The position numbers were made by a program, and so were the translations under genes. Positions 1-64,000 of a stretch of DNA of 64,000 nucleotides are shown one piece after another. Origin of the DNA: Pyruvatibacter mobilis (GTDB lineage Bacteria; Pseudomonadota; Alphaproteobacteria; CGMCC-115125). The stretch lies in assembly GCF_012848855.1 (NCBI RefSeq), contig NZ_CP051630.1, positions 971,501 through 1,035,500 on the forward strand, given 5' to 3'. The notes under the pieces were generated by a model. That model worked only from the letters and a program-made list of their open reading frames with translations. It was not told where the DNA came from and did no database searches. Every line of letters starts with the position of its first letter. Position 1 is the stretch's first letter.

Positions 1-1259
1 CCGTGTTCCACGGCCATGACGGCCCGCTGCATGTGCAGAAGTCCAACCGCACCAATGACCCGCTGCTCGATGTCTTCGTCGAGGCTGGTCATCAGGCCGG
101 CCATCCGCTGACGGAGGATTTCAACGGCGCGCAGCAGGAAGGCTTCGCCCGCTACGAGCACACCATCAAGGGCTCCAAGCGCTGTTCGGCGGCGCAGGCC
201 TATCTGGTGCCGGCGCTGAACCGCAAGAACCTGGTCGCGGAGACGGGTGCCCGCACCACGCGCATCCTGTTCAACGGCACAAAGGTCACCGGTATTGAGT
301 ATGTGCAGAAGGGCGAGGTGAAGCAGGTTCAGGTCAACAAGGAGCTGATCCTCTCCGGCGGTGCCATTAACTCGCCGCAGCTCCTGCTGCTTTCGGGCAT
401 CGGTAACGCGGATTACGTGAAGAAGTTCGGCATCCAGCCGGTGGCGGACGTCAAGGGCGTCGGCCAGAACCTGCAGGACCATCTGGGCGTGGTCAGCCAG
501 TTCAACTGCACCCAGCCGATCACGCTGCACCGGTCAGCCGGCGCTGCGGCCCGCATCAAGGCCGGCCTGTCCTATCTGCTGTTCGGCAAGGGGGACGCGT
601 CCTTCCCGCCGACCGCCGGCGGTGCCTTCATCAAGACCCGTCCGGACCTCGAAATTCCGGATGTGCAGCTGCACTATGTCAGCGTCGCCATGCCCGACAG
701 CCACGGCCGCGAAGGCATCAACGAGGCGCACGGCTTCTCCTGCATCATGTATCCGGCCCGTCCGCAGAGCCGGGGCTTCCTCGGTCTCAAATCCGCGGAC
801 CCGATGGATGATCCGCTGCTGCAGCCGATGTATCTGGAAGCCCCGGATGATCGCCGCGCCATGCGTGACGGCATTCGCGCCACCGAGGAGATCTTCCGCC
901 AGCAAGCGTTCGATCCCTATCGCGGTGACCGGCTGAAGCCCCCTGCGGGCGTCAACACGGATGATGAGTATGACGCCTGGATCCGTGCCACGGCGGAGAC
1001 GCTCTATCACCCGGTCGGCACCTGCAAGATGGGCACCGACGACATGGCGGTGGTCGATCCGTCCATGAAGGTGCGTGGTGTTGAAGGTCTGCGCGTGGTG
1101 GATGCGTCCATCATGCCGACGCTGGTCGGGGCCAACACCAATGCGCCGACCATCATGATCGCCGAAAAGACCGCCGACATGATCCGCGGCCGTACGGCGC
1201 TTGCACCGGAATATGTCACCATCGCCGAAGACCGCGAGCCGGTGGCCGCCGCCGAATAG
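1..1259 (+). CDS. GMC-family FAD oxidoreductase (choline/alcohol dehydrogenase-like), 5' end outside window
   Basis: Only the C-terminal ~418 residues lie in the window; the frame is open to the left edge, so the FAD-binding N-terminus is missing. The visible part has the second GMC signature, GAINSPQLLLLSGIG, about 120-134 residues into the fragment. The C-terminal catalytic block is also there, with LYHPVGTCKMG carrying the active-site His near residue 336 and NTNAPTIMIAEK carrying Asn near 378-380. The family oxidises alcohols (choline, aliphatic alcohols, polyethylene glycol) with FAD; the substrate cannot be read from sequence. It stands alone here, followed by a hairpin and the pentapeptide gene. 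Confidence 0.93.
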   Translation, partial: VFHGHDGPLHVQKSNRTNDPLLDVFVEAGHQAGHPLTEDFNGAQQEGFARYEHTIKGSKRCSAAQAYLVPALNRKNLVAETGARTTRILFNGTKVTGIEYVQKGEVKQVQVNKELILSGGAINSPQLLLLSGIGNADYVKKFGIQPVADVKGVGQNLQDHLGVVSQFNCTQPITLHRSAGAAARIKAGLSYLLFGKGDASFPPTAGGAFIKTRPDLEIPDVQLHYVSVAMPDSHGREGINEAHGFSCIMYPARPQSRGFLGLKSADPMDDPLLQPMYLEAPDDRRAMRDGIRATEEIFRQQAFDPYRGDRLKPPAGVNTDDEYDAWIRATAETLYHPVGTCKMGTDDMAVVDPSMKVRGVEGLRVVDASIMPTLVGANTNAPTIMIAEKTADMIRGRTALAPEYVTIAEDREPVAAAE

Positions 1260-1290
1260 GGCGGTCGGTGTAATTTTAGGAAAATTTGGT

Positions 1291-1327
1291 CAGTGTTCGG
1301 AGCGCCGGGTTAGGCGCTCCGGCACTG
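1291..1327. other. Strong hairpin after GMC oxidoreductase gene, possible terminator
   Basis: GGAGCGCC (1299-1306) and GGCGCTCC (1313-1320) pair perfectly around a 6-nt loop, flanked by a second pair, CAGTG (1291-1295) with CACTG (1323-1327). It lies 40 bases after the stop of the oxidoreductase. There is no U-tract on either side, so intrinsic termination is uncertain. Confidence 0.45.
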
Positions 1328-1372
1328 ATCATCGCCTAGGCTGGTCCTTCAACAGAAGGTGTATCCGGCCTC

Positions 1373-2872
1373 ATGCAGCCTCCCCTGAACCAGCCCATCA
1401 CCCGTTCGGCCCCGGCTCATGTCCGGCTGCGGGCCCGGTCACCCCTGGGGCCGGGGGTCGCGCTTAACGGCGCATCGCCTGACATTCTGCCGTCACGCGT
1501 GGTGTCCTCGCAGGCACGGATGGGGGTGGAGATGCTGAAGGTGGCGCTTCTCCGCCACCACAAGTTCATCAAGGGCCTCAAGGGCGGGCAGCGCCTCGTC
1601 ATCTCCTTTCAGTGTATCGACGGCCTGGACCTGTCCGGCGCGGATCTGCGCGAAGCGGAATTCGTCGGCACCAGCGGCCGCAATGTCTGTCTCGACGGTG
1701 CGGACCTGTCGGGGGCCAATTTCTTCAGCTCCGATTTCAGCGAAGCGACCTTTCGCGGGGCGACGCTTGTGCGGGCCGACCTCCGGGGCGGGCTGTTTGT
1801 CGAAGCGGATTTCGAGGGTGCCAATCTCGATCACGCGGATATCCGCGACGGGATGATCATGACCCGCGACGGCGGTGGCAATCTTGCCTATTTCGCCAGC
1901 GGCGAGGGGACGACAACCCTCACCGGCGCCAGCATGTCGTCGGTCAATCTCACCGGCGCGCGTATGTTGCGGGCCAATCTGTCCGGCACGGTGCTGACCG
2001 ACGCCAATTTCCAGAACGCCCGCATGCGCAGCGCGCGGCTCACGGATTCCGACCTGTCGGGGGCGATCTTCACCGGCTGTGACCTGACCGATGCGGATCT
2101 GTCCGGCTGCAACCTCCGCGGCTCCACCCTTGCCGGCAGTGTTCTCGACAACACCAATCTGGCCGGTGCCGATCTCACGGCCTCGCAGGTGACGCGCAGC
2201 GAGCTGACCCATGCGGACATCACCGGAGCCACCTTGCCGCCGCAGGTCACCGAGACCGGGCAGACCATCGCCGACATGATTCAGGAGCACCGCATCTGGG
2301 TTGCGAGCCTCGGGGAGCGCGGCAAGCAATTGCAGGCGGTCGGAATTGACGCCACCGGTCTCAAGGCGCCGCGCATGAAGCTGGCTGCCGCTGACCTGCG
2401 CAATACCGTGCTGGCGGATGCCCAGCTATCGCACTCCAGCCTCACCATGGCCGATCTGGATGGCGCGATGCTGGCCAAGGCGCAGCTTCAGTTTTGTGAT
2501 CTTCGTGGCGCGCGGCTGTCCAATATCCGGGCCAAGGGCGCGATCCTGTCAAACGCGGATATGTCGCCGATGCCCATTGGCGGCATGGGCGGCAAGAAGT
2601 GGCCGGTGCGGGCCCATGGGGCCATGTTCCAGGGCGCTGATCTGCGCCGCGCCGATATGCGCCAGGCGGATTTCACCGGCGGTTCGTTCTACCGGGCTGA
2701 TCTGCGCAACGCGGATCTGCGCGAGGCGATCCTGGTGGATGTGGATTTGCGGGGCGCTGACCTGCGCGGCGCAGAGCTTGGCGGGGTGGATCTGCGCGGG
2801 GCACGTGGTGCCGAAGAACTGCGCGTGCAGCTTGTCGACTTCGAGGATGAACTCCCCGCCGTCACGTCCTAG
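1373..2872 (+). CDS. Pentapeptide-repeat protein, 499 aa
   Basis: Two long runs of A(D/N)LXX-type repeats (for example LSGADLREAEF, LTDADLSGCNLRG, LRGADLRGAEL) form the bulk of the protein, at about residues 80-300 and 340-490. Such runs fold as a right-handed quadrilateral beta-helix. A repeat-free stretch of about 50 residues (around TGQTIADMIQEHRIWVASLGERGKQ) separates them. The first ~60 residues, rich in Pro and Arg, are not repeat-like, and an internal ATG at 1523 or 1532 (MGVEML, MLKVAL) could be the true start. No signal peptide or membrane segment is visible, so it is probably cytoplasmic. Function unknown; some relatives protect gyrase, but nothing here shows that. Confidence 0.85.
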   Translation: MQPPLNQPITRSAPAHVRLRARSPLGPGVALNGASPDILPSRVVSSQARMGVEMLKVALLRHHKFIKGLKGGQRLVISFQCIDGLDLSGADLREAEFVGTSGRNVCLDGADLSGANFFSSDFSEATFRGATLVRADLRGGLFVEADFEGANLDHADIRDGMIMTRDGGGNLAYFASGEGTTTLTGASMSSVNLTGARMLRANLSGTVLTDANFQNARMRSARLTDSDLSGAIFTGCDLTDADLSGCNLRGSTLAGSVLDNTNLAGADLTASQVTRSELTHADITGATLPPQVTETGQTIADMIQEHRIWVASLGERGKQLQAVGIDATGLKAPRMKLAAADLRNTVLADAQLSHSSLTMADLDGAMLAKAQLQFCDLRGARLSNIRAKGAILSNADMSPMPIGGMGGKKWPVRAHGAMFQGADLRRADMRQADFTGGSFYRADLRNADLREAILVDVDLRGADLRGAELGGVDLRGARGAEELRVQLVDFEDELPAVTS

Positions 2873-2897
2873 CGCGGTCCATCCGGCGCACTGTGTT

Positions 2898-3626
2898 CTA
2901 GCGGGTGTCGGTCTTCACCAGCCGCAGATAGGGCCGCACCTCGCGGAAGGCGATGGCGGGCGGGGCGGGCGTATCCGTGCGGTCGGCGAACAGGTCATCG
3001 CTTTCCACATCAAGCTCCACCCGGTCGGTCAGCGGCACGCTGTCGCCGTCTTCGGCATCCAGCACTTCAATGGTCTCCGTCCACTGGCGCACGATCGGGT
3101 CGGTGCCCAGCCAGAACGGCTCTTCCAGCGGCGCGAAGCAGCCGAGCACGCGGGTCAGGCGGCCATTGGGCGCGGCCAGCGGCAGCAGCAGCAGTTCAAA
3201 GCGCACCATCCGTTCACGGAAGGATTCAGCGGCAACCTCCAGCAGCACCGGTTCGGCATTGCCGACGACGCGGGCCAGAAGGTCCATGACGCCGGTCCGG
3301 CCGTCATGCTGCCACAGGGTGGAGAAATCCTCGCCGCGCAGTTCGAAGCCGTAGCTTTCACAGATCGCCGTGCCCGCCAGCCTGAAGGTGAAGACGCCGG
3401 GGCGCTCGAGCTCGAGAATGAACATCTCCGGCAGGTGCCGCTTGATGTCGCGCGGCTCGATCTCGTCGCGGCGCGGCGCCTGGCGGCCTGCGCTCAGGCG
3501 GTACCAGTAGGCCAGAAGGTCACGGGCGGCGCGGGTCTTGGTCATCGGCTCGCAGCTCTCAATCCACAGTGCCGGCGTGCATCTCTGGCACAGCCGGGGC
3601 GGAACGGGCAGGGTTTTCGGCCCCAT
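2898..3626 (-). CDS. PAS_5-type PAS domain protein, 242 aa
   Basis: A single PAS-like sensory domain of the type common in alphaproteobacteria fills most of the protein: LLAYWYRLSAGR near the start, DIKRHLPEMFILELE and FTFRLAGTAICESYG in the core, then RVLGCFAPLEEPFW. No output domain (kinase, GGDEF, HTH) is attached, so it may act through a partner. ATG at 3626 has AAGGGA close upstream; an internal ATG at 3545 (MTKTRAARDLL) sits nearer to where relatives usually begin. It is convergent with the pentapeptide gene. The signal sensed is unknown. Confidence 0.8.
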   Translation of the reverse strand: MGPKTLPVPPRLCQRCTPALWIESCEPMTKTRAARDLLAYWYRLSAGRQAPRRDEIEPRDIKRHLPEMFILELERPGVFTFRLAGTAICESYGFELRGEDFSTLWQHDGRTGVMDLLARVVGNAEPVLLEVAAESFRERMVRFELLLLPLAAPNGRLTRVLGCFAPLEEPFWLGTDPIVRQWTETIEVLDAEDGDSVPLTDRVELDVESDDLFADRTDTPAPPAIAFREVRPYLRLVKTDTR

Positions 3627-3817
3627 CGTCCCTTATTGATCCGTCAGGCAGTTCCGGGACAGCCAGTCGTGCCGGTTAGGCACAGATCGGGGCCCGGTGA
3701 CGCCGTTCAGGAGTGGTAGAGCACGCTACATGCCATTGCCGCCCAAGGCCCGTGCATGGGCAGGGGACAGGGCTAATTTTCTTGTGGAAAACGCAATTTG
3801 ACTGAAATGTCGGAGAG

Positions 3818-4324
3818 TTAACGCGAGTCGCTCATCTGCGCGGCGTCCATCTCGTCCTTGCCCGGATGGCACACGACACCGTCCGGCCGGGTCACCACCA
3901 CGGCATTGAACGGCACAGCCTCTTCGTTGGACGTATCGATGATCCGGGCCTCCAGCGGGGCACCGGTGACGTAATTGTTGAAGGCAACGGGGGTCGCCTT
4001 GTCGTTGGCCACTTTCCAGCGGTTGCCCCACTGGGCCAGCGCCATCACGGCGGTGCCGAGATCCTTGCCCTTGGTGGTCAGGTGGTACTCATAGCGCGGC
4101 GGGCGGTCCTGATATTGCCGCCGCTCGAGGATGCCGTGGGTCTCAAGGTGCCGCAGGCGGCGGGTGAGGATATTGCGCGAAATGCCCAGATTCTCGCGGA
4201 ATTCCTCGAATCGCGTATAGCCGCTCAGGGATTCGCGGATAATCAGCATCGTCCACCACTCGCCGATGATCTCCAGCGAGCAAGCGAGCGTACATTCAGA
4301 GTTGGCGAAACTGGTCCGGCGCAC
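3818..4324 (-). CDS. HxlR-family winged-helix regulator, 168 aa
   Basis: The single HxlR domain spans about residues 5-105: the Cys-containing N-terminus SFANSECTLACSLEIIGEWW, then TMLIIRESLSGYTRFEEF, the recognition helix ISRNILTRRLRHLETHGIL and the wing RYEYHLTTKGKDL. I chose GTG 4324 because GGAG lies 8 bases upstream and family members begin at this point; a GTG at 4348 has no ribosome site. It is divergent from the RND pump genes, the usual place for a local repressor, and an inverted repeat lies between them. The effector is unknown; many HxlR proteins sense electrophiles or aldehydes through Cys. Confidence 0.9.
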   Translation of the reverse strand: MRRTSFANSECTLACSLEIIGEWWTMLIIRESLSGYTRFEEFRENLGISRNILTRRLRHLETHGILERRQYQDRPPRYEYHLTTKGKDLGTAVMALAQWGNRWKVANDKATPVAFNNYVTGAPLEARIIDTSNEEAVPFNAVVVTRPDGVVCHPGKDEMDAAQMSDSR

Positions 4325-4400
4325 CCATCTAACTCCATAGGGCGCCACATTCCGGACAAATTGTCAGGAAGCTGCGCCATGTGCGTTGCATCATGAAACT

Positions 4401-4427
4401 CACCATGGCAGCATAAGTTCCATGGTG
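4401..4427. promoter_or_regulatory. Inverted repeat between HxlR and RND genes, candidate operator
   Basis: CACCATGG (4401-4408) and CCATGGTG (4420-4427) are perfect inverted repeats with an 11-base spacer. A wider imperfect pair surrounds them: GTTGCATCATG (4385-4395) and CATGGTGCAAC (4421-4431), one mismatch. The position between the divergent regulator and pump fits binding of an HxlR dimer; this is inference from symmetry and place only. Confidence 0.45.
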
Positions 4428-4501
4428 CAACTAACCAACCTGTGATCCGCCCCGGCACCTGAATGTCATCCGGCGGGTCTGCGTGTGTCGGGGGAAACGG
4501 C

Positions 4502-5686
4502 GTGGTGCGTGGGCGTTATCTGATCGGGCTCGGTCTCCTCCTTCTCGCAGGGATCGTCATTTTCTTTGTCAGCGGCGCCCGCCAGGCCATCAGCGAGAAC
4601 ATCGAGCGCGACAAGCTCTTGCCGGTGCAGGCCGCGCCGCTGGTTCTCCAATCCTCCTACGATGTCTCTGCCCGCTATGCGGGCCGCATCACGGCCCGGC
4701 GCAGCTCCAATCTCGGTTTCGAACGCCCCGGCCTGCTGGCCACCGTGACGGTGGATGAAGGCGCGGAAGTGAAAGAGGGCGACGTGCTTGCCTCTCTGGA
4801 CACGCGCAGCCTTGAAGCCCAGCTCGCCCAGGCCCGGGCGGCGGAAGCCGAGGCCTCGGCGCGGCTGTCGCTTGCTGACGTCACCGTCAACCGGCAGCGG
4901 CAATTGCTTCAACGCAAGAATGTCTCCCAGCAGCGCTATGACGATGCGCGGTTCAACCGGCAGGCGGTGCAGGCGCAGCTTGCCGCCGCCCGCGCCAATA
5001 TCCGTGCGCTGGATGTGGCACTGGAGCTTGCGTCCATCCGCGCACCCTATGACGGTCATGTGGTCGCCCGCATGGTCGACGAGGGCACGGTGGTGAATGC
5101 GGGCCAGCCCATCTTTCGCCTGCTGGAGAGCGCGCGGCTGGAAGCGCGCATCGGCATTCCCGCATCAGTTCTCGACACGCTGACTGAAGGCACGATCTAT
5201 CAGGTCGAAGTGCGCGGGGAGCTTTACCCCGCCGTGCTGTCGCAGGTGCTGTCGGAAGTCGACAGCGAGACCCGCACGGCCACGGCCATCTTCCTGGTTG
5301 AAGCGCCTTTTTCCCGCGTCCGCTCCGGCGAGCTGGCGCGCGTCTTCCTGACCCAGACCATCGACGAGGCAGGCTACTGGGTGCCCATCGAAGCGCTGAC
5401 CGAAGGGCGCCGCGGCCTGTGGGCCATCTTCGCGCTGGTCACGCCTGAGCCGGACGAGGACGGTACCCAGCCCGGCGAGAAGGAACGCATCCTTGAGCGC
5501 CGCACGGTGCAGCTCCTGCACACGGAAGCCGACCGGGCCTATGTGCGCGGCACGCTCAGCGACGGGGAGATGGTGGTGTCGCGCGGCACACACCGCATGG
5601 CCCCGGGCCAGCGGGTCCGCCTGTCTGACGGTGTGGCGTCTGCTGCCACACCTGCCGCACCGGCCGCCACCGGCAGCGGCAAGTAG
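4502..5686 (+). CDS. RND efflux periplasmic adaptor (membrane fusion protein), ~394 aa
   Basis: An N-terminal membrane anchor (YLIGLGLLLLAGIVIFFVSG) is followed by the lipoyl half-motif (LGFERPGLLATVTVDEGAEVK), an alpha-hairpin coiled coil (LEAQLAQARAAEAEASARL), the second lipoyl half (ASIRAPYDGHVVARMVDEGT) and beta-barrel domains. It would join the inner-membrane pump to an outer-membrane channel. Start chosen at GTG 4502 (or 4505) because GGGGGA lies just upstream; an ATG-initiated frame from 4463 would add 13 residues without a ribosome site. The stop is 18 bases before the permease, so the two form an operon. No outer-membrane channel gene is next to them. Confidence 0.93.
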   Translation: MVRGRYLIGLGLLLLAGIVIFFVSGARQAISENIERDKLLPVQAAPLVLQSSYDVSARYAGRITARRSSNLGFERPGLLATVTVDEGAEVKEGDVLASLDTRSLEAQLAQARAAEAEASARLSLADVTVNRQRQLLQRKNVSQQRYDDARFNRQAVQAQLAAARANIRALDVALELASIRAPYDGHVVARMVDEGTVVNAGQPIFRLLESARLEARIGIPASVLDTLTEGTIYQVEVRGELYPAVLSQVLSEVDSETRTATAIFLVEAPFSRVRSGELARVFLTQTIDEAGYWVPIEALTEGRRGLWAIFALVTPEPDEDGTQPGEKERILERRTVQLLHTEADRAYVRGTLSDGEMVVSRGTHRMAPGQRVRLSDGVASAATPAAPAATGSGK

Positions 5687-5704
5687 GGCGGGGGAGTTCG
5701 CGCC

Positions 5705-8700
5705 ATGTGGTCCAACCTCTTCTATCGCAATCCCCGTCTCACCGCCCTGACGCTGGGCCTGATCATCGTTGCCGGCTGGCTTGCCTTCACCAGCCTCGGC
5801 CGTCAGGAAGACCCGGCCCTCACGCGCCGCTTTGCCACCATCATCACCTTCCTGCAGGGGGCGGATGCCCTGCGCATGGAAAGCCTTGTCTCCGAGCCTA
5901 TCGAAGATGCGCTGCGCGAGGTGCCGGAGATCAAGGAGCTCAATTCCGAAAGCCGCGCCGGGGTGTCGCTCATCCGCGTCGAGCTGCGCGACGAAGTGAT
6001 GGTGCCGGACCAGATCTGGTCCAAGGTGCGCAACAAGCTCATCGAGGCGGAAGCCATCCTGCCGCCGGGCACCAGCAAGCCCGACCTTCAGGACCGCTCC
6101 TCGACAGCCGTCACCATCGTTGTGGGCCTGGCCTGGGATCAGGAGGGGCCGCCGCAGGTGGATATCCTCACCCGGCTCGGCGAAGACCTTGAAAACCGTC
6201 TGCTCAACGTGCCCGGCACGCGGGAGGCGGACATTCACGGGGAGGCAATCGAGGAAGTTCTCGTCACGCTTGATGCGGTGGCGGTCTCCTCCCTCAACCT
6301 CACCACGGCGGAAGTGGCCAATGCGATCCGGCTGGCGGATTCCAAGGTCTCGGCCGGCCTCCTGCGCAATGCCACCAATGACCTGTCCATCGAGGTGGTG
6401 GGCGAGCTTGAGACCGTGGCGCAGATCGGCGACCTGCCGATCAAGCAGCGGCCGGACGGGCAGATCGTCCGTATCCGGGATATCGCGACCGTCAGCAAGG
6501 GCACGCGTGATCCGCCCCGCAGCCTGGCCCTAATCCGCGGCAAGCGCGGCGTCATGGTTGCTGCCGAGATGGAAGCCGGCGGCCGCATCGACCTGTGGTC
6601 GGCGCGCGCCATGGAGGTGATCGAGGAGTTCGGCGAAGAGGTGCCGCGCGGCATCGAGATGCGCATCGTCTTCGACCAGAACATCTACACCTCCGCGCGG
6701 CTTGGCGAACTCGGGTCCAACATGCTGCTGGGTGCCGGGGTGGTGCTGGGCGTTCTGCTCATCACCCTTGGCTGGAAGTCCGCGCTGCTCGTCGGCATGG
6801 CGCTGCCCTTGTCGGTGCTGATGGTGTTCATCTTCTTCAACATCATCGGCATGCCGCTGCACCAGACTTCGATGGTCGGCATCATCGTGTCGCTCGGCCT
6901 GTTGATCGACAACGCCATCGTGGTGGTGGATGACTTCAATGCCTGCCGCAAGGCGGGCGCAAGCCCCGGTGAAGCGATCTCGGAAACGATCTCGCATCTG
7001 TTCGTGCCGTTGTTTGCGTCCACGCTGACGACCGCGCTGGCCTTCGCGCCGATTTTCCTTGCGCCGGGCGGGGCGGGGGAGTTCGTCGGTCCGCTGGCCA
7101 TCGGCGTCATCGTCGCCATCTCCTCGTCCTTCTTCCTCGCCATGACTGTTATCCCGGCGGTTGCGGGCTATGTCTCCAGCGAGGATGACGGGCGTGACGG
7201 CCGTGCACCTGTCTGGTGGCGCGATGGCTATGTGAACCGCGACCTTGCGGACCTCTACAGGCGGTCCATCCGCCTCATCCTCCGCGTGCCGGTCATCGGC
7301 ATTGCCGTTGCCATGGTGCTGCCGGTCATCGGTTTCCTGATGGCGGGCACGCTGGAAGAGCAGTTCTTCCCTGCCAATGACCGCGACATGTTCCAGGTGC
7401 AGCTCTTCATGCCGCCGCAGGCCTCCATCGAGGAGACACGCAGCATGGTCGAGCAGATCCGCGAAGAGCTGAACGCCCATGAGAGCATCGTTGACAGTTA
7501 CTGGGTGGTGGGCGACCCGGCGCCGCGTGTCTTCTATTCCATGACCAATTCGGGCGAGGGCAACACGGCCTTCGCGCAGGCTTTCGTCCGCACCGTGTCA
7601 TGGGAAGCGACGCTGGAAGACCTGCCCGAGATCCAGAACGACATCCGCAATGCCTTCCCCAACGCCACCATCCTGGCCACGCCGTTCGAGCAGGGCCCGC
7701 CGGTGGATGCGCCGGTGGAAGTGCGCGTGGTGGGGCCGGACCTCAATGTGCTGCGCGAAGAAGGCGAGAAAATCCGCGCCATTATGCATCGCACGCCGGG
7801 CATCACCTACACGATCGCCAAGCTGGCAGGCGGCCAGCCGAAGCTGACCGTGGTGCCGAATGAGGACGAAGCCAAGAATGCCGGGCTGCAGGCGGTGGAC
7901 ATCGCCCGCCAGCTCGACGCCACCTTCGAGGGGGCCATCGGCGGCTCCGTGGTGGAAGCGACGGAAGAACTGCCGGTGCGCGTGCGCATCGGTGACGACG
8001 ACCGCAGCACCGTCGCCGACATCCGGTCTGAATACATCCTGCCCAGCCAGCGCGGACCGATTACGGCAGGCGGCATGCCGGGCGTACCGCTAACGGCCAT
8101 CGCCGATATCGGGCTTGAGCCAGAGCTTGCGGGCATCACCCGCCGCAATGGCGAGCGCACCAACACCATCCAGGCCTTCGTCGTGCCTTTCGTGCTGCCC
8201 GCTGAGGCGCTGGCCGGGTTCCGCGCGGAACTGGAGAAGGCGGGCTACGCGCCGCCGCGCGGCTACCGCTTCGAGTTCGGCGGGGATGCCGAACAGCGGT
8301 CGGAGGCGCTGGGCAGCTTCCTGGCGTTTGCCGGGCCGCTGCTGGTCATCATGGCCGCGTCGATCATCCTGTCGTTCAATTCGTTCCGTTATGCGGGCAT
8401 CGTCTTTGCCGTGGCCTTCCTGTCGGTGGGGCTGGCGCTGTGGGGCGTGTGGCTGTTCGGCCATCCGCTCGGCTTCGTTGCCATTGTCGGCACCATGGGT
8501 CTTGTGGGCCTCGCCATTAACGGGGCGATCATCGTGCTGTCGGCCTTGCGGGCGGATGATGCCGCGCGGGCGGGGGATGCCGAGGCGGCGGAAGACGTGG
8601 TGGTCGCTGCCTCGCGGCACATCATCTCAACGACATTAACCACCATCGGCGGCTTCCTGCCGCTTATCATGTTCGGCGGCCGCTTCTGGCAGCCCATGGC

Positions 8701-8842
8701 CACGGGCATTGCCGGCGGCGTGGGCGGCTCGGCCATCCTGGCGCTCTATTTCACCCCGGCGCTGTTCATGATCATTGCCCGGCGCGAGGCGCGGCGGGAC
8801 GAACGAAAGCGCTCCCGTGCGGGGTTTGCCCCGGCTGAATAG
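5705..8842 (+). CDS. RND-superfamily efflux permease (AcrB/HAE1 type), 1045 aa
   Basis: Full length for the family. The N-terminal helix is followed by the large porter loop, the TM2-TM6 block (from about residue 335), a second porter loop and a TM8-TM12 block ending around 1030. It pumps substrates out of the periplasm using protons. At the TM4 proton relay, where AcrB has two Asp, this protein has Asp402-Asn403 (LLIDNAIVVVDDF). The TM10 Lys region reads INGAIIVLSALRADD, so the relay differs from AcrB. Substrate unknown; the divergent HxlR gene is the likely regulator. Confidence 0.93.
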   Translation: MWSNLFYRNPRLTALTLGLIIVAGWLAFTSLGRQEDPALTRRFATIITFLQGADALRMESLVSEPIEDALREVPEIKELNSESRAGVSLIRVELRDEVMVPDQIWSKVRNKLIEAEAILPPGTSKPDLQDRSSTAVTIVVGLAWDQEGPPQVDILTRLGEDLENRLLNVPGTREADIHGEAIEEVLVTLDAVAVSSLNLTTAEVANAIRLADSKVSAGLLRNATNDLSIEVVGELETVAQIGDLPIKQRPDGQIVRIRDIATVSKGTRDPPRSLALIRGKRGVMVAAEMEAGGRIDLWSARAMEVIEEFGEEVPRGIEMRIVFDQNIYTSARLGELGSNMLLGAGVVLGVLLITLGWKSALLVGMALPLSVLMVFIFFNIIGMPLHQTSMVGIIVSLGLLIDNAIVVVDDFNACRKAGASPGEAISETISHLFVPLFASTLTTALAFAPIFLAPGGAGEFVGPLAIGVIVAISSSFFLAMTVIPAVAGYVSSEDDGRDGRAPVWWRDGYVNRDLADLYRRSIRLILRVPVIGIAVAMVLPVIGFLMAGTLEEQFFPANDRDMFQVQLFMPPQASIEETRSMVEQIREELNAHESIVDSYWVVGDPAPRVFYSMTNSGEGNTAFAQAFVRTVSWEATLEDLPEIQNDIRNAFPNATILATPFEQGPPVDAPVEVRVVGPDLNVLREEGEKIRAIMHRTPGITYTIAKLAGGQPKLTVVPNEDEAKNAGLQAVDIARQLDATFEGAIGGSVVEATEELPVRVRIGDDDRSTVADIRSEYILPSQRGPITAGGMPGVPLTAIADIGLEPELAGITRRNGERTNTIQAFVVPFVLPAEALAGFRAELEKAGYAPPRGYRFEFGGDAEQRSEALGSFLAFAGPLLVIMAASIILSFNSFRYAGIVFAVAFLSVGLALWGVWLFGHPLGFVAIVGTMGLVGLAINGAIIVLSALRADDAARAGDAEAAEDVVVAASRHIISTTLTTIGGFLPLIMFGGRFWQPMATGIAGGVGGSAILALYFTPALFMIIARREARRDERKRSRAGFAPAE

Positions 8843-8972
8843 TCCCGGGGCCCCCTCGGGGCGCCAACCCGGCACGCTCCCTGCATTTTTCCGTCCATTG
8901 GCGGGCACACGCCCCGCTTCAGGACAGAAATGGGTCATATCTCCCCCGGATACGGCCCGCAGGAGTGCCAAA

Positions 8973-9827
8973 ATGAAACACGTGATCCGGATTGCTGCCG
9001 TCACCGCCCTGTCGGTGTCTCTGAGCGCAACGGTGCTGGGCGGTGCCTCCATCGCCGGTGACGAGAAGGGCGGCGGCTACGGCAAGCACCGTCCGTCCAT
9101 GCCGCACGCCCCCAACATCTCCGTTGGCGTGCCGAAGATTTCCACCCATGTCTTCAACGTGTCGGTCCCCGTGCCCAACGTGCATGTGCCCATGTTCAAT
9201 GGCCAGCGCGACAAGAAGGACGGCGGCACGGATACCTTCCGCGAGAAGGAAACCATCATCGAGCGTGAGACCATCCGCGAGACGACCATCATCGAGCGCG
9301 AGGTCATCAACAACGAAACCGTCTTCATCGGCGGTGGCGGTGGCTCGTCCTATGTCATCATGCAGGCCCCGGCCATCGAGATTCCGAAGATCAATGTCGT
9401 GCAGCCCCAGGCTCCGAAGCCCGTGAAGGCCGAGTGCATTGACGTGAAGGGCCGTCTGTCCAACGCGATCCGAGTGTCGCCTGCCGAAATCGGCGTCGAC
9501 TACAAGGGCGAAGTGTTCCGCTGCCCGGATGGCTTTGCCCTGGGCGCCACGGTTGGCGAGTGGGTCAATGGCCGTGCCGACTATACGGATGGGTTCGTGA
9601 TCGAGTGCCAGCCGGGTGAAGCACTGCGCTTCGGCCAGTCCGGCCGTCTTGCCTGCGCCGCCGAAGAGCGCCGGGCCGATCTTGCTCACGCGCGCCTTGC
9701 TGGTGGTCCGCTCGCGGAGGTTCTGATCCATCGCGGGTCCGCTGCGTCGGCCTCCGGCCATGGCGGCACGGCGGCTGATCTCGGCGGCCTGGTGCTTACC
9801 GGCGGCGTCGGCGGCCGCGTCTACTAG
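8973..9827 (+). CDS. Secreted repeat-rich protein of unknown function, 284 aa
   Basis: ATG 8973 has AGGAG 7 bases upstream and opens a signal peptide (KHVIRIAAVTALSVSLSATV, cut near SIAG). After it come short V-P-rich pseudo-repeats (PNISVGVPKIS, FNVSVPVPNVHVP), then a highly charged stretch of Glu-Arg-Thr-Ile units (ETIIERETIRETTIIEREV), a GGGGG run, and a C-terminal half with four Cys (AECIDVKG, VFRCPDG, VIECQPG, LACAAEE). It ends in a Gly-rich tail. I do not recognise a named family. It is probably periplasmic or on the cell surface; a terminator follows directly. Confidence 0.75.
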   Translation: MKHVIRIAAVTALSVSLSATVLGGASIAGDEKGGGYGKHRPSMPHAPNISVGVPKISTHVFNVSVPVPNVHVPMFNGQRDKKDGGTDTFREKETIIERETIRETTIIEREVINNETVFIGGGGGSSYVIMQAPAIEIPKINVVQPQAPKPVKAECIDVKGRLSNAIRVSPAEIGVDYKGEVFRCPDGFALGATVGEWVNGRADYTDGFVIECQPGEALRFGQSGRLACAAEERRADLAHARLAGGPLAEVLIHRGSAASASGHGGTAADLGGLVLTGGVGGRVY

Positions 9828-9901
9828 TCACAAGTGGGGTTCCGAGAGGGGAACCAGATGAGAGCGCGCTTCCTGTCCTGAGCGCTGCCCTCATCGCACC
9901 C

Positions 9902-9943
9902 GCGGGCGTTCTGGTTGGGGGACCGGAACGCCCGCATTTTTTT
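9902..9943 (+). terminator. Rho-independent terminator
   Basis: GCGGGCGTTC (9902-9911) pairs perfectly with GAACGCCCGC (9926-9935) and is followed by A and seven T (9937-9943). It ends the transcript of the secreted protein, whose stop is at 9827, before the convergent carotenoid oxygenase. Confidence 0.92.
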
Positions 9944-9992
9944 GTCTCGCCTCAGGTAAGTGATCCCGATGGTTGGGGATGGCCGCACGTGC

Positions 9993-11588
9993 CTAGCCCT
10001 GGCCCGTCCATGCCCCGTGGAAGGAAATGGGGACGTGGTGGCTGAGGCGGATCTTCGCCAGCGGCCCGTCTTCCACGTGCCGGGCGTCGAACACGGCGAA
10101 GAAGGTCGTCCTGCTTTTGGCCTCAAGGCACTGGGCGATCAGCCAGCCTTCATCAACGTCACCGGCAGTCTCGTCCCGTGCGGCGAAGACAGGCTCTCCC
10201 ACCTGCACATTGTCCGCTCCGAAGTCGAAGAGCTGGGTCGCACCGGTCTGCATGTCCATGCGCTTGATGCCGCTGTTGAGACCGCCCACGCCGCCGCAGG
10301 CGAAATAGCCGACGCGGTGGTTACTGAGCTGCACGCGCGGGTCCGTCATGGGGAATTCGTGATTGCCGCCATCAAGGATCTCTTCCCGGGCAGCGCCCGT
10401 CTCCAGTGACAGCACATAGCGCCGGATCGTGCCGGGATGTTCGGCATTGCCCATCTCGCCGCGCATCAAAGACGCGAAGAACGGGTTGTCACCGATGAAA
10501 TGGTCCGGCGCATCATAGGCCACGATGTCGGCAATGATCTCGCCGCCGGTCTCGTGGGCGTTGAGCGCATGCCACATGAACGAGCCGGGCACGTCGAAAT
10601 AGCGCGGCGCGCCCCCGTCTTTCGGCACCACGGCCAGCACGGTCCCGTCGTCGCGGCTGAAGCTCAGACTATCTGTCAGGCTCTTCATGCCGGCGAGGAA
10701 GCCGAAGGGCGAGAAGTGGCAGGGATGCAGCACGAAGATGACGTGGTTCTTCGTGGCCAGGAAGTCGTGGATATAGACCTGGCGCGGCGCATCGAACCTG
10801 AACTCGCGCACCTTCTCCAGCATCGGTCGATAGATCGCCACATGCAGGGACATGGAAGGCCCGAAGCCCTGGCCCGCGAGGATCCATTCATTCGTGTCCG
10901 GATCAAGTTTCGCATGTGCCTTGTAGCCGCCGCTGAGGGCGCTGACCTTTTGGGTGCCGGTGGTAGCCAGGCTGCGCGGGTCGAGGAGGAAAGTGTCGCC
11001 GCCCTCATCCCGCGCGGCGATTTTGCCATGCACCGGGTAGACGGTGACGCCCGCCTGGCTGGCAATGTCGCCGCCCATGAGATTTGAGAGCATGCCGCCC
11101 GGGCGGCGGGTGGTCCAGGTCGCGTGCTTGAACACGCCCGCCTGTTCTTCCGCCATATATTTCGGCGTCTGCACGAAGGCATTGCGGTAATGCGCCTTGC
11201 CGTTGCGGATCGAGAGCCGCTGCACCAGCCCGTCGCCGTCCAGCAGGTGCTGCTTGCGATGGCCACCGCGCTCGAACAGGCCCGGGCCGTTGCGGTAGAG
11301 CACGCCGGCGAGGCCGTCGGGCAGGGTGCCTTCGATTTCCGGGGTGTAGTCGCGGCCGCCCTGCTCGGACGTGCCGAGGAGCGCCAGCCAGTCAGGGGCG
11401 CGGGTGGGTGAGGGCTGTGCGGCATGGGCGGATGACATGAGACCTCCGGGGGCTGCTTGCGAGGTGAAGGGGAGTTTCCCCAGCGGCAGACAGGCAAGCG
11501 CGCTGGCGCCGGCTGTGGCGGTGAGCGCCTGACGTCGGTTCAAACGGACAGTGGGACTGGAACTGCGAGGCTTGGAGCTGCGAGGCAT
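9993..11588 (-). CDS. Carotenoid/stilbene cleavage oxygenase family protein, Tat-exported, 531 aa
   Basis: Non-haem iron dioxygenase of the carotenoid oxygenase (RPE65) family. The four iron-binding His are recognisable: KAHAKLDPD (His225), YIHDFLAT (His274), MWHALNAHE (His340) and ISFHGAW (His524, near the C-terminus). The N-terminus carries a twin-arginine motif (RLNRRQALTATAG) and a hydrophobic stretch, so the folded enzyme is likely exported. ATG 11588 is chosen for its GGGAGG site; an upstream start at 11627 lacks one. It is divergent from a TetR gene across two dyads and is probably induced by that regulator's ligand. The substrate (apocarotenoid, stilbene or lignin-derived) cannot be told. 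Confidence 0.92.
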   Translation of the reverse strand: MPRSSKPRSSSPTVRLNRRQALTATAGASALACLPLGKLPFTSQAAPGGLMSSAHAAQPSPTRAPDWLALLGTSEQGGRDYTPEIEGTLPDGLAGVLYRNGPGLFERGGHRKQHLLDGDGLVQRLSIRNGKAHYRNAFVQTPKYMAEEQAGVFKHATWTTRRPGGMLSNLMGGDIASQAGVTVYPVHGKIAARDEGGDTFLLDPRSLATTGTQKVSALSGGYKAHAKLDPDTNEWILAGQGFGPSMSLHVAIYRPMLEKVREFRFDAPRQVYIHDFLATKNHVIFVLHPCHFSPFGFLAGMKSLTDSLSFSRDDGTVLAVVPKDGGAPRYFDVPGSFMWHALNAHETGGEIIADIVAYDAPDHFIGDNPFFASLMRGEMGNAEHPGTIRRYVLSLETGAAREEILDGGNHEFPMTDPRVQLSNHRVGYFACGGVGGLNSGIKRMDMQTGATQLFDFGADNVQVGEPVFAARDETAGDVDEGWLIAQCLEAKSRTTFFAVFDARHVEDGPLAKIRLSHHVPISFHGAWTGQG

Positions 11589-11634
11589 GAGACCCTCCCG
11601 GTCTGGCGCGCCATGGAGGCTGCGCATAGTGTCT

Positions 11635-11679
11635 ATCTTGACGGTGTTAAGATATGTTGCATCTGAACGCTGTCAAGAT
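11635..11679. promoter_or_regulatory. Two 19-bp dyads between carotenoid oxygenase and tetR, probable TetR operator
   Basis: ATCTTGACGGTGTTAAGAT (11635-11653) and ATCTGAACGCTGTCAAGAT (11661-11679) each have dyad symmetry (ATCT..AC NNN GT..AGAT). They are also inverted copies of each other with only three mismatches. Centres are 26 bp apart. The pair lies 47 bp from the oxygenase start and 13 bp from the tetR start, so one bound regulator could control both promoters. Confidence 0.75.
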
Positions 11680-11691
11680 TAAATTGACTGC

Positions 11692-12312
11692 ATGACAGGA
11701 CAGACACGAAAAGGGCGGAAATCCGCCAGCTATCACCATGGAGATCTCAAGCGCGAGCTGCTTGCTGCGGCCCGGGCGCTGCTCGAGGAGGTGGGACCGG
11801 AAGCGCTGTCCCTGCGCAGCGTTGCGCGGGCGGCCGGTGTCAGCCAGGCCGCGCCGTATCATCACTTCGAGGACAAGGACGCGCTTCTCGCGGCCCTGGC
11901 CACTGAAGGCTTTGCCGAGCTATCAGCGCATATGGATGCCCAGTCGCGTGATGCCGGGACGAGCGGCGCGCATATGGGCGGGCTGGGGGCCGGCTACATT
12001 CTCTTTGCCGTGCGCAACCCGGCTCTGTTCCGCCTCATGCACGGGCCCCGTTTCGTGGCGAAGGACAAGTATACGGAGCTGCTTGAGACCGCGGCGCACA
12101 GCTACGAGATGCTGCGCGCAGGCGTAACAGCCTGTCTCGGTGATGCCCCAACAGCGCAGGAGATCGACACGGCCTGCACGGCGGCCTGGTCACTGGTGCA
12201 TGGGGCATCCATGCTGGTGGTCGATGGGCGGGTCCAGGTGGGTGACAGCGATGAGGACATCATCGCCTTTGCCGCCCGCATGACCGGCCAGCTGCCGCTG
12301 CGCGGTGTCTGA
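11692..12312 (+). CDS. TetR/AcrR-family regulator with WHG-type ligand domain, 206 aa
   Basis: The N-terminal HTH is clear: LLAAARALLEEVGPEALSLR, then VARAAGVSQAAPYHHFEDKD as the recognition helix, then ALLAALATEGF. The C-terminal domain ends with WSLVHGASMLVVDGRV, the WHG motif of the TetR_C_33 subgroup. ATG 11692 directly follows the two-dyad operator, so autorepression and control of the divergent carotenoid oxygenase are likely. The ligand may be a substrate or product of that enzyme (inference). Confidence 0.93.
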   Translation: MTGQTRKGRKSASYHHGDLKRELLAAARALLEEVGPEALSLRSVARAAGVSQAAPYHHFEDKDALLAALATEGFAELSAHMDAQSRDAGTSGAHMGGLGAGYILFAVRNPALFRLMHGPRFVAKDKYTELLETAAHSYEMLRAGVTACLGDAPTAQEIDTACTAAWSLVHGASMLVVDGRVQVGDSDEDIIAFAARMTGQLPLRGV

Positions 12313-12339
12313 CATCTCTCAGTGCGCAGTGCTCAGCGC

Positions 12340-12374
12340 AAAAAAAGAGGGGAGACCCCCCGAAGGTCTCCCCT
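12340..12374 (-). terminator. Rho-independent terminator of hfa operon
   Basis: AGGGGAGACC (12348-12357) pairs with GGTCTCCCCT (12365-12374). On the minus strand the stem is followed by the complement of the A-run at 12340-12347, giving a U-tract. It lies about 58 bases after the hfaD stop. Confidence 0.85.
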
Positions 12375-12431
12375 TGAGTATGTGCGCCCTCAACCCCGAC
12401 GGTGTCGGGCGCTGCTCGAAAGAAGGTGGCG

Positions 12432-13145
12432 CTAGAAATCGGCGCCGTAGGTTGCCGAGTTGCCGATCGCCGTGGCGCTGAGGCCGGTGAAGGCAGCATG
12501 GTTGGTATTGTCGGTCTTGAAGTTGACCGTTGCGCTGGAAAGCGCGTTGTTCGTCTGGTTGTTGTTCACCTCAAGCGGGGCCGGATTGCCGAAGCCTGCG
12601 ACCGCGCCGGTGGCGGAGTTGGCCACCGCGGTGGCGGTGCCCTGCGTCTTGCCCCAGCCGTCCGAGGCGGTGATCGTCGTCGTGGCCCTGGTCTCCGCAT
12701 TGGCGGTCTGGGTCACGTTCATGACCCCACCGGCGAAGTTGGCACCTGCCGTGATCTTGTTCGACACGGCCAGCGAGTTGGCACCGGTATAGCCGTCGAT
12801 CTCGTCCACGGTCACATCCACATTTGCCTGCACGGCGGCCTCGTTGGTCTGGGTCGAGGTCAGGTCCAGGGTCGAGCCGCGGGTGACGGCGGTGAAGTCG
12901 TTGGCGAAGGCCGCTGCCGTGGCGTCGACACCGGAGCCGTCGTCGTAGACAACCTTGATGTCGGCGATGACGCTGTTCAGGTTGATCTGGCCGTTGAGGA
13001 CGGTCGAGACCGGAACAGTGGTCGTGGCAGTGGCGTCGGTGGTGGCTTCCTGCGCAGCTGCGCCGTTAGAGAGAGCCACGCAGACCGCTATCGACGCGGC
13101 CGTCAGAACCGGCATACCAGCCATACGGGCGATTGCGCGTTGCAT
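12432..13145 (-). CDS. hfaD: HfaD-like holdfast anchoring protein, 237 aa
   Basis: Third gene of a Caulobacter-order hfaA-hfaB-hfaD operon. Signal peptide MQRAIARMAGMPVLTAASIA... with cleavage after NGAAAQ. The mature part is rich in Thr, Asn, Ala and Val in beta-prone repeats (TQTNEAAVQANVDVTVDEI, VNNNQTNNALSSATVNF), as expected of an amyloid-like or adhesive surface protein that helps fix the holdfast to the envelope. ATG 13145 is preferred because GGAGG is 8 bases upstream; an ATG at 13151 is only 2 bases from it. The start lies 80 bp inside hfaB in another frame. It appears shorter than I would expect for Caulobacter HfaD. Identification rests on position and composition. Confidence 0.65.
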   Translation of the reverse strand: MQRAIARMAGMPVLTAASIAVCVALSNGAAAQEATTDATATTTVPVSTVLNGQINLNSVIADIKVVYDDGSGVDATAAAFANDFTAVTRGSTLDLTSTQTNEAAVQANVDVTVDEIDGYTGANSLAVSNKITAGANFAGGVMNVTQTANAETRATTTITASDGWGKTQGTATAVANSATGAVAGFGNPAPLEVNNNQTNNALSSATVNFKTDNTNHAAFTGLSATAIGNSATYGADF

Positions 13146-14256
13146 AGTCATATCCTCCGGAAGAAGCAGGAGCAGTGTAAGGGGCGGGCTGCGCGGCAGG
13201 CGCGGCCTGGGTGTTGGTGTTGTAGTAGACCGGAGCCTGGGCCTGCGGAGCCTGGGCCTGCGGGGCAGTGGCATAGGTCTGGGTCGTGTGGCCGGCGGTG
13301 GCGTGCGGCACCTTCACGGTGGTCGCGGAGCCGTTCAGCTCGTTGACATAGCGGTTGGATGCCATGGCCTGACCGTCGCCCAGCGGATCCTCACCGGCGC
13401 AGGTGGCCGGGCCGAGGCCGTTCAGGCTGCCGATCATTTCCAGCACGGCGCGTTCGATGACCGAGCGCACGGCGAGCTGGATCGGCTCGAGGGCCTTTTC
13501 ACCGGCACCGATGTCGATCAGGTTGCCGCCGAAGAAGTCGAACACGCCGGCGCGCAGCTCGCGGCCGATGATCTGCTTCTGGTAGGAGATCACGTCCACC
13601 ACTTCGAGGGTGGAGGTCTTCACCAGGCGCAGGTCGAGGCCGACATTCAGCACATACTGCTTGGCAACCAGGGTTGCCGTGGTGCCGGTGGCGCTCTCTT
13701 CGGAGAACAGGCCGTCCAGGCCGCCGGAGCGGATGTTGAAGTTCAGCTCGGTGATGCCGCCGACCAGGTAATAGTCCGAACCCGGAATCTGGCCCGCATG
13801 CACCTGGCGGTAGGCACCTTCGGCGCCATTGTCGCCGATGAGCTTGTTGTTGGCGTATTTCAGTTCCAGCTCGCTGACGCCCGTATCGAAGCGCTCAACG
13901 AGGCGGACACCGGCCTTGGCGAGGGCGGAGATGGCCATCAGGGCAGCGCCCTGGGTGACCTTGCGGCCGCCTTCGAATTCTTCCTTGCCGGTGTAATCGG
14001 CGATCTGGCCGACGGCGATGCGCGGGCCGGCCATGCCGCGGCCACGCACCTGGCGGGACATGCAGCGCAGCGCCGTGGAGTACGGCGTTTCGTTGCTGAT
14101 CACCGGCGCATTGCCGATCGGCGTTGCGTAAGTGCCGCTGGGGCCGGCCACGGGGCTGATGCAGCCGGCGAGGGCCAGCGCACCAAAGGACATGGCGATG
14201 CCGCGCAGGGCGGAACGGGTGTTGGTCGGGGATTTAATCAAGATCGAGCGTGCCAT
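13066..14256 (-). CDS. hfaB: HfaB, CsgG-family outer-membrane secretion lipoprotein, 396 aa
   Basis: Lipoprotein signal with lipobox LALAGC near residue 29, then a CsgG-like domain: GTYATPIGNAPVISNETPYS, IAVGQIADYTGKEEFEGG, VTQGAALMAISALAKAGVRL, YYLVGGITELNFNIRSGG, YVLNVGLDLRLVKTSTLEVV and a C-terminal block IERAVLEMIGSL. CsgG relatives form outer-membrane pores that secrete amyloid subunits; HfaB is needed for secretion and stability of HfaA and HfaD. The last ~80 residues are a Gln-Ala-Pro-Tyr-rich tail. ATG 14256 overlaps the hfaA stop by 23 bp and has GGAGG at a long spacing; ATG 14283 lacks a site. Confidence 0.9.
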   Translation of the reverse strand: MARSILIKSPTNTRSALRGIAMSFGALALAGCISPVAGPSGTYATPIGNAPVISNETPYSTALRCMSRQVRGRGMAGPRIAVGQIADYTGKEEFEGGRKVTQGAALMAISALAKAGVRLVERFDTGVSELELKYANNKLIGDNGAEGAYRQVHAGQIPGSDYYLVGGITELNFNIRSGGLDGLFSEESATGTTATLVAKQYVLNVGLDLRLVKTSTLEVVDVISYQKQIIGRELRAGVFDFFGGNLIDIGAGEKALEPIQLAVRSVIERAVLEMIGSLNGLGPATCAGEDPLGDGQAMASNRYVNELNGSATTVKVPHATAGHTTQTYATAPQAQAPQAQAPVYYNTNTQAAPAAQPAPYTAPASSGGYDYATRNRPYGWYAGSDGRVDSGLRGSL

Positions 14257-14686
14257 TGAGGATAACGGCCTCCTGATCGCCATTGTTTATCTGGGTAGAG
14301 TTGACGATCACTGTATTGTTGTTGCCATTCGTCACGACGTTCAGCTGGTTGCCGATGGCTGCTGCCGAGCCATTGACGTACCCGACGCCCGACCCTTCGC
14401 CTGCCACGCCCGCAGTGTTGCTGTACTGCGAGTACTGGTTGACGAGGACACGGTTGCCGTTCACATCACGATTGGACGGGTTGAAGGCGCGATTTTCTTC
14501 ACCAGGGTTCATGCCAAAAGGCGTGTTCATGGTCAGGCCTTCTTCCCACGGCTCGTTGGCCGCGAGCGCCGCACCAGCCGTCAGGCTGAGAGCGGAAAGG
14601 CCCAGGGCCAGAGCGCAGCCGGCAACGAGCGCGGCCAGTTCGGCCTGCGTGCGTGTCCGGTTCTTTTTCTGCGTCGTGCCCAGCAT
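14234..14686 (-). CDS. hfaA: HfaA holdfast anchoring protein, 150 aa
   Basis: Signal peptide of about 43 residues with cleavage near AALAANEPW, then conserved HfaA features: NTPFGMNPGEENRAFNPS, DVNGNRVLVN and an Asn-rich beta-strand C-terminus (GNQLNVVTNGNNNTVIVN, ending ILNGTLDLD). HfaA forms a stable, amyloid-like surface complex that anchors the polar holdfast polysaccharide. First gene of hfaA-hfaB-hfaD, transcribed leftward. GAAGGAAA lies about 10 bases before ATG 14686. The Asn-Gln repeats resemble curli subunits, consistent with export through the CsgG-like HfaB. Confidence 0.85.
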   Translation of the reverse strand: MLGTTQKKNRTRTQAELAALVAGCALALGLSALSLTAGAALAANEPWEEGLTMNTPFGMNPGEENRAFNPSNRDVNGNRVLVNQYSQYSNTAGVAGEGSGVGYVNGSAAAIGNQLNVVTNGNNNTVIVNSTQINNGDQEAVILNGTLDLD

Positions 14687-15085
14687 GGCGTGTCGCTTTC
14701 CTTCGGTTCATGCGCACCAACGCGGTGCACGCCGGTAAGAGAGCAACGGCCATGCCAGCCCACAGAGCTTTGATCCGAAGGCGGATTAACCATGGAAGTG
14801 GCGCAATTCCGCCAATCGGCCTTTAAGCTGGTTCGGGTGTTAATCTCCGGGTGCCGGAACGTGCCAGTTTCGGCTGTCCCGCTCTGGATCAAAGCGGGAC
14901 ATCCGGCCCGGCAGATCGTCCCGAATGGGCCAGATGGGCACATCCACATAGGGACACCCCGCCGCGGCGGATTACCCGCGGTGCCCTTGCGGCCTTGCCA
15001 AGGGCATTAACCAGCCGCCATCCTGCGCGCGATCTGACATACCCATCATAAGGGGCGCTGAAGCCCCCACGCAGGGAGTGAGCCG
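14687..15085. other. 399-base intergenic region between divergent hfaA and isomerase genes
   Basis: No gene is visible. It must hold the promoters for hfaA (leftward) and the isomerase (rightward). TTAACCAT at 14786-14793 matches the half-site form of the alphaproteobacterial CtrA motif and lies about 100 bp upstream of hfaA. GTCCCGCT (14876-14883) and AGCGGGAC (14893-14900) form a hairpin without a U-tract. Neither has support beyond sequence match. Confidence 0.5.
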
Positions 15086-15694
15086 ATGCCGGCCGTGCTT
15101 GAATTCTTCTATGACGTCTCCAGCCCATGGACCTATCTGGCCTTTTCGCGTGTCGAGGCCGTGGCCGAACGGGCAGGGGCCACCATCGAGTGGCGCCCGG
15201 TGCTGGTGGGCGGCATCTTCAACAAGGTTAACGAGGCGGTCTATGAGGCCCGGGCCAATCCTCATCCGGTGAAGGGCCGCTATTACGTTAAGGACCTGCG
15301 GGACTGGGCCCGCTTCTGCGGGGTGAAGATCGGTCAGCCGCCGGTCTTTCCCGTCCGTGCCGTTGATGTGATGCGCGGGGCCATCTTCGCGCAGGACGAG
15401 GGCAGGATCGTGCCGTACAGCCGTGCGGCATTCGAAGCCTATTGGGGGGACCTCAAGGACATTTCCCAGCCGGATGTGCTGAAGGAGATCTGCGACACGG
15501 TCGGTCTCGACTGGGACGCGTTCCAGGCCGCGCTATCTTCTGACGCGGTCAAGGCCCGTCTGCGGGCCAATACGGAAGAAGTCATCGAGCGCGGCGGTTT
15601 CGGGTCGCCCACCATGTTTGTTAACAAGACGGACATGTATTTCGGCAATGACCGGTTGGAGCTGGTCGAAGCCGCCCTCAAGGCTGCGGCCTGA
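15086..15694 (+). CDS. 2-hydroxychromene-2-carboxylate isomerase-like DsbA-fold protein, 202 aa
   Basis: Thioredoxin-fold (GST kappa/HCCA isomerase) protein. The catalytic Ser is in SSPWTYLAF (residues 12-20) where oxidoreductases would have CxxC, and the C-terminal GSPTMFVNKTDMYFGNDRL block is typical. Members use glutathione to isomerise 2-hydroxychromene-2-carboxylate in naphthalene breakdown. No other aromatic-degradation genes are nearby, so its real substrate here may differ. GGGAG lies 7 bases before ATG. Confidence 0.9.
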   Translation: MPAVLEFFYDVSSPWTYLAFSRVEAVAERAGATIEWRPVLVGGIFNKVNEAVYEARANPHPVKGRYYVKDLRDWARFCGVKIGQPPVFPVRAVDVMRGAIFAQDEGRIVPYSRAAFEAYWGDLKDISQPDVLKEICDTVGLDWDAFQAALSSDAVKARLRANTEEVIERGGFGSPTMFVNKTDMYFGNDRLELVEAALKAAA

Positions 15695-15725
15695 CCGAAA
15701 TCGCGTATACACAGGACATCCCCAT

Positions 15726-16484
15726 ATGAGTGAAGGTTTTGATCGTGGCGGCGCCCGGCCGTCCTATCCGGCGTTTCGCGCGCCCGGCGTGCTGGTGGGG
15801 CTGGTCGCGCTCCTGTTCGGCATTCACCTGGCGCGGGGGTTCCTGTCCGGGGAGGCTGATTTCCAGCTGATCCTCACCTTTGCGCTGTTCCCGGCGCGCT
15901 ACGCCCCCACCGTGGACGGGGCGGTCTACTCCTTTCCCGGAGGTCTGTGGGCGGATTTGTGGACGCCTGTCACCTACGCCTTCCTGCACGCGGACTGGCT
16001 CCATCTCATTTTCAACTCGGTGTGGCTCATGGCGTTCGGCACGCCGGTGGCCCGCAGGCTGGGGGCCGTGCGCTTCATCTCTTTCTATCTTCTGTGCGGG
16101 GTGATTGCCGGGGTGGCCTATGCGGGGGCGCAGGCAGGCTCGCTTGCTCCTGTTGTCGGGGCATCCGGTGCGATTTCCGGTGTCATTGCGGGCGCTGCGC
16201 TGTTCGTGTTCGAGCGATCAGGCCCGCTGGCGCGGTTCGGCTTCGACTATTCGGCCGAAGCCCTTCGGGCCGTGCCCCGGCGCCCGGCGCACAAGGCGCT
16301 GGCGGGCGGGCAGGCGCTTGTCTTCAGCGCCGTCTGGCTGGGGCTGACCCTGCTCACGGGGCTTATCGGCCTGGGGGCTGCGGGGGAGAGCGCCAACATC
16401 GCCTGGGAAGCCCATGTGGCGGGCTTCATCGCGGGCATCCTGTTCTTCCCGCGCTTCGACCCGGGCGTCGCGTCGGAGGAATAG
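15726..16484 (+). CDS. Rhomboid-family intramembrane serine protease, 252 aa
   Basis: Six hydrophobic segments with the rhomboid signatures: HLIFNSVWLMAFG (Asn in TM2), GASGAISG with catalytic Ser147 (TM4) and AHVAGFIAG with catalytic His230 (TM6). It would cleave single-pass membrane proteins within the inner membrane. Start ATG 15726 lies 31 bases after the isomerase stop, so co-transcription is possible. Between TM4 and TM5 there is a cytoplasmic basic loop (RRPAHKAL). The substrate is unknown. Confidence 0.93.
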   Translation: MSEGFDRGGARPSYPAFRAPGVLVGLVALLFGIHLARGFLSGEADFQLILTFALFPARYAPTVDGAVYSFPGGLWADLWTPVTYAFLHADWLHLIFNSVWLMAFGTPVARRLGAVRFISFYLLCGVIAGVAYAGAQAGSLAPVVGASGAISGVIAGAALFVFERSGPLARFGFDYSAEALRAVPRRPAHKALAGGQALVFSAVWLGLTLLTGLIGLGAAGESANIAWEAHVAGFIAGILFFPRFDPGVASEE

Positions 16485-16715
16485 GGGGCTGAATAACAGG
16501 AAAGATGCGCAAAATAGCGGGTAACCTATTGAACCCGCTTACGGACTTCCCCAAATCCAGAGCAAGCGGATGAGCCTGATCCGACAGCCCGATTGTCAAA
16601 CCGGCTGGCGGCCCGCTTCGGCCCTCGGGCCGCGTTTCGGCCGGTCACAAACCCGGATCATGGCCCGACTACCGCACGGTTCTGGTGTGCCCCAACTCAG
16701 GAGAGACCCCCCACA

Positions 16716-17057
16716 ATGAGCGATGCAACCGCTTCCTCACCCGGTGATACCCCCAATCCGGACGGCGAGACCCGCCGCATCGGGTCCGATGCAAATGGCG
16801 ACGAGGCCCTCTGGGTACGCCTGCTGTTCATGCTCGGTTACTGGTTCCTCGGCAATCTGGCCTTCTCGATCTCGATCTTCCTCGGTGCGCTGCAGTTCGT
16901 GGTGATCCTGATCCGCGGCGAAGCCAATAATGAGCTGAAGACCTTCAGCCGCAACCTCATCAAGTTCGTCTGGCAGTGTCTTGCCTATGTGACGTTCAAC
17001 ACCAACGAAAAGCCGTTCCCGCTCAACCGTTTCCCGGATGAGAAGGCCGACGACTGA
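16716..17057 (+). CDS. DUF4389 membrane protein, 113 aa
   Basis: Hydrophilic N-terminus of about 30 residues, then two transmembrane helices (WVRLLFMLGYWFLGNLAFSI and IFLGALQFVVILI), then RGEANNELKTFSRNLIKFVW and a terminal FNTNEKPFPLNRFP motif typical of DUF4389 proteins. Function unknown; inner membrane. AGGAGAG is 10 bases upstream of ATG 16716. It is convergent with the GDYXXLXY gene 31 bases downstream. Confidence 0.85.
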   Translation: MSDATASSPGDTPNPDGETRRIGSDANGDEALWVRLLFMLGYWFLGNLAFSISIFLGALQFVVILIRGEANNELKTFSRNLIKFVWQCLAYVTFNTNEKPFPLNRFPDEKADD

Positions 17058-17088
17058 TCGTCGCCTGATGTGAATGCCCGAGTTGCTG

Positions 17089-17751
17089 CTAGAACAGCGG
17101 CTCCAGATAGACCGGATCGCCGCCATTGAGGACAATGCCCTTGATGGCGGCGTTTCCGTTTTCGGCCACCGCCACAAGCACGCTCACCGTGCCTTCGTTG
17201 CGGTCGGCTTCAAGCGCGGGGCCGGTTCCTTCCGGCACGAAATACTGGTCGATCCCGTAATCCACGCGGAGGCGAATGCCGGTGGCGTCCTCAAGGGGGC
17301 GGGGCGCCTCCCCTATGGCCGTCACGGGCCCTGTCTGGCTCAGGCTGGTGATCCGGCCACGGATGGTGACCACGCCTGCGGTATGGCCGGGCAGGGTGGG
17401 TGCTGCAGCCACGGGCTCCCAGATGCCGTTCGCGCCTTCCTTCAGGGACACATAGATCAGCCCGCCCTCGGTGAAGGCCTCCGGCGTGTCCGTCAGATCC
17501 TCCAGGGATAGCGTGGAGATGCGGTAGTTGAGGATCACATAGTCGCCACGGAAAATGTCGCGCGGGTCCACCGGCGCTGTCGCCAGGCGCACTTCCGCGC
17601 CGTCGGTCAGGATTGCCACGCGCTCCATCACGATCTGCGCCAGAAGCACCGTCATGAGAACGCCTGCCAGCGCCAGCCCCCAGACGCGGTAGCCGCCGCG
17701 GGCAAAACCTGTGAGCCATCCGGCTCGTGCTTCAATTGGTGCTTCGGTCAT
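17089..17751 (-). CDS. GDYXXLXY-domain membrane protein, 220 aa
   Basis: One N-terminal membrane helix (VWGLALAGVLMTVLLAQIVM) and a periplasmic domain with the family motif in IFRGDYVILNYRIS (about residues 67-80). These proteins are encoded together with DUF2157 membrane proteins, as here: ATG overlaps the stop of the upstream gene by 4 bases (ATGA), so they are translationally coupled. The function of the pair is not known. Confidence 0.9.
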   Translation of the reverse strand: MTEAPIEARAGWLTGFARGGYRVWGLALAGVLMTVLLAQIVMERVAILTDGAEVRLATAPVDPRDIFRGDYVILNYRISTLSLEDLTDTPEAFTEGGLIYVSLKEGANGIWEPVAAAPTLPGHTAGVVTIRGRITSLSQTGPVTAIGEAPRPLEDATGIRLRVDYGIDQYFVPEGTGPALEADRNEGTVSVLVAVAENGNAAIKGIVLNGGDPVYLEPLF

Positions 17752-19049
17752 GAGACGTCTCCCGTGCCCGTGCTGCCTGTCAGCATCTGTCTGCGCACGC
17801 GGGCAATGCCGATGCTGAGCCCGATCAGCAGCAGGCCGCCGATGATGAACACCAGCGACGTATCGAGCAGCGTGCCGACGGTGCGGAGGTAGACATAAAG
17901 CGCCATGCCCGCGAACAGGACGAAGCCGAGATTGGTGCTGAACCGGTCATGGGTCCGCATGCCGTAACTCACCGCCCAGATCGCCGCGGCGAACAGGGCA
18001 ATCACCAGCAACCACTCCACCGCTGACGCTGCCGCCAGCAGATACGGATAGGCCAGCGTGAAGAACGCCATCGCGGCAAGCGCCGTCGCATCCAGATAGG
18101 TAAGCCGTCTCGCCTGATGTCCCATGACGATGGTGGCGACGGCGGCGCCCGTGAAGATGAGCGCCACCACCAGATACTCCGTCAGCGGAGCTTGGGCGTC
18201 TTCGCTTGCCAGCAGCATCAGCACGCCGCTGCCAAGGGCTGCCAGCAGGCCCCAGTGGATCATCGCATCCTCAAAGGGCGCGATGAGGCGCAGGGGCAGG
18301 TGTCCCTTGGCGGTAACCAGAATGGCGAACAGAGCTCCCACCGCGAAGGCTTCAGGCCCTGTCCATTCCCGCTCGCCCACCAGCCAGACGCCGGTGATGG
18401 CCGCCCAGACGCCCCAGGCAATGAGCAGCAAATGCGCGCCCGCACGCCAGCCCATCTCCGCCACCAGCAGGCCTGCAAGGCTCATGGGGATCACGAATTG
18501 CCAGTGGAGGGAGGCCGGGTTCTCCATCAGCGCCGCCAGGCTCCAGGCCGGGGCCAGGATGATGGCCAGCGCCAGCGCCGCGCGGGAGGGGGCGAGCCAG
18601 GCGGTCACCAGCGCGCCGGCCATCCACAGCATCAGCCCGCCCGAATACTCGCCGCCCACATGGTACATCTGCCCGATCAGCATGATGGCGACGCCGAACA
18701 GGCTGACCGCAAGCAGGATCGCCGCCTCGGCATAGATCGGGTGCTCCGTGCCGTTGGCGCGCACCTGCCAGATGGCAACGCCGAGCGAGGCCCACATGCC
18801 GCCGAACAGGATCAGCAGCTTGGCGAGCTTCGACATCTCGCCCCAATTGGCGGCGACGAAGCTCATGGCGGCGAAGCCCAGCAGGATCACGCCGAGCACG
18901 GCCAGGATCGAGGTCAGCCCGCGTTCGCTGCCGCTGCCTTCGGCTTCCTTGAGGATTGCCGGGATGCGGGCCGGGTCCACGAGGCCCTTCTGGGCCCAGC
19001 GGTCGAGGTCGTCGCGCAGGCGGCGCAGATAGGCCTGTCGCAGAATCAT
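17748..19049 (-). CDS. DUF2157 multi-pass membrane protein, 433 aa
   Basis: A cytoplasmic N-terminus with YLRRLRDDLDRWAQKGLVD is typical of DUF2157, followed by about twelve hydrophobic segments from residue 45 to 425. GSERGLTSILAVLGVILLG begins the membrane part. It is the first gene of a two-gene operon with the GDYXXLXY protein. No catalytic motif is visible. Sometimes annotated only as conserved membrane protein. Confidence 0.9.
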   Translation of the reverse strand: MILRQAYLRRLRDDLDRWAQKGLVDPARIPAILKEAEGSGSERGLTSILAVLGVILLGFAAMSFVAANWGEMSKLAKLLILFGGMWASLGVAIWQVRANGTEHPIYAEAAILLAVSLFGVAIMLIGQMYHVGGEYSGGLMLWMAGALVTAWLAPSRAALALAIILAPAWSLAALMENPASLHWQFVIPMSLAGLLVAEMGWRAGAHLLLIAWGVWAAITGVWLVGEREWTGPEAFAVGALFAILVTAKGHLPLRLIAPFEDAMIHWGLLAALGSGVLMLLASEDAQAPLTEYLVVALIFTGAAVATIVMGHQARRLTYLDATALAAMAFFTLAYPYLLAAASAVEWLLVIALFAAAIWAVSYGMRTHDRFSTNLGFVLFAGMALYVYLRTVGTLLDTSLVFIIGGLLLIGLSIGIARVRRQMLTGSTGTGDVS

Positions 19050-19453
19050 CAGCTTGTTCCTCCCTCGCGCGGGGCGTGCGCCCGCCTGTATCCCCAGCCC
19101 TAAGCACCCATTTGGCCTTAAATGCGGCGCGCATTTTTCCTTGGTTTGACGCCAAATTTGTTTGAATGCGTCAGCGCCGCTGACCTAAACCATTGACCTT
19201 GTTCATTTTCTCTCCTTGTCGCGACGGAATGTCGCGCTCATACTTCGATTTCATACGCGCAGTCGGCCCGGGTAGGCCAGCTCCGCATTCCGGCGGCACT
19301 CCGCTGCCGGGCAGCTTCGCCCCGATGCACAACGGCTCCATATGGCCGGAACAGACCGGCGCGAGACCGGGCAAGCGGGCGGAACGGCGGAAAGCAGCAG
19401 CCGGGCGCGGACGGTGCGTCGGATTCATCATCGCTGAATAGGGAGAGCGTGTG
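19050..19453. other. 404-base intergenic region between divergent DUF2157 and CBS genes
   Basis: No convincing gene; a short frame at 19193-19441 has no ribosome site or family look. GTCAGC (19170-19175) and GCTGAC (19179-19184) are a perfect dyad around GCC and could be an operator. A small stem AAATGC/GCATTT followed by T-run lies at about 19120-19138. Confidence 0.45.
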
Positions 19454-19885
19454 ATGACTGTATCGAGCATCCTGAAGGACAAGGGGCGGGAGGTTGCGAC
19501 CATCTCGCCGGATGCGACCCTGCAGGACGCAGCGGGCGTCCTGGCCGAGCGGCGTATCGGTGCCGTGGTGGTCACGGATTTTGCCGGCCGCGTGGCAGGC
19601 ATCCTGTCGGAGCGCGACATCGTGCGTGCCACGGCAGGCAGCGGCTGCGACGCGCTGAAAGAGCCGGTGGCTGCCTACATGACCCGCGAAGTGGTCACCT
19701 GTACCGCGGCGGACACCACCGAGCGTCTCATGGAAATGATGACCTCCGGGCGCATGCGTCACCTGCCGGTGGTGGAAGACGGCAAGCTGGCCGGCATCAT
19801 CTCCATCGGTGACGTGGTGAAGCGCCGCATCGCGGACGCGGAGCTCGAAGCCGAGTCTCTCAAGGCCTACATCGCCAGCGGCTGA
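19454..19885 (+). CDS. Stand-alone CBS-pair protein, 143 aa
   Basis: Two CBS domains fill the protein: residues ~8-65 (VATISPDATLQDAAGVLAE to VAGILSERDIVRA) and ~75-130 (VVTCTAADTTERLMEMM to LAGIISIGDVVKRR). CBS pairs bind adenosine nucleotides and act as energy or redox sensors, usually by pairing with a partner. GGGAGAG upstream supports ATG 19454. It stands alone on its strand; the partner is unknown. Confidence 0.92.
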   Translation: MTVSSILKDKGREVATISPDATLQDAAGVLAERRIGAVVVTDFAGRVAGILSERDIVRATAGSGCDALKEPVAAYMTREVVTCTAADTTERLMEMMTSGRMRHLPVVEDGKLAGIISIGDVVKRRIADAELEAESLKAYIASG

Positions 19886-19935
19886 CCGGGGTCCGACGGA
19901 ACCCCGCCCGTCAGCCCCCTGTCATCGGCGCGGGC

Positions 19936-20910
19936 CTATTCCGATACGGGCGCGCCGGACATGTCCGGCTTGCCGCCGAGGAACTCCATTGCTTCCCGGA
20001 TAACCGGGATGGCCTGGCGGGCTGCGTCCTCACCTATCTTGATGCACTCGGATGCGCGGTGGAAATCGCTCAGGGCGATGTGGCCGATGCGCGGGGCCAT
20101 CATCACGTCCGGCGGGTCACCGGCCAGGCGCATGCGCGCCAGCCTGTCCTGGATGATGTTGAGGGCTCCCATCATCACCGTGGTAATGCCCGGTGTCTTG
20201 CTGTCCCAGCCAAATAGCTGGCGCACCAGTTCCCGGTCCGGCCGGGTGGCGCGGGAGACCATGGCCCGGCCGATGGAACGGCGCCCTTCGCGCTTTTCCT
20301 CGAACCCGAAATCCATCCCCTCCACCTTGTCGCCCTCGGTCACCATGCCGAGGCCGTAGGTGTCCGAGCCCAGCGATACGGCGATCACCAGGCGCGCACC
20401 GAAGGCACGGCACACGGAGGCAGGCACCGGGTTCACCAGCGCCCCGTCCACCAGCCAGCGCTCCTCGATATTGATGGGGTTGAACACGGCGGGCAGAGCA
20501 TAGGAGGCGCGCAAGGCCGGCACCAGCGGGCCGTCGCGCAGCCAGATTTCGTGGCCGGTCGCCAGTTCCGTTGCCACCGCCACGAAGCGGGTGCCGAGAT
20601 GCTGCAATTCGATGTCGCCGATATTCTCTTCCAGCAGCTTTGCCAGCTTCATGCCTGACAGCAGCCCCGCACCACCAAAATTGAGATCGAGCAGGCCCAG
20701 CATCCGGCGCGGCGTCAGGCTGCGGGCCCAGTCCTCCAGCGCGTCCAGCTTGCCCGCCGAGTAGCAGCCGCCCACCACGGCACCGATGGAGGTGCCTGCT
20801 ATGATGTCCGGGCGGATGCCTTCTTCCATCAGCACGCGCATGATGCCGATATGCGCCCAGCCGCGCGCCACGCCGCCGCCAAGGGCAAGGCCGATTTTGG
20901 GTCGCGTCAT
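19936..20910 (-). CDS. Patatin-like phospholipase (RssA/NTE type), 324 aa
   Basis: The Ser-Asp dyad of patatins is intact: glycine-rich oxyanion motif GGGVARG (residues 11-17), nucleophile GTSIG (Ser41) and DGA (Asp155, in WLVDGALVNP). ATG 20910 has AAGGA 10 bases upstream and gives a normal patatin start. No signal peptide, so a cytosolic or inner-membrane-associated lipase acting on phospholipids is likely. The C-terminal region (ITTVMMGALNIIQDRLARM) is usual for the bacterial RssA group. Divergent from the GNAT gene. Confidence 0.92.
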   Translation of the reverse strand: MTRPKIGLALGGGVARGWAHIGIMRVLMEEGIRPDIIAGTSIGAVVGGCYSAGKLDALEDWARSLTPRRMLGLLDLNFGGAGLLSGMKLAKLLEENIGDIELQHLGTRFVAVATELATGHEIWLRDGPLVPALRASYALPAVFNPINIEERWLVDGALVNPVPASVCRAFGARLVIAVSLGSDTYGLGMVTEGDKVEGMDFGFEEKREGRRSIGRAMVSRATRPDRELVRQLFGWDSKTPGITTVMMGALNIIQDRLARMRLAGDPPDVMMAPRIGHIALSDFHRASECIKIGEDAARQAIPVIREAMEFLGGKPDMSGAPVSE

Positions 20911-21048
20911 GGGGGTCCAGTCCTTATGGTGCGCGGCCCCGCGGAACGCGGGGCGAATTCGGGAGTGGCCGCAGAATGCCACTATGAGCCTTGGGTGCAA
21001 GTCACCATTGGCAGCAATCTGATGGACGGGAAACCGGGAGACGACGTG

Positions 21049-21585
21049 ATGCCTCAGCTGGCGACCAAGCGGATGGATCTGCGCCCCTTCCAGGGGGAAG
21101 ACTGGAAGGATCTTGCCCGCATCAATGGTGACGCGCGCGCCATGGATACCTTGTCGGCAGACGGCAAGCCGCTCACCGACGATGCCATCCGGGCACGGAC
21201 ACAGGCTCATGCGGCCCATTGGGACGCGCATGGCTTCGGCCTCTGGTATGTGACGGACAGGGCGAGCGGCAGCTTCTGTGCCTATGCGGGCCTGCGTTTC
21301 GTGGTGCTGGACGGTCGGCCGGTGATTGAGCTTGCTTATGCGGTGGTGCCTGATTTCTGGCAGCAGGGGCGGGCGAGAGAACTTGCCCGGACCACGCTGG
21401 ATGAGGCTTTCGCGCGGCTGGCTCTTGAAGAGGCCTGGTGCTTCACCCTCACGCGCAACACCGCGTCACGCCGCACCATGGAGGGGGCGGGGTTCCAGTA
21501 CAGCCATGACGGTGATCGCGTTGGCCTGCCGCACGTCTTCTACACCCTCACCCGCGCCCGCTGGCAGGAGACCTGTGAGGTTTAA
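21049..21585 (+). CDS. GNAT-family N-acetyltransferase (RimJ/RimL-like), 178 aa
   Basis: The fold is that of ribosomal-protein/small-molecule acetyltransferases: LATKRMDLRPFQGEDWKDL at the start, ELAYAVVPDFWQQGRARELA as the acetyl-CoA site (R/Q-x-x-G-x-A variant) and NTASRRTMEGAGFQ near the end. GGGAG at 21036-21040 supports ATG 21049 (or GTG 21046). Target unknown. Confidence 0.87.
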   Translation: MPQLATKRMDLRPFQGEDWKDLARINGDARAMDTLSADGKPLTDDAIRARTQAHAAHWDAHGFGLWYVTDRASGSFCAYAGLRFVVLDGRPVIELAYAVVPDFWQQGRARELARTTLDEAFARLALEEAWCFTLTRNTASRRTMEGAGFQYSHDGDRVGLPHVFYTLTRARWQETCEV

Positions 21586-21636
21586 GCAGTGAGGCGGCAG
21601 CCCCGGTTGGACAAAAGCCGTTCCTAATCCATCCAT

Positions 21637-21673
21637 ACCGTATCCCTCCGGTCGAGCCGGAGGGACACGGATG
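21637..21673. repeat. Long intergenic hairpin
   Basis: TCCCTCCGG (21643-21651) and CCGGAGGGA (21657-21665) are perfect arms; pairing continues outward as CCGTA/CACGG with one mismatch and then CCAT/ATGG. No U-tract follows, so it is not a standard terminator. It sits between the GNAT stop and the shared terminator at 21720. Confidence 0.5.
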
Positions 21674-21719
21674 GGGTGGCCGGTGATTGTAGTGAGGGGT
21701 CTCGCCCCGATCCCAAAAA

Positions 21720-21752
21720 CCAAAAAGCCCCGGACAGTGTCCGGGGCTTTTC
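21720..21752. terminator. Bidirectional terminator between GNAT gene and hisI
   Basis: AAAAGCCCCGGAC and GTCCGGGGCTTTT pair around AGT (centre near 21737). The stem has an A-run on its left and T-run on its right, so it can end the rightward GNAT transcript and the leftward folE-hisI transcript; the hisI stop is 24 bases away. Confidence 0.9.
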
Positions 21753-21775
21753 GTTTGATGTGCAGGCCACAGGCC

Positions 21776-22270
21776 TCAGAGCTTGGTCGGGTTCGGCGCG
21801 TCGCCATAGACCTCGACAGGATCGAAAGTCTTTTCGTCTTCCTTGTAGGTCAGGACGATCGACTTGAAGTCGCCTTCGGTTTCGCGCGGGCCGGTGGGCA
21901 CTTCGCGGTAGAAGCAGGACATGTAGCCCACATGGCAGGATGCGCCGGAGCCTGCCACATCCACCTTCATCCACACGGAGTCCTGATCGTCGTCGATACG
22001 CAGTTCGACGATCTTCTGCACCAGGCCCGAGGTCGCGCCCTTGTGCCAGACGGCCTGGCGCGAGCGGGAGAAATAGTGGGCCTCGCCGGTTTCGATGGCC
22101 TTGGCGAAGGCTTCGTCGTTCATGTAGCCGACCATCAGCACGTCGCCCGTATGCACATCCGTGGTCACCACGGGCATCAGGCCGTTGGCGTCGAATTTCG
22201 GCGCCAGGTCATGGCCTTCCTCGACCTGCTCAACGGTCACGCGGGGGGCAAATTCGGGCTTCTTGGTCAT
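21776..22270 (-). CDS. hisI: Phosphoribosyl-AMP cyclohydrolase, 164 aa
   Basis: Third step of histidine synthesis: opens the adenine ring of PR-AMP. Recognised by DVLMVGYMNDEAF, GEAHYFSRSRQAVWHKGATS and the zinc Cys in GSGASCHVGYMSCFY. It is the mono-functional form, without a HisE domain. ATG 22270 has GGAGTAAG about 8 bases upstream; the longer frame has no site. It lies 117 bases downstream of folE on the same strand, and both feed on purine-type nucleotides and Zn, so an operon is likely. Confidence 0.96.
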   Translation of the reverse strand: MTKKPEFAPRVTVEQVEEGHDLAPKFDANGLMPVVTTDVHTGDVLMVGYMNDEAFAKAIETGEAHYFSRSRQAVWHKGATSGLVQKIVELRIDDDQDSVWMKVDVAGSGASCHVGYMSCFYREVPTGPRETEGDFKSIVLTYKEDEKTFDPVEVYGDAPNPTKL

Positions 22271-22386
22271 CGGTCTTACTCCATGCGCCGGCGCCCGGTC
22301 GGGAGGGCAGCTCTCGGCGCAAATGATTGCGGCCCCGCATATAATATGCAGGGCCGCTTTCGTCATCTCAAAAGGATGGCGGTGTT

Positions 22387-23019
22387 TTAGTAGCTGCGGT
22401 CGCCGCGCACAAGGCGGAAGAAACGCTCTTCCATGCGCGGGTCATCCTTGAACACACCGGTGAACTGGGTGGTGATCGTCGCCACGTCGGGCTTCTTGAT
22501 GCCGCGGGTGGTCATGCACTGGTGCTTGGCCTCGATCATCACCGCCACGCCGGCCGGCTTCAGGGCCGAGGCAATGGTTTCGGCGATCTGCGCGGTCATG
22601 GTTTCCTGCGTCTGCAGGCGCTTGGCGTAGATCTCGATCACGCGGGCGAGCTTCGAGATGCCCACCACCGAGTTGATCGGCATATAGGCGATGTGCGCCT
22701 TGCCGAGGATCGGCACCATGTGGTGCTCGCAGTGGCTCTCCAGTGAGATGTCGCGGAGCATGACGATGTCATTGTAGCCCTCGACTTCCTCGAAGGTGCG
22801 GCCCAGCACCTGGGCGGGGTCTTCGGTGTAGCCTTCGAAGAATTCCTCATAGGCACGCACCACGCGCGACGGCGTGTCGATCAGGCCCTCGCGGGCGGGG
22901 TCGTCACCGGCCCAGGAAATGAGCGTCCGCACGGCGGCTTCAGCTTCCGCGCGGGTGGGGCGCTTGATGTCATCCCCGGTGGTCTCGGTCAGCTCTGCTT
23001 TGTCGACCATGGCATCCAT
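22387..23019 (-). CDS. folE: GTP cyclohydrolase I, type FolE, 210 aa
   Basis: First enzyme of tetrahydrofolate synthesis (GTP to 7,8-dihydroneopterin triphosphate). Core motifs: [14 protein letters not shown] with zinc Cys and His, [20 protein letters not shown], and [12 protein letters not shown]. Length and C-terminus (FFRLVRG) are usual. AGGAAGGA precedes ATG 23019 by about 8 bases; an internal ATG at 23010 is possible. Followed by hisI. Confidence 0.97.
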
Positions 23020-23355
23020 TGGTTTCGTCCTTCCTGGCGCACGCGCGGCCCCCCGTCCCGGTCAATATCGAAGGTTTCCGGGCATGAGGCGCAGCGAGGC
23101 GCATCACTGGTATGGATCCGGTGCGCGAAGTCCAGTCAGTCCTTACGTCAGCACGCGCGCCGGCGGTTGATATATGGCACGGCCAGGGCCCCGCCACACT
23201 GCATAAACTGTGCATCCTTTGTTGCATTTTCTAGAGGTTGTCGCAATTGGTGCACATTGGAATTGCTAAAATTTGGGTGGGCGCCTCCTGTTTTGTTCCA
23301 GATACGCAGCAAATACCCGCTTGGATTTTCACAAGATTGGACGCACATAGGCTCA
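23020..23355. other. 336-base intergenic region between divergent folE and Fe-S scaffold genes
   Basis: No gene is supported. The right half (23210-23290) is distinctly AT-richer than its surroundings, with TAAAAT near 23265, and should hold the promoter of the scaffold gene. I see no clear terminator, riboswitch or operator. Confidence 0.45.
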
Positions 23356-23832
23356 ATGAGTGACACGGCCTCCCAGAGTGCTTCCGGCACCGACCTGAAC
23401 GACGTCTACAACGCCCGCATTCTTGAGCTGGCGGGCAACATCCCGCGCATCGGCAAGCTGGAGGATGCGGCGGCATCGGCCAGTGCCATCTCCAAGATGT
23501 GCGGCTCTAAGGTGACGGTGCATCTGAAGATGGCGGATGGCCGCGTCAGCGATTTTGCCCACGAGGTCCATGCCTGCGCCCTGGGCCAGGCCTCCTCCTC
23601 GGTCATGGCCCGGCACGTCATCGGGGCCACCCGCGCCGACATCGAGCAGGTGCGTGACCAGATGCGCGCCATGCTGAAGGAAGAGGGCGACCCGCCCACC
23701 GGTGACTGGGCCGATCTCGAAGTCCTCCTCCCGGCCCGCGACTTCAAGAACCGCCACCAGTCGATCATGCTCACCTTCGAAGCAACCCTCGACGCCATCA
23801 GCCAGATCGAAGCTGCGGCTGACGAGGTCTGA
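23356..23832 (+). CDS. NifU/IscU-like iron-sulfur cluster scaffold protein, 158 aa
   Basis: IscU/SufU-like domain: DVYNARILELAGNIPRIGKL, SKMCGSKVTV (Cys49), VHACALGQAS (Cys74). The third ligand Cys of IscU is replaced: the aligned segment reads NRHQSIMLTFEA, with Ser136. A two-Cys variant of this kind may be a cluster carrier rather than a full scaffold. ATG 23356 follows the promoter region without a strong ribosome site. The copper operon promoter begins 22 bases after its stop. Confidence 0.87.
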   Translation: MSDTASQSASGTDLNDVYNARILELAGNIPRIGKLEDAAASASAISKMCGSKVTVHLKMADGRVSDFAHEVHACALGQASSSVMARHVIGATRADIEQVRDQMRAMLKEEGDPPTGDWADLEVLLPARDFKNRHQSIMLTFEATLDAISQIEAAADEV

Positions 23833-23854
23833 GCGGACCGGGCTTCTATCTCTC

Positions 23855-23885
23855 TTGACCTTCCCCTTGGGGGAAGGTGCAGGCT
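23855..23885 (+). promoter_or_regulatory. CueR-type copper-responsive promoter/operator
   Basis: A -35 TTGACC (23855-23860) and a poor -10 CAGGCT (23880-23885) are separated by 19 bases, the MerR-family hallmark. The spacer holds the perfect dyad ACCTTCCCC (23858-23866), TTG, GGGGAAGGT (23870-23878). This is almost the E. coli copA operator, where CueR distorts the overlong spacer when Cu(I) is bound. It drives the copper genes that follow. No cueR gene is in the window. Confidence 0.88.
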
Positions 23886-23891
23886 CTGCTC

Positions 23892-24257
23892 ATGCGCGCG
23901 CTGATGTCATGTCTGCTGAGTCTTCTGCTGGTCGCCATTCCGGCCGCGCCCTTGTGGGCGTCGCCCGAAATGACGGCAGCGCACATGCTCGGCTGTGACA
24001 TAACATCAAGTGCCATGGCTGGCGGGGCGCATCATGAAGCCCATGGCCAGACAAGCCCTGACCAGGGGGGCGATGAGCCGGCGAGCCGGTCCTGCCCCCT
24101 CGCAGCTTCCTGCTTCACAAGCCTCGCCGCGCCCACTGCGCCGTCAGTCGTGATGGGCAGCCTGACGCCTGTCCGGCTGTTGCCGCCATCTGCGCGGCTG
24201 CTTGGTCCTGCTGGCTTTGATCTCGATCCGCCGCCGCCCCGCCTGGGTGACGTCTGA
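23892..24257 (+). CDS. Small secreted His/Cys-containing protein, first gene of copper operon, 121 aa
   Basis: Signal peptide MRALMSCLLSLLLVAIPAAP with cut near LWAS, then a short mature part with potential metal ligands (MLGCD, GGAHHEAHGQ, SRSCPLAASCF) and a Pro-rich end. It resembles the small uncharacterised proteins that often lead cop operons. The predicted transcription start from the CueR-type promoter falls at or near the A of ATG 23892, so the mRNA would be leaderless. No family is assigned. Confidence 0.7.
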   Translation: MRALMSCLLSLLLVAIPAAPLWASPEMTAAHMLGCDITSSAMAGGAHHEAHGQTSPDQGGDEPASRSCPLAASCFTSLAAPTAPSVVMGSLTPVRLLPPSARLLGPAGFDLDPPPPRLGDV

Positions 24258-24382
24258 AGCCGCGTGAGACTGGCGCATGCGCGCCTGGCTTGCGCACCTC
24301 TCAGTTCATTCAGTTCGTCACGTGTTCGGCGATGCATATGCGCGTCGCAGTCGCGGGACGTCATCTATCGCGGAGATCAGAG

Positions 24383-24997
24383 ATGCCTGTCCGTATTCAC
24401 ACCATGACATCCATCCTTGCCGGGGCGGCCCTTGGCCTCGTGCTTGCCGTACCGGCAACAGCCGCCGGCAGCCATGCTCACGGCCACATGCAACCTGCCG
24501 AAGGGCACGCAGGCCACATGAAAAGCGGGGCGGCTGCCGGTCCCGATTCGGGCCCGATGTCCTTCGGCAAGCCCGGGGACCCGGAAGGCGCTGACCGTGT
24601 GGTCGACATTGTCATGGAGGACAATTTCTTCACGCCCGAAAGCATCAGCGTACGCGCCGGTGAGACGATCCGTTTCAACGTCGTCAACAAGGGCACGCTG
24701 GTGCACGAGTTCAACCTCGGCACCCCGGCCTACCATGCAGCCCACCAGAGCGAGATGATGATGATGCAGGAACATGGCGTCTTGATGGGTGATCACATCA
24801 ACCACGCCATGATGAACGCGCCCATGGGGGAGGACGGCCACATGATGAGCCATGACCACCCGAACAGTGTCCTGCTTGAACCGGGCAAGAGCGGGATCGT
24901 TACCTGGACCTTCACTTCCGGGGGCGACATCGAGTTCGCCTGCAACGTGCCCGGCCACTATGCCGCCGGCATGGTCGGCACGGTGGATGTGGAGTAG
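24383..24997 (+). CDS. Periplasmic type-1 copper cupredoxin, 204 aa
   Basis: Signal peptide (SILAGAALGLVLAVPATAAG), a His/Met-rich linker (HAHGHMQPAEGHAGHM), then a cupredoxin fold: DIVMEDNFFTPESISVRAGE, GTLVHEFNLG (His ligand) and the ligand loop ACNVPGHYAAGM (Cys, His, Met). A Met/His insert (SEMMMMQEHGVL, DGHMMSHDH) sits between the ligands and may bind Cu(I). GGAGA precedes ATG 24383. It lies 5 bases before copA and likely shuttles copper or electrons to it. Confidence 0.92.
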   Translation: MPVRIHTMTSILAGAALGLVLAVPATAAGSHAHGHMQPAEGHAGHMKSGAAAGPDSGPMSFGKPGDPEGADRVVDIVMEDNFFTPESISVRAGETIRFNVVNKGTLVHEFNLGTPAYHAAHQSEMMMMQEHGVLMGDHINHAMMNAPMGEDGHMMSHDHPNSVLLEPGKSGIVTWTFTSGGDIEFACNVPGHYAAGMVGTVDVE

Positions 24998-25002
24998 GCG
25001 CC

Positions 25003-26727
25003 ATGAAAATACGTGTACGGATATTTGCAGCACTTTTTGGCTGCGCGGTGGTCGCACTTGAAGGCGCTCTTCCCGCGGCGGCAGGCACCTATGACCTCAC
25101 GGTCGAGCCCGTCACCCTCGATGTGTCGGGGCGGGATGTGGACGGCTTTTCGATCAACGGTCAGGTCCCGGCGCCGCTATTGCGGTTTACCGAGGGCGAG
25201 GAACTCACCATCAACGTCACCAATACGCTTGAGGTGGATACCTCGATTCACTGGCATGGTTTCGTTCTGCCTTTTGACCAGGATGGCGTGCCGGGCATGA
25301 GTTTTGACGGCATCAAGCCTGGCGAAACCTTCACCTATCGTTTCAAGGCGCCGAAGGCAGGGACCTATTGGTATCACTCCCATTCCGGCCTGCAGGAAGG
25401 CGCAGGCATGTATGGCCCGATCATCATCGAGCCGACCGGACGTGAACCCTTCCGTTATGGCCGGGACCATGTGGTGGTGCTGTCTGACTGGCACGAGGAC
25501 AGTCCCATGCAGGTCTTCCGTAATCTCAAGCGGTCGCCGGATCACTACAATTTCATCCAGCGCACGGCAGGCGAGTTTTTCCGTCAGGCAGAGGAAGAAG
25601 GTCTCGGTGCTGCACTGGGTGACAGGCTGGACTGGGGCGAGATGCGGATGATGCCGTCCGACATTCAGGATGTTCAGGGATACACCTATCTGATGAACGG
25701 CCGGAACCCGTCGCAGAACTGGACGGGACTGTTCACTCCCGGGGAGCGCGTGCGCCTGCGTTTCATCAATGCATCGGCGATGTCGTTCTATGACATCCGC
25801 ATTCCCGGACTTGAAATGACCGTGGTGCAGGCGGATGCGAACAACGTCCGCCCGGTGACGGTGGACGAGTTCCGCATTGCGGTGGCTGAAACCTACGACG
25901 TGATCGTCCGTCCGCGTGAGGACAGGGCCTACACCATCTTCGCTGAAACCATGGCACGGGATGGTTTTGCCCGTGGCACGCTGGCGCCGCGTGACGGCAT
26001 GGAAGCTGCCGTGCCCGAGTTGCGTGACCCGCCGCGGCTGACTATGGCCGACATGGATCATGGGGCCATGCCAGGCATGACTCACGGGGACATGGACCAG
26101 GGAGAGATGGACCACGCTGCCATGGGACATGCGGGCCATGACATGGGTGCCATGGGCGGGGGAGATGATGATCCGTTCTATGCACCGGGATCAGGGCTTG
26201 AGCCTGACGCGGCCAATGGCGGCAAGTTCCTGTCCCTCGGAGATCTGCGGGCGCAGGACCCTCTCTATGAGGAGCGACCCTATGACCGGGAAATCCGGCT
26301 CCGGCTTACCGGCAACATGGAGCGCTATATCTGGTCGATCAACGACAAGAAACTTTCAGAGGCCGAACCACTGCGTCTGAAGTATGGGGAGCGTGTCCGT
26401 TTCACCTTCATCAATGAGACGATGATGGCGCATCCCATGCACCTGCATGGCATGTGGAAGATTGTTGATGTGGGGGCGGGCAAGTGGAACCCGCTCAAGC
26501 ATGTGCTGACGGTCGCCCCCAACACGACATTATCCGCCGATGTGGAGGTGGACGCACCGGGCCAGTGGGCGTTCCACTGCCACCTGATGTACCACATGGC
26601 TGCCGGCATGTTCCGCAAGGTCATCGTTGAGGGCGGCCCGGAGGATCTGGCGCAGGTCGATCCAGAGCTTGAGAAACTCTGGGGCATGGCCAATGCCGGA
26701 GATGCGCAGGCCGGAGGGCATCACTGA
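25003..26727 (+). CDS. copA: CopA-type periplasmic multicopper oxidase, 574 aa
   Basis: All four copper-binding blocks are present: HWHG (residues 83-86), HSHSG (~125), HPMHLHG (~477) and HCHLMYHMAAGM (~525). A Met/His-rich insert at residues 347-388 (MDHGAMPGMTHGDMDQG) is the typical copper-resistance region. It oxidises Cu(I) to Cu(II) in the periplasm. The signal peptide (KIRVRIFAALFGCAVVALEG) has no twin arginine, unlike most CopA proteins. Its stop overlaps the copB start by one base. Confidence 0.96.
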   Translation: MKIRVRIFAALFGCAVVALEGALPAAAGTYDLTVEPVTLDVSGRDVDGFSINGQVPAPLLRFTEGEELTINVTNTLEVDTSIHWHGFVLPFDQDGVPGMSFDGIKPGETFTYRFKAPKAGTYWYHSHSGLQEGAGMYGPIIIEPTGREPFRYGRDHVVVLSDWHEDSPMQVFRNLKRSPDHYNFIQRTAGEFFRQAEEEGLGAALGDRLDWGEMRMMPSDIQDVQGYTYLMNGRNPSQNWTGLFTPGERVRLRFINASAMSFYDIRIPGLEMTVVQADANNVRPVTVDEFRIAVAETYDVIVRPREDRAYTIFAETMARDGFARGTLAPRDGMEAAVPELRDPPRLTMADMDHGAMPGMTHGDMDQGEMDHAAMGHAGHDMGAMGGGDDDPFYAPGSGLEPDAANGGKFLSLGDLRAQDPLYEERPYDREIRLRLTGNMERYIWSINDKKLSEAEPLRLKYGERVRFTFINETMMAHPMHLHGMWKIVDVGAGKWNPLKHVLTVAPNTTLSADVEVDAPGQWAFHCHLMYHMAAGMFRKVIVEGGPEDLAQVDPELEKLWGMANAGDAQAGGHH

Positions 26728-27434
26728 TGGTGTGGTTCCTGGTCGCAGCTTCTTTTGCTGCATTGCTTGCCGTTCCTGCTTCGGCCGCCGAGATGGACAA
26801 TATGGTCCTGTCACTTGTCACGATTGAACGCCTCGAATACCGCGTTCAGGATGGCAACGATCACGGCTTCGTGGAAGGAGACCTCGTGATCGGCAATGAC
26901 GATCATAAGGCTGTCCTCGGTGTGGAAGCTGAACGCGATCTTGATGGCGGTACCTTCGAAAGTACGGAAGTGCACCTGCTCTATCGTCGTCCGGTCTCAC
27001 CCTTCTTTGATGTGCAGGCCGGTATCCGGCACGACCTGGCGCCGGACCCGGAAACTACCCATCTGGCCCTCGGCATTGCAGGGTTGATGCCGCAATGGGT
27101 GGAATTCGAGGGTACGGCTTACTTGTCCGATGACGGCGATATCGCGTTCCGCGCGGAAGCCGAGACCGAGCTCTATCTCACCCGGCGCATTTTCGCGCAG
27201 CCGATGATCGAGCTCGACCTGTTCGCAAGCGAGAATTCGGCCCGCGAGATCGGGGCGGGTTTCGGAAAGATCGAAACCGGCCTGCGGTTTCACTACGCGA
27301 TAACCGGGGGGCTCAGCCCCTATATCGGTGTCAATTACGAAGCGAAGCTCGGCGAGACTGCCGATTTTGCCCGGGCCGACGGTGAAGATCCTGGTGCGAC
27401 GGCATTTGTCGCCGGCGTCCGCTTCGCCTATTGA
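26727..27434 (+). CDS. copB: CopB copper-resistance outer-membrane protein, 235 aa
   Basis: Signal peptide, then the CopB beta-barrel: NDHGFVEGDLVIGNDDHKA, VLGVEAERDLDGGTFESTEV, LLYRRPVSPFFDVQAGIRHD, and the C-terminal GVRFAY ending in an aromatic residue as outer-membrane proteins do. It lacks the long Met/His-rich N-terminal region of plasmid CopB, so it is a short form. Translationally coupled to copA and last in the operon; a strong terminator follows. Confidence 0.94.
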   Translation: MVWFLVAASFAALLAVPASAAEMDNMVLSLVTIERLEYRVQDGNDHGFVEGDLVIGNDDHKAVLGVEAERDLDGGTFESTEVHLLYRRPVSPFFDVQAGIRHDLAPDPETTHLALGIAGLMPQWVEFEGTAYLSDDGDIAFRAEAETELYLTRRIFAQPMIELDLFASENSAREIGAGFGKIETGLRFHYAITGGLSPYIGVNYEAKLGETADFARADGEDPGATAFVAGVRFAY

Positions 27435-27446
27435 GGAACCTGGAAG

Positions 27447-27493
27447 CCGGGGCAGGGTTAACGACTGATTAATCCTGCCCCGGCTAGGTTTTT
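27447..27493 (+). terminator. Rho-independent terminator of copper operon
   Basis: CCGGGGCAGGGTTAA (27447-27461) pairs with TTAATCCTGCCCCGG (27469-27483) with only a G-T wobble, loop CGACTGA, followed by five T at 27489-27493. The TTAA-N7-TTAA inside it copies the CtrA consensus but is explained by the stem. Confidence 0.92.
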
Positions 27494-27512
27494 ATTCACT
27501 TGGGACCCGGAT

Positions 27513-27821
27513 ATGCCGAATCCCTTTAAGTATCTGGCCTTGGGCCTTATCTGGGTCTATAGGAACGCCATATCGCCCCTGTTGGGGCCGCGTTGCCGGC
27601 ATGTGCCGACCTGCTCCGACTATGCGCAGGAGGCGATTACCCGGTTCGGGGTCTGGCGGGGCGGCTGGCTGGCCGTATCACGCATCCTGAGGTGCCATCC
27701 GTGGGGCACGCAGGGGCTTGATCCGGTACCGGAGGAGGTGCCGCACGCAAGCGCGCTCACTCCCTGGAAATACGGGCGCTGGACCGGCGCCCATATCCGG
27801 GACCGTTTCCCGGACGACTGA
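27513..27821 (+). CDS. yidD: YidD membrane protein insertion efficiency factor, 102 aa
   Basis: Small DUF37/YidD protein: [32 protein letters not shown] with its three conserved Cys (CRHVPTC, then RCHPWG), amphipathic N-terminal helix. It helps YidC insert inner-membrane proteins. Here it is not in the usual rpmH-rnpA-yidC cluster. ATG 27513 stands 20 bases after the copper terminator. Confidence 0.95.
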
Positions 27822-27911
27822 TCCGGTCCGTTCATAGGGGCTCCATCGGCCCCACACCACAAACGCTCTCAGGCTTACCTGCATGGTGTGCAGAGAATGA
27901 GGAGGAGAGGG

Positions 27912-29855
27912 ATGGTCAAGCTGACGCTCCCCGACGAGTCTATCCGTGAATTCCCCGAAGGCATTACGGGCCTTGGGCTGGCGGAAGATATTTCAAAATC
28001 ACTGGCCAAGAAGGTCGTTGCCATTGAGGTGAATGGCGACCAGTGGGATCTCACGCGCGAGATCGAGCAGGACGCCAAGGTGCGCCTGATCACCCGCGAT
28101 GAGCCCGAAGGCGTGGAGATCATTCGCCACGACACGGCCCATGTGCTGGCCGAAGCCGTGCAGGAGCTGTTCCCCGGCACGCAGGTCACCATCGGCCCGA
28201 ACATTGAAAACGGCTTCTTCTACGATTTCGCCCGCGATGAGCCGTTCTCGACGGACGATTTCGAGAAGATCGAAAGGCGCATGGCCGAGATCGTCGACCG
28301 TGACGAACCGATCACGCGCGAGGTGTGGGATCGCAACGAGGCGATCGAGCATTTCAAGTCCATCGGCGAAAGCTACAAGGCCGAGATCATTTCCGATCTG
28401 CCGGAGAATGAGACGATCACGGTCTATCGCCAGGGCAACTGGAAGGATCTCTGCCGCGGGCCGCATTTGCCGTCCACGGGCCGTCTGGGCAAGGCCTTCA
28501 AGCTCACCAAGCTGGCCGGTGCCTACTGGCGCGGCGACAGCAACAATGCGCAGCTGCAGCGCATCTACGGCACCGCCTGGGCGAGCGAGAAGGATCTCAA
28601 GAAGCATCTGCAGATGCTTGAAGAGGCCGAGAAGCGCGATCACCGCAAGCTCGGCCGCGAGATGAACCTGTTTCATTTCCAGGAAGAGGGGCCCGGCTCC
28701 ATCTTCTGGCATCCGCATGGCTGGACACTGTTCCAGTCGCTCATTTCCTATATGCGGGATCAGCAGGCCAAGGCGGGCTATGAAGAGATCAACACGCCTG
28801 ACGTGATGGACAAGTCCCTGTGGGAGAAGTCCGGCCACTGGGAGAAGTTCGGCGAGAACATGTACACGTCGGTGACGCCCGACGAGCGCACGTTCTGTTT
28901 GAAGCCGATGAACTGCCCGGGCCATGTGCAGGTGTTCAAGCACGGCCTCAAGAGCTATCGCGAGCTGCCGCTGAAATTTGCCGAGTTCGGCAAGGTTCAT
29001 CGTTATGAGCCGTCCGGCGCGCTGCACGGCATGATGCGGGTGCGGCACTTCACGCAGGATGACGCGCATATCTTCTGCACCGAAGATCAGATCACGGAAG
29101 AATGCGTGACGGTGACGAACCTGATCCTGTCGATCTACCGGGATTTCGGCTTCGAGGATGTGCGGCTCAAATTCTCCGATCGTCCGGAGAAGCGCGTGGG
29201 CTCGGACGCGATCTGGGACCGGGCCGAGGCGGCGCTCAAGACGGCCATCGAGGCAACGGGTCTTGAGTATGAGCTGAACCCGGGCGAGGGCGCCTTTTAC
29301 GGCCCCAAGATTGAGTTCGTGCTGCGCGATGCCATCGGGCGTGACTGGCAGTGCGGCACCGTGCAGGTGGACTTCAACCTGCCGGGCCGTCTGGGCGCGT
29401 TCTATATCGGTGAAGATGGCGAGAAGCATGAGCCGGTGATGATCCACCGGGCGCTGTTCGGCTCGCTCGAACGCTTCCTCGGCATCCTGATCGAGCATCA
29501 CGCGGGTCGTTTCCCGCTGTGGCTGGCACCGCTGCAATGCGTGGTCGCCACCATCACGTCGGATGCGGACGATTATGCGCATCAGGTGGTGGAAGAGCTC
29601 AAGCGCTTCGGTCTCAAGGCGGAGGCTGATATCCGCAACGAGAAGATTAACTACAAGGTGCGTGAGCATTCGCTGGCCAAGGTGCCGGCGCTTCTCGTGG
29701 TCGGCAAGCGCGAGGCCGAAGAGCGGACCGTCGCCATCCGGCGTCTCGGCTCGAAGGACCAGATTGTGCTGCCGCTGGCCGAAGCGGCCCAGTCGCTGGC
29801 GGAAGAGGCTTTGCCGCCTCAGGCCCAGCGGGTGCAGGCCGCTGCTGCCGAATAG
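27912..29855 (+). CDS. thrS: Threonyl-tRNA synthetase, 647 aa
   Basis: Full class II synthetase. TGS domain at residues 1-60 ([17 protein letters not shown]), editing domain with [12 protein letters not shown] (~65-76), catalytic core with [30 protein letters not shown] and [20 protein letters not shown], and an anticodon domain from ~540. It charges tRNA-Thr and removes mis-charged Ser. GGAGG at 27901-27905 supports ATG 27912. No T-box leader is present, and it ends at a bidirectional terminator. Confidence 0.98.
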
Positions 29856-29875
29856 GCACAGCACGTCAGCTCAAG

Positions 29876-29915
29876 CAAAAAAGAGGGCGGCTTCCCATCC
29901 GGGAAGCCGCCCTTT
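29876..29915. terminator. Bidirectional terminator between thrS and first chemoreceptor gene
   Basis: AGGGCGGCTTCCC (29884-29896) pairs perfectly with GGGAAGCCGCCCT (29901-29913). An A-run lies to the left (U-tract for the leftward chemoreceptor transcript) and a short T-run to the right (for thrS). Confidence 0.9.
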
Positions 29916-29945
29916 CAGTTGGCGGAGACAATCAGGTCCGTGCGG

Positions 29946-32099
29946 TTACGCAGCGCGGATCTGATCGATGAAGGCCTTCATCTGATCGCGCAGGGCATCG
30001 CCCTGTTCGGCCAGGGAGTTCGACGAGGCCAGCAGCTGGGTCGCGGCGGCGGAGGCCTGCTGCGATGCCTGGCTGACGCTCTGGACGCTGGACGACACTT
30101 CGTGGGTGCCGCCGGCGGCTTGCTGGGCGTTGCGGGCAATCTCGCCCGTGGCCGCCGTCTGCTGGTCGATCGAGGTTGCGATCGTCTGGCTGATCTCGTT
30201 GACCTGCGCGATGACATCGCGGATGCCGCTGATGGCGGCGACGGCGGTCTGGCTTTCGGCCTGCACGCCTTCGATCTGCTGACGGATCTGCTCGGTGGCC
30301 TTCTGGGTCTGGGTCGCCAGGCTCTTCACCTCGCTCGCCACGACCGCAAAGCCCTTGCCCGCATCGCCCGCACGCGCCGCCTCGATGGTGGCGTTGAGGG
30401 CCAGCAGGTTGGTCTGCTCGGCGATGTCCTGGATAAGGGCCAGCACGTCACCGATCTGGTTGGCGGCGTCCGACAGGCCGGTGACCTGGCCGGCCGCATT
30501 TTCCACGCTCTGGGCGGCGTGTTCCGACACGTCGCGGGAGCGCATGACCTGCTGTTGCATTTCGGAGATCGACGCCGACATTTCTTCCGTCGCCGACGAC
30601 ACGGTCTGCACGTTGACGGACGATTCCTCGGCGGCGGCTGCCACGCGGGCAGATTCCGTGGTGGTCTGCTCGGCGATGGAAGACACGCCCTGGGCGGTTT
30701 CCTTCAGGTCGCGGGCGGTGGCCGCCACGGCTTCCACCACTTCGCCGACGGAGACCTCGAAGTCATGGGCCAGCTTGCTCATGGCTTCGCGCTTTTCTTC
30801 CGCGGCGCGGGCTTCCTGTTCGGCCTTTTCCTCTTCGAGGCGTTCGGCTTCCTGGCCCTGTTCCTTGAAGACCTGGACGGCATTGGCCATGGCGCCGATT
30901 TCGTCCTTACGGCCGCGGCCGGGCACCTCGGTGGACCAGTCGCGGTTGGCCAGGCGCTCCATGGCACCGGTCATGTTGCTCAGGGGCCGCGAGATGCTGC
31001 GGGCCATGAAGAAACCGGCGGCGGTGGAGGCTGCCATCGCAAGCGCCGTCATCAGCATGAACTGGGTAAGAAGGGCAGAGATGTCCTGCTGCGCTTCGTC
31101 CTTGCTGACGGTTGCCAGCACGGCCCAAGTATCGCCGAAGATGTTGGCGGGACGATAGGCCGACAGGGCGTCGGAGCCATCAAGGCCGGTGGATTCCACG
31201 AAGCCGGAATTGCCGGCCAGGCCGTCGATGGCAGCGTTGTTCTCAACGGTGTTGGCAAGTGTGGTCGGCTCGGCGCTGAAGCGGCTGTCCGATCGCATCA
31301 AGCGGTCCGGGCCCACGAGGAAGCTTTCCGCCGTGTCACCCAGGGCCTGCGTCTTGGCCATCAGGTTGTTGATGGCGTTGTGCGGCACCTGGTAGGCGAT
31401 GGTGCCGACACGTTCGCCGATACGGTCGAAGACCGGGGCGCCGATAAAGGCACGGGGTTCGCCATTGGCCGGGCCGTATTCGGCGTAATCTTCAAACAGG
31501 ATCGTGCCCATCTCGGCTTCGGCGGCGCGGGCGACGAGGCGGCCAAGGCCCGTGTCGGCCCATTCGCCTTCGGTCATGCTGGTGGCGAATTCCGGGTTCT
31601 TGCGGGTGGAGTAGACCAGATCGCCGTCGCGGGTGACGAGATAGACGTCATAATAGCCGCGGCGGTTCATCAGGTCGCGGAACCACGGATGATAATAGCT
31701 GTGGGTATGGGAGTAGAACGTGCCGTCTTCCACCGTTTCCAGCAGCTCGCGCTGTTCCGGGTTCGGATTGTTGGTCACGAACTTTTCAACAAGTTGATCG
31801 GAGACGTTGCGGCCCAGGGACATCCAGGCGTCGTCAAACGCGCCGATGGCCTCGATGACCATGGTGCTGTTCGACAGGATCACCAGTTCCTGGCCCAGCC
31901 CGTTGAGGTAGTCGGAAACTTCCTGTGCGCGGTTGGCGGCAACTGTCTCGAGCTTGTTCTCGATCTGCGCATCAAGCGCAGAGCGGGCCCCGAGAAAGCC
32001 CATTGTTGCTGTAACGACGGCGACTACGGCGGACATGCCGATAATGACGGCAGGCAGCTTCTGCGAAATCTTCAGTGCCGAAAAATCGGGGGCACGCAT
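29946..32099 (-). CDS. Methyl-accepting chemotaxis protein, 717 aa
   Basis: N-terminal membrane helix ([20 protein letters not shown]), a large periplasmic Cache-like sensor (about 45-345, with [20 protein letters not shown]), a second helix near residue 365, HAMP, and a signalling domain whose tip [18 protein letters not shown] is near-universal. It signals through CheW-CheA. No CheR-docking pentapeptide at the C-terminus (IDQIRAA). AGGAGG precedes ATG 32099. It is a paralogue of the next gene, lying downstream of it on the same strand. Confidence 0.96.
30045..30660. repeat. Near-identical DNA shared by the two chemoreceptor genes, copy 1
   Basis: This stretch, coding the signalling tip, closely matches 32408-33023 at an offset of 2363 bases, with runs of identical sequence (for example both read CGGATCTGCTCGGT and then CACCTCGCTCGCCACGACCG). 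Similarity drops in the sensor halves, as expected after tandem duplication and sensor divergence, or gene conversion of the tip. Confidence 0.8.
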
Positions 32100-32251
32100 C
32101 CATCTTCCTCCTGAAGTCACATGCTGACGGTGGCCAGAAATGGCACTGATCGCCGGCACGGGTTCTTTTCTCGGATCAGGACGCTAGGGGTTGCGGGCTA
32201 AATTAGAGTGAACTCGCATTGCGTGTTTGTTCGCAATTTATGCGTGTACAA

Positions 32252-32281
32252 ACAATAGGGGCGCCCGGTTGGGGCGCCCCT
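32252..32281 (-). terminator. Probable terminator of second chemoreceptor gene
   Basis: AGGGGCGCCC (32257-32266) pairs perfectly with GGGCGCCCCT (32272-32281), loop GGTTG. On the minus strand the stem is followed by ATTGTTTGT, a modest U-rich tract. It lies 28 bases past the stop at 32309. Confidence 0.75.
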
Positions 32282-32308
32282 TGTCATGGTGTCGATGTGG
32301 GGCGGTGC

Positions 32309-34465
32309 CTAAGCGGCACGCACCTTTTCGATGAAGGACTTCATCCGCTCCCGGAGAGCTTCGCCCTGTTCGGCCAGCGAGTTGGAGGAGGCGAGCAGCT
32401 CCGTCGAAGCGGCGGATGCCTGCTGGGATGCCTCGCTCACGCCCTGGACGCTGGACGACACTTCATGGGTGCCGGCGGCGGCCTGCTGAGCATTGCGGGC
32501 GATCTCGCTGGTGGCGGCCGTCTGCTGCTCGATTGCGGCAGCGATCGACTGGCTGATCTCCGTCACCTGGGCAATGACCTCGCGGATGCCGCTGATGGCC
32601 CCGACCGCGGTCTTGCTTTCAGACTGCACGCCTTCGATCTGCTGACGGATCTGCTCGGTCGCCTTCTGGGTCTGGGTTGCCAGGCTCTTCACCTCGCTCG
32701 CCACGACCGCAAAGCCCTTGCCGGCTTCACCGGCGCGGGCTGCCTCGATGGTGGCGTTGAGGGCCAGCAGGTTGGTCTGCTCGGCAATGTCCTGGATGAG
32801 GGCCAGCACGTCGCCGATCTGGTCGGCGGCGTCGGACAGGCCAGTGACCTGGCCGGCTGCATCTTCAACGCTCTGGGCAGCGCGTTCGGACACGTCACGG
32901 GAGCGCATGACCTGCTGCTGCATCTCGGAGATCGAGGCAGACATTTCCTCGGTCGCCGACGACACGGTCTGCACATTGACCGAGGATTCCTCTGCAGCGC
33001 TCGCCACGTTGGCGGACTGGGCCGTGGTTTCCTCGGCGATTGCGGACACACCCTGGGCTGTGTCCTTCAGGTCCTGTGCGGTGGCGGCCACGGCCTCCAC
33101 CACTTCGCCGACGGAGCTTTCGAAATCGTCCGCGAGCTGGTTCATGGCAGCCCGCTTCTCTTCGGCGGCGCGGGCCTCGCGGGCGGCTTCTTCGGACTGC
33201 AGGCGTTCGGCTTCCTGGCCCTGGTCCTTGAACACTTCGACGGCCTTGGCCATCTCGCCGATCTCGTCGGTACGTGTCAGGCCGGGGATCTGCGTCGACC
33301 ACACCTTGTTGGCCAGTTCACCCATGGCGCTGGTCATGTCGCTCAGCGGCTTGGCGATGCTGCGGGCGACGAGCAGGCCGATGACGGCTGCGGCAACCGC
33401 CACGAGAGCGCCGACGATGAGGAACATCATCAGCAGAGCCATCACCGGTGCTTCCGCCTCGTCAAAGTCGATCTTGGCGACGACGGCCCAGGTGGTGCCG
33501 AAAATGTCGACGAAGTTGTACGCGGCAAAGCTGTCCTGGCCGGTCAGGCTGTCAATGCGGGTAAAGCCTGTCTGCTTGGCCTGCGCGGCTGTCACAGCCT
33601 CGTTCTCCACCTTCAGCGTCATGCTGGTGGGCTCTTCGAAGAACCGGCTGTCGGAGCGCATCATGCCGTCCGGGCCGACGATGTAGCTGTCCGCGGTCTC
33701 GCCCAGCGAATGTGTCTTGGCCATCAGCTGGTTGATGACTTCGGCGGGCATCTGGTAGGCGATCACGCCGGTGCGGTTGCCGGTGCGATCAAAGACCGGC
33801 GCGCCGACGAAGCTTGCCGCAGCGCCGCCTGAAGGCCCGTAGGCTGCGAAGTCCTCGAAGATAATGGAGTTGGCTTCAGCTTCGGCGGCACGGCGATAGA
33901 CCTTGCCGAGACCGGAGGCTGCCCATTCACCATCCACAAAATTGGTGGCGAAGTCGGCTTCCTTGAACACCGAGTAGACGAGGTCGCCCCGGCTGTTGAA
34001 CAGGAAGACATCGTAATAGCCGCGGCGCTGCTGCAGGTCGCGGAACCACGGATGATAATAGCTGTGGTTGTGGGAGTAGAGGGTCCCGTCGTCCTTGGTG
34101 AGAAGCTTGTCCTTCTCGCCGAGCGGGTGGGGGTTCTCGGTGATGTAGTCCCGCTGCAAGCGTTCGGTCGCGCTCTTGCCGAGGGAGTACCAGGCGTCAT
34201 CGAAGGCACCGATGGCCTCGATCACCGTGGTGCTGTTGGCCAGGATCACCAGTTCCTCGCCGAGGCCGTCGATGTACTCGCCGACTTCCAGGGCGCGATC
34301 CGCTGCCACTGATTCAAGGTTCTTCTCGATCTGCTGGTTCAGCGCGTTGCTCGCGCCGAAGAAGCCAAGTCCCGTCGTGATGACTGCCGCTGTCACCGAA
34401 AGACCGATGATCACCGCAGGCAGTTTCTGGGACAGTTTCAAGTCCAGAAGTTTCGCGCCCCGCAT
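32309..34465 (-). CDS. Methyl-accepting chemotaxis protein, tandem paralogue, 718 aa
   Basis: Same architecture and almost the same length as the preceding receptor: [20 protein letters not shown] helix, Cache-like sensor with [20 protein letters not shown], second helix around 340-365, HAMP and tip [20 protein letters not shown]. The sensor keeps the [18 protein letters not shown] and [10 protein letters not shown] blocks, so the ligands may be related. The terminator between the genes suggests separate transcripts. A perfect 16-bp palindrome lies 32 bases upstream of its start. Confidence 0.96.
32408..33023. repeat. Near-identical DNA shared by the two chemoreceptor genes, copy 2
   Basis: Second copy of the signalling-tip sequence described at 30045-30660; both are read leftward. 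Confidence 0.8.
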
Positions 34466-34871
34466 GGAATTTCCCCTGATAAAGGATTTCTCGGCAGACG
34501 AAAATTTTCGTCAGCTTCAAATTATTTTGCAGGAGCGAACCTAAAATCTCGTGAACGCGAAAAGGTAGCAAGTGGTTGTATTTGCACAAAAAACCGCCAT
34601 TTGCCCATTCCTTGAACATGTTTCGGAATTGACGATGCGCTGATCGGAAATGTCGATTTTCCCCATAAAATCAAGTAGTTGCAGTGCGCTGCAAGATGCT
34701 CGTATTGGTTGTTTTGGTGGTTTCGACCGGGCTGATTACACGACGGCCGCTCAGCGACAGGATGCTTATTCTTTGTTAACGTGCGCGGCGTCGTCGCGTT
34801 GTTAAATAGAACATCCGGCAGGGTGGCTGACGGTCGTTACGGCTACGGCAACCGGGAAGGTGAGGGGCAGC
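34466..34871. other. 406-base AT-rich intergenic region with two perfect palindromes
   Basis: No gene is seen; the region divides the leftward chemoreceptor from the rightward secreted protein and is clearly AT-richer than its flanks up to about 34720. GACGAAAATTTTCGTC (34497-34512) is a perfect 16-bp palindrome near the chemoreceptor start, and TTGCAG-TGCG-CTGCAA (34679-34694) is another. Both could bind regulators. Confidence 0.55.
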
Positions 34872-36656
34872 ATGGGCAATCCGGCATTCGGCCGCGTTCT
34901 GGGCGCGGCAGTGGCTTTGTGCGCTGGGTTGGGTGTTTCTCAACCAGTGCTGGCGTCATCCCCTGCGCCGTCGGCAGAGCCAGCTGCGGCCACGTCTGAC
35001 GCTGCGCCGGCGCCGCTCCCGTCGCGGGCTGCCTCGCCGCGTTCCTGGCGCCTGCTTCGGGACCGGTGGACTGCCAGTGACGAGAAGGCCTACGAGGATT
35101 TCATCACGGCCATCGGTGAGAGCGATTGCCGCACCACCGACCAGTGCCTGAAGCATGCAGCCAATGTCTATCGCGGCCGCAATCCCAAGGGCGTGCGCTT
35201 TTATGCCGATTGCGCGGACCTGCCTTACACGCTCCGGGGCTACTTCGCCTGGATGAACGGTCTGCCCTTCGCCTTTGCCAGCGCCGTGGCGCCCAACGGC
35301 TATACGCGCGACATCCGCTATGTGGCGGCGGGCAACCGGGTGATCGAGAAGACGGCGGTGATCAACCAGCCGGGGCAGGTGCCGGCGGATGGGCCGCTGA
35401 TGCTTCAGCGCATCTCCAACTATGTCTCCTCCGCCATGTATCGCTACCACCCGGAGGAAAAGCGCGGTATTGCGGCGGATCACTATTCCGCCAGCGTCGC
35501 GCCGCAATCGATCCGGCCAGGCACTACCATCTATGATCCCAACGGGCATCTGACGGTCGTCTACCGCGTCGATCCGGACGGCCGCATTCACTACATTGAT
35601 GCGCATCCGGACAATTCCATTACCCGTGGTGTCTATGGCCGCAAGTTCGTGCGGTCCCGGCCGACCATGGGGGCAGGCTTCAAGAACTGGCGGCCCCTGC
35701 GCCTTGTCGGCGCGACCCGTGCTGCAGATGGCAGTCTTGTCGGCGGCCGGTACGAATATGCGGCCAATAGCGAGCTGCCGGATTTCTCTGTCGATCAGTA
35801 TTACGGCAATGTCGCGCCCGACCGGTCCGCGTGGAATGCGGGCGGCTTTGCCTTCAACGGCCAGCGGATGGATTACTACGACTGGGTCCGTGCCGCGGTG
35901 GCAGGCCGCAACCTCGTCTATGACCCGCTTGTCGAGACGCGCAACATGATGCGGTCGCTGTGTGATGACCTGACCTATCGCGTTCACGCGGTGGATGAAG
36001 CCATTGCCGCGGGCATCAACCGCAAGCCGCAGCCGTCGCGCCTGCCACAGAACATCTATGGCACCAGCGGGGAGTGGGAGACCTATTCCACCCCGTCGCG
36101 CGATGCCCGCCTCAAGACATCCTTCATGGAGCTGCGGGATGAGGTCGCGCGCTTCGTTGCCCTCGTGGATGACGGCAGCGACCGGGTCACCTATGCAGGC
36201 ACAGACATCCGCGCTGACCTGCTGGGGGTGTACAGGGCGGAGGCGGATGCCTGCCGCATAACTTACCGCAATTCCGCGGGTGCTGAGGTCAACCTCGGCT
36301 TTGCTGATGTGAAGGACCGGTTGTTTGATCTGTCATTTGACCCCTACCACTGTGCCGAGCGGCGCTGGGGTGCGGACGGGGCGGAGCTTGCCACGTGCCC
36401 CGACGGCGGCACCAAGCGCGCCTGGTACAAGGCCGAACAGCGGCTGCGCAACCAGCCGGAGCGGACCTATGACACGCGGATGGATTTTACCCTCAGCCAG
36501 CTTCAGGCCGGTGCGCCGGGGTCCGGCTGGAGCTCGCCGCCGGATATCGACGTTGAAGGCCTGCTGACGCCGGTCACGTCCACGGTCCCGGCCTCCGGGA
36601 CCCCGAAGGAGGGGCCGGAAATCCGGGCTGATCTGCGCGAAACCCTCAGCCGGTAG
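34872..36656 (+). CDS. Secreted protein with papain/NlpC-like Cys-His-Asp pattern, 594 aa
   Basis: Signal peptide (GNPAFGRVLGAAVALCAG, cut near VLAS), a Pro/Ala-rich linker, then a large periplasmic protein. FYADCADLPYTLRGYFAWM has Cys114 at the head of a helix, GHLTVVYRVDPDG has His226, and HYIDAHPDN has Asp243: the order and spacing of a cysteine peptidase/amidase fold. Four later Cys may form disulfides. The C-terminal half is not recognised. GAGGGG precedes ATG 34872. I know no name for the family, and the catalytic reading is inference. Confidence 0.7.
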   Translation: MGNPAFGRVLGAAVALCAGLGVSQPVLASSPAPSAEPAAATSDAAPAPLPSRAASPRSWRLLRDRWTASDEKAYEDFITAIGESDCRTTDQCLKHAANVYRGRNPKGVRFYADCADLPYTLRGYFAWMNGLPFAFASAVAPNGYTRDIRYVAAGNRVIEKTAVINQPGQVPADGPLMLQRISNYVSSAMYRYHPEEKRGIAADHYSASVAPQSIRPGTTIYDPNGHLTVVYRVDPDGRIHYIDAHPDNSITRGVYGRKFVRSRPTMGAGFKNWRPLRLVGATRAADGSLVGGRYEYAANSELPDFSVDQYYGNVAPDRSAWNAGGFAFNGQRMDYYDWVRAAVAGRNLVYDPLVETRNMMRSLCDDLTYRVHAVDEAIAAGINRKPQPSRLPQNIYGTSGEWETYSTPSRDARLKTSFMELRDEVARFVALVDDGSDRVTYAGTDIRADLLGVYRAEADACRITYRNSAGAEVNLGFADVKDRLFDLSFDPYHCAERRWGADGAELATCPDGGTKRAWYKAEQRLRNQPERTYDTRMDFTLSQLQAGAPGSGWSSPPDIDVEGLLTPVTSTVPASGTPKEGPEIRADLRETLSR

Positions 36657-36769
36657 GACCTTCCCCCGGGGCTACGCGCTTTTTCTACTTGCGAGCCGTT
36701 CTCAAAACACTACATCAGGGCTGAACCGCGCTATACAGGCGCCGCACTGCCATTCGCCGGAGCCCCTTG

Positions 36770-37357
36770 ATGACCGACGCTGCCAACCCGACCCTTGATC
36801 TCCTCAGGACCCGCCGGTCCATCGTTGCCCGCGACATGGGGCAGGATGGTCCGTCTGCGGAGCAATTGGAGGATATCCTGCGGGCGGGGTTGCGGGTGCC
36901 GGATCATGGCAAGCTCGCCCCATGGCGGTTCATCGTGTTCGAGGGCACCGCGCGCAAGCAGTTCGGGGGCGTGCTTGAGCGGGCCTATCTCGCCAGCGGC
37001 ATGCCTGACGAGGATGACCGCCGCCAGTTCGAGCGCGAGCGCTTCCTGCGGGCAGGCGCGGTTGTTGCCGTTGTCTCCATCGTCAATCCGGAAAGCAAGA
37101 TCCCGGAATGGGAGCAGGTGCTGTCGGCGGGGGCTGTCTGCCAGAACATGCTGATCGCCGCCACGGCCCATGGTCTTGCTGCCCAGTGGCTGACCGAATG
37201 GTACGCCTATGACGACATGGTCAACCAGGCGCTGCGTTTGCACGAGAATGAGCGCGTGGCGGGGTATCTCTATTTCGGCTCGGTGGTGAATGCACCCGGC
37301 GAACGTGTGCGTCCGGACTTCGAAGACAAGGTCTCGCGCTGGCGGCCGGAGATCTGA
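36770..37357 (+). CDS. Nitroreductase-family protein (YdjA-like), 195 aa
   Basis: FMN-binding nitroreductase of the short YdjA type: LLRTRRSIVARDMG (phosphate-binding RRS), ILRAGLRVPDHGKLAPWRFI, GAVCQNMLIAATAHGLAAQW, and a C-terminal GYLYFGSVV. It would reduce nitro groups or quinones with NAD(P)H as a dimer. ATG 36770 (an in-frame TTG lies one codon earlier). It is convergent with the ATP-grasp gene 6 bases away. Confidence 0.92.
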   Translation: MTDAANPTLDLLRTRRSIVARDMGQDGPSAEQLEDILRAGLRVPDHGKLAPWRFIVFEGTARKQFGGVLERAYLASGMPDEDDRRQFERERFLRAGAVVAVVSIVNPESKIPEWEQVLSAGAVCQNMLIAATAHGLAAQWLTEWYAYDDMVNQALRLHENERVAGYLYFGSVVNAPGERVRPDFEDKVSRWRPEI

Positions 37358-37363
37358 GGCCTG

Positions 37364-38524
37364 TTACTGGGTCACCGGATAAAGCGGGTTCAGGTGCTTT
37401 TCCCGCTTGTAGGCATCCCACAGGTTCCAGATGCTCGGGGCACGGAAGCCGCGCCTACGGTTGCGCGCGCCGATCTCGAACAGGAGCCGGTTCTGTTCAA
37501 AGAGCGTGGCATAGGCCTGCCGCAGGGTCGTCTTGCGGTCCCAGATATGGGTGGCTTCGCCGCCGGCGCCGTTGATCTCCACCAGCTTGAAACCTTCGCC
37601 GCGCTGCAGCTTCTCAATGCTTTCAAACCGCAGGTCGAAGCGCCCGAAATAGAATTCGGGAATGCTGTCGGCGATGGCGTCGAAAGCCCGTTCCATCTCC
37701 TGCGTGATGTAGGCGGCCCCGTCGCGGAAGATGGTGCCGCGGGAATGGCTGCCGGCGAAGGCGAGGCGGAAGGGTTCGCCATGGGGCAGGACCATGTCCA
37801 GCCGGTGTCGGTGGCGTGGCAGGTAGATGTGCTGCAGCAGCCCGGCGCGCGGGTCCGCGGCGATCAGCTCAGCAAGCGTCGAGTGACCGTCGCCGATCAC
37901 GTGAGGGAAGTATTTGAGGGTAAGCGAGAAGATGCGGCCGGTTTTCTCGCCCGGCAGCCGTACATAGAAGACACCGGCCTCCGCCTCATGCTCAACCATT
38001 TCCTGAAGGATCAGGCGTGCGCCTTGCGGGAAGCTCTCGAGATAGGCCGCCAGGTCCTCGCGGCTGCGGACGGGCCGTACACCAACGCCGCGGCATCCGA
38101 TATCGGGCTTTGCCACGACCGGGAAGCTGAGATCTGCTGCCGCCATGAGGCCGATGGCGGTTTCCATGTCCTGCGCCGTGCCGATGGTATCGGCAGGTCC
38201 GCGGGTCAGGGACGTCCACCTGGCCATGGCCTCGCGGGCCTGGCCTTCCAGCAACTCGAAAATCGCCAGCTTGCTTTCACCTGCCATGCCGCCGTCCGGG
38301 AAGGACGGGTTGGCCAGCAGCGCAAGACCCGGCCCCCGGTGGCGCAGCGCCAGCCAGCACCATTGCAGCGCGATGGGCGCATAGAAGATATGCTGCGGCC
38401 AGAACTCGAAATGGGAGACGGGCGGGCCTGACATATCCAGGGGCGGCATGCCCACATGGATCGGGCGGTTGGGTGTCGGGCGGTGCGGAGGGGTAGGGGT
38501 GGGCGGTGTGGCGGTCTCGGTCAT
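37364..38524 (-). CDS. ATP-grasp enzyme, D-alanine-D-alanine-ligase-like, 386 aa
   Basis: ATP-grasp features: FPVVAKPDIGCRGVGV (ATP-binding Lys and Gly loop, ~130-145), LILQEMVEHEAEAGVFYVR, and the metal-binding GRFDLRFESIEKLQ and FKLVEINGAGGEATHI (Glu, Asn). It should join a carboxylate to an amine or similar through an acylphosphate. Residues 1-50 are Pro-rich and unlike the family, so a later start such as 38449 is possible; neither start has a clear ribosome site. It follows dedA by 27 bases and is probably co-transcribed. Confidence 0.8.
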   Translation of the reverse strand: MTETATPPTPTPPHRPTPNRPIHVGMPPLDMSGPPVSHFEFWPQHIFYAPIALQWCWLALRHRGPGLALLANPSFPDGGMAGESKLAIFELLEGQAREAMARWTSLTRGPADTIGTAQDMETAIGLMAAADLSFPVVAKPDIGCRGVGVRPVRSREDLAAYLESFPQGARLILQEMVEHEAEAGVFYVRLPGEKTGRIFSLTLKYFPHVIGDGHSTLAELIAADPRAGLLQHIYLPRHRHRLDMVLPHGEPFRLAFAGSHSRGTIFRDGAAYITQEMERAFDAIADSIPEFYFGRFDLRFESIEKLQRGEGFKLVEINGAGGEATHIWDRKTTLRQAYATLFEQNRLLFEIGARNRRRGFRAPSIWNLWDAYKREKHLNPLYPVTQ

Positions 38525-38551
38525 TGGCGCGCGGGCCCCGGACTGATTGAG

Positions 38552-39160
38552 CTAGGAATTATCCGTCGGCTGAGGAGTGCCGAACCGTTTCAATATCTTC
38601 GCCGTGATGCGGGGCAGCACAATGGCCAGCACAATCACAATCGCGGCAACGCCCCAGCGCCACGGGCCAAGCTCGTCCAGCACCGTCTCGCCCAATATGG
38701 CGATCAGGGTATAGACGCCGGTGGACCAGCCAGCCGCCAGCGCCCCTGCATAGAGCGCAAAACGCGGGAAGGGGATGCCGACGAAGCCTGCGCCGGTATA
38801 GGTCGGCAGCCGCATGCCCGGGATGCAGCGCGCGCCAAACAATGTGACGAAGAGTGAGCCTTCGAGAAATTCGCGGCCCTTCATGATCCTGTGCTCGGAG
38901 ACCCATCGCCGGGCACGGGGCCACCGTGCCGCCAGGGCGCCCAGTCCGTAGAGCCCGAAATCACCGAAAAGGATGCCGATATAGAGCGACATCAAAGCGG
39001 CTGTGTGGGGCAGCACGTCCTCGCTCGCCAGAAGGGCAGCGGTCACGGTGGCCGCATCCTCGAGGATCAGCGTGCCGGCGATGATCGCCAGCATCACCAG
39101 AAGCTGGTTGTCCGAGAAGCTCTCGATTAAGGCCAGCAGCGCCTCGTAGGAGAAATCCAT
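38552..39160 (-). CDS. DedA/VTT-family membrane protein, 202 aa
   Basis: Core of the DedA (SNARE-associated/VTT) family: ILEDAATVTAALLAS, GDFGLYGLGALAARWPRA, RCIPGMRLPTYTGAGFVGIP (the basic-Pro re-entrant motif, with the Gly-x-x-Arg variant) and C-terminal helices. Members flip or scramble phospholipids or undecaprenyl phosphate. The neighbour downstream is an ATP-grasp enzyme, which hints at an envelope or lipid-linked role for the pair. Confidence 0.9.
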   Translation of the reverse strand: MDFSYEALLALIESFSDNQLLVMLAIIAGTLILEDAATVTAALLASEDVLPHTAALMSLYIGILFGDFGLYGLGALAARWPRARRWVSEHRIMKGREFLEGSLFVTLFGARCIPGMRLPTYTGAGFVGIPFPRFALYAGALAAGWSTGVYTLIAILGETVLDELGPWRWGVAAIVIVLAIVLPRITAKILKRFGTPQPTDNS

Positions 39161-39244
39161 CTGGTGTCCGGCGGCAGGAATGAATCAGGTCGGGGGCAAT
39201 CTAACCCATATGGCCAGCTTGTCGCACACCCGGTTTAGACGGGG

Positions 39245-40144
39245 TTACGGCGCATTGCCCGGGGCCGCAACGCGCCGGATTGCCGCGTCGATATGCTGCT
39301 TGGCGTTCCACGGCAGGAAGTGGTTCTCCCCCTCCAGCACGGTAATGTTGAGCGGCGCATTGACCATGGTGGCACGCATATAGGCAACATTGGCGAAGGG
39401 CGTGAGGTTGTCCTCCGTGCCGTGAATGATCTCCACCGGCATGGTGAGTTCCTCCAGCCGGGCAGAAAGGGCCTGTAACTCGGGCTCGAGCGCCAGCAAT
39501 TCGCGATTGGCATTGCGGATCATGCGCGGCAGCACATGCCGCACGCCCCACCATTCACCCACCGGCTGCATGAAATGGACTTCTTCAAGCGCGGGATCCA
39601 GCGAACCCGCCACGATCACCAGCGCCTGCACGGCATCAGGCTTGAGAATACCAAGCATCGCTGCCACGGGGCCGCCGAGGGAATGGCCGACAAGGATGGT
39701 GCCGCGCGCGTCCAGGAGCGGGGCGATGGCGCGCGCATGGTCTTCCAGCGACGTCACCGCATCGTCCGGGCCGCTGTCGCCGAAGCCCGCGCGGTCCACG
39801 GCGATGAACTCGAACCCTTCCGGCACGTCTGCCAGATAATCCTCCCAGGCGCCTGCCGACCCGGGCGTGCCGTGGATGAAGACCACCCGCTGCGGTGCGG
39901 TCGTGCCTGAATGGTTGGCGCTGCGCTGGGCAGCCATGGTGATGTCGCCCCAGCCATAGGTCATCAGGCTCGCGCCCGCGGTGGCTTCGGCACCGGCAAA
40001 CTGGACGGCGCCGGTAATGCTGGCTGCCACAAGACCCACCGTGTGGAGTGCGCGCGGGCGGCGGCGGCGGGCGGGCAAGGCCTCCAGGGGAATGATCGTT
40101 TCCTGGTGGCTGGCGCTTGGCCTGTCAGGCGGGAACTGGGACAT
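39245..40144 (-). CDS. Alpha/beta hydrolase, 299 aa
   Basis: Canonical fold: VVFIHGTPGSAGAWEDY (oxyanion HG, ~90-92), VDRAGFGDSG, nucleophile GHSLGG (Ser155), Asp in EIIHGTEDNLTPF and catalytic His in LEGENHFLPW. A hydrophobic segment at 34-52 (HTVGLVAASITGAVQFAG) after a basic RRRRPR stretch suggests a membrane anchor or export. ATG 40144 is the start; a GTG at 40147 adds one residue. Substrate unknown. Confidence 0.9.
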   Translation of the reverse strand: MSQFPPDRPSASHQETIIPLEALPARRRRPRALHTVGLVAASITGAVQFAGAEATAGASLMTYGWGDITMAAQRSANHSGTTAPQRVVFIHGTPGSAGAWEDYLADVPEGFEFIAVDRAGFGDSGPDDAVTSLEDHARAIAPLLDARGTILVGHSLGGPVAAMLGILKPDAVQALVIVAGSLDPALEEVHFMQPVGEWWGVRHVLPRMIRNANRELLALEPELQALSARLEELTMPVEIIHGTEDNLTPFANVAYMRATMVNAPLNITVLEGENHFLPWNAKQHIDAAIRRVAAPGNAP

Positions 40145-40191
40145 CACATACTGGCAAACTGCGGGGAGGGGCTGTGGCGGCGGCGGGCGTC

Positions 40192-40491
40192 CTAGCCCGG
40201 GCCACCCGGCAGGCCGCGGATCTCGCCATCCTCGGCGCGGGCCATGGCACGGCTCTGGCGGAAGGCGACGGCGCCGGCGGGCATCTTGTCGAGTTTGCTG
40301 CTGCCGGTCGTGTGTTTGCCGTCAGATGCCGCCGAGGTCGCCTTCTTCCGGTTGAGGAAGGCGGTCAGGGACAGCAGCAGAACAGACAGGCCGAAGACGA
40401 TCGCTGCGGGCCTGCTCGTCTGCAGGATCAGCCAGGTACCGGCACCGCCTGCCAGCAGGATCACGGCGAAAGCCACAAGTCGTGTGCGCAT
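40192..40491 (-). CDS. Small membrane protein of unknown function, 99 aa
   Basis: Two hydrophobic segments (LVAFAVILLAGGAGTWLIL and AAIVFGLSVLLLSLTAFL) and a hydrophilic C-terminal half ending EDGEIRGLPGGPG. GGGAGGAG lies 7 bases before ATG 40491, which argues for a real gene. It lies 47 bases upstream of the hydrolase on the same strand, so the two may be co-transcribed. No family recognised. Confidence 0.65.
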   Translation of the reverse strand: MRTRLVAFAVILLAGGAGTWLILQTSRPAAIVFGLSVLLLSLTAFLNRKKATSAASDGKHTTGSSKLDKMPAGAVAFRQSRAMARAEDGEIRGLPGGPG

Positions 40492-40662
40492 GTGCAGTCT
40501 CCTCCCTTTCGGACCCCACTTACCCCTTGCAGATAGGGGAGCATGATGCCCGACACGAGACAAGTTTTTGCGACCGCCGTGGCTTACCGCGGGCGCGATC
40601 CGGTGTTAGCGTGCGCGCCCCCCGCGAGGCCGGAGTGGCGGCGGGCACAATTGAAAGATCCC

Positions 40663-42096
40663 ATGCCGCCGCACACCGACGATACCAACATCATGAGCAC
40701 GGCGCATGCGCCGGCGGCCGGCCAGCGCGGTGTTGCACTTTACCGTGCCCACCTGTCGGAGCTCGTTCGCCTTGCGCTGCCGACCATGGTGCAGCGTGGC
40801 GGTGTGCTGACCATGTCTGTGGTCGATACCATGATGGTGGGCAATTACTCCGCTCAGGAACTTGCCTACCAGGCCATCGGCTATGTGCCCTTCAGCTTCA
40901 TGCTGCTGTTCCTGCTCGGCGGGATCATGGGGCAATTGGTTGTCACCTCCAATGCATTCGGGGCGGGGGATGACACGGCCTGCGGGGCGGCATGGCGGCG
41001 CGGCGTCCCCTATGCGGCGGCGCTAGGGCTGCTCGGATTCGTGTTCTGTCTCTTTGGCGGGCCCATCCTGGCGCTTACCGGCCAGACGGCTGAGCTTGCG
41101 CGTGAAGGCGGCAAGGTCAGCATGGTGCTGGGCCTCGCCATGCCGTTCGTGCTCATCACCGTTGCGGGCGGCTACTTCCTTGAAGGCATCAAGCGCCCGG
41201 TGCCCGGCATGGTGCTGATGATTGCTGCCAATCTGCTCAATATCCTTGCCAACTGGCTGCTCGTCTTCGGCATTGGTCCGTTCCCGGAGATGGGGGCGGT
41301 CGGGTCCGCTGTTGCCACGGCGATCGTGTGGACGTTCCAGGCTCTCATCATCACGCTTTACATCTGGCACCTGCGTGACCGGCAGCGCTTCGGCGTCCGG
41401 GCGCGCGTGGCGGCCGGATGGCGGGCGTTCTGGCGGGGCGGTGCCCGGCAGCGGGAACTTGGCTATGCCGCAGGCGCCAGCATGGGGACCGAGAACGCTG
41501 CATTCTCCATCATGCAGCTCATGGCCGGCACTATGGGCGCTCTGGCACTGGGCAGCTACACGATCGCTTTCAATGTGTTCGCGGTGTCCTTCATGGCCGC
41601 CGTCGGTATCAGCACGGCGACAGCGGTGCGCGTGGGCTTCTATTACGGTCAGCGCGACCGGCACCAGATGGAAGTGGCCGGGTGGATCGGTCTCGGCTTC
41701 AACCTCGCCGTCATGACCGTTCTCGGCGGCCTGTTGATGGTGGTTGGCGAGCCCATTGCCTCAATCTATGGCGACAATGGCGAGCTCATCGTGCTGGCGG
41801 CCGGGCTGATTGGCTTCATCGGCCTGGTGCTGCCGTTTGATACGGCGCAGACGGTTGTTGCCGGCGGCTTGCGCGGCATGGGGGAGACGTGGGTGCCCAC
41901 GGGCTTCCACGTCATTTCCTATTTCCTGATCATGCTGCCGCTGGCCTGGCTGTTCGGCCTTCACTGGGAGCGCGGGCCGCAGGGGCTGCTTGAAGCCTTC
42001 CTCATCGCGAGCCTGTTTTCGGCTGCCGTCATCAGCCTGCGCTTCCGCGTGCTGGCGCGGCGCGGCGGCGCAGGCGGGCTGGCCAACCCGGAGTGA
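40663..42096 (+). CDS. MATE-family multidrug/metabolite efflux transporter, ~477 aa
   Basis: Twelve-helix MATE transporter: ELVRLALPTMVQRGGVLTMS at the start, VVDTMMVGNYSAQELAYQAIG, internal repeat ELGYAAGASMGTENAAFSIM, GISTATAVRVGFYYGQRD and GGLRGMGETWVPTGFHVI. Uses Na+ or H+ to export drugs or toxins. Start uncertain: ATG 40663 is used here; ATG 40693 (MSTAHAPAAG) is equally possible and neither has a strong site. It stands alone. Confidence 0.92.
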   Translation: MPPHTDDTNIMSTAHAPAAGQRGVALYRAHLSELVRLALPTMVQRGGVLTMSVVDTMMVGNYSAQELAYQAIGYVPFSFMLLFLLGGIMGQLVVTSNAFGAGDDTACGAAWRRGVPYAAALGLLGFVFCLFGGPILALTGQTAELAREGGKVSMVLGLAMPFVLITVAGGYFLEGIKRPVPGMVLMIAANLLNILANWLLVFGIGPFPEMGAVGSAVATAIVWTFQALIITLYIWHLRDRQRFGVRARVAAGWRAFWRGGARQRELGYAAGASMGTENAAFSIMQLMAGTMGALALGSYTIAFNVFAVSFMAAVGISTATAVRVGFYYGQRDRHQMEVAGWIGLGFNLAVMTVLGGLLMVVGEPIASIYGDNGELIVLAAGLIGFIGLVLPFDTAQTVVAGGLRGMGETWVPTGFHVISYFLIMLPLAWLFGLHWERGPQGLLEAFLIASLFSAAVISLRFRVLARRGGAGGLANPE

Positions 42097-42133
42097 TCAG
42101 GGACAGGTGATCCGGCGGGAGTGCGGCGCGCTG

Positions 42134-43978
42134 CTACTCGGCTGCCGTTGAATAGCCTTCGGCAGGCTTGTCCGGTGCGGGTGTCTCAACTGCCGGGGTC
42201 ACCACTACCGTTTCCGGCGTCACGGTCGTCACGTCGAGCGTTTGCAGGGCGCCGTTCAGCTTGGGATCCGGCACCGTGGTGGTTGCCTCCTCGCTGATCG
42301 GGGTCTGCTTGGCCACCTTGCGGGCCCGCCGGGCGGCGGTCTTTGCCTTGGCTTCGAGTTTCGCCGTGCGCTTGCCGCCCGTCTTGGCGACGGGGCCTTT
42401 GGACGTCGCTTTCTTCGCGGCGGTTTTCTTCTTTGCGGTTGTCTTGCGCGCGGCGGCCTTCTTGCGGGCCGGCTTCTTCTTGCCTGCCTCGGCCTGGGCT
42501 TCCTTGAGGCGCTTATGTGCTGCCAGCGCTTCGGCGGCCTGGAAAGCCTGAAGCTCCATCTTCTTTTCGAAGGCGTCTTCCAGTTCCTGCGCGGCCTCGA
42601 TCACGAGGTCGGCCATGAGGTCCACGTCCGGCACCACTTCCCGGTCCGCCATCAGGCCGAAGTCAATCGAATCCAGATAGCTCGTCACGGTGATGTTCAG
42701 CGCCTGGCTGTGGACCAGCACCGACATGGGATAATTCGCCACCAGCTTGGCGCCGTTGACGTAGAGCTGCTCCCGCGGGCCCGGCACGTTGGAGATCACC
42801 AGATTGGCGGGCGGCGGCACGGTGCCGCCCAATCCCACCGCATTGGTGGCCAGCACGGCCGCGTTGAGCAGCAGCGAATAGTTGGTGGCAGCCTCACGGG
42901 ACAGGTGGTTCACCTTGTCCTTGGCCGCGCGCGAAGAGCGCTTGATCACCTCAAGCCGCTTCAGCGGATCGTCCACGTCCGTCGCCAGCGTGGTGATGAT
43001 CATGGAGATGGAATTGCCTTCCTGCTCCGCATCCTTCGGGCGTACGGAGACCGGGCACATGGTGGTCAGCGGCTTGGCGGGCAGGGCCTTGTGGACCGTG
43101 AGATATTTCCGTAGCGCGCCGGCGCAGATCGCCAGCACGATGTCATTCACCGTCGCGTCGAGGTTCTTGCCCGTGTCCTTGACGCGGGTCAGGGGCAGGG
43201 TGGCGACGCCAAACCGGCGGTGACGGCAGATCGTGGTGTTGAAGATCGTCGGCGGTGCCTGGAAGGGCAGCGGCGCGTCCCGCTCGTCACCGGAAAGGAT
43301 GTGGAAGCCGCCACGCAGCAGCTTGCCGCCCAGTTCGCTCACGGTGCGGGTCGTGGTGTTCACGCCCTCGGCCACCTGGCTTAGGGATTCAAGTGCCAGG
43401 GAAACCATGTCGCGCTTCGGCGCGGGGCCGGCTTTAACCGGCACCTTCTTGTTGCGCTTCACCGGCATCTGCCAGAAGCCTTTGTCCTGCCGGTGACGGG
43501 CGGAGCGTGACAGGGTGGAGGACAGGATCGACATGGCCGCGACGCCATCCACCAGGGCGTGGTGGATCTTGATGTATTGCGCGACCCGGTTTCCCTCGAT
43601 GCCCTCGATGCAATAGCACTCCCACAGGGGATGCGCCCGGTCGAGGCGCTGGCCGTGCAGGCGCGACACCAGTGCCGTCAGCTGCTCCATGGTGCCCGGC
43701 TCGGGCAGGCGCACGAAGCGGATGTGGTAGTCGAGGTCGAAATCCTCGTCTTCTACCCAGCGCGGGGTCAGCTCCAGCTTCGACAGCTGGCCGCCGAGCT
43801 TGAGATTGAAGGGCGCCTGCGGCGGGGCGGACAGGTCGAACCTGTCGAACATTTCCTGGAAGAAGTTGCCCTTGTAGCGCGGCGGCAATTGCAGGATCTG
43901 CAAGCCGGCCACATGGGTCGGGCTTTCATCGGTCTCGACGGTGAGGAAAGCGGAATCCTGGATGTTCAAGCGGCGCAT
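42134..43978 (-). CDS. Wax ester synthase/diacylglycerol acyltransferase (WS/DGAT) with basic C-terminal tail, 614 aa
   Basis: Residues 1-480 form a WS/DGAT: catalytic HHALVDG (139-145), PLWECYCIEG before it, TVNDIVLAICAGALR, and PANLVISNVPGPR. It joins acyl-CoA to fatty alcohol or diacylglycerol, making storage lipid. Residues ~500-559 are a Lys-Ala-Arg-rich tail (KKKPARKKAAARKTTAKKKT) like histone H1 or AlgP, followed by a Thr-Val-Pro-rich end. ATG 43978 is chosen for its GGGGA site; a TTG at 44032 is less likely. The tail is unusual for this family. Confidence 0.92.
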   Translation of the reverse strand: MRRLNIQDSAFLTVETDESPTHVAGLQILQLPPRYKGNFFQEMFDRFDLSAPPQAPFNLKLGGQLSKLELTPRWVEDEDFDLDYHIRFVRLPEPGTMEQLTALVSRLHGQRLDRAHPLWECYCIEGIEGNRVAQYIKIHHALVDGVAAMSILSSTLSRSARHRQDKGFWQMPVKRNKKVPVKAGPAPKRDMVSLALESLSQVAEGVNTTTRTVSELGGKLLRGGFHILSGDERDAPLPFQAPPTIFNTTICRHRRFGVATLPLTRVKDTGKNLDATVNDIVLAICAGALRKYLTVHKALPAKPLTTMCPVSVRPKDAEQEGNSISMIITTLATDVDDPLKRLEVIKRSSRAAKDKVNHLSREAATNYSLLLNAAVLATNAVGLGGTVPPPANLVISNVPGPREQLYVNGAKLVANYPMSVLVHSQALNITVTSYLDSIDFGLMADREVVPDVDLMADLVIEAAQELEDAFEKKMELQAFQAAEALAAHKRLKEAQAEAGKKKPARKKAAARKTTAKKKTAAKKATSKGPVAKTGGKRTAKLEAKAKTAARRARKVAKQTPISEEATTTVPDPKLNGALQTLDVTTVTPETVVVTPAVETPAPDKPAEGYSTAAE

Positions 43979-44122
43979 GTCGACGTCCCCGAGGAAGATG
44001 TCCTGTTGTGTGGGAGCTTTCCAAATACGCAACGCCGGAAGTCCTTTATTCAGAGCAGCTTATACTGAAGAGTCGCCACCATCCAGTGGGTGAAGGCGGT
44101 TGTGCTGCGTGATTCCCGTCAC

Positions 44123-44986
44123 TCAGCCTTGCGCTGAACGCATGAGAACCCGCTGGGCCTGCAGCAGATGCGGCCGATCGATCATCCGGCCATTCAGCGA
44201 CAGCACGCCCTGGTCCGGACTGGCGGCAAAGGCATCCACAATTGCCTGGGCTTCGGCCAGTTCCGCAGCCGATGGCGTCAGCGCCTCATTGATGACCGCC
44301 ACCTGGGCCGGGTGGATCGCCAGCTTGGCATCAAACCCGTCCCGCACTGCCTCGGCGAGTTCCGCGCGCAGGCCGTCTTCATTGCGGAAATCCGTGTAGA
44401 CGCTGTCGATTGCCAATACTCCGGCATGGCGGGCGGCGGCGAGGGTCAGGGTGCGGGCGAGGCGGAAAGTGTCCGTGTAAACGCCGTCTGTGCGGCGGTT
44501 GGAGGTGGCGCCCATCTCGGCTGCCAGGTCCTCCGCGCCCCAGGACAGGCCGGCCAGCCGCTCGCCGCAATGCACATAGCCATCCATCACGAACAGCGCT
44601 CCGGGCGTCTCGGTGGCCACGGTGAGGATGCGGATCGATCCCGGGTCAAGGCCCGCCTCCCGTTCCAGCGGCGCGATCATGTCGCTCAGGTCCTGCACGC
44701 CTTCCGGCGTCGCCTTGGGCAGCATGATCATGTCCGGCGCAGCGGGCACGATCTGTGTCACGTCGTCCCTGCAATGCGGGCCGTCCACCGGGTTCACACG
44801 CACCACAATGGTCTTGCCCTTGCGGTCCCCGTCGCGGAGGAACGCCGCCGTCTCCGCGCGCGCCCGCGGCTTCTCGCTGAGCGCGACTGAATCCTCGAGG
44901 TCGAGGATCAGGGCATCGGCGTCGCCCTCCAAGGCTTTCGTGCGTTTCTTTTCGCTGTCCGCAGGGACAAAAAGCAGCGACCTCAT
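44123..44986 (-). CDS. CitE-like HpcH/HpaI CoA ester lyase, 287 aa
   Basis: TIM-barrel CoA lyase of the CitE/malyl-CoA type: [35 protein letters not shown] (metal Asp/Glu), [27 protein letters not shown] and [10 protein letters not shown] near the C-terminus. It cleaves malyl-, citramalyl- or 3-hydroxy-3-methylglutaryl-type CoA esters. Start overlaps the MaoC stop by 4 bases (ATGA), so hydratase and lyase act in sequence. With the divergent acyl-CoA dehydrogenase this suggests a dehydrogenate-hydrate-cleave route. Confidence 0.93.
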
Positions 44987-45441
44987 TTGGCGGGCCTCTT
45001 CAGCATCAGCGCCTGGCGGCGGCAGCGGGCCACTTCGTCCCCATGCTGATTGAAAGCCGTGTGGTCGAAGGTGACGATGCCCTGGGTCGGCCGCGACTTG
45101 GACTCCCGCTTGCCGATCACCCGGGTCTCCACCCGCACCGTATCGCCGTGGAACAGCGGCTTGGGAAAATTCACATCCGTCATGCCGAGATTGGCGACGG
45201 TCGTGCCCAGCGTCGTGTCATGCACCGAGATGCCGATCATCAGGCCGAGCGTGAACAGGGAGTTCACCAGCGGCTTGCCGAACTCGGTCTCTGTTTCCGC
45301 ATAATGATGATCCAGATGCAGCGCCGCCGGGTTCATGGTCATCACCGAGAACAGCGTGTTGTCACTTTCGGTGATGGTGCGCCGGATGGCATGCTCGATC
45401 ACCATCCCGTCCTCGAATTCCTCGAAATAAAGCCCGGCCAT
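44983..45441 (-). CDS. MaoC-family (R)-hydratase, 152 aa
   Basis: Hot-dog fold hydratase: [40 protein letters not shown] (hydratase motif with Asp and His), [33 protein letters not shown]. Adds water to an enoyl-CoA such as mesaconyl-, itaconyl- or 3-methylglutaconyl-CoA. AAGGGAGGG lies before ATG 45441. It is translationally coupled to the CitE-like lyase. Confidence 0.93.
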
Positions 45442-45522
45442 TTGTGCCCTCCCTTGCTTTGGGGCATGACTGTAAATACGCGCGGGCAAGCCGCGTCAAC
45501 AGGCAGCAAGACCGGAGGAAGC

Positions 45523-46686
45523 ATGTTTGAGCTGACGCAAGACCAGCAGGCGATAGTGGATGCTGTGGGCCGCATCTGTGCGGCCTATGACGACAGCTAC
45601 TGGCTGGCGCGGGATGCCGATGGCGTGTTTCCCGAAGCGTTTGTGAAGGACATGGCTGAAGGCGGCTGGCTGGGGACGGCGATGCCGGAGGCGTTTGGCG
45701 GGGCGGGGCTTGGGGTTACCGAGACGGCGCTCGTCATGCATACGGTCGCGCGCTCCGGTGCGGGCTTTTCCGGTGCCAGCGCCATTCACATCAACATGTT
45801 CGGTCCCATGCCGCTGGTGGTGTTCGGCACGGATGAACAGAAGCAGAAACACCTCCCCCCGCTGATCGCCGGCGAGGCGCGCTGCTGCTTCGGCGTGACG
45901 GAACCCAATGCGGGTCTCAACACCACGCATATCGAGACACGGGCCGTGCGCAACGGCAATGGCTACATCATCAACGGCCGCAAGATGTGGACATCCACGG
46001 CCCAGACCGCGACCAAGATCCTGCTTCTGGCGCGCTCCACACCGCTTGAGGAAGCGCGCAAGCCAACCGACGGCCTGAGCCTCTTCTACACGGATCTCGA
46101 CCGCTCGGCGGTGGACGTCCATGTGATCGACAAGATGGGCCGCAAGGCGGTCGACTCCAACGCGCTGTTCATTGATGGGCTGCACGTGCCGGCGGAGGAC
46201 CTGATCGGCGAAGAGGGGCGGGGGTTTGAATATCTCCTGCACGGCCTCAATCCGGAACGCATTCTGATCGGGGCGGAAGCGGTCGGCCTCGGGCAGCTCG
46301 CCCTTGAGCGGGCAGCCACCTACGCGGCCGAGCGGGAAGTCTTCGGCCGTCCCATCGGCCAGAACCAGGCCATCCAGCACCCGCTGGCAGCCAGCTGGGC
46401 GGAGCTTGAAGCCGCGTGGCTCATGTGCATGAAGGCGGCCTATCTCTATGACGCGGGCAAGCCGTGCGGCGCCGAAGCCAATGCCGCCAAATATCTGTCA
46501 GCGGAAGCGGGCTTCACGGCTTGCGAACGGTCGGTGATGACCCATGGCGGCATGGGCTATGCCAAGGAGTTCCATGTCGAGCGCTATCTCCGTGAAGTCA
46601 TGATCGCCCGCATCGCCCCCGTGAGCCGCGAACTCATCCTCTCCTTCCTCGCCGAACGCGTGCTAGGCCTGCCGAAGAGCTATTAG
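45523..46686 (+). CDS. Acyl-CoA dehydrogenase, 387 aa
   Basis: FAD enzyme: CFGVTEPNAGLNTTHIETRA (flavin site, ~125-145), GRKMWTSTAQTATKILLLAR and RPIGQNQAIQHPLAASWAE. The catalytic Glu is probably in HGLNPERILIG, the position used by isovaleryl- and long-chain enzymes; the other usual position is not Glu. GGAGGAAGC sits before ATG 45523. Divergent from the hydratase and lyase by 81 bases and probably part of the same pathway. Exact substrate unknown. Confidence 0.95.
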   Translation: MFELTQDQQAIVDAVGRICAAYDDSYWLARDADGVFPEAFVKDMAEGGWLGTAMPEAFGGAGLGVTETALVMHTVARSGAGFSGASAIHINMFGPMPLVVFGTDEQKQKHLPPLIAGEARCCFGVTEPNAGLNTTHIETRAVRNGNGYIINGRKMWTSTAQTATKILLLARSTPLEEARKPTDGLSLFYTDLDRSAVDVHVIDKMGRKAVDSNALFIDGLHVPAEDLIGEEGRGFEYLLHGLNPERILIGAEAVGLGQLALERAATYAAEREVFGRPIGQNQAIQHPLAASWAELEAAWLMCMKAAYLYDAGKPCGAEANAAKYLSAEAGFTACERSVMTHGGMGYAKEFHVERYLREVMIARIAPVSRELILSFLAERVLGLPKSY

Positions 46687-46699
46687 GCAGGACGACAGG

Positions 46700-47521
46700 T
46701 CATGATGAGAACAACTCGTTCAGCTCACCAAAGCCTGTCGCTGTCTTGGCAAAGGTGAATGTACCGGTGGCCAGCATTTCATCAGTGGCCTGAATTACTG
46801 CCGTGAACGCCGTCCGGAACAGGGCCGAGCCAATGCTGATGCGGGCAACGCCTGCCCTGGCAAGTTCTTCAACCGAGAACTGGGTCCCCGGCAGTCCCAC
46901 GACGACGTTTACAGGGCGGTCGACCGATGTGACGACGCTTTTGACGTCTTCGATCCGGGTCAGGCCGGGCGCATAAAGGACGTCGGCGCCAGCGTCCTGA
47001 TAGGCTTGGAGCCGTTTGATGGTGTCAGCCAGGTCCTGCCGGTCAAACAGGTAATTCTCGCAGCGCGCCGTCAAGGTGAACGGAAAGGGTAGAGACCGGG
47101 CCCCTTCCACTGCGGCGCGCACTCGATCAAGGGCTTCTTCAAACCCATACATGGGGTCAGATGTGCCTTGGCGGGCGTCTTCGATTGAGCCGCCGACGAG
47201 TCCTGTAGCGGCCGCCTGCCTGATGGTGTCCGCTACGCCCTCCGCTGCTGCCGCATAACAGTCCTCGAGATCTGCGCTCACGGGCAAGTTGCTTGCTTCC
47301 ACCAGTTCACTGGCGTGTGTCAGGACAAGATCGCGCGTCAATGAGCCTTCACTCATTGCTCTCGAGAAAACGAAGCCTGCGCTGGTCGTGGCCAGCGCAG
47401 GGAAACCGCGTGCAGCAAGGTATCGGGCTGACCCCGCATCCCATGGATTGGGAATGATAAAGGGCTTGCCCGGCTGGTGAAGGGCGCGGAACTTCTTTGC
47501 GAGTGTATGCTGGTTGGACAT
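46700..47521 (-). CDS. Isocitrate lyase/PEP mutase superfamily enzyme, 273 aa
   Basis: Short-form superfamily member: FIIPNPWDAGSARYLAARGF, TTSAGFVFSRAMSEG, metal site ADLEDCYAAA, GGSIEDARQ and TARCENYLF. It lacks the KKCGH motif of isocitrate lyase. Likely reactions are cleavage or rearrangement of a 2-hydroxy- or 2-oxo-dicarboxylate (2-methylisocitrate, oxaloacetate) or a phosphonate. Convergent with the acyl-CoA dehydrogenase gene. Confidence 0.87.
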   Translation of the reverse strand: MSNQHTLAKKFRALHQPGKPFIIPNPWDAGSARYLAARGFPALATTSAGFVFSRAMSEGSLTRDLVLTHASELVEASNLPVSADLEDCYAAAAEGVADTIRQAAATGLVGGSIEDARQGTSDPMYGFEEALDRVRAAVEGARSLPFPFTLTARCENYLFDRQDLADTIKRLQAYQDAGADVLYAPGLTRIEDVKSVVTSVDRPVNVVVGLPGTQFSVEELARAGVARISIGSALFRTAFTAVIQATDEMLATGTFTFAKTATGFGELNELFSS

Positions 47522-47626
47522 TCTAGTGCTCGCACGCAATAAGAACAAAACACGAACAAGCTAGATGCTGCGGACAACTCGGTCAAGGCCGCTGGAGTTA
47601 GCCTGGGGTTGGGCGCTTGTGCGACC

Positions 47627-49105
47627 TCACGGCTTTTCGTGCACGGCCACCCATTCATCCAGGTAGTCGCGGCTGGCCTTGTAGGCGTCTAGGCCCACCC
47701 AGATGACGACGACGGCGATCACGAGGATGGCCGTGGCGACGATGCCGAGGGATGCGTAGAGCATGTTGTCGTCGGCGAAGACCGCGTCGGTCACGACCGC
47801 GATGGCCGTGGGGCCGAGGCCAAGGCCGATGATGGTCACCACGAAGATCATGAAGGCGGAGGCCTGTCCGCGCATCTGGTTGGGCATGATCTCCTGCACG
47901 CCTGCGGGGCCTGCGCCGGTGCAGAAGGTGGCGAAGAAGGTCGACGGGGCGATCAGCGCCATGGCGACCCAGGCATTGTCGAGGAAGGGATAGACGGCGG
48001 TAAAGGGAATGCAGGCCAGCGCGCCATAAAGCAGCACGCGCAGCTTGCCGTCGCGATAGCCCATCTCGGTCAGCTTGTCGGCCATCCAGCCGCCGGTGAC
48101 GACGCCCGCCGTGCCGAAGATGACGACGATGATCCCGTAATAGATGCCCGCGTCGCCGGCTTCCCAGCCATGGGTGCGGATCAGGAAGGTGGGAATCCAG
48201 GCGGAGACGCCATAGGCCATCATGGCGCACAGGGCGTAGCCCACATGGTGGGAAAACAGGGTGAGGGAGTTGGCGCGCATGTAATCGACCACATCCTTCA
48301 CCGGCACGGATTCCAGCACCTCACGCCCGTTAGCATCCACCGTCTTGCGGGTGTGGCCGCGCCGGACAGGCTCCTTCAGGGTCAGTGCCCACAGCGCCAC
48401 CAGGAGGCCCGGCAGGCCGACGACGAAGAACACCACCTGCCAGGCATAGACCTCGCCGACGATGGGCAGGACGGTGTGCTCGACGCCGGAAACCGCCTTC
48501 ACCACCACGCCGCCGATGACAAGCGCCAGGCCGGCGCCGATATAGACGCCCATGCCATAGACACCCAGCGCAGCGCCGCGCTGATTGGGCGGGAAATAGT
48601 CGGACAGGATCGAGTAGGCTGCAGGTGACAGTGCCGCCTCGCCGACGCCGACGCCCATGCGGAACAGGAACAGCTGCCAATAGGTCTTGGCGACGCCGCA
48701 CAGGGCGGTCATCACGCTCCAGAAGGCAATGCCGATTGAGATGATCCGTATCCGGTGTTTCACGTCCACCGCGCGGCCGATGGGCAGGCCGCAGATCGTG
48801 TAGAACAACGCAAAGGCAAAGCCGATGAGCAGGCTCATCTCGGTGTCGGAGATTTCCAGGTCACGGCGGATCGGCACGACAAGCAGGCTCAGGATCTGCC
48901 GGTCGATGAAGGAGAAGGTATAGGCCAGCACCAGCACGCCCACCACGTACCAGGCGTACAGCCTGCTCGGGTAGGGCGGTTCTCCGGCTGCGGGCGGGGT
49001 GTCGTCGTGGATGGCCGGCGTCTGGGTGCCTGCCTCGATCATGTCATCGGCGATATGGCCGATTTCATCATTGATGTTGTCGTCGTCGCGACCGGGTCCG
49101 GTCAT
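47627..49105 (-). CDS. MFS transporter of spinster-like type, 492 aa
   Basis: Twelve membrane segments after an acidic N-terminus of about 50 residues. AYTFSFIDRQILSLLVVPIR and GLPIGRAVDVKHRIRI (loop 2-3 signature) mark the MFS; GVGEAALSPAAYSILSDYFP is typical of the spinster/lipid and aromatic-acid-like group. ATG 49105 is chosen for its GGGAGG site 9 bases upstream; earlier in-frame starts lack one. Substrate unknown; nearby acyl-CoA genes suggest an organic acid. Confidence 0.9.
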   Translation of the reverse strand: MTGPGRDDDNINDEIGHIADDMIEAGTQTPAIHDDTPPAAGEPPYPSRLYAWYVVGVLVLAYTFSFIDRQILSLLVVPIRRDLEISDTEMSLLIGFAFALFYTICGLPIGRAVDVKHRIRIISIGIAFWSVMTALCGVAKTYWQLFLFRMGVGVGEAALSPAAYSILSDYFPPNQRGAALGVYGMGVYIGAGLALVIGGVVVKAVSGVEHTVLPIVGEVYAWQVVFFVVGLPGLLVALWALTLKEPVRRGHTRKTVDANGREVLESVPVKDVVDYMRANSLTLFSHHVGYALCAMMAYGVSAWIPTFLIRTHGWEAGDAGIYYGIIVVIFGTAGVVTGGWMADKLTEMGYRDGKLRVLLYGALACIPFTAVYPFLDNAWVAMALIAPSTFFATFCTGAGPAGVQEIMPNQMRGQASAFMIFVVTIIGLGLGPTAIAVVTDAVFADDNMLYASLGIVATAILVIAVVVIWVGLDAYKASRDYLDEWVAVHEKP

Positions 49106-49145
49106 GCGGCGCGCCTCCCTCATATGCGTGTTCTTGTTCAACTCC

Positions 49146-49174
49146 TGTTAGGAGTCATTAACCGCATCCTAACA
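49146..49174. promoter_or_regulatory. Inverted repeat between MFS and SLT genes
   Basis: TGTTAGGA (49146-49153) and TCCTAACA (49167-49174) are perfect inverted repeats with a 13-base spacer, overlapping a smaller dyad ACTCCT-GTT-AGGAGT (49141-49155). The position between divergent genes fits an operator. Confidence 0.45.
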
Positions 49175-49215
49175 AGCAGGGGGCTGAAACCAACCGACTT
49201 TCTGTGTCCATAAAC

Positions 49216-49231
49216 TGGCACGGGGCTTGAA
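49216..49231 (+). promoter_or_regulatory. Near-consensus sigma-54 promoter upstream of SLT gene
   Basis: TGGCACGGGGCTTGAA matches TGGCACG-N4-TTGC except that the last C is A. GG and the TTG are correctly spaced, and the element ends 30 bases before ATG 49260. The mismatch at the -12 GC keeps confidence low. Confidence 0.35.
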
Positions 49232-49259
49232 ACGGTAGCGCCGAAAGGAGCCCGACCGC

Positions 49260-50252
49260 ATGACCGCCGTTGCCAATATCAACGCCTCGCAGAGCACCAC
49301 CAGCGTCGTTGCCGCCGTGAAGACGGCTGCTGCCTCGACAGGGGCGGATTTCGACTATCTGCTTGAGACGGCCGTGCGCGAAAGCTCGCTCAATCCCTCG
49401 GCAAAAGCCAAGACGTCCAGTGCGTCGGGCCTGTTCCAGTTCATCGAGCAGACATGGCTCGGCGTGGTCAAACGGCATGGCGCGGACTTCGGTCTGGAGG
49501 CCGAAGCTGCGGCCATCGACACCACGGCGGGTGGTCGGCACAAAGTGACCGACAAATCTGCCCGGGAGGCAATTCTTGCCCTGCGCCATGACCCGGAAGT
49601 GTCCGCCCTCATGGCCGGTGCGCTGACCAATGAGAGCGCGCGGGCGCTGGAGCAGGGCATTGGCCGCAAGGCGACGTCTGGTGAGCTCTATCTTGCCCAC
49701 TTCATGGGGCCAAGCGGCGCGATCAAGCTCATCAACACGGCTGAGAGCGATCCGGGCACCCCGGCTGCGTCGCTGTTCCCGGCGGCTGCCAAGGCCAACA
49801 CATCGATTTTCTATGACGGCAACGGCCGCGCCAGGAACGTGTCCGAGGTCTATGACCGGCTGACACGGGACAAGGATATCGGCGCCGACGCGCGGGCTGC
49901 CGTCGCCGCCCTTGAAGGTGCTCCGCAGCGGGTCGCCTCCGCCGGGGCATCGCGTCCGCTGGTGCATCAGCCCGCTGACGCGGTGGTGAACTACCGCAGC
50001 CCCGCCCAGGGCGGTGCCGGTCCGCTCACCTTTGCCCTGTCTGGCGGTGCTGTTGCCGCGTCACGCCCCACGCTGGTGCTGACGCCTGCCGTGATGGACG
50101 TGCTTGCGTCCCTCGACCCGCTCCCCGCAGCCTCCGCCCGCAAGGGTGAGGATGACCGCTATGAGTGGGCCGAAGGCGACGACACCTACGCCATCCCCTC
50201 CCGCGCCGTGACCCAGGCCTATCAGGACGTCCTGCGCGGCACGCTGGCCTGA
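49260..50252 (+). CDS. Lytic transglycosylase (SLT) domain protein without signal peptide, 330 aa
   Basis: SLT-type lysozyme fold at residues ~25-180: LLETAVRESSLNPSAKAKTS with catalytic Glu, SASGLFQFIEQTWLGVVKRH (GLFQF motif), and LYLAHFMGPSGAIKLI. The N-terminus (TAVANINASQSTTSVVAAVK) is not a Sec signal, so export would need a flagellar or similar apparatus, as some flagellar muramidases use, or an unknown route. The C-terminal 130 residues are Ala/Pro-rich and unrecognised. GAAAGGAG before ATG. Confidence 0.87.
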   Translation: MTAVANINASQSTTSVVAAVKTAAASTGADFDYLLETAVRESSLNPSAKAKTSSASGLFQFIEQTWLGVVKRHGADFGLEAEAAAIDTTAGGRHKVTDKSAREAILALRHDPEVSALMAGALTNESARALEQGIGRKATSGELYLAHFMGPSGAIKLINTAESDPGTPAASLFPAAAKANTSIFYDGNGRARNVSEVYDRLTRDKDIGADARAAVAALEGAPQRVASAGASRPLVHQPADAVVNYRSPAQGGAGPLTFALSGGAVAASRPTLVLTPAVMDVLASLDPLPAASARKGEDDRYEWAEGDDTYAIPSRAVTQAYQDVLRGTLA

Positions 50253-50262
50253 CGCCATTTCC

Positions 50263-51471
50263 CTAGTTGATCGCTCCGGCGTCGCGCATGGAGGCGATGC
50301 TCGCATCGTCATAGCCGAGCTCGCGGAGGATTTCCTCGGTGTGCTGACCGATCGCCGGGGCGGGCCCGCGCACCTTGTCCGCTGTCGTGCCGTCTTCATT
50401 GGGCAGACGCACCGGGCCTCCAACGGATTTGCCGCTGCCGCCTTCACCGTCCGGGATCTCCACGAACACGCCTGCTGCTTCCGCCTGCTTGTCCTCGGCC
50501 ACCTGCGCGAGGGTCTGCACCGGTGCCCACACCACATCCTGCTCATCGAGGCGGCGGCCCCATTCAGCAATGTCGTGTTTTGAAAATTCCTCGTCGAGGA
50601 TCGTCACCAGCACTTCGGCATTGGCGCGGCGCGATTTTGCGGTCAGGAATCGTTCGTCCTCGGCCAGTTCGGGGCGCCCGATGGCGCGGGCGATGGGGCC
50701 GAAGATGTCGCCGGAGTGCCGTGTCAGCAGGCACAGCCATGTGCCGCAGGCGCACTGGAAGAAATTGTTCAGCGCGTTCACGGCCTCGGTGCGGCCCTTG
50801 GTGGAGGCGATGCGCCCGTAGCGCAGCTGGATCGCCATATCAGAGGCAATGGAATAGATGCCGGTGCGCAGCAAGGACGCCTCAATCAGGCGGCCCTTGC
50901 CGGTGCGGGTGCGCTCGAACAGGGCGCCGAGAATACCGTTGAGGGTTGCAAGGCCCGTGGTGTGATCGCCCTGGCCGACGCGGAGGGGGAAGGGTTCGGA
51001 GCCCTTGGGCGCTGTCAGATTGGCAACGCCGGAGCGGGCCCAGAAGGCCGCCATGTCGAAGCCGGGTCGGTCCTTCTCTTCGCCGGTCAGGCCATAGCCC
51101 GTAACGCTGGCATAGATCAGTTCCGGCTTTTCGGCGTGCAGTGTGGCCCAGTCGAGGCCGGCGCGGGCCAGGCCGCCGGGGCGCACATTGGTGATGAAGA
51201 CGTCGGCCGACAGGACGAGCTTTTTCAGCGCTTCGGCGCCCTGCGGGTTGCGCAGGTCCACGGCAAGGCCGCGCTTGCCGCGGTTGTCCATGTCGAAGAT
51301 CGGGTTGCCTTCCACATTGGCGGCAGACACGTTCTTGAACATGCCGCGGATCGCGTCGCCCTGAAGCGGTTCCACCTTGATCACCTCGGCGCCCCAGTCG
51401 GCCATGATGCCGGCGGCGGCAGGCGCGGCGATATAGGTGGCGAGTTCGACGACGCGAATGCCTTCAAGCAT
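50263..51471 (-). CDS. CaiB/BaiF-type (class III) CoA-transferase, 402 aa
   Basis: MLEGIRVVELATYIAAPAAA and MADWGAEVIKVEPLQGDAIR mark the family; catalytic Asp is in RPGFDMAAFWARSG (~139), and VGQGDHTTGLATLNGILGAL follows. It moves CoA between carboxylic acids, activating a substrate for breakdown. GGGGAG before ATG 51471. Close to the acyl-CoA dehydrogenase/hydratase/lyase genes, it may start that pathway (inference). Confidence 0.94.
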   Translation of the reverse strand: MLEGIRVVELATYIAAPAAAGIMADWGAEVIKVEPLQGDAIRGMFKNVSAANVEGNPIFDMDNRGKRGLAVDLRNPQGAEALKKLVLSADVFITNVRPGGLARAGLDWATLHAEKPELIYASVTGYGLTGEEKDRPGFDMAAFWARSGVANLTAPKGSEPFPLRVGQGDHTTGLATLNGILGALFERTRTGKGRLIEASLLRTGIYSIASDMAIQLRYGRIASTKGRTEAVNALNNFFQCACGTWLCLLTRHSGDIFGPIARAIGRPELAEDERFLTAKSRRANAEVLVTILDEEFSKHDIAEWGRRLDEQDVVWAPVQTLAQVAEDKQAEAAGVFVEIPDGEGGSGKSVGGPVRLPNEDGTTADKVRGPAPAIGQHTEEILRELGYDDASIASMRDAGAIN

Positions 51472-51591
51472 GGAATTCTCCCCGAAAAGACGTGTTTCTG
51501 TTTGCGGGGGATCATCCATAGGCGGGCGGCGGCGTCAATGGTGTTGCCGCAAGCAGGAGACTGCGCGCCGCCACCCGTCCCATGGTGCGTG

Positions 51592-52803
51592 TCAGAGGCT
51601 GTCCACGATGGCGCGGAACATCTCGAAGGTTTCCTCCTCACGGTAGGACCTCTGTTCGAGGTCCTTGGCGTAGTCGCTGAAGGCCGACAGCTTGACGATG
51701 GTCACGTCTTTGGCGGGGTTCACATAGACGAACTGGTTGTAGACCCCGATGCCCGAGAACTCGCCCTCGGTGCTGTCCAGCACCCACCACTGGTAGCCAT
51801 AACCGAGCGGGAAGGGGATGCCGTTTTCTGCCTCCGGCAGCAGATGCGGCGCGTCCGGCGTCACAGCGGCCTTTGCCCAGTCCGCAGGCACCAGCTGCTT
51901 TCCGCGCCATTCACCGCCCTTGCGGAACAGTTCGCCGAGCTTGGCATAGTCACGTGCCGTGGCGTTGAACCCGCCAAAGGCCATTTCCATGCCTTCATCG
52001 TCGGTGAGCCAGAAAGCATCGCTTTCAGCGCCCAGCGGCTGCCAGAGCTTTTCGGTCATGTAGTCGGCAATGCTGCGGCCGGTGGCTGCCACCACAAGCG
52101 CGCCCAGCACCTGCGTGTCGGTCGAGTTGTAGTGGTTATAGGTGCCCGGCTCCCGCTCGCGCTCCAGCGTGGCCATGAAGTCGTTGAGCGATCCGCCGAG
52201 GGCGAAGATGCGGCCGAAGCGATTGATGTCGGAGTCCGGGTCCGAGTAATCCTCGTTCCACGCAGCCCCTGATGACATCTGCAGAATGTCCTTGATGCGG
52301 ACGCCGTCATAGGCAGACCCTTCCAGGTCCGGCAGATAGGCCGTCACCGGCTGCTCGATGCTCTCGATGTGACCTTCCTCGACCGCAATCCCCACCAGCG
52401 TCGAGATGAAGCTCTTGGCGACGGACATGGAGAGCCATTGCTCGTCGCGCCCGCCGGTCAGCCAGTAATTTTCATAGACGACCTTGCCGTCCTTCAGCAC
52501 CAAGAGGGCGCCGGTGTCGGTCAGCTTGATGAACTCTTCGGTATCCACCGTGTCACCCTTGTAGGTGAAGGTGGCGGGCAGGCTGATCCTCTCGCCGTCC
52601 GGGAAGTCGTAGGGCTTATCCGATGCCGGCAGGCGGTTCACCGGGAACATGTCATCCATGCGATGGAAGTTCTGGTACTGCTCCTCCCCGGTGAACAGCG
52701 TTGCCACCGTCGTGGCACGGTCGATATTGCTGCCGAAAAACACATAGCCAGCGGCCCCTGCTGCCAGCAGCAGGGCGGCACCGCCCAAAAGCAGTTTCTT
52801 CAT
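51592..52803 (-). CDS. Serine hydrolase of the beta-lactamase/class C fold, 403 aa
   Basis: N-terminal signal anchor (LLLGGAALLLAAGAAGYVFF), then SMSVAKSF with Ser127 and Lys130 (SxxK), YNHYNST (Y-x-N/S, ~225) and a C-terminal block typical of 6-aminohexanoate-dimer hydrolase/EstB-like esterases. Periplasmic or membrane-anchored esterase/amidase more likely than a true beta-lactamase. Start overlaps the TetR stop by 4 bases (ATGA), so it is in an operon with its regulator. Confidence 0.93.
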   Translation of the reverse strand: MKKLLLGGAALLLAAGAAGYVFFGSNIDRATTVATLFTGEEQYQNFHRMDDMFPVNRLPASDKPYDFPDGERISLPATFTYKGDTVDTEEFIKLTDTGALLVLKDGKVVYENYWLTGGRDEQWLSMSVAKSFISTLVGIAVEEGHIESIEQPVTAYLPDLEGSAYDGVRIKDILQMSSGAAWNEDYSDPDSDINRFGRIFALGGSLNDFMATLEREREPGTYNHYNSTDTQVLGALVVAATGRSIADYMTEKLWQPLGAESDAFWLTDDEGMEMAFGGFNATARDYAKLGELFRKGGEWRGKQLVPADWAKAAVTPDAPHLLPEAENGIPFPLGYGYQWWVLDSTEGEFSGIGVYNQFVYVNPAKDVTIVKLSAFSDYAKDLEQRSYREEETFEMFRAIVDSL

Positions 52804-53417
52804 TTCTGTTTTTCCTTTTTGGTTTTCGTCCCTGTTCCCTCTGTCGCCATGGTGTCGACCAGGGTGCGAGCGGCAGCGAGGGCCGCAGCGCGCCGGCCTC
52901 CCTGCAGCCCGAGGAACTGGAAGGCTTCATTGCCATAGGTCAGGGAGAGAATGGCGTAGGCAGTGTCACGGCGTGCCTGCGGGCTGCTGCCGAGGCCGTC
53001 CTTTTCCATCTGTGTGGTGAGCATCCGGGTGATGCGGCCATACATGGCACGCAGCCGGTCGCGCATGTTATCGTCACGCTCGGCGAGGTACCACAGCTCG
53101 TTCACCACCGTGTTGGTCACATCGTTGGTGAAGGTGTTGGTGAAGAGGACGTCCACGAGGTCGTGGGTGGTCATGGCGCGCCCCTTCGGCCGCAGGCGGG
53201 CAACGCCGTCTTCGGCGCGTTCCACCATGCGGTCGATCAGAAGGTCCACCATCTCTGCCCGGTTGCCGATGTGGTAACGCACCAGGGAGCGGGGCAGGCC
53301 GCATTCCGACGCCACGTCCGTCAGTGTCGTTTTGGCCAGGCCCGCGCGCATCACGCAGGCTTCGAAGGCTGCGAGTATCTGCTCGCGGCGTTCGTCTCCC
53401 ATCTGCGGTCGTGCCAT
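52800..53417 (-). CDS. TetR-family regulator, 205 aa
   Basis: HTH: RREQILAAFEACVMRAG, then KTTLTDVASECGLPRSLVRY with the recognition helix, HIGNRAEMVDLLID. The ligand domain is unassigned; a Lys-rich C-terminus (GTKTKKEKQK). ATG 53417 has GGAGC 8 bases upstream; GTG 53438 would lie within the first operator. The two 18-bp dyads upstream indicate autoregulation together with the serine hydrolase gene. Confidence 0.93.
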   Translation of the reverse strand: MARPQMGDERREQILAAFEACVMRAGLAKTTLTDVASECGLPRSLVRYHIGNRAEMVDLLIDRMVERAEDGVARLRPKGRAMTTHDLVDVLFTNTFTNDVTNTVVNELWYLAERDDNMRDRLRAMYGRITRMLTTQMEKDGLGSSPQARRDTAYAILSLTYGNEAFQFLGLQGGRRAAALAAARTLVDTMATEGTGTKTKKEKQK

Positions 53418-53430
53418 GGCGCGCTCCAAT

Positions 53431-53485
53431 CCTGTCACTCATGACAAGAATGGAGGTGCAGTCATTTCCTGTCAAGGATGACAGG
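53431..53485. promoter_or_regulatory. Two 18-bp dyads upstream of tetR, probable TetR operator
   Basis: CCTGTCA-AGGA-TGACAGG (53468-53485) is a perfect palindrome. CCTGTCA-CTCA-TGACAAG (53431-53448) is the same site with one arm base changed. Centres are 37 bp apart, just upstream of the tetR start at 53417, so dimers would block its promoter. Confidence 0.8.
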
Positions 53486-53511
53486 TTTGATGCGAACGTG
53501 GCCGGACCCGG

Positions 53512-53691
53512 CTAGCGGATATATCCGCGATCCGAGCCCATGGTGCCGGTGCGCCGCGCGTAGCGGGCCCGGTCGAAAGCCTGGCCAAGGCGCTCATCCT
53601 TGCGGGCGCGCTTGTGGCCGGAGCCGAACATGACGAGTGAGATGACGATGGCAAGCGCGATACCGCCGCCGATCAGCCAGATGAAATCCAT
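53512..53691 (-). CDS. Small single-pass membrane protein, 59 aa
   Basis: One membrane helix (FIWLIGGGIALAIVISLVMF) followed by a basic cytoplasmic tail (GHKRARKDERLGQ, DRARYARRTG). GGGGAGG lies about 10 bases before ATG 53691, so translation is plausible. It is downstream of ectC, separated by a 13-bp stem-loop. No family recognised. Confidence 0.6.
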   Translation of the reverse strand: MDFIWLIGGGIALAIVISLVMFGSGHKRARKDERLGQAFDRARYARRTGTMGSDRGYIR

Positions 53692-53718
53692 TGAATGCCG
53701 CCTCCCCGCAAATACACA

Positions 53719-53763
53719 ACGGGCACAAGAGACGATCCCCTCCGAGACCGCTCTTGTGCCCGT
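53719..53763. other. Stem-loop between ectC and the small membrane protein gene
   Basis: ACGGGCACAAGAG (53719-53731) and CTCTTGTGCCCGT (53751-53763) pair perfectly with a 19-base loop. On the leftward transcript it lies 32 bases past ectC and only 28 bases before the small gene, without a clear U-tract; it may attenuate or end ect transcription. Confidence 0.55.
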
Positions 53764-53795
53764 CAAATGTGCCCGAGTTATGGCGGGTGCAGCTG

Positions 53796-54182
53796 CTATT
53801 CGGTGGCTGCGGGGTAGGCGCCCGTTTCGTCGTGCACCTCAGTGCCCGTCACCGGCGGGTTGAACACGCAGACCATGCGCATCTCCTCGTCGGCTTCGAT
53901 CATGTGGTCGTCATGTTCGTTCAGCGCATAGACCACGCCGGGGTGCAGGTCCGTAACCTTGCCGGTCGCCTTGTCGAGGATGCGGCCCTTGCCCTCGATG
54001 CAGTAGACCGCTTCGAGGTGGTTCACATAGTGGAGGTGCAGTTCGTGGCCCACATGGATCAGGGTGTCATGCAGGGAGAAGCCCATGCCGTCCTTGGCCA
54101 GCAGCAGACGGCGGGAGGTCCAGCCTTTGCCCTTCACGTCCATGTCGGTGCCGACGATGTCTGCAAGATCGCGAATAATCAT
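53796..54182 (-). CDS. ectC: L-ectoine synthase, 128 aa
   Basis: Cupin enzyme that closes the ectoine ring from N-gamma-acetyl-diaminobutyrate. Conserved MIIRDLADIVGTDMDVKGKG, HDTLIHVGHELHLHYVNHLE (iron/zinc ligands), EAVYCIEGKG and HPGVVYALNEHDDH. Length is the family norm. AGGA about 8 bases before ATG. Last of ectA-ectB-ectC; no hydroxylase ectD and no aspartokinase follow. Confidence 0.97.
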   Translation of the reverse strand: MIIRDLADIVGTDMDVKGKGWTSRRLLLAKDGMGFSLHDTLIHVGHELHLHYVNHLEAVYCIEGKGRILDKATGKVTDLHPGVVYALNEHDDHMIEADEEMRMVCVFNPPVTGTEVHDETGAYPAATE

Positions 54183-54281
54183 GATGTTGGTCCTGTTACT
54201 CTCAAAGGAAGGCGGCGCACCCGCTTGCCGGATGCACCGCCTGTGTCTGCGTCGCGCGGCCCCGGGTGAGGGGCGGCGAGT

Positions 54282-55589
54282 TTAGCTGGCGCTCTTCTTC
54301 AGCGACACCACATTGCCGCTTTCCTCGTCGAGGCCGTGGCGCGCGGCGACTTCCGCAAAGCTCTCGCGCAGAATGGACATACCCTTGTCCAGGCCCTCGG
54401 CGTCGAGGATGAGCGGCGGGAGCAGCTTGACCACCTCGTCATGGGCGCCGGCGGTCTCGATCAGCATGCCGCGCTCGAAGGCTGCCGCTGAAATCTCGCC
54501 TGCCAGTTCGGCCGGCTCGACGGCGATGCCCTGCATCATGCCGCGGCCCTTGTGATAAGGCTTGAGACCGGGGAAATCGTCGATGATCGTTTCCAGCTTC
54601 GACTTCATGGCCTTGGCCATGCTGTGCACGTGCTGTTCGAAATCCTTGGTCGCCCAGCGCTCCAGCGCCTGCGTGGCGGTCACGAAGGCGAGGTTGTTGC
54701 CGCGGAACGTGCCGTTGTGCTGGCCGGGTTCGAACACGTCGCATTCCGGCGCCAGCAGCACGATGGCCATGGGCAGGCCGAAGCCGGAGATCGACTTGGA
54801 CAGGCAGATGATGTCCGGCTTGATCCCCGCGTCCTCGAAGGAGAAGAACTTGCCGGTGCGGCCGCAGCCCACCTGGATATCGTCGGCGATCAGCAGCATG
54901 TCGTGCTTGCGGCAGATGCCCTGCAGGCGCTGCAGCCATTCCTTGGTGGCGACATTGAGGCCGCCTTCGCCCTGGATCGTCTCGACGATCACCGCCGCCG
55001 GCAGGTCGATGCCCGAGCCCGGATCCTCAAGCGTGCGCTCGAAGTAGTCGATGGTGTCCATCTCGTCGTCCATGTAGCCGCAGAACGGCATGCGGATGAC
55101 GTCGCCGCCCAAGGGCATGCCGGCGCCTTCGCGCTTCATGGAGTTGCCGGTCAGGCTCAGCGAGCCCAGTGTCATGCCGTGGAAGGCGTTGGTGAAGCTC
55201 ACGATCTTGTCGCGGCCCTTGGTCAGGCGCGCCGCCTTGACCGCTGTTTCCACGGCATTGGTGCCCGTCGGTCCGGGGAACAGGACACGATGATCCATGT
55301 CGCGCGGCTCGAGGATCACTTCCTTGAAGCGCTCGAGGAAGCGCGCCTTGGCGCCGGTGTGCATGTCGAGGCCGTGAGCCACGCCGTCATTGGTGAGATA
55401 GCGGATCAGCGCCCACTTCATGTCGTCGGGGTTATGGCCGTAGTTCAGGGTGCCGGCACCGGCGAAGAAATCGAGATATTCGCGGCCGGTCTGGTCCCAC
55501 ATGCGGTAGCCGCTGGCCCGTTCGAAGGTCGTGGGGAAGCTGCGGCAGTAGCTGCGGACGCTGGATTCAACATCATTGAAGATAGACAT
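54282..55589 (-). CDS. ectB: Diaminobutyrate-2-oxoglutarate transaminase, 435 aa
   Basis: PLP aminotransferase making L-2,4-diaminobutyrate from aspartate semialdehyde. GPTGTNAVETAVKAARLTKG, FTNAFHGMTLGSLSLTG, IADDIQVGCGRTGKFFSFED, and the PLP-lysine in IICLSKSISGFGLPMAI. Begins SIFNDVESSVRSYCRSFPTT as EctB does. AGGAG before ATG 55589. Middle gene of ectABC. Confidence 0.97.
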   Translation of the reverse strand: MSIFNDVESSVRSYCRSFPTTFERASGYRMWDQTGREYLDFFAGAGTLNYGHNPDDMKWALIRYLTNDGVAHGLDMHTGAKARFLERFKEVILEPRDMDHRVLFPGPTGTNAVETAVKAARLTKGRDKIVSFTNAFHGMTLGSLSLTGNSMKREGAGMPLGGDVIRMPFCGYMDDEMDTIDYFERTLEDPGSGIDLPAAVIVETIQGEGGLNVATKEWLQRLQGICRKHDMLLIADDIQVGCGRTGKFFSFEDAGIKPDIICLSKSISGFGLPMAIVLLAPECDVFEPGQHNGTFRGNNLAFVTATQALERWATKDFEQHVHSMAKAMKSKLETIIDDFPGLKPYHKGRGMMQGIAVEPAELAGEISAAAFERGMLIETAGAHDEVVKLLPPLILDAEGLDKGMSILRESFAEVAARHGLDEESGNVVSLKKSAS

Positions 55590-55670
55590 AGGGGGCTCCT
55601 CGCCTTGGTCGGCGTTTGGATGTTGTGTCGTGATTGGGTGAACGGGCGCGTGCCCGGATAAGTCAGGCGA

Positions 55671-56210
55671 TCAGGTTTTGTTCCCTGCGCGCCCTGGAGG
55701 TACCGGCCCGATGGAGAACAGCCGCTCGCCCTGGCTGTCTTCTTCGGGGAACAGGGAACCCGCATAGCCTTCGCTCACTTCGCAGGGCACGCCGTGCTTT
55801 TCGGCGAAGCGGGTGAAGAGGCGGGTTGATGCCTCGTTGCCGGGGGCAACGGTTGCCTCCAGCATTGTCAGCCCGAGCGGACGGGCCGCCGCTGTGACCG
55901 CGTCCAGCATTTTGTCGGCCAGGCCCTGGCGGCGGGCATGCTCCGCCACCGTGATCTGCCAGACAAAGACGGCGTTGCGGTCAGGACGGGGGACGCCGAG
56001 GACATAGCCGGACAGCCGGCCTTCCTCGTCATGGGCAACCAGGAAAGTGTCGCGCCAGAAATCCGCCGCCATCACATAGAGATAGGGAGAGTTAGTGTCG
56101 ATCACGGGATCGGATGCCACCAGCCGCCATACATCTTGCGCCTCTTCAGGTGCGCAGGGGCGGATGGTGTGGATCGTTTGGGTCGTCTGGACGGCAGTAG
56201 CCGAAGACAC
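55671..56210 (-). CDS. ectA: Diaminobutyrate acetyltransferase, 179 aa
   Basis: GNAT enzyme that acetylates diaminobutyrate: IRPCAPEEAQDVWRLVASDP, DTNSPYLYVMAADFW, FVWQITVAEHARRQGLADKM (acetyl-CoA site) and ATVAPGNEASTRLFTRFA. The start is GTG 56210, with GAGG about 7 bases upstream. First gene of the operon for the osmolyte ectoine; salt-induced in most hosts. Confidence 0.96.
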   Translation of the reverse strand: MSSATAVQTTQTIHTIRPCAPEEAQDVWRLVASDPVIDTNSPYLYVMAADFWRDTFLVAHDEEGRLSGYVLGVPRPDRNAVFVWQITVAEHARRQGLADKMLDAVTAAARPLGLTMLEATVAPGNEASTRLFTRFAEKHGVPCEVSEGYAGSLFPEEDSQGERLFSIGPVPPGRAGNKT

Positions 56211-56606
56211 GGAAGAACCTCAATATTGGTTTCCGGAATTGTGTGAAACTCGGCAGCTAAGCGGCCAAGCGGTGGTGGAGATATCAGCTTGCTGACTGAA
56301 ATCAACCCGCATGCGAATTGGTTTCGTGTATTCAAAGAAAAAAAATAAATAAAAAAACCTGCTGTGCATGACGGTTTGACTTTTTTATTTGCGGTCATTG
56401 TCCTCAGGCGATTTGTCTGCCCAGCATATCCCGGCATCTTCGCCCGTATTTGTCTCACCTTGATCTCATTTCCATTCTTAATGCGGTTAGCGCCAATTGA
56501 CGCGAATTGTGCGTATGCTCAATGAACCGTTAACCGCAACGGCGCATGCTGGTTCCTGCAGAAAAAGCGGATGGCCGCGAATCGGTCTCCGGAAGGAGGA
56601 AACGCC
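56211..56606. other. 396-base intergenic region with AT-rich block, holding the ect promoter
   Basis: No gene. Poly-A/T tracts at 56335-56358 and 56379-56388 stand out in this GC-rich DNA and should bend. On the minus strand a possible promoter for ectA is TTGATT (56305-56300) and TATCTC (56283-56278) with 16 bases between; weak match. The right part serves the DUF2336 gene. Confidence 0.45.
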
Positions 56607-57764
56607 ATGGCGCCGCAGCTCACACAGTCTGACATCACCGAACTTCTCACGGCCCCCACGCCGGACAAGCGGGCTCAAATCGCGCGCAAGGTCGGGCGGC
56701 AGATCGACGCCGGCGGGCTGAGCGGCCAGGAGCGCCTGCTCGCCAATGACATCCTGCGGCTCATGGTCCGTGATGCCGCTGAGATGGTGCGCACGGCGGT
56801 CGCTGAATCGCTCTGTGCCGCCAGCGAGGTTCCGGCGGATGTGGTCAACAGCATCATCAGTGACATCGACAGTGTCGCTGTGCCGTTCATCGAACGGTCG
56901 CCGCTGATCACCGATGAGGCGCTGCTTGAAATCATCGAGGCCGGCGCGCCGGCCAAGGTGCTTGCCATTGCAAGCCGGGGCAGCGTGTCCGAGGAGGTGT
57001 CTGACGCGATTGCCCGTGACGGGGAGCGCGATGCGGTGGTGCGTCTTCTCGGCAATGAGGGGGCAACCCTCTCGACGTCCGCCTTCAGCGAAGTGCTGAC
57101 GCGGTGGCACGATGATGTCGGCATCGCCGACCGCATGGCCATGCGCAAGGCGCTGCCGCTCACGGTCGTCGAGCGCCTGGTATCCGTTGTGTCAGACGAG
57201 ATGAAGAACCGTCTCGTTGCGCGGGGCGGGGTGGGCAATGACATTGCCGAGCGCCTCGCCTTCGAAGCGCGGGAAAGCGTCACCATCAAGCTGTTTGACG
57301 GGCTCGACAGCATCGAGGATTTCGCCCTGCTGATGAGCCATCTGCAGGGGGCGGGGCGCTTGTCCGGCACGTTGATCGTGCGTGCGGCCTGTCTCGGCGA
57401 AATGAAATTCGTGGAGCATGCGCTCGCACAGCTTGCCCGGATCAGCCCGGAGCGCGCCTGGACGCTGGTCCATGATGCGGGCCGGCTTGGCCTGCGAGCT
57501 CTGTTCCAGCAGGCGCGTCTCAGCCAGGATCTCTATCTGCCCCTGCGCATTGCCGTCGATGTCTATCACGAGATGGTGCGGTCGGAAGAAGTGCTCGACC
57601 GTGAGCATTTCCGCCGCCAGATCATCGAGCGCATTCTGACCCAGCCCGACGGGCTCAAGAATGATGATCTGGATTTCCTGCTCTACCAGATTGCCCGGCA
57701 GGAGCAGATCATCGCCCAGCGTGAGGGGGAAGCGGCTGACGCGGTCCGCGCCGCATCAGCCTGA
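56607..57764 (+). CDS. DUF2336 protein, 385 aa
   Basis: Helical-repeat protein typical of alphaproteobacteria: ITELLTAPTPDKRAQIARKV, RDAAEMVRTAVAESL, PFIERSPLITDEALLEIIEA, RLVARGGVGNDIAERL and a C-terminal coiled part. No membrane segment or catalytic motif. Repeats resemble HEAT-type armadillo helices. AGGAGG at about 8 bases supports ATG 56607. Relatives are linked to cell-cycle and polar growth but without a defined activity. Confidence 0.9.
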   Translation: MAPQLTQSDITELLTAPTPDKRAQIARKVGRQIDAGGLSGQERLLANDILRLMVRDAAEMVRTAVAESLCAASEVPADVVNSIISDIDSVAVPFIERSPLITDEALLEIIEAGAPAKVLAIASRGSVSEEVSDAIARDGERDAVVRLLGNEGATLSTSAFSEVLTRWHDDVGIADRMAMRKALPLTVVERLVSVVSDEMKNRLVARGGVGNDIAERLAFEARESVTIKLFDGLDSIEDFALLMSHLQGAGRLSGTLIVRAACLGEMKFVEHALAQLARISPERAWTLVHDAGRLGLRALFQQARLSQDLYLPLRIAVDVYHEMVRSEEVLDREHFRRQIIERILTQPDGLKNDDLDFLLYQIARQEQIIAQREGEAADAVRAASA

Positions 57765-57792
57765 TTGCCACCCGCCTGCTGTGTGACAGGGC

Positions 57793-58986
57793 TTACTGCG
57801 CAGCCATGATGGCCTTGCCGATCGTGAGGATCTGAATCTCGGTGGTGCCGCCGCCGAGTTCCAGCAGCTTCGCGTCGCGTGCCAGCCGTTCCACAACATA
57901 CTCCGCCATGTAGCCATTGCCCGCGAGGATGTGGATCGCCTCCATGGCCACCCGCGTGCCCGCTTCAGCCACATAGAGCTTGCCTGCGCAGGCATCGAGA
58001 ATGTCCATCTCCTCGTTCGAATAGACGATGCGCCGGGAGTTCGACAGATCCACATACATCCGCGCCAGGCGCTGCTGCACGAGCTGGTAATTGCCGATCG
58101 GCTGGCCTCCCTGCTCGCGGGTCTTGGCGTAGTCAACGGCAATGTCGTAGCAGCGCTCGGCGATGGCATAGGACATGACGGCGATGCCGATGCGTTCGGA
58201 GGCGAGTGACTTGCGCACATGGTCGCGGTCTTTCTGACCGCCACCCAGGAGATTTTCGGCCGGCACCCGGACGTCATCGAGATAGACCATGCCCGTGGGC
58301 GACGACTTCATGCCCATCTTGTCGAAGGGCTTGGAGGTGTCCACGCCCTTGTAGTCGCGCTCGACGATGAAGGCCTGGATCAAACCGTCTTCCTGGTTGC
58401 GGGCGTAGACAAGGAAGTAGTCCGCATAAGGCGCATTGGTGATGAAGGTCTTGCTGCCGTTGAGGATATAGTCGTCCCCATCGCGGCGGGCGGTGGTCTT
58501 CATGGAACCGAAGGCGTCCGAGCCGGCACCCGGTTCGGTCAGGCACCATGAGCCCACCTTGTCGCCGCGCAGCACATCCGGCACGTATTTCTTCACCTGG
58601 TCAGGCGTGCCCTTGCTGCGGACATTGGAGCCGAAGAGGCCGATGCTCGCACCCCAGGAAAGACCAAAGCCGGGATTGACGCGCGCGACTTCGATCTGGA
58701 TCTGGGTGCGGGCAAAGCGCATCAGCGCAGCCGCGTCGGGATCATTCTTGCGGTCGCCGTTGCCTTCGGATTTCACCCCGCCTGTCTGTTCCAGCTTGTC
58801 CGCGTCAGCGGCGAGGCCCAGATCGGCCGTCATCTTCTTCATGAAGGGGTAGGGGTTGCCGCCATTCTCGAAGTCGCCTGTCTGCGGGTCGAGTTCCGCC
58901 ATCATGTATTTGCGGAAATGGTCGCGCAGGGCCACCTGCTCGGGCGTGAAGGTAACGGGTGTGTATTGGGTGGCGGGCAGGTCCAT
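57793..58986 (-). CDS. Acyl-CoA dehydrogenase, 397 aa
   Basis: Full FAD-dependent dehydrogenase: WCLTEPGAGSDAFGSMKTTA (flavin site), NGSKTFITNAPYADYFLVYA, GNGYMAEYVVERLARDAKLL. The Glu of ASERIGIAVM lies at the isovaleryl-type catalytic position, while the usual EGT Glu is Gly (LELGGGTTEIQ). It follows the DUF2336 gene tail-to-tail. Substrate not readable; it is a different branch from the dehydrogenase at 45523. Confidence 0.95.
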   Translation of the reverse strand: MDLPATQYTPVTFTPEQVALRDHFRKYMMAELDPQTGDFENGGNPYPFMKKMTADLGLAADADKLEQTGGVKSEGNGDRKNDPDAAALMRFARTQIQIEVARVNPGFGLSWGASIGLFGSNVRSKGTPDQVKKYVPDVLRGDKVGSWCLTEPGAGSDAFGSMKTTARRDGDDYILNGSKTFITNAPYADYFLVYARNQEDGLIQAFIVERDYKGVDTSKPFDKMGMKSSPTGMVYLDDVRVPAENLLGGGQKDRDHVRKSLASERIGIAVMSYAIAERCYDIAVDYAKTREQGGQPIGNYQLVQQRLARMYVDLSNSRRIVYSNEEMDILDACAGKLYVAEAGTRVAMEAIHILAGNGYMAEYVVERLARDAKLLELGGGTTEIQILTIGKAIMAAQ

Positions 58987-59072
58987 CGGCGTCCTCGCTG
59001 GGTCATCTCGGCATTTTGCCGTGTCACGTTCTGCGGGGAAGATGGCGCTTATGCGCGGTGCACTGCAAGCCG

Positions 59073-60167
59073 CTAGAGGTTCAGTGACCGGGCGAGGCTG
59101 CGCTGCAGGCGGGACATGAAGCTGCGGGGTTCGGCATCCTCGGCGTCTGGCCTTCCGGGTACGGCGTTGTCAGGCTTGGGAATGCTCAGGCGGTAGATCC
59201 GTGTTGCCGTCTCTTCATTCCCCTGCGTCATCAGTTCAACGCTGGCCTTGCCGCGCACGACCTGCACCTTGGCGCGCGGGGCGGAAGGCTGTGCTGCAAG
59301 GCTCTCCGGGGGCGGCGTCGCCGGGCTCTTTTTCTTTGGGCGTTCCTGCGTCGAATTGACCAGTCCCGCCATGGTGGTCTCGGCATCGAAATGCGCGAGG
59401 TCCTGGGGCATGAGGGGCTGCGAAATAGCGTTGCCCTGCACCTGGGCGAATCCGAGCCGCTGGAGCGTTCCCAGGCTCTCGGCGGTCTCGGCACCGACGG
59501 CCGTTGTCGTCATGCCATGGTTGCGGGCAAAGGCGATGCGCTTGTTGAGGAGACCGAGGCCGGTACCCTCCAGCCGGCTGGCAAACTGGATAATGGCCTG
59601 TCCGCCGATCTTCAGCTCACGGAAGGCTGCCACGTCGAAAGGCGGGTCGCCTGCGGCAAAGTCCAGGTGCGGTTCCGGCGCGCACTCAATGGCAAGACCG
59701 ACACCGATCTGCCGCAAGGCATGGATGGTGTCCCGTGCCCTGTCCGGCGCGGTAGCGAGGCCGCGTTCCGGCAGGTCAATCACCAGGCGGGAAGGATCGA
59801 GATCGGCAGACGTGAGCGCAAGGCGGATGGAGACGGGCAGGGAGCCGTCCGCCAATTCGTCCGGGGCCACATTGACCGACACGGTGAAGCCGTCATCGCC
59901 TTGCGGAAATCCGTTTAGCAGGCTGATGGCTTCTGCCAGCACAAAGCGCGTGAGTTCCTGGTTACGCCCCTGTTGGGCAAGGACGGGGAGGAACAGGGCC
60001 GGGGGGATGACGCCGAATTCAGGGTGCTGCCAGCGCGCGAAGCCCTCGACGCCCACCATGCGTGATGTGGTGAGGTCGATTTTGGGCTGGAAGACGAGGC
60101 GGAACTGCCGCGTGGCAAAGGCCTCGTCGATCTCGGTATTGGTGAGACGGAAGGAATTGCGATACAT
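59073..60167 (-). CDS. Degenerate EAL-domain protein, 364 aa
   Basis: EAL fold at residues ~15-255: LVFQPKIDLTTSRMVGVEGF (EAL is Glu41-Gly-Phe), SVNVAPDEL (Asn99), DLPERG (Glu134), ELKIGGQAI (Lys186) and QGNAISQPLMP. The metal/catalytic DDFG motif is replaced by IECA at 160-163, so phosphodiesterase activity is unlikely; it may bind c-di-GMP or partners. The last ~110 residues are Pro-rich and end in FMSRLQRSLARSLNL, an amphipathic helix. Divergent from the Nudix gene. Confidence 0.87.
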   Translation of the reverse strand: MYRNSFRLTNTEIDEAFATRQFRLVFQPKIDLTTSRMVGVEGFARWQHPEFGVIPPALFLPVLAQQGRNQELTRFVLAEAISLLNGFPQGDDGFTVSVNVAPDELADGSLPVSIRLALTSADLDPSRLVIDLPERGLATAPDRARDTIHALRQIGVGLAIECAPEPHLDFAAGDPPFDVAAFRELKIGGQAIIQFASRLEGTGLGLLNKRIAFARNHGMTTTAVGAETAESLGTLQRLGFAQVQGNAISQPLMPQDLAHFDAETTMAGLVNSTQERPKKKSPATPPPESLAAQPSAPRAKVQVVRGKASVELMTQGNEETATRIYRLSIPKPDNAVPGRPDAEDAEPRSFMSRLQRSLARSLNL

Positions 60168-60330
60168 GACGTGTCGAAGCCCTTTGCACCGGAATGCTCC
60201 GGCCCGCGTCGTCACGCGCGCCCGGACGCCGGATTACGCTACAAAACAAAAGTTAACGGGCGCTCACGGGGAATGACGGGATATGGCTCTATTCCGGCGG
60301 TCCGCGTGGCCGTATCCGGGGAGCCATGAC

Positions 60331-61131
60331 ATGACCGATGACGCCAGGACGACTGACAAGCCCCTCATCCCCGCAGCAACAATCCTGATGCTGCGTGATG
60401 GCCCGTCAGGGCTTGAGGTCTTCATGGTGGTCCGCCATCACCAGATCGATTTTGCGTCAGGCGCGCTCGTGTTCCCCGGTGGCAAGCTCGCCATCGGTGA
60501 CACCGCGCCCGAAGTGCGCGGCCTGTGTGACGGCGCGAATGATCTGGACGACACGCTTCTGGCCCTGCGCGTGGCCGCGGTGCGTGAGGCTTTCGAAGAA
60601 TCCGGCGTGTTGCTCGCCCGCGATGAAAGCGGCGGGCTGATCGACGGTGAGCGTCTGTCGGCGCTTGAGGGTGACCGGCCGAAGCTCGACAAGGGCGAGC
60701 TGGCCATCGGCGATTTCCTGACGCGGGAGAAGCTGCGTATCGCCTGTGATCTGTTGCAGCCCTATTCGCACTGGATCACGCCCAAGATGATGCCCAAGCG
60801 CTTCGATACCCATTTCTACCTGGCGGTGGCGCCGGCTGATCATGTCGCCATGCATGATGGGTCGGAAGGGGTGGATTCCGTATGGATCAATCCGTCGGAT
60901 GCGCTGGAGGAGGCCAAGGCCGGCAAGCGCACCATCATCTTCCCCACGCGGATGAACCTGGAGATGCTTGCGCAGAGCAAGACGGTCGCCGACGCCATGG
61001 AGGCTGCGCTTACGCGCCCGATCGTAACCGTCGAGCCGCAGGTGGAAGACAGGGACGGGGAAATGATGCTGACCATCCCCGCCGAAGCAGGCTACAGCCT
61101 GACCGCGATCAGCATGAAGGACATGAACTAG
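60331..61131 (+). CDS. Nudix hydrolase with extended Nudix box, 266 aa
   Basis: LVFPGGKLA (47-55) and REAFEESGVLLA (85-96) are the two halves of the Nudix motif, but 34 residues separate the Gly from the Arg instead of 14, as in the NUDT19/CoA-pyrophosphatase-like group. PAATILMLRDGPSGLEVFMV begins the fold. Likely cleaves a CoA or nucleotide diphosphate. GGGGAG supports ATG 60331; the upstream ATG 60283 has no site. Confidence 0.87.
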   Translation: MTDDARTTDKPLIPAATILMLRDGPSGLEVFMVVRHHQIDFASGALVFPGGKLAIGDTAPEVRGLCDGANDLDDTLLALRVAAVREAFEESGVLLARDESGGLIDGERLSALEGDRPKLDKGELAIGDFLTREKLRIACDLLQPYSHWITPKMMPKRFDTHFYLAVAPADHVAMHDGSEGVDSVWINPSDALEEAKAGKRTIIFPTRMNLEMLAQSKTVADAMEAALTRPIVTVEPQVEDRDGEMMLTIPAEAGYSLTAISMKDMN

Positions 61132-61156
61132 CTGCGCGGAGCGGCGCTGCCGTGTG

Positions 61157-61675
61157 TCAGGCGCTCTTGGCCATTTTGTTGGCAGCGGTAATGCAGGCCG
61201 ATGACAGCGCTGCCAGTTCGGCGGCCAGGGCATCAGCCACGCTGGCGTCGTAGGATGGCTCGCGGGTAGCGCGTATGGCGTCCACATGCGCCTCCACGAG
61301 GCCGGCCTGGCCGAGCGCGCACTTGCTGGGATCGGTCACCAGGGCCACGAGGCTGGTTGCGAACTTGTCAGCCGCCTTATTGTTGGTCAGGCCCGCAAGG
61401 CCTTTCACGTCCATAGCCGCGCCGGCCAGGGCGTGCAGGGCTTTCTCGTCGTTCGGCTTCTGCGCGAAGACCTGGCGGCATTTCTGGAGACGGTTGATCT
61501 CCTGATCCACCCACTCTTCGGTTTCCGGTGCCAGGATCTTGAGAGCCCGCTCGGCGGCGGCCAACGGATCATCAACAGCCGGGCGGTCAGCCTTGAGCTT
61601 TGCACGCAGGGTGTTGGGCGGCGTGATGTACTCGATCGGCTCCTGGCGGGCCTGTTTCTTGGGTTGCTTTGCCAT
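61157..61675 (-). CDS. Hpt-like helical protein, 172 aa
   Basis: All-helical protein with the segment EKALHALAGAAMDVKG, where His81 is placed as in the HxLKG motif of histidine phosphotransferases (Lys is Ala here). CRQVFAQKPNDEKAL lies before it. A conserved alphaproteobacterial family that I do not know by name. It lies 15 bases after the response regulator gene on the same strand, and the pair probably passes phosphate. That reading is inference. Confidence 0.65.
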   Translation of the reverse strand: MAKQPKKQARQEPIEYITPPNTLRAKLKADRPAVDDPLAAAERALKILAPETEEWVDQEINRLQKCRQVFAQKPNDEKALHALAGAAMDVKGLAGLTNNKAADKFATSLVALVTDPSKCALGQAGLVEAHVDAIRATREPSYDASVADALAAELAALSSACITAANKMAKSA

Positions 61676-61690
61676 GTGCCTTGATGCCGG

Positions 61691-62221
61691 TCAGGCAGCT
61701 CCCTCTACATCATCAATCTCGATCGTGCCGCCATCATCCTCGCGGCGCTTTGGGCCGCGGTAGAACGAGCTGTCCTTGCGCCGCCGGTCCGGTCCGAAGA
61801 ACGTCTTGGTCCGGACAAACGGGCGCGGCTTGGCAATCACCAGCTGCAGCCGGTCCATCAATCCCTTGGGGGTGATGGGCTTGGCCAGGTATTCCGTTAC
61901 GCCGGATTCACGGGCCTCCAGGATGCAGTTCATGGTGCTGTGGCCGGTCAGCATGATGATCGGAATGTACGGGTTCGGCAGGCTGTCGCTTGAGCGGATG
62001 GCCTTGGTCAGCTCGATGCCGTCCATCGGGTCCATCATCCAGTCCATGATGATGACGTCGATATTGCTGCCGCGCAGCTGGGACAATGCCTTGGGGCCGT
62101 CAGAGGCCTCGTGAATATGTTTGCAGCCGAAGGCGACGAGTATGGCGCGCACGAGACGGCGGATGTGGGTGCTGTCATCCACAATCAAAACCGACAGGCG
62201 TGAAAAGTCGTAAGTTTCCAT
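61691..62221 (-). CDS. Single receiver-domain response regulator, 176 aa
   Basis: CheY-type receiver with DD at 15-16 (VLIVDDSTHIRR), phospho-acceptor Asp60 (IIMDWMMDPMDG), Thr92 (IIMLTGHST) and Lys114 (YLAKPITPKG). A C-terminal basic tail FVRTKTFFGPDRRRKD followed by an acidic end is shared by a group of alphaproteobacterial regulators. No DNA-binding domain. Start ATG 62221 (GTG 62233 possible). Upstream region 62250-62382 is AT-rich, with inverted repeat AAATCAAA/TTTGATTT. Confidence 0.9.
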   Translation of the reverse strand: METYDFSRLSVLIVDDSTHIRRLVRAILVAFGCKHIHEASDGPKALSQLRGSNIDVIIMDWMMDPMDGIELTKAIRSSDSLPNPYIPIIMLTGHSTMNCILEARESGVTEYLAKPITPKGLMDRLQLVIAKPRPFVRTKTFFGPDRRRKDSSFYRGPKRREDDGGTIEIDDVEGAA

Positions 62222-62382
62222 GGCAATCGCCACCCGGGCACCGCTAAGAATTTTCTCTGCTAGGCCCGCAGTATTGCCGCCCGTCCATAAAGTGCCGTTA
62301 AATCAAAAACTTAAATTCGTATCTAAATTTGATTTTGGCTCGCAATTGCTGTGTTTTTCGCTCAATTGCGCGGGTTTTTGGG

Positions 62383-63513
62383 TCAGTCTTTCTGACCATT
62401 TTTCAGTCTGAAGACCAGCGGCGCGCCGATAACGACCATCGCGATGCGCATCACATGCATGGCTGAGACGAATGCCGTGTCGATGCCCAGGATCAGGGCA
62501 ATAAGGGCCATTTCGGCCAGGCCGCCGGGGGCGAAGGATAGTGCCAGCACGTCGGCAGGCCTGCCGAGAATGTCGGCGAGGCCATAGGCTGTCAATGCGG
62601 CGGCGACCACCATCAAAAGCCCGGAAACCAGGCCTGCGGAGATAATCCGGCGGGCATCGCGCAAGGTCAGCCCGGCGAACCGGCAGCCAATGGATGCTCC
62701 GACAACCACCTGGGCGGCGGCGACGATTTCTGCAGGCGGCTTGGCGCTGGACCAGCCCGCCAGATGCACCGCTGCACTCAGGACCATGGGGCCGATGAGG
62801 GCCCCGGCCGGCACCCGGCTGACCTTGCCGATCGGGACGCCCAGCAAAGCGCAGGCGGCCAGAATGGCCCCTTCGCCCGGGTCGAGATTGATCAGCGAGC
62901 CAACATCGCGCGGCAAGGCGGGGATTTCGAGCCCTTCAATGACGCGGAAGTACACAGGGATCGTTGCCACGACCACGAGGATGCGCGTCGCATGGATCAG
63001 GCTGATGGTCCGGATATCCGCGCCCAGCTCATGGCCCATGATGGCCATTTCGGACAGCCCGCCTGGCGTCGCCGAGAAATAGGCGGTGGTCGTGTCGTAG
63101 CCGGCCCCACAGTGGAACACACAAAAGCCGATAGCCGTAACCAGTGCCACGAACACGCCGAGGGCCAGCACATCCGGCCACCAGCCGGGGATCTGCGCCA
63201 GCAGGTCCGGAGTGAAAGCGCTGCCGAGCATGACGCCAAGCACGGCGATCATCGTGGTTCGCAGCCAGGCATAGACGCCGAGCGTTGCCAGCCCCGCCAT
63301 GGCAGTGCCGGTCGTCACGAACATCGCCCCGAGCATCCACGCCAGCGGTGCGCCGGCGATCGCGAACAGGGCACCGCCCGCAGTCGCGATTGTCAGGGTC
63401 AGGGCGACAGTCTTGTGGGCAGGCGGTGTCGAGCCGGGCAGGGCAAGCCCGCCGGCCGCCACGGCGGCCATGCTGTCGGCGGCTGGTTTCGTCTCGGGCG
63501 TGGAACCGCTCAT
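62383..63513 (-). CDS. AbrB-family multi-pass membrane protein, 376 aa
   Basis: Two halves of about five helices, each with the AbrB duplication motif: first FSATPGGLSEMAIMGHELGAD, second LSFAPGGLAEMALIALILGID. Often mis-annotated as a regulator or ammonia monooxygenase; it is an integral membrane protein, perhaps a transporter. Start ATG 63513 overlaps the NAD kinase stop by one base (TGATG), so they are coupled. Function not established. Confidence 0.9.
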   Translation of the reverse strand: MSGSTPETKPAADSMAAVAAGGLALPGSTPPAHKTVALTLTIATAGGALFAIAGAPLAWMLGAMFVTTGTAMAGLATLGVYAWLRTTMIAVLGVMLGSAFTPDLLAQIPGWWPDVLALGVFVALVTAIGFCVFHCGAGYDTTTAYFSATPGGLSEMAIMGHELGADIRTISLIHATRILVVVATIPVYFRVIEGLEIPALPRDVGSLINLDPGEGAILAACALLGVPIGKVSRVPAGALIGPMVLSAAVHLAGWSSAKPPAEIVAAAQVVVGASIGCRFAGLTLRDARRIISAGLVSGLLMVVAAALTAYGLADILGRPADVLALSFAPGGLAEMALIALILGIDTAFVSAMHVMRIAMVVIGAPLVFRLKNGQKD

Positions 63514-64000
63514 CAGGGCAGGAACTGCTCGGTGATGATGCGCTCGTCGAGATTGCGGTCCTTGTCGAACAGCATGTGCAGGCTGATATTGGCCGCTTCT
63601 TCGATATGGGCGCAGCGCACGGAGCGGAACTCCTGGTGGTCGGCCACTGCGCTCACCGGCCGCTTGCCGGGCTCAAGCACATCAATGCGGACGCAGGCGT
63701 CATGGCGCAGCAAGGCGCCGCGCCAGCGGCGGGGGCGGAAGGCGCTGATGGGGGTGAGCGCCAGCAATTGTGCACCCAGCGGCAGGATCGGTCCGTGGGC
63801 GGAGAGATTATAGGCGGTGGACCCGGCCGGTGTCGCCACCAGCAGTCCGTCGCAGACCAGTTCCTCCATCCGCGTCTTGCCGTCGATCGAGATGCGCAGC
63901 TTGGCGGCCTGGTAGGTCTCGCGCAGCATGGACACCTCGTTGATGGCCAGCGCCTCATGGAGGTTGCCGTCCTCATCCTCGGTGCGCATGCGCAGGGGAT
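63513..64000 (-). CDS. nadK: NAD kinase, C-terminal part; 5' end beyond the window
   Basis: C-terminal ~160 residues only; the reading frame is open to the right edge, so the GGDG motif is missing. The visible part has [39 protein letters not shown] (the family fingerprint) and the later beta-sandwich ending in ITEQFLP. It makes NADP from NAD and ATP. Stop TGA overlaps the downstream membrane-protein start. Confidence 0.95.

Follow-up and report, generated by a model that had tools for sequence, protein, structure and literature searches.

A CueR-type promoter with a predicted leaderless start and a CutF-like leader at the head of a copper operon in Pyruvatibacter mobilis

The window, i.e. 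the whole stretch of 64,000 nucleotides of the Pyruvatibacter mobilis genome that was analysed, carries on its plus strand an operon in which a small secreted ORF (gene 1, positions 23892-24257) is followed by genes for a cupredoxin, CopA and CopB. This order had been read from the letters alone and was confirmed by profile matches, which also settled the identity of the third gene: the predicted 'copA' is present, its product being a CopA/PcoA-type multicopper oxidase (25003-26727; TIGR01480, 692 bits, above the cut-off of 479) and not a Cu-ATPase. Gene 2 (24383-24997), which starts after an intergenic stretch of 125 nt, encodes a CopI-like periplasmic cupredoxin matching PF00127 and scoring 190.5 bits with NF051440, below the cut-off of 280; gene 4 (26727-27434) encodes the outer-membrane copper resistance protein CopB (PF05275, 215 bits, above the cut-off of 27), and a terminator-like hairpin with a T run follows at 27445-27485. 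Upstream of the operon a SufU/NifU_N-like gene (23356-23832) ends 22 nt before the promoter; a gene of this kind also precedes the operon in the congeners G121 and G225, the contig of G311 ending too early to tell. The same genome holds a second, distant multicopper oxidase gene (L190) at G000:C1:609223-610437.

The promoter elements were all found where the sequence-only reading had placed them. The -35 hexamer TTGACC (23855-23860), identical in the congeners, and the weak -10 element CAGGCT (23880-23885), which reads CAT[CT][GT]T in the congeners, lie on both sides of a 19-nt spacer (23861-23879), inside which is set the CueR-type dyad ACCTTCCCC-TTG-GGGGAAGGT (23858-23878), with arms (23858-23866 and 23870-23878) that match perfectly over 9 bp around a centre of 3 nt. 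The claim that this is a CueR-type operator held up, the site being near-identical to enterobacterial ones and a CueR homologue being encoded in the genome. The E. coli CueR promoters of copA and cueO have the same arrangement of -35 and -10 elements with a 19-nt spacer round an ACCTTCC-GGAAGGT dyad; those genes have ordinary leaders with Shine-Dalgarno (SD) sites, whereas here the ATG stands at the predicted transcription start. A scan of the 3.33-Mb genome with the exact pattern TTGACCTTCCN7GGAAGGT gave one match, the gene 1 promoter, and none with a reversed control pattern; the sole site with one mismatch (C1:3055467) lies before a P-type ATPase gene, for which a 5' UTR of about 39 nt is predicted. 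At the level of sequence it is thus supported that a CueR-activated promoter drives the operon.

A serine at the metal site of CueR is the signature of a Cu(I)-type regulator. Both this metal-site, or selectivity, serine and the C-x7-C loop are retained in the homologue found at C1:510677-511054, whose product aligns over its full length with E. coli CueR (1q05/6ldi) and scores 144.6 bits, just under the NCBIfam cut-off of 147.4. Two MerR proteins of this genome are near CueR, the other one (C1:747498) being closer to CadR and having a cysteine at the selectivity position, and it is the C1:510677 homologue that probably regulates the gene 1 promoter. In a Kordiimonadales locus (L186:6921-7337) a MerR gene is divergent from the leader operon; its product is closest to the CadR/PMR type, with Cys where CueR has Ser, and the operator there is CueR-like.

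Gene 1 encodes a probably exported protein of 121 aa, conserved in the congeners and in other families, whose N-terminus MRALMSCLLSLLLVAIPAAPLWA is typical for a Sec signal peptide (about residues 1-23; export at the other loci was judged by a hydrophobicity heuristic only). The Cys motif CPLAASC (C68 and C74; 24093-24113), identical in three congeners, is a probable Cu(I) site, and the conserved C-terminus holds the arrest-like motif DPPPPR (codons 24225-24242), the four prolines being residues 113-116 and the distance from the last Cys to PPP being 39 residues. With the additional C-terminal cysteines of G311 and L242 left out of account, the last motif Cys is separated from the start of the terminal proline run by 39-40 residues in 16 of 20 leaders and by 36-42 in all, with total lengths that range from 105 to 156. 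With NCBIfam CopL (NF033807) gene 1 reaches 24.6 bits (cut-off 40) and with Pfam DUF2946 (PF11162) 19.9 bits (cut-off 23.7); because both scores are below cut-off, we treat it as CutF-like and not as a formal member of DUF2946 or CopL. It has the features by which CutF-like proteins are recognised in PMC9973294, namely fewer than 150 aa, PP in the last 15 residues and a downstream gene on the same strand; that paper counts 5,334 CutF-like loci. A search of the leader protein against plasmids gave no match. Gene 1 is a probable copper-sensing regulatory leader, a role that the sequence-only reading had not seen in its small secreted protein. Leaders of another class, ending in LPPPE (L245-L248), also have CueR-type sites, at gaps of about 17-31 nt, and often, at the start or immediately ahead of it, ATGGAATGG or a like sequence that overlaps out of frame.

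Six bases lie between CAGGCT and the ATG of gene 1 (23892-23894), the A of which is the seventh base past the -10 element. That transcription would begin at this very A, on a message devoid of a ribosome site, had been proposed earlier; it remains a prediction, strongly supported by comparison through the conservation of the spacing and the position of the promoter. Within -16 to -4 of the ATG no SD core exceeding 3 nt was found; this interval was scored throughout, since a wider one (-22 to -3) would mistake the operator's GGAAGG for an SD. A later ATG (23904) and a GTG (23877) were discarded as starts of gene 1, the congeners conserving the ATG at 23892 instead. Within a sample of 385 alphaproteobacterial genomes, the operator pattern with an ATG at exactly 13 nt occurs in the window genome, three congeners and G197, a genome of another family that shares its promoter and leader with Kordiimonadales bacterium IMCC3096 (L089); each of the five ATGs opens the gene for a small exported protein with DPPPPR at its end. 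The 13-nt spacing is under constraint, because the leader proteins of the congeners are only 33-39% identical to that of the window.

A wider sample of 94 regions upstream of CopA-type oxidases yielded about 50 CutF-like leaders, for which the starts outside the genus were picked by us from the in-frame starts compatible with a signal peptide. Nine leaders from six families (the window genome, three congeners and five other families) have a CueR-type site at 13 nt from the ATG, further leaders with the same C-terminal type have it at 9, 12 or 14 nt, and those with other C-termini and a CueR-type site have their ATG farther off, at 17-47 nt. The ATG also stands at the predicted start in some PPPR leaders under ordinary promoters with spacers of 17 to 19 nt (L280, L236, L232 and L242). 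Among 20 alphaproteobacterial leaders of the PPPR type, 16.8 have a best -35/-10 pair that stops 4-9 nt short of the ATG, 10% being expected from shuffled upstream sequence (binomial p 5e-13), and an SD core of at least 4 nt is found in 4 of the 20, as compared with 19 of the 20 genes directly downstream. The leaderless start thus seems to track the leader class more than CueR, because PPPR leaders under ordinary promoters share the position and the leaders mostly have no SD. It does not hold as a general rule that a CueR promoter gives a leaderless message, since most of the other CueR-type targets have leaders, as does the Cu-ATPase gene with some 39 nt of predicted 5' UTR. Leaderless initiation of gene 1 itself is a well supported prediction. 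Such messages are not rare in alphaproteobacteria, amounting to 7% in Methylorubrum (PMC9320726) and to 119 in Zymomonas (PMC7566282), and those mapped in C. metallidurans include that of czcI2 (PMC7563307), the relatives of which fall in a CutF-like cluster of PMC9973294.

At its 3' end, gene 1 is predicted to pair with the SD region of gene 2. The pairing stretch of the leader (24219-24252) contributes GATCTCGAT (24219-24227) to the minimum-energy fold and about 24238-24250 to the best local duplex, and the sequestered region (24361-24378), whose SD GCGGAG (24370-24375) is conserved in the congeners, has a mean unpaired probability of 0.12 when free and a higher one with a ribosome masked at PPPP. 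When the leader end and the intergenic region were folded in silico, the SD was almost fully paired with the last codons of the leader in four congeners (unpaired 0.00-0.12), and synonymous recoding of the leader end lowered the pairing at the window locus from 0.89 to 0.29 on average. Across 18 species, the leader end pairs with its own SD region at -14.3 kcal/mol and with those of other species at -10.1, a difference of 4.3 that none of 20,000 permutations attained, in a test that is conservative because the cross pairs of related species resemble own pairs. Control windows farther upstream gave no signal in this duplex test, and in a sliding window the signal peaks sharply on the last codons and the stop (centres -10 to -2). 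Matched changes were observed in L233 (TCCTCGCG with CGCGAGGA), in L242 (TCCTCGA with TCGAGGA) and, across the stop codon, in L234 (GCCTCTGATCGG with CCGATCAGAGG). The same covariation was found in a set of 28 loci of the CopL family, most of them not alphaproteobacterial (own -13.3, cross -10.5; 0 of 10,000 permutations; controls 0.48 and 0.92). Closure of the gene 2 SD by base-pairing with the leader end is therefore supported by the modelled folds together with cross-species covariation. In the CopL-family loci (L285-L314) a leader SD was seen in 1 of 28 and promoter position does not clearly coincide with the ATG, which makes short 5' UTRs lacking an SD likely there.

With the nucleotides that a ribosome would cover at the PPP codons masked, the SD became more accessible (mean 0.33, as against 0.19 unmasked; p 0.009), whereas masking 60 nt upstream had no effect; in G121 and G225 accessibility was hardly altered by masking, and in the Kordiimonadales genome G197 the SD showed no pairing with the leader end. 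Taken as a whole, the fold of the intergenic region of the window is no more stable than shuffles (z 0.42). The pairing signal thus shows only when SD pairing is set against cross-species pairs, folding of the whole region against shuffles having given none. Hairpins after the stop, seen by eye, were stable beyond shuffles in Kordiimonadales only.

From the sequence, its conservation and the covariation of the pairing, all of which were observed in this analysis, we consider it likely that two copper switches are stacked at this locus, a CueR-type promoter and a leaderless exported leader whose copper-dependent stall would unmask the cupredoxin gene. As the site and the homologue suggest, a rise of cytoplasmic Cu(I) would lead the CueR-type regulator, probably that of C1:510677, to switch on the promoter with the 19-nt spacer, giving a message that would begin at the A of the ATG at 23892 and on which ribosomes would load with no SD. 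With no translation or with normal termination, the last codons and the stop of the leader would pair with the cupredoxin SD and keep the downstream genes low. By analogy with R. capsulatus CutF, from which the copper binding, the pause and the direction of control are all inferred, the emerging chain would bind periplasmic copper at the Cys motif, 39 residues before PPPPR, and the ribosome would then presumably pause at PPPPR/stop near the leader end. A ribosome so placed would cover the anti-SD, the SD would open, and cupredoxin, CopA and CopB would be made. It could be speculated, and this is speculation pure and simple, that the leader has no SD of its own because such a sequence would compete for the anti-SD at the leader end.

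The weakness of the -10 element speaks against this model, and several alternatives have to be weighed. The message could be other than truly leaderless, with a main start from a few to tens of bases upstream, set by another promoter or due to transcription that runs on from the SufU-like gene; gene 1 would then be translated with no SD or by coupling. Read-through could give a leadered message and is possible since a mere 22 nt separate the end of that gene, which is conserved at this place in the two congeners checked, from the promoter; in Z. mobilis a leadered transcript is also present for about half of the leaderless units (PMC7566282). We nevertheless find this reading unlikely, given the exact 13-nt spacing in nine SD-less leaders of six families whose upstream sequences are unrelated. 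A different MerR-type regulator, e.g. the CadR-like C1:747498, might drive the promoter upon a divalent metal, as two MerR homologues of this genome match CueR and the equivalent promoter of Kordiimonadales has a divergent CadR-like MerR; such a regulator seems rather improbable for an operator of CueR type that is near-identical to enterobacterial sites, in a genome where the C1:510677 protein retains the Ser and the C-x7-C of CueR, and ahead of copper-specific genes.

The leader itself also admits other readings. Copper could relieve an arrest, with Rho-dependent termination between genes 1 and 2 and the leader serving as a high-copper brake or a timing device, as in B. pertussis CruR, a protein of the same wider family for which this mode of action is described (PMC9426467); the intergenic distance of 125 nt is nearer to the 162 of CruR than to the 40 of CutF. 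This logic is nonetheless doubtful, as the detoxification genes downstream should rise with copper, like those of CutF and CopL, and the covarying SD pairing points to control of translation initiation. Gene 1 might, on the other hand, encode nothing more than a periplasmic protein that binds copper, and its SD pairing be a coincidence; its signal peptide, its Cys and His residues and its copper-gene neighbours would suit such a role, which we hold to be very unlikely, in that conservation is confined to the Cys motif, the PPPR terminus and their spacing of 39 residues, with divergence elsewhere, the pairing at the leader stop codon is species-specific, and CutF showed no complementation in trans (PMC9973294).

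The stacked-switch model has its closest counterpart in CutF of the R. capsulatus cutFOG operon (PMC9973294, PMC8456105), likewise a small leader with a Cys motif and a C-terminal proline motif, Sec-exported in that case and probably so here, encoded first in a copper oxidase operon, with RNA structure shielding the SD of the gene that follows. They differ in that the anti-SD lies here within the last codons and the stop of the leader itself, gene 2 is a cupredoxin gene, the cysteines are spaced as CX5C and not as CX3C, and the Cys-to-Pro distance is 39 and not 45, the latter having been linked to the span of ribosome tunnel and translocon (PMC9973294). Moreover, the promoter is here of CueR type and leaderless, whereas cutF expression is reported as not Cu-regulated; the CutF papers put the shielding structure between the genes, with no cross-species test of pairing by the leader end. 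CopL of the Xanthomonas/Stenotrophomonas copLAB operon is also encoded directly upstream of copA-copB and acts in cis, and CopL-family loci have the same leader-end/SD covariation, with RPPI in place of PPPR at the C-terminus and no clear leaderless promoter. Bordetella CruR, encoded by a DUF2946 uORF (PMC9426467), is likewise a copper-responsive nascent leader that heads an operon, but it lowers a TonB-dependent transporter operon with copper through Rho, and its signal sequence is dispensable. Arrest leaders of the SecM/VemP type are similar in that a nascent chain, while being exported, halts its ribosome and so frees the SD of the following gene, the signal being export capacity there and presumably copper here.

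CutF, CopL and CruR indicate that nascent exported proteins can sense copper, and what our study addresses is the generality of the RNA switch. A mechanism of this class has been described before; within the literature searched, in which no paper joining CueR with leaderless starts was found, what is new is the fusion to a leaderless start, the constant spacing and the anti-SD rule that applies across species. We lean, somewhat less firmly than for the model at this locus, towards the view that copper leaders of a class widespread in alphaproteobacteria each form one compact device, in which a metal-regulated promoter would be fused to a leaderless start, the Cys motif held 39-40 residues from PPPR, and the arrest and stop codons used a second time as a covarying anti-SD, so that cytoplasmic CueR and the nascent exported chain would sense copper in series with no 5' UTR. 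Two copper sensors would thus be linked in one minimal module, and the fusion of a CueR promoter to a leaderless start is a reason to study leaderless initiation under metal stress. A ruler formed by ribosome and translocon is suggested by the constant distance of 39 residues, and species-specific pairing at the leader stop codon offers a simple rule for locating the anti-SD. CueR-type sites with an ATG at 13-14 nt were also seen before MerR-family regulator or Cu-ATPase-like genes (L072, L085, L090, L098, L106 and L113) of Bacillota, actinobacteria, alphaproteobacteria, Bdellovibrionaceae and Luteimonas, which suggests that leaderless genes under MerR promoters may exist elsewhere too.
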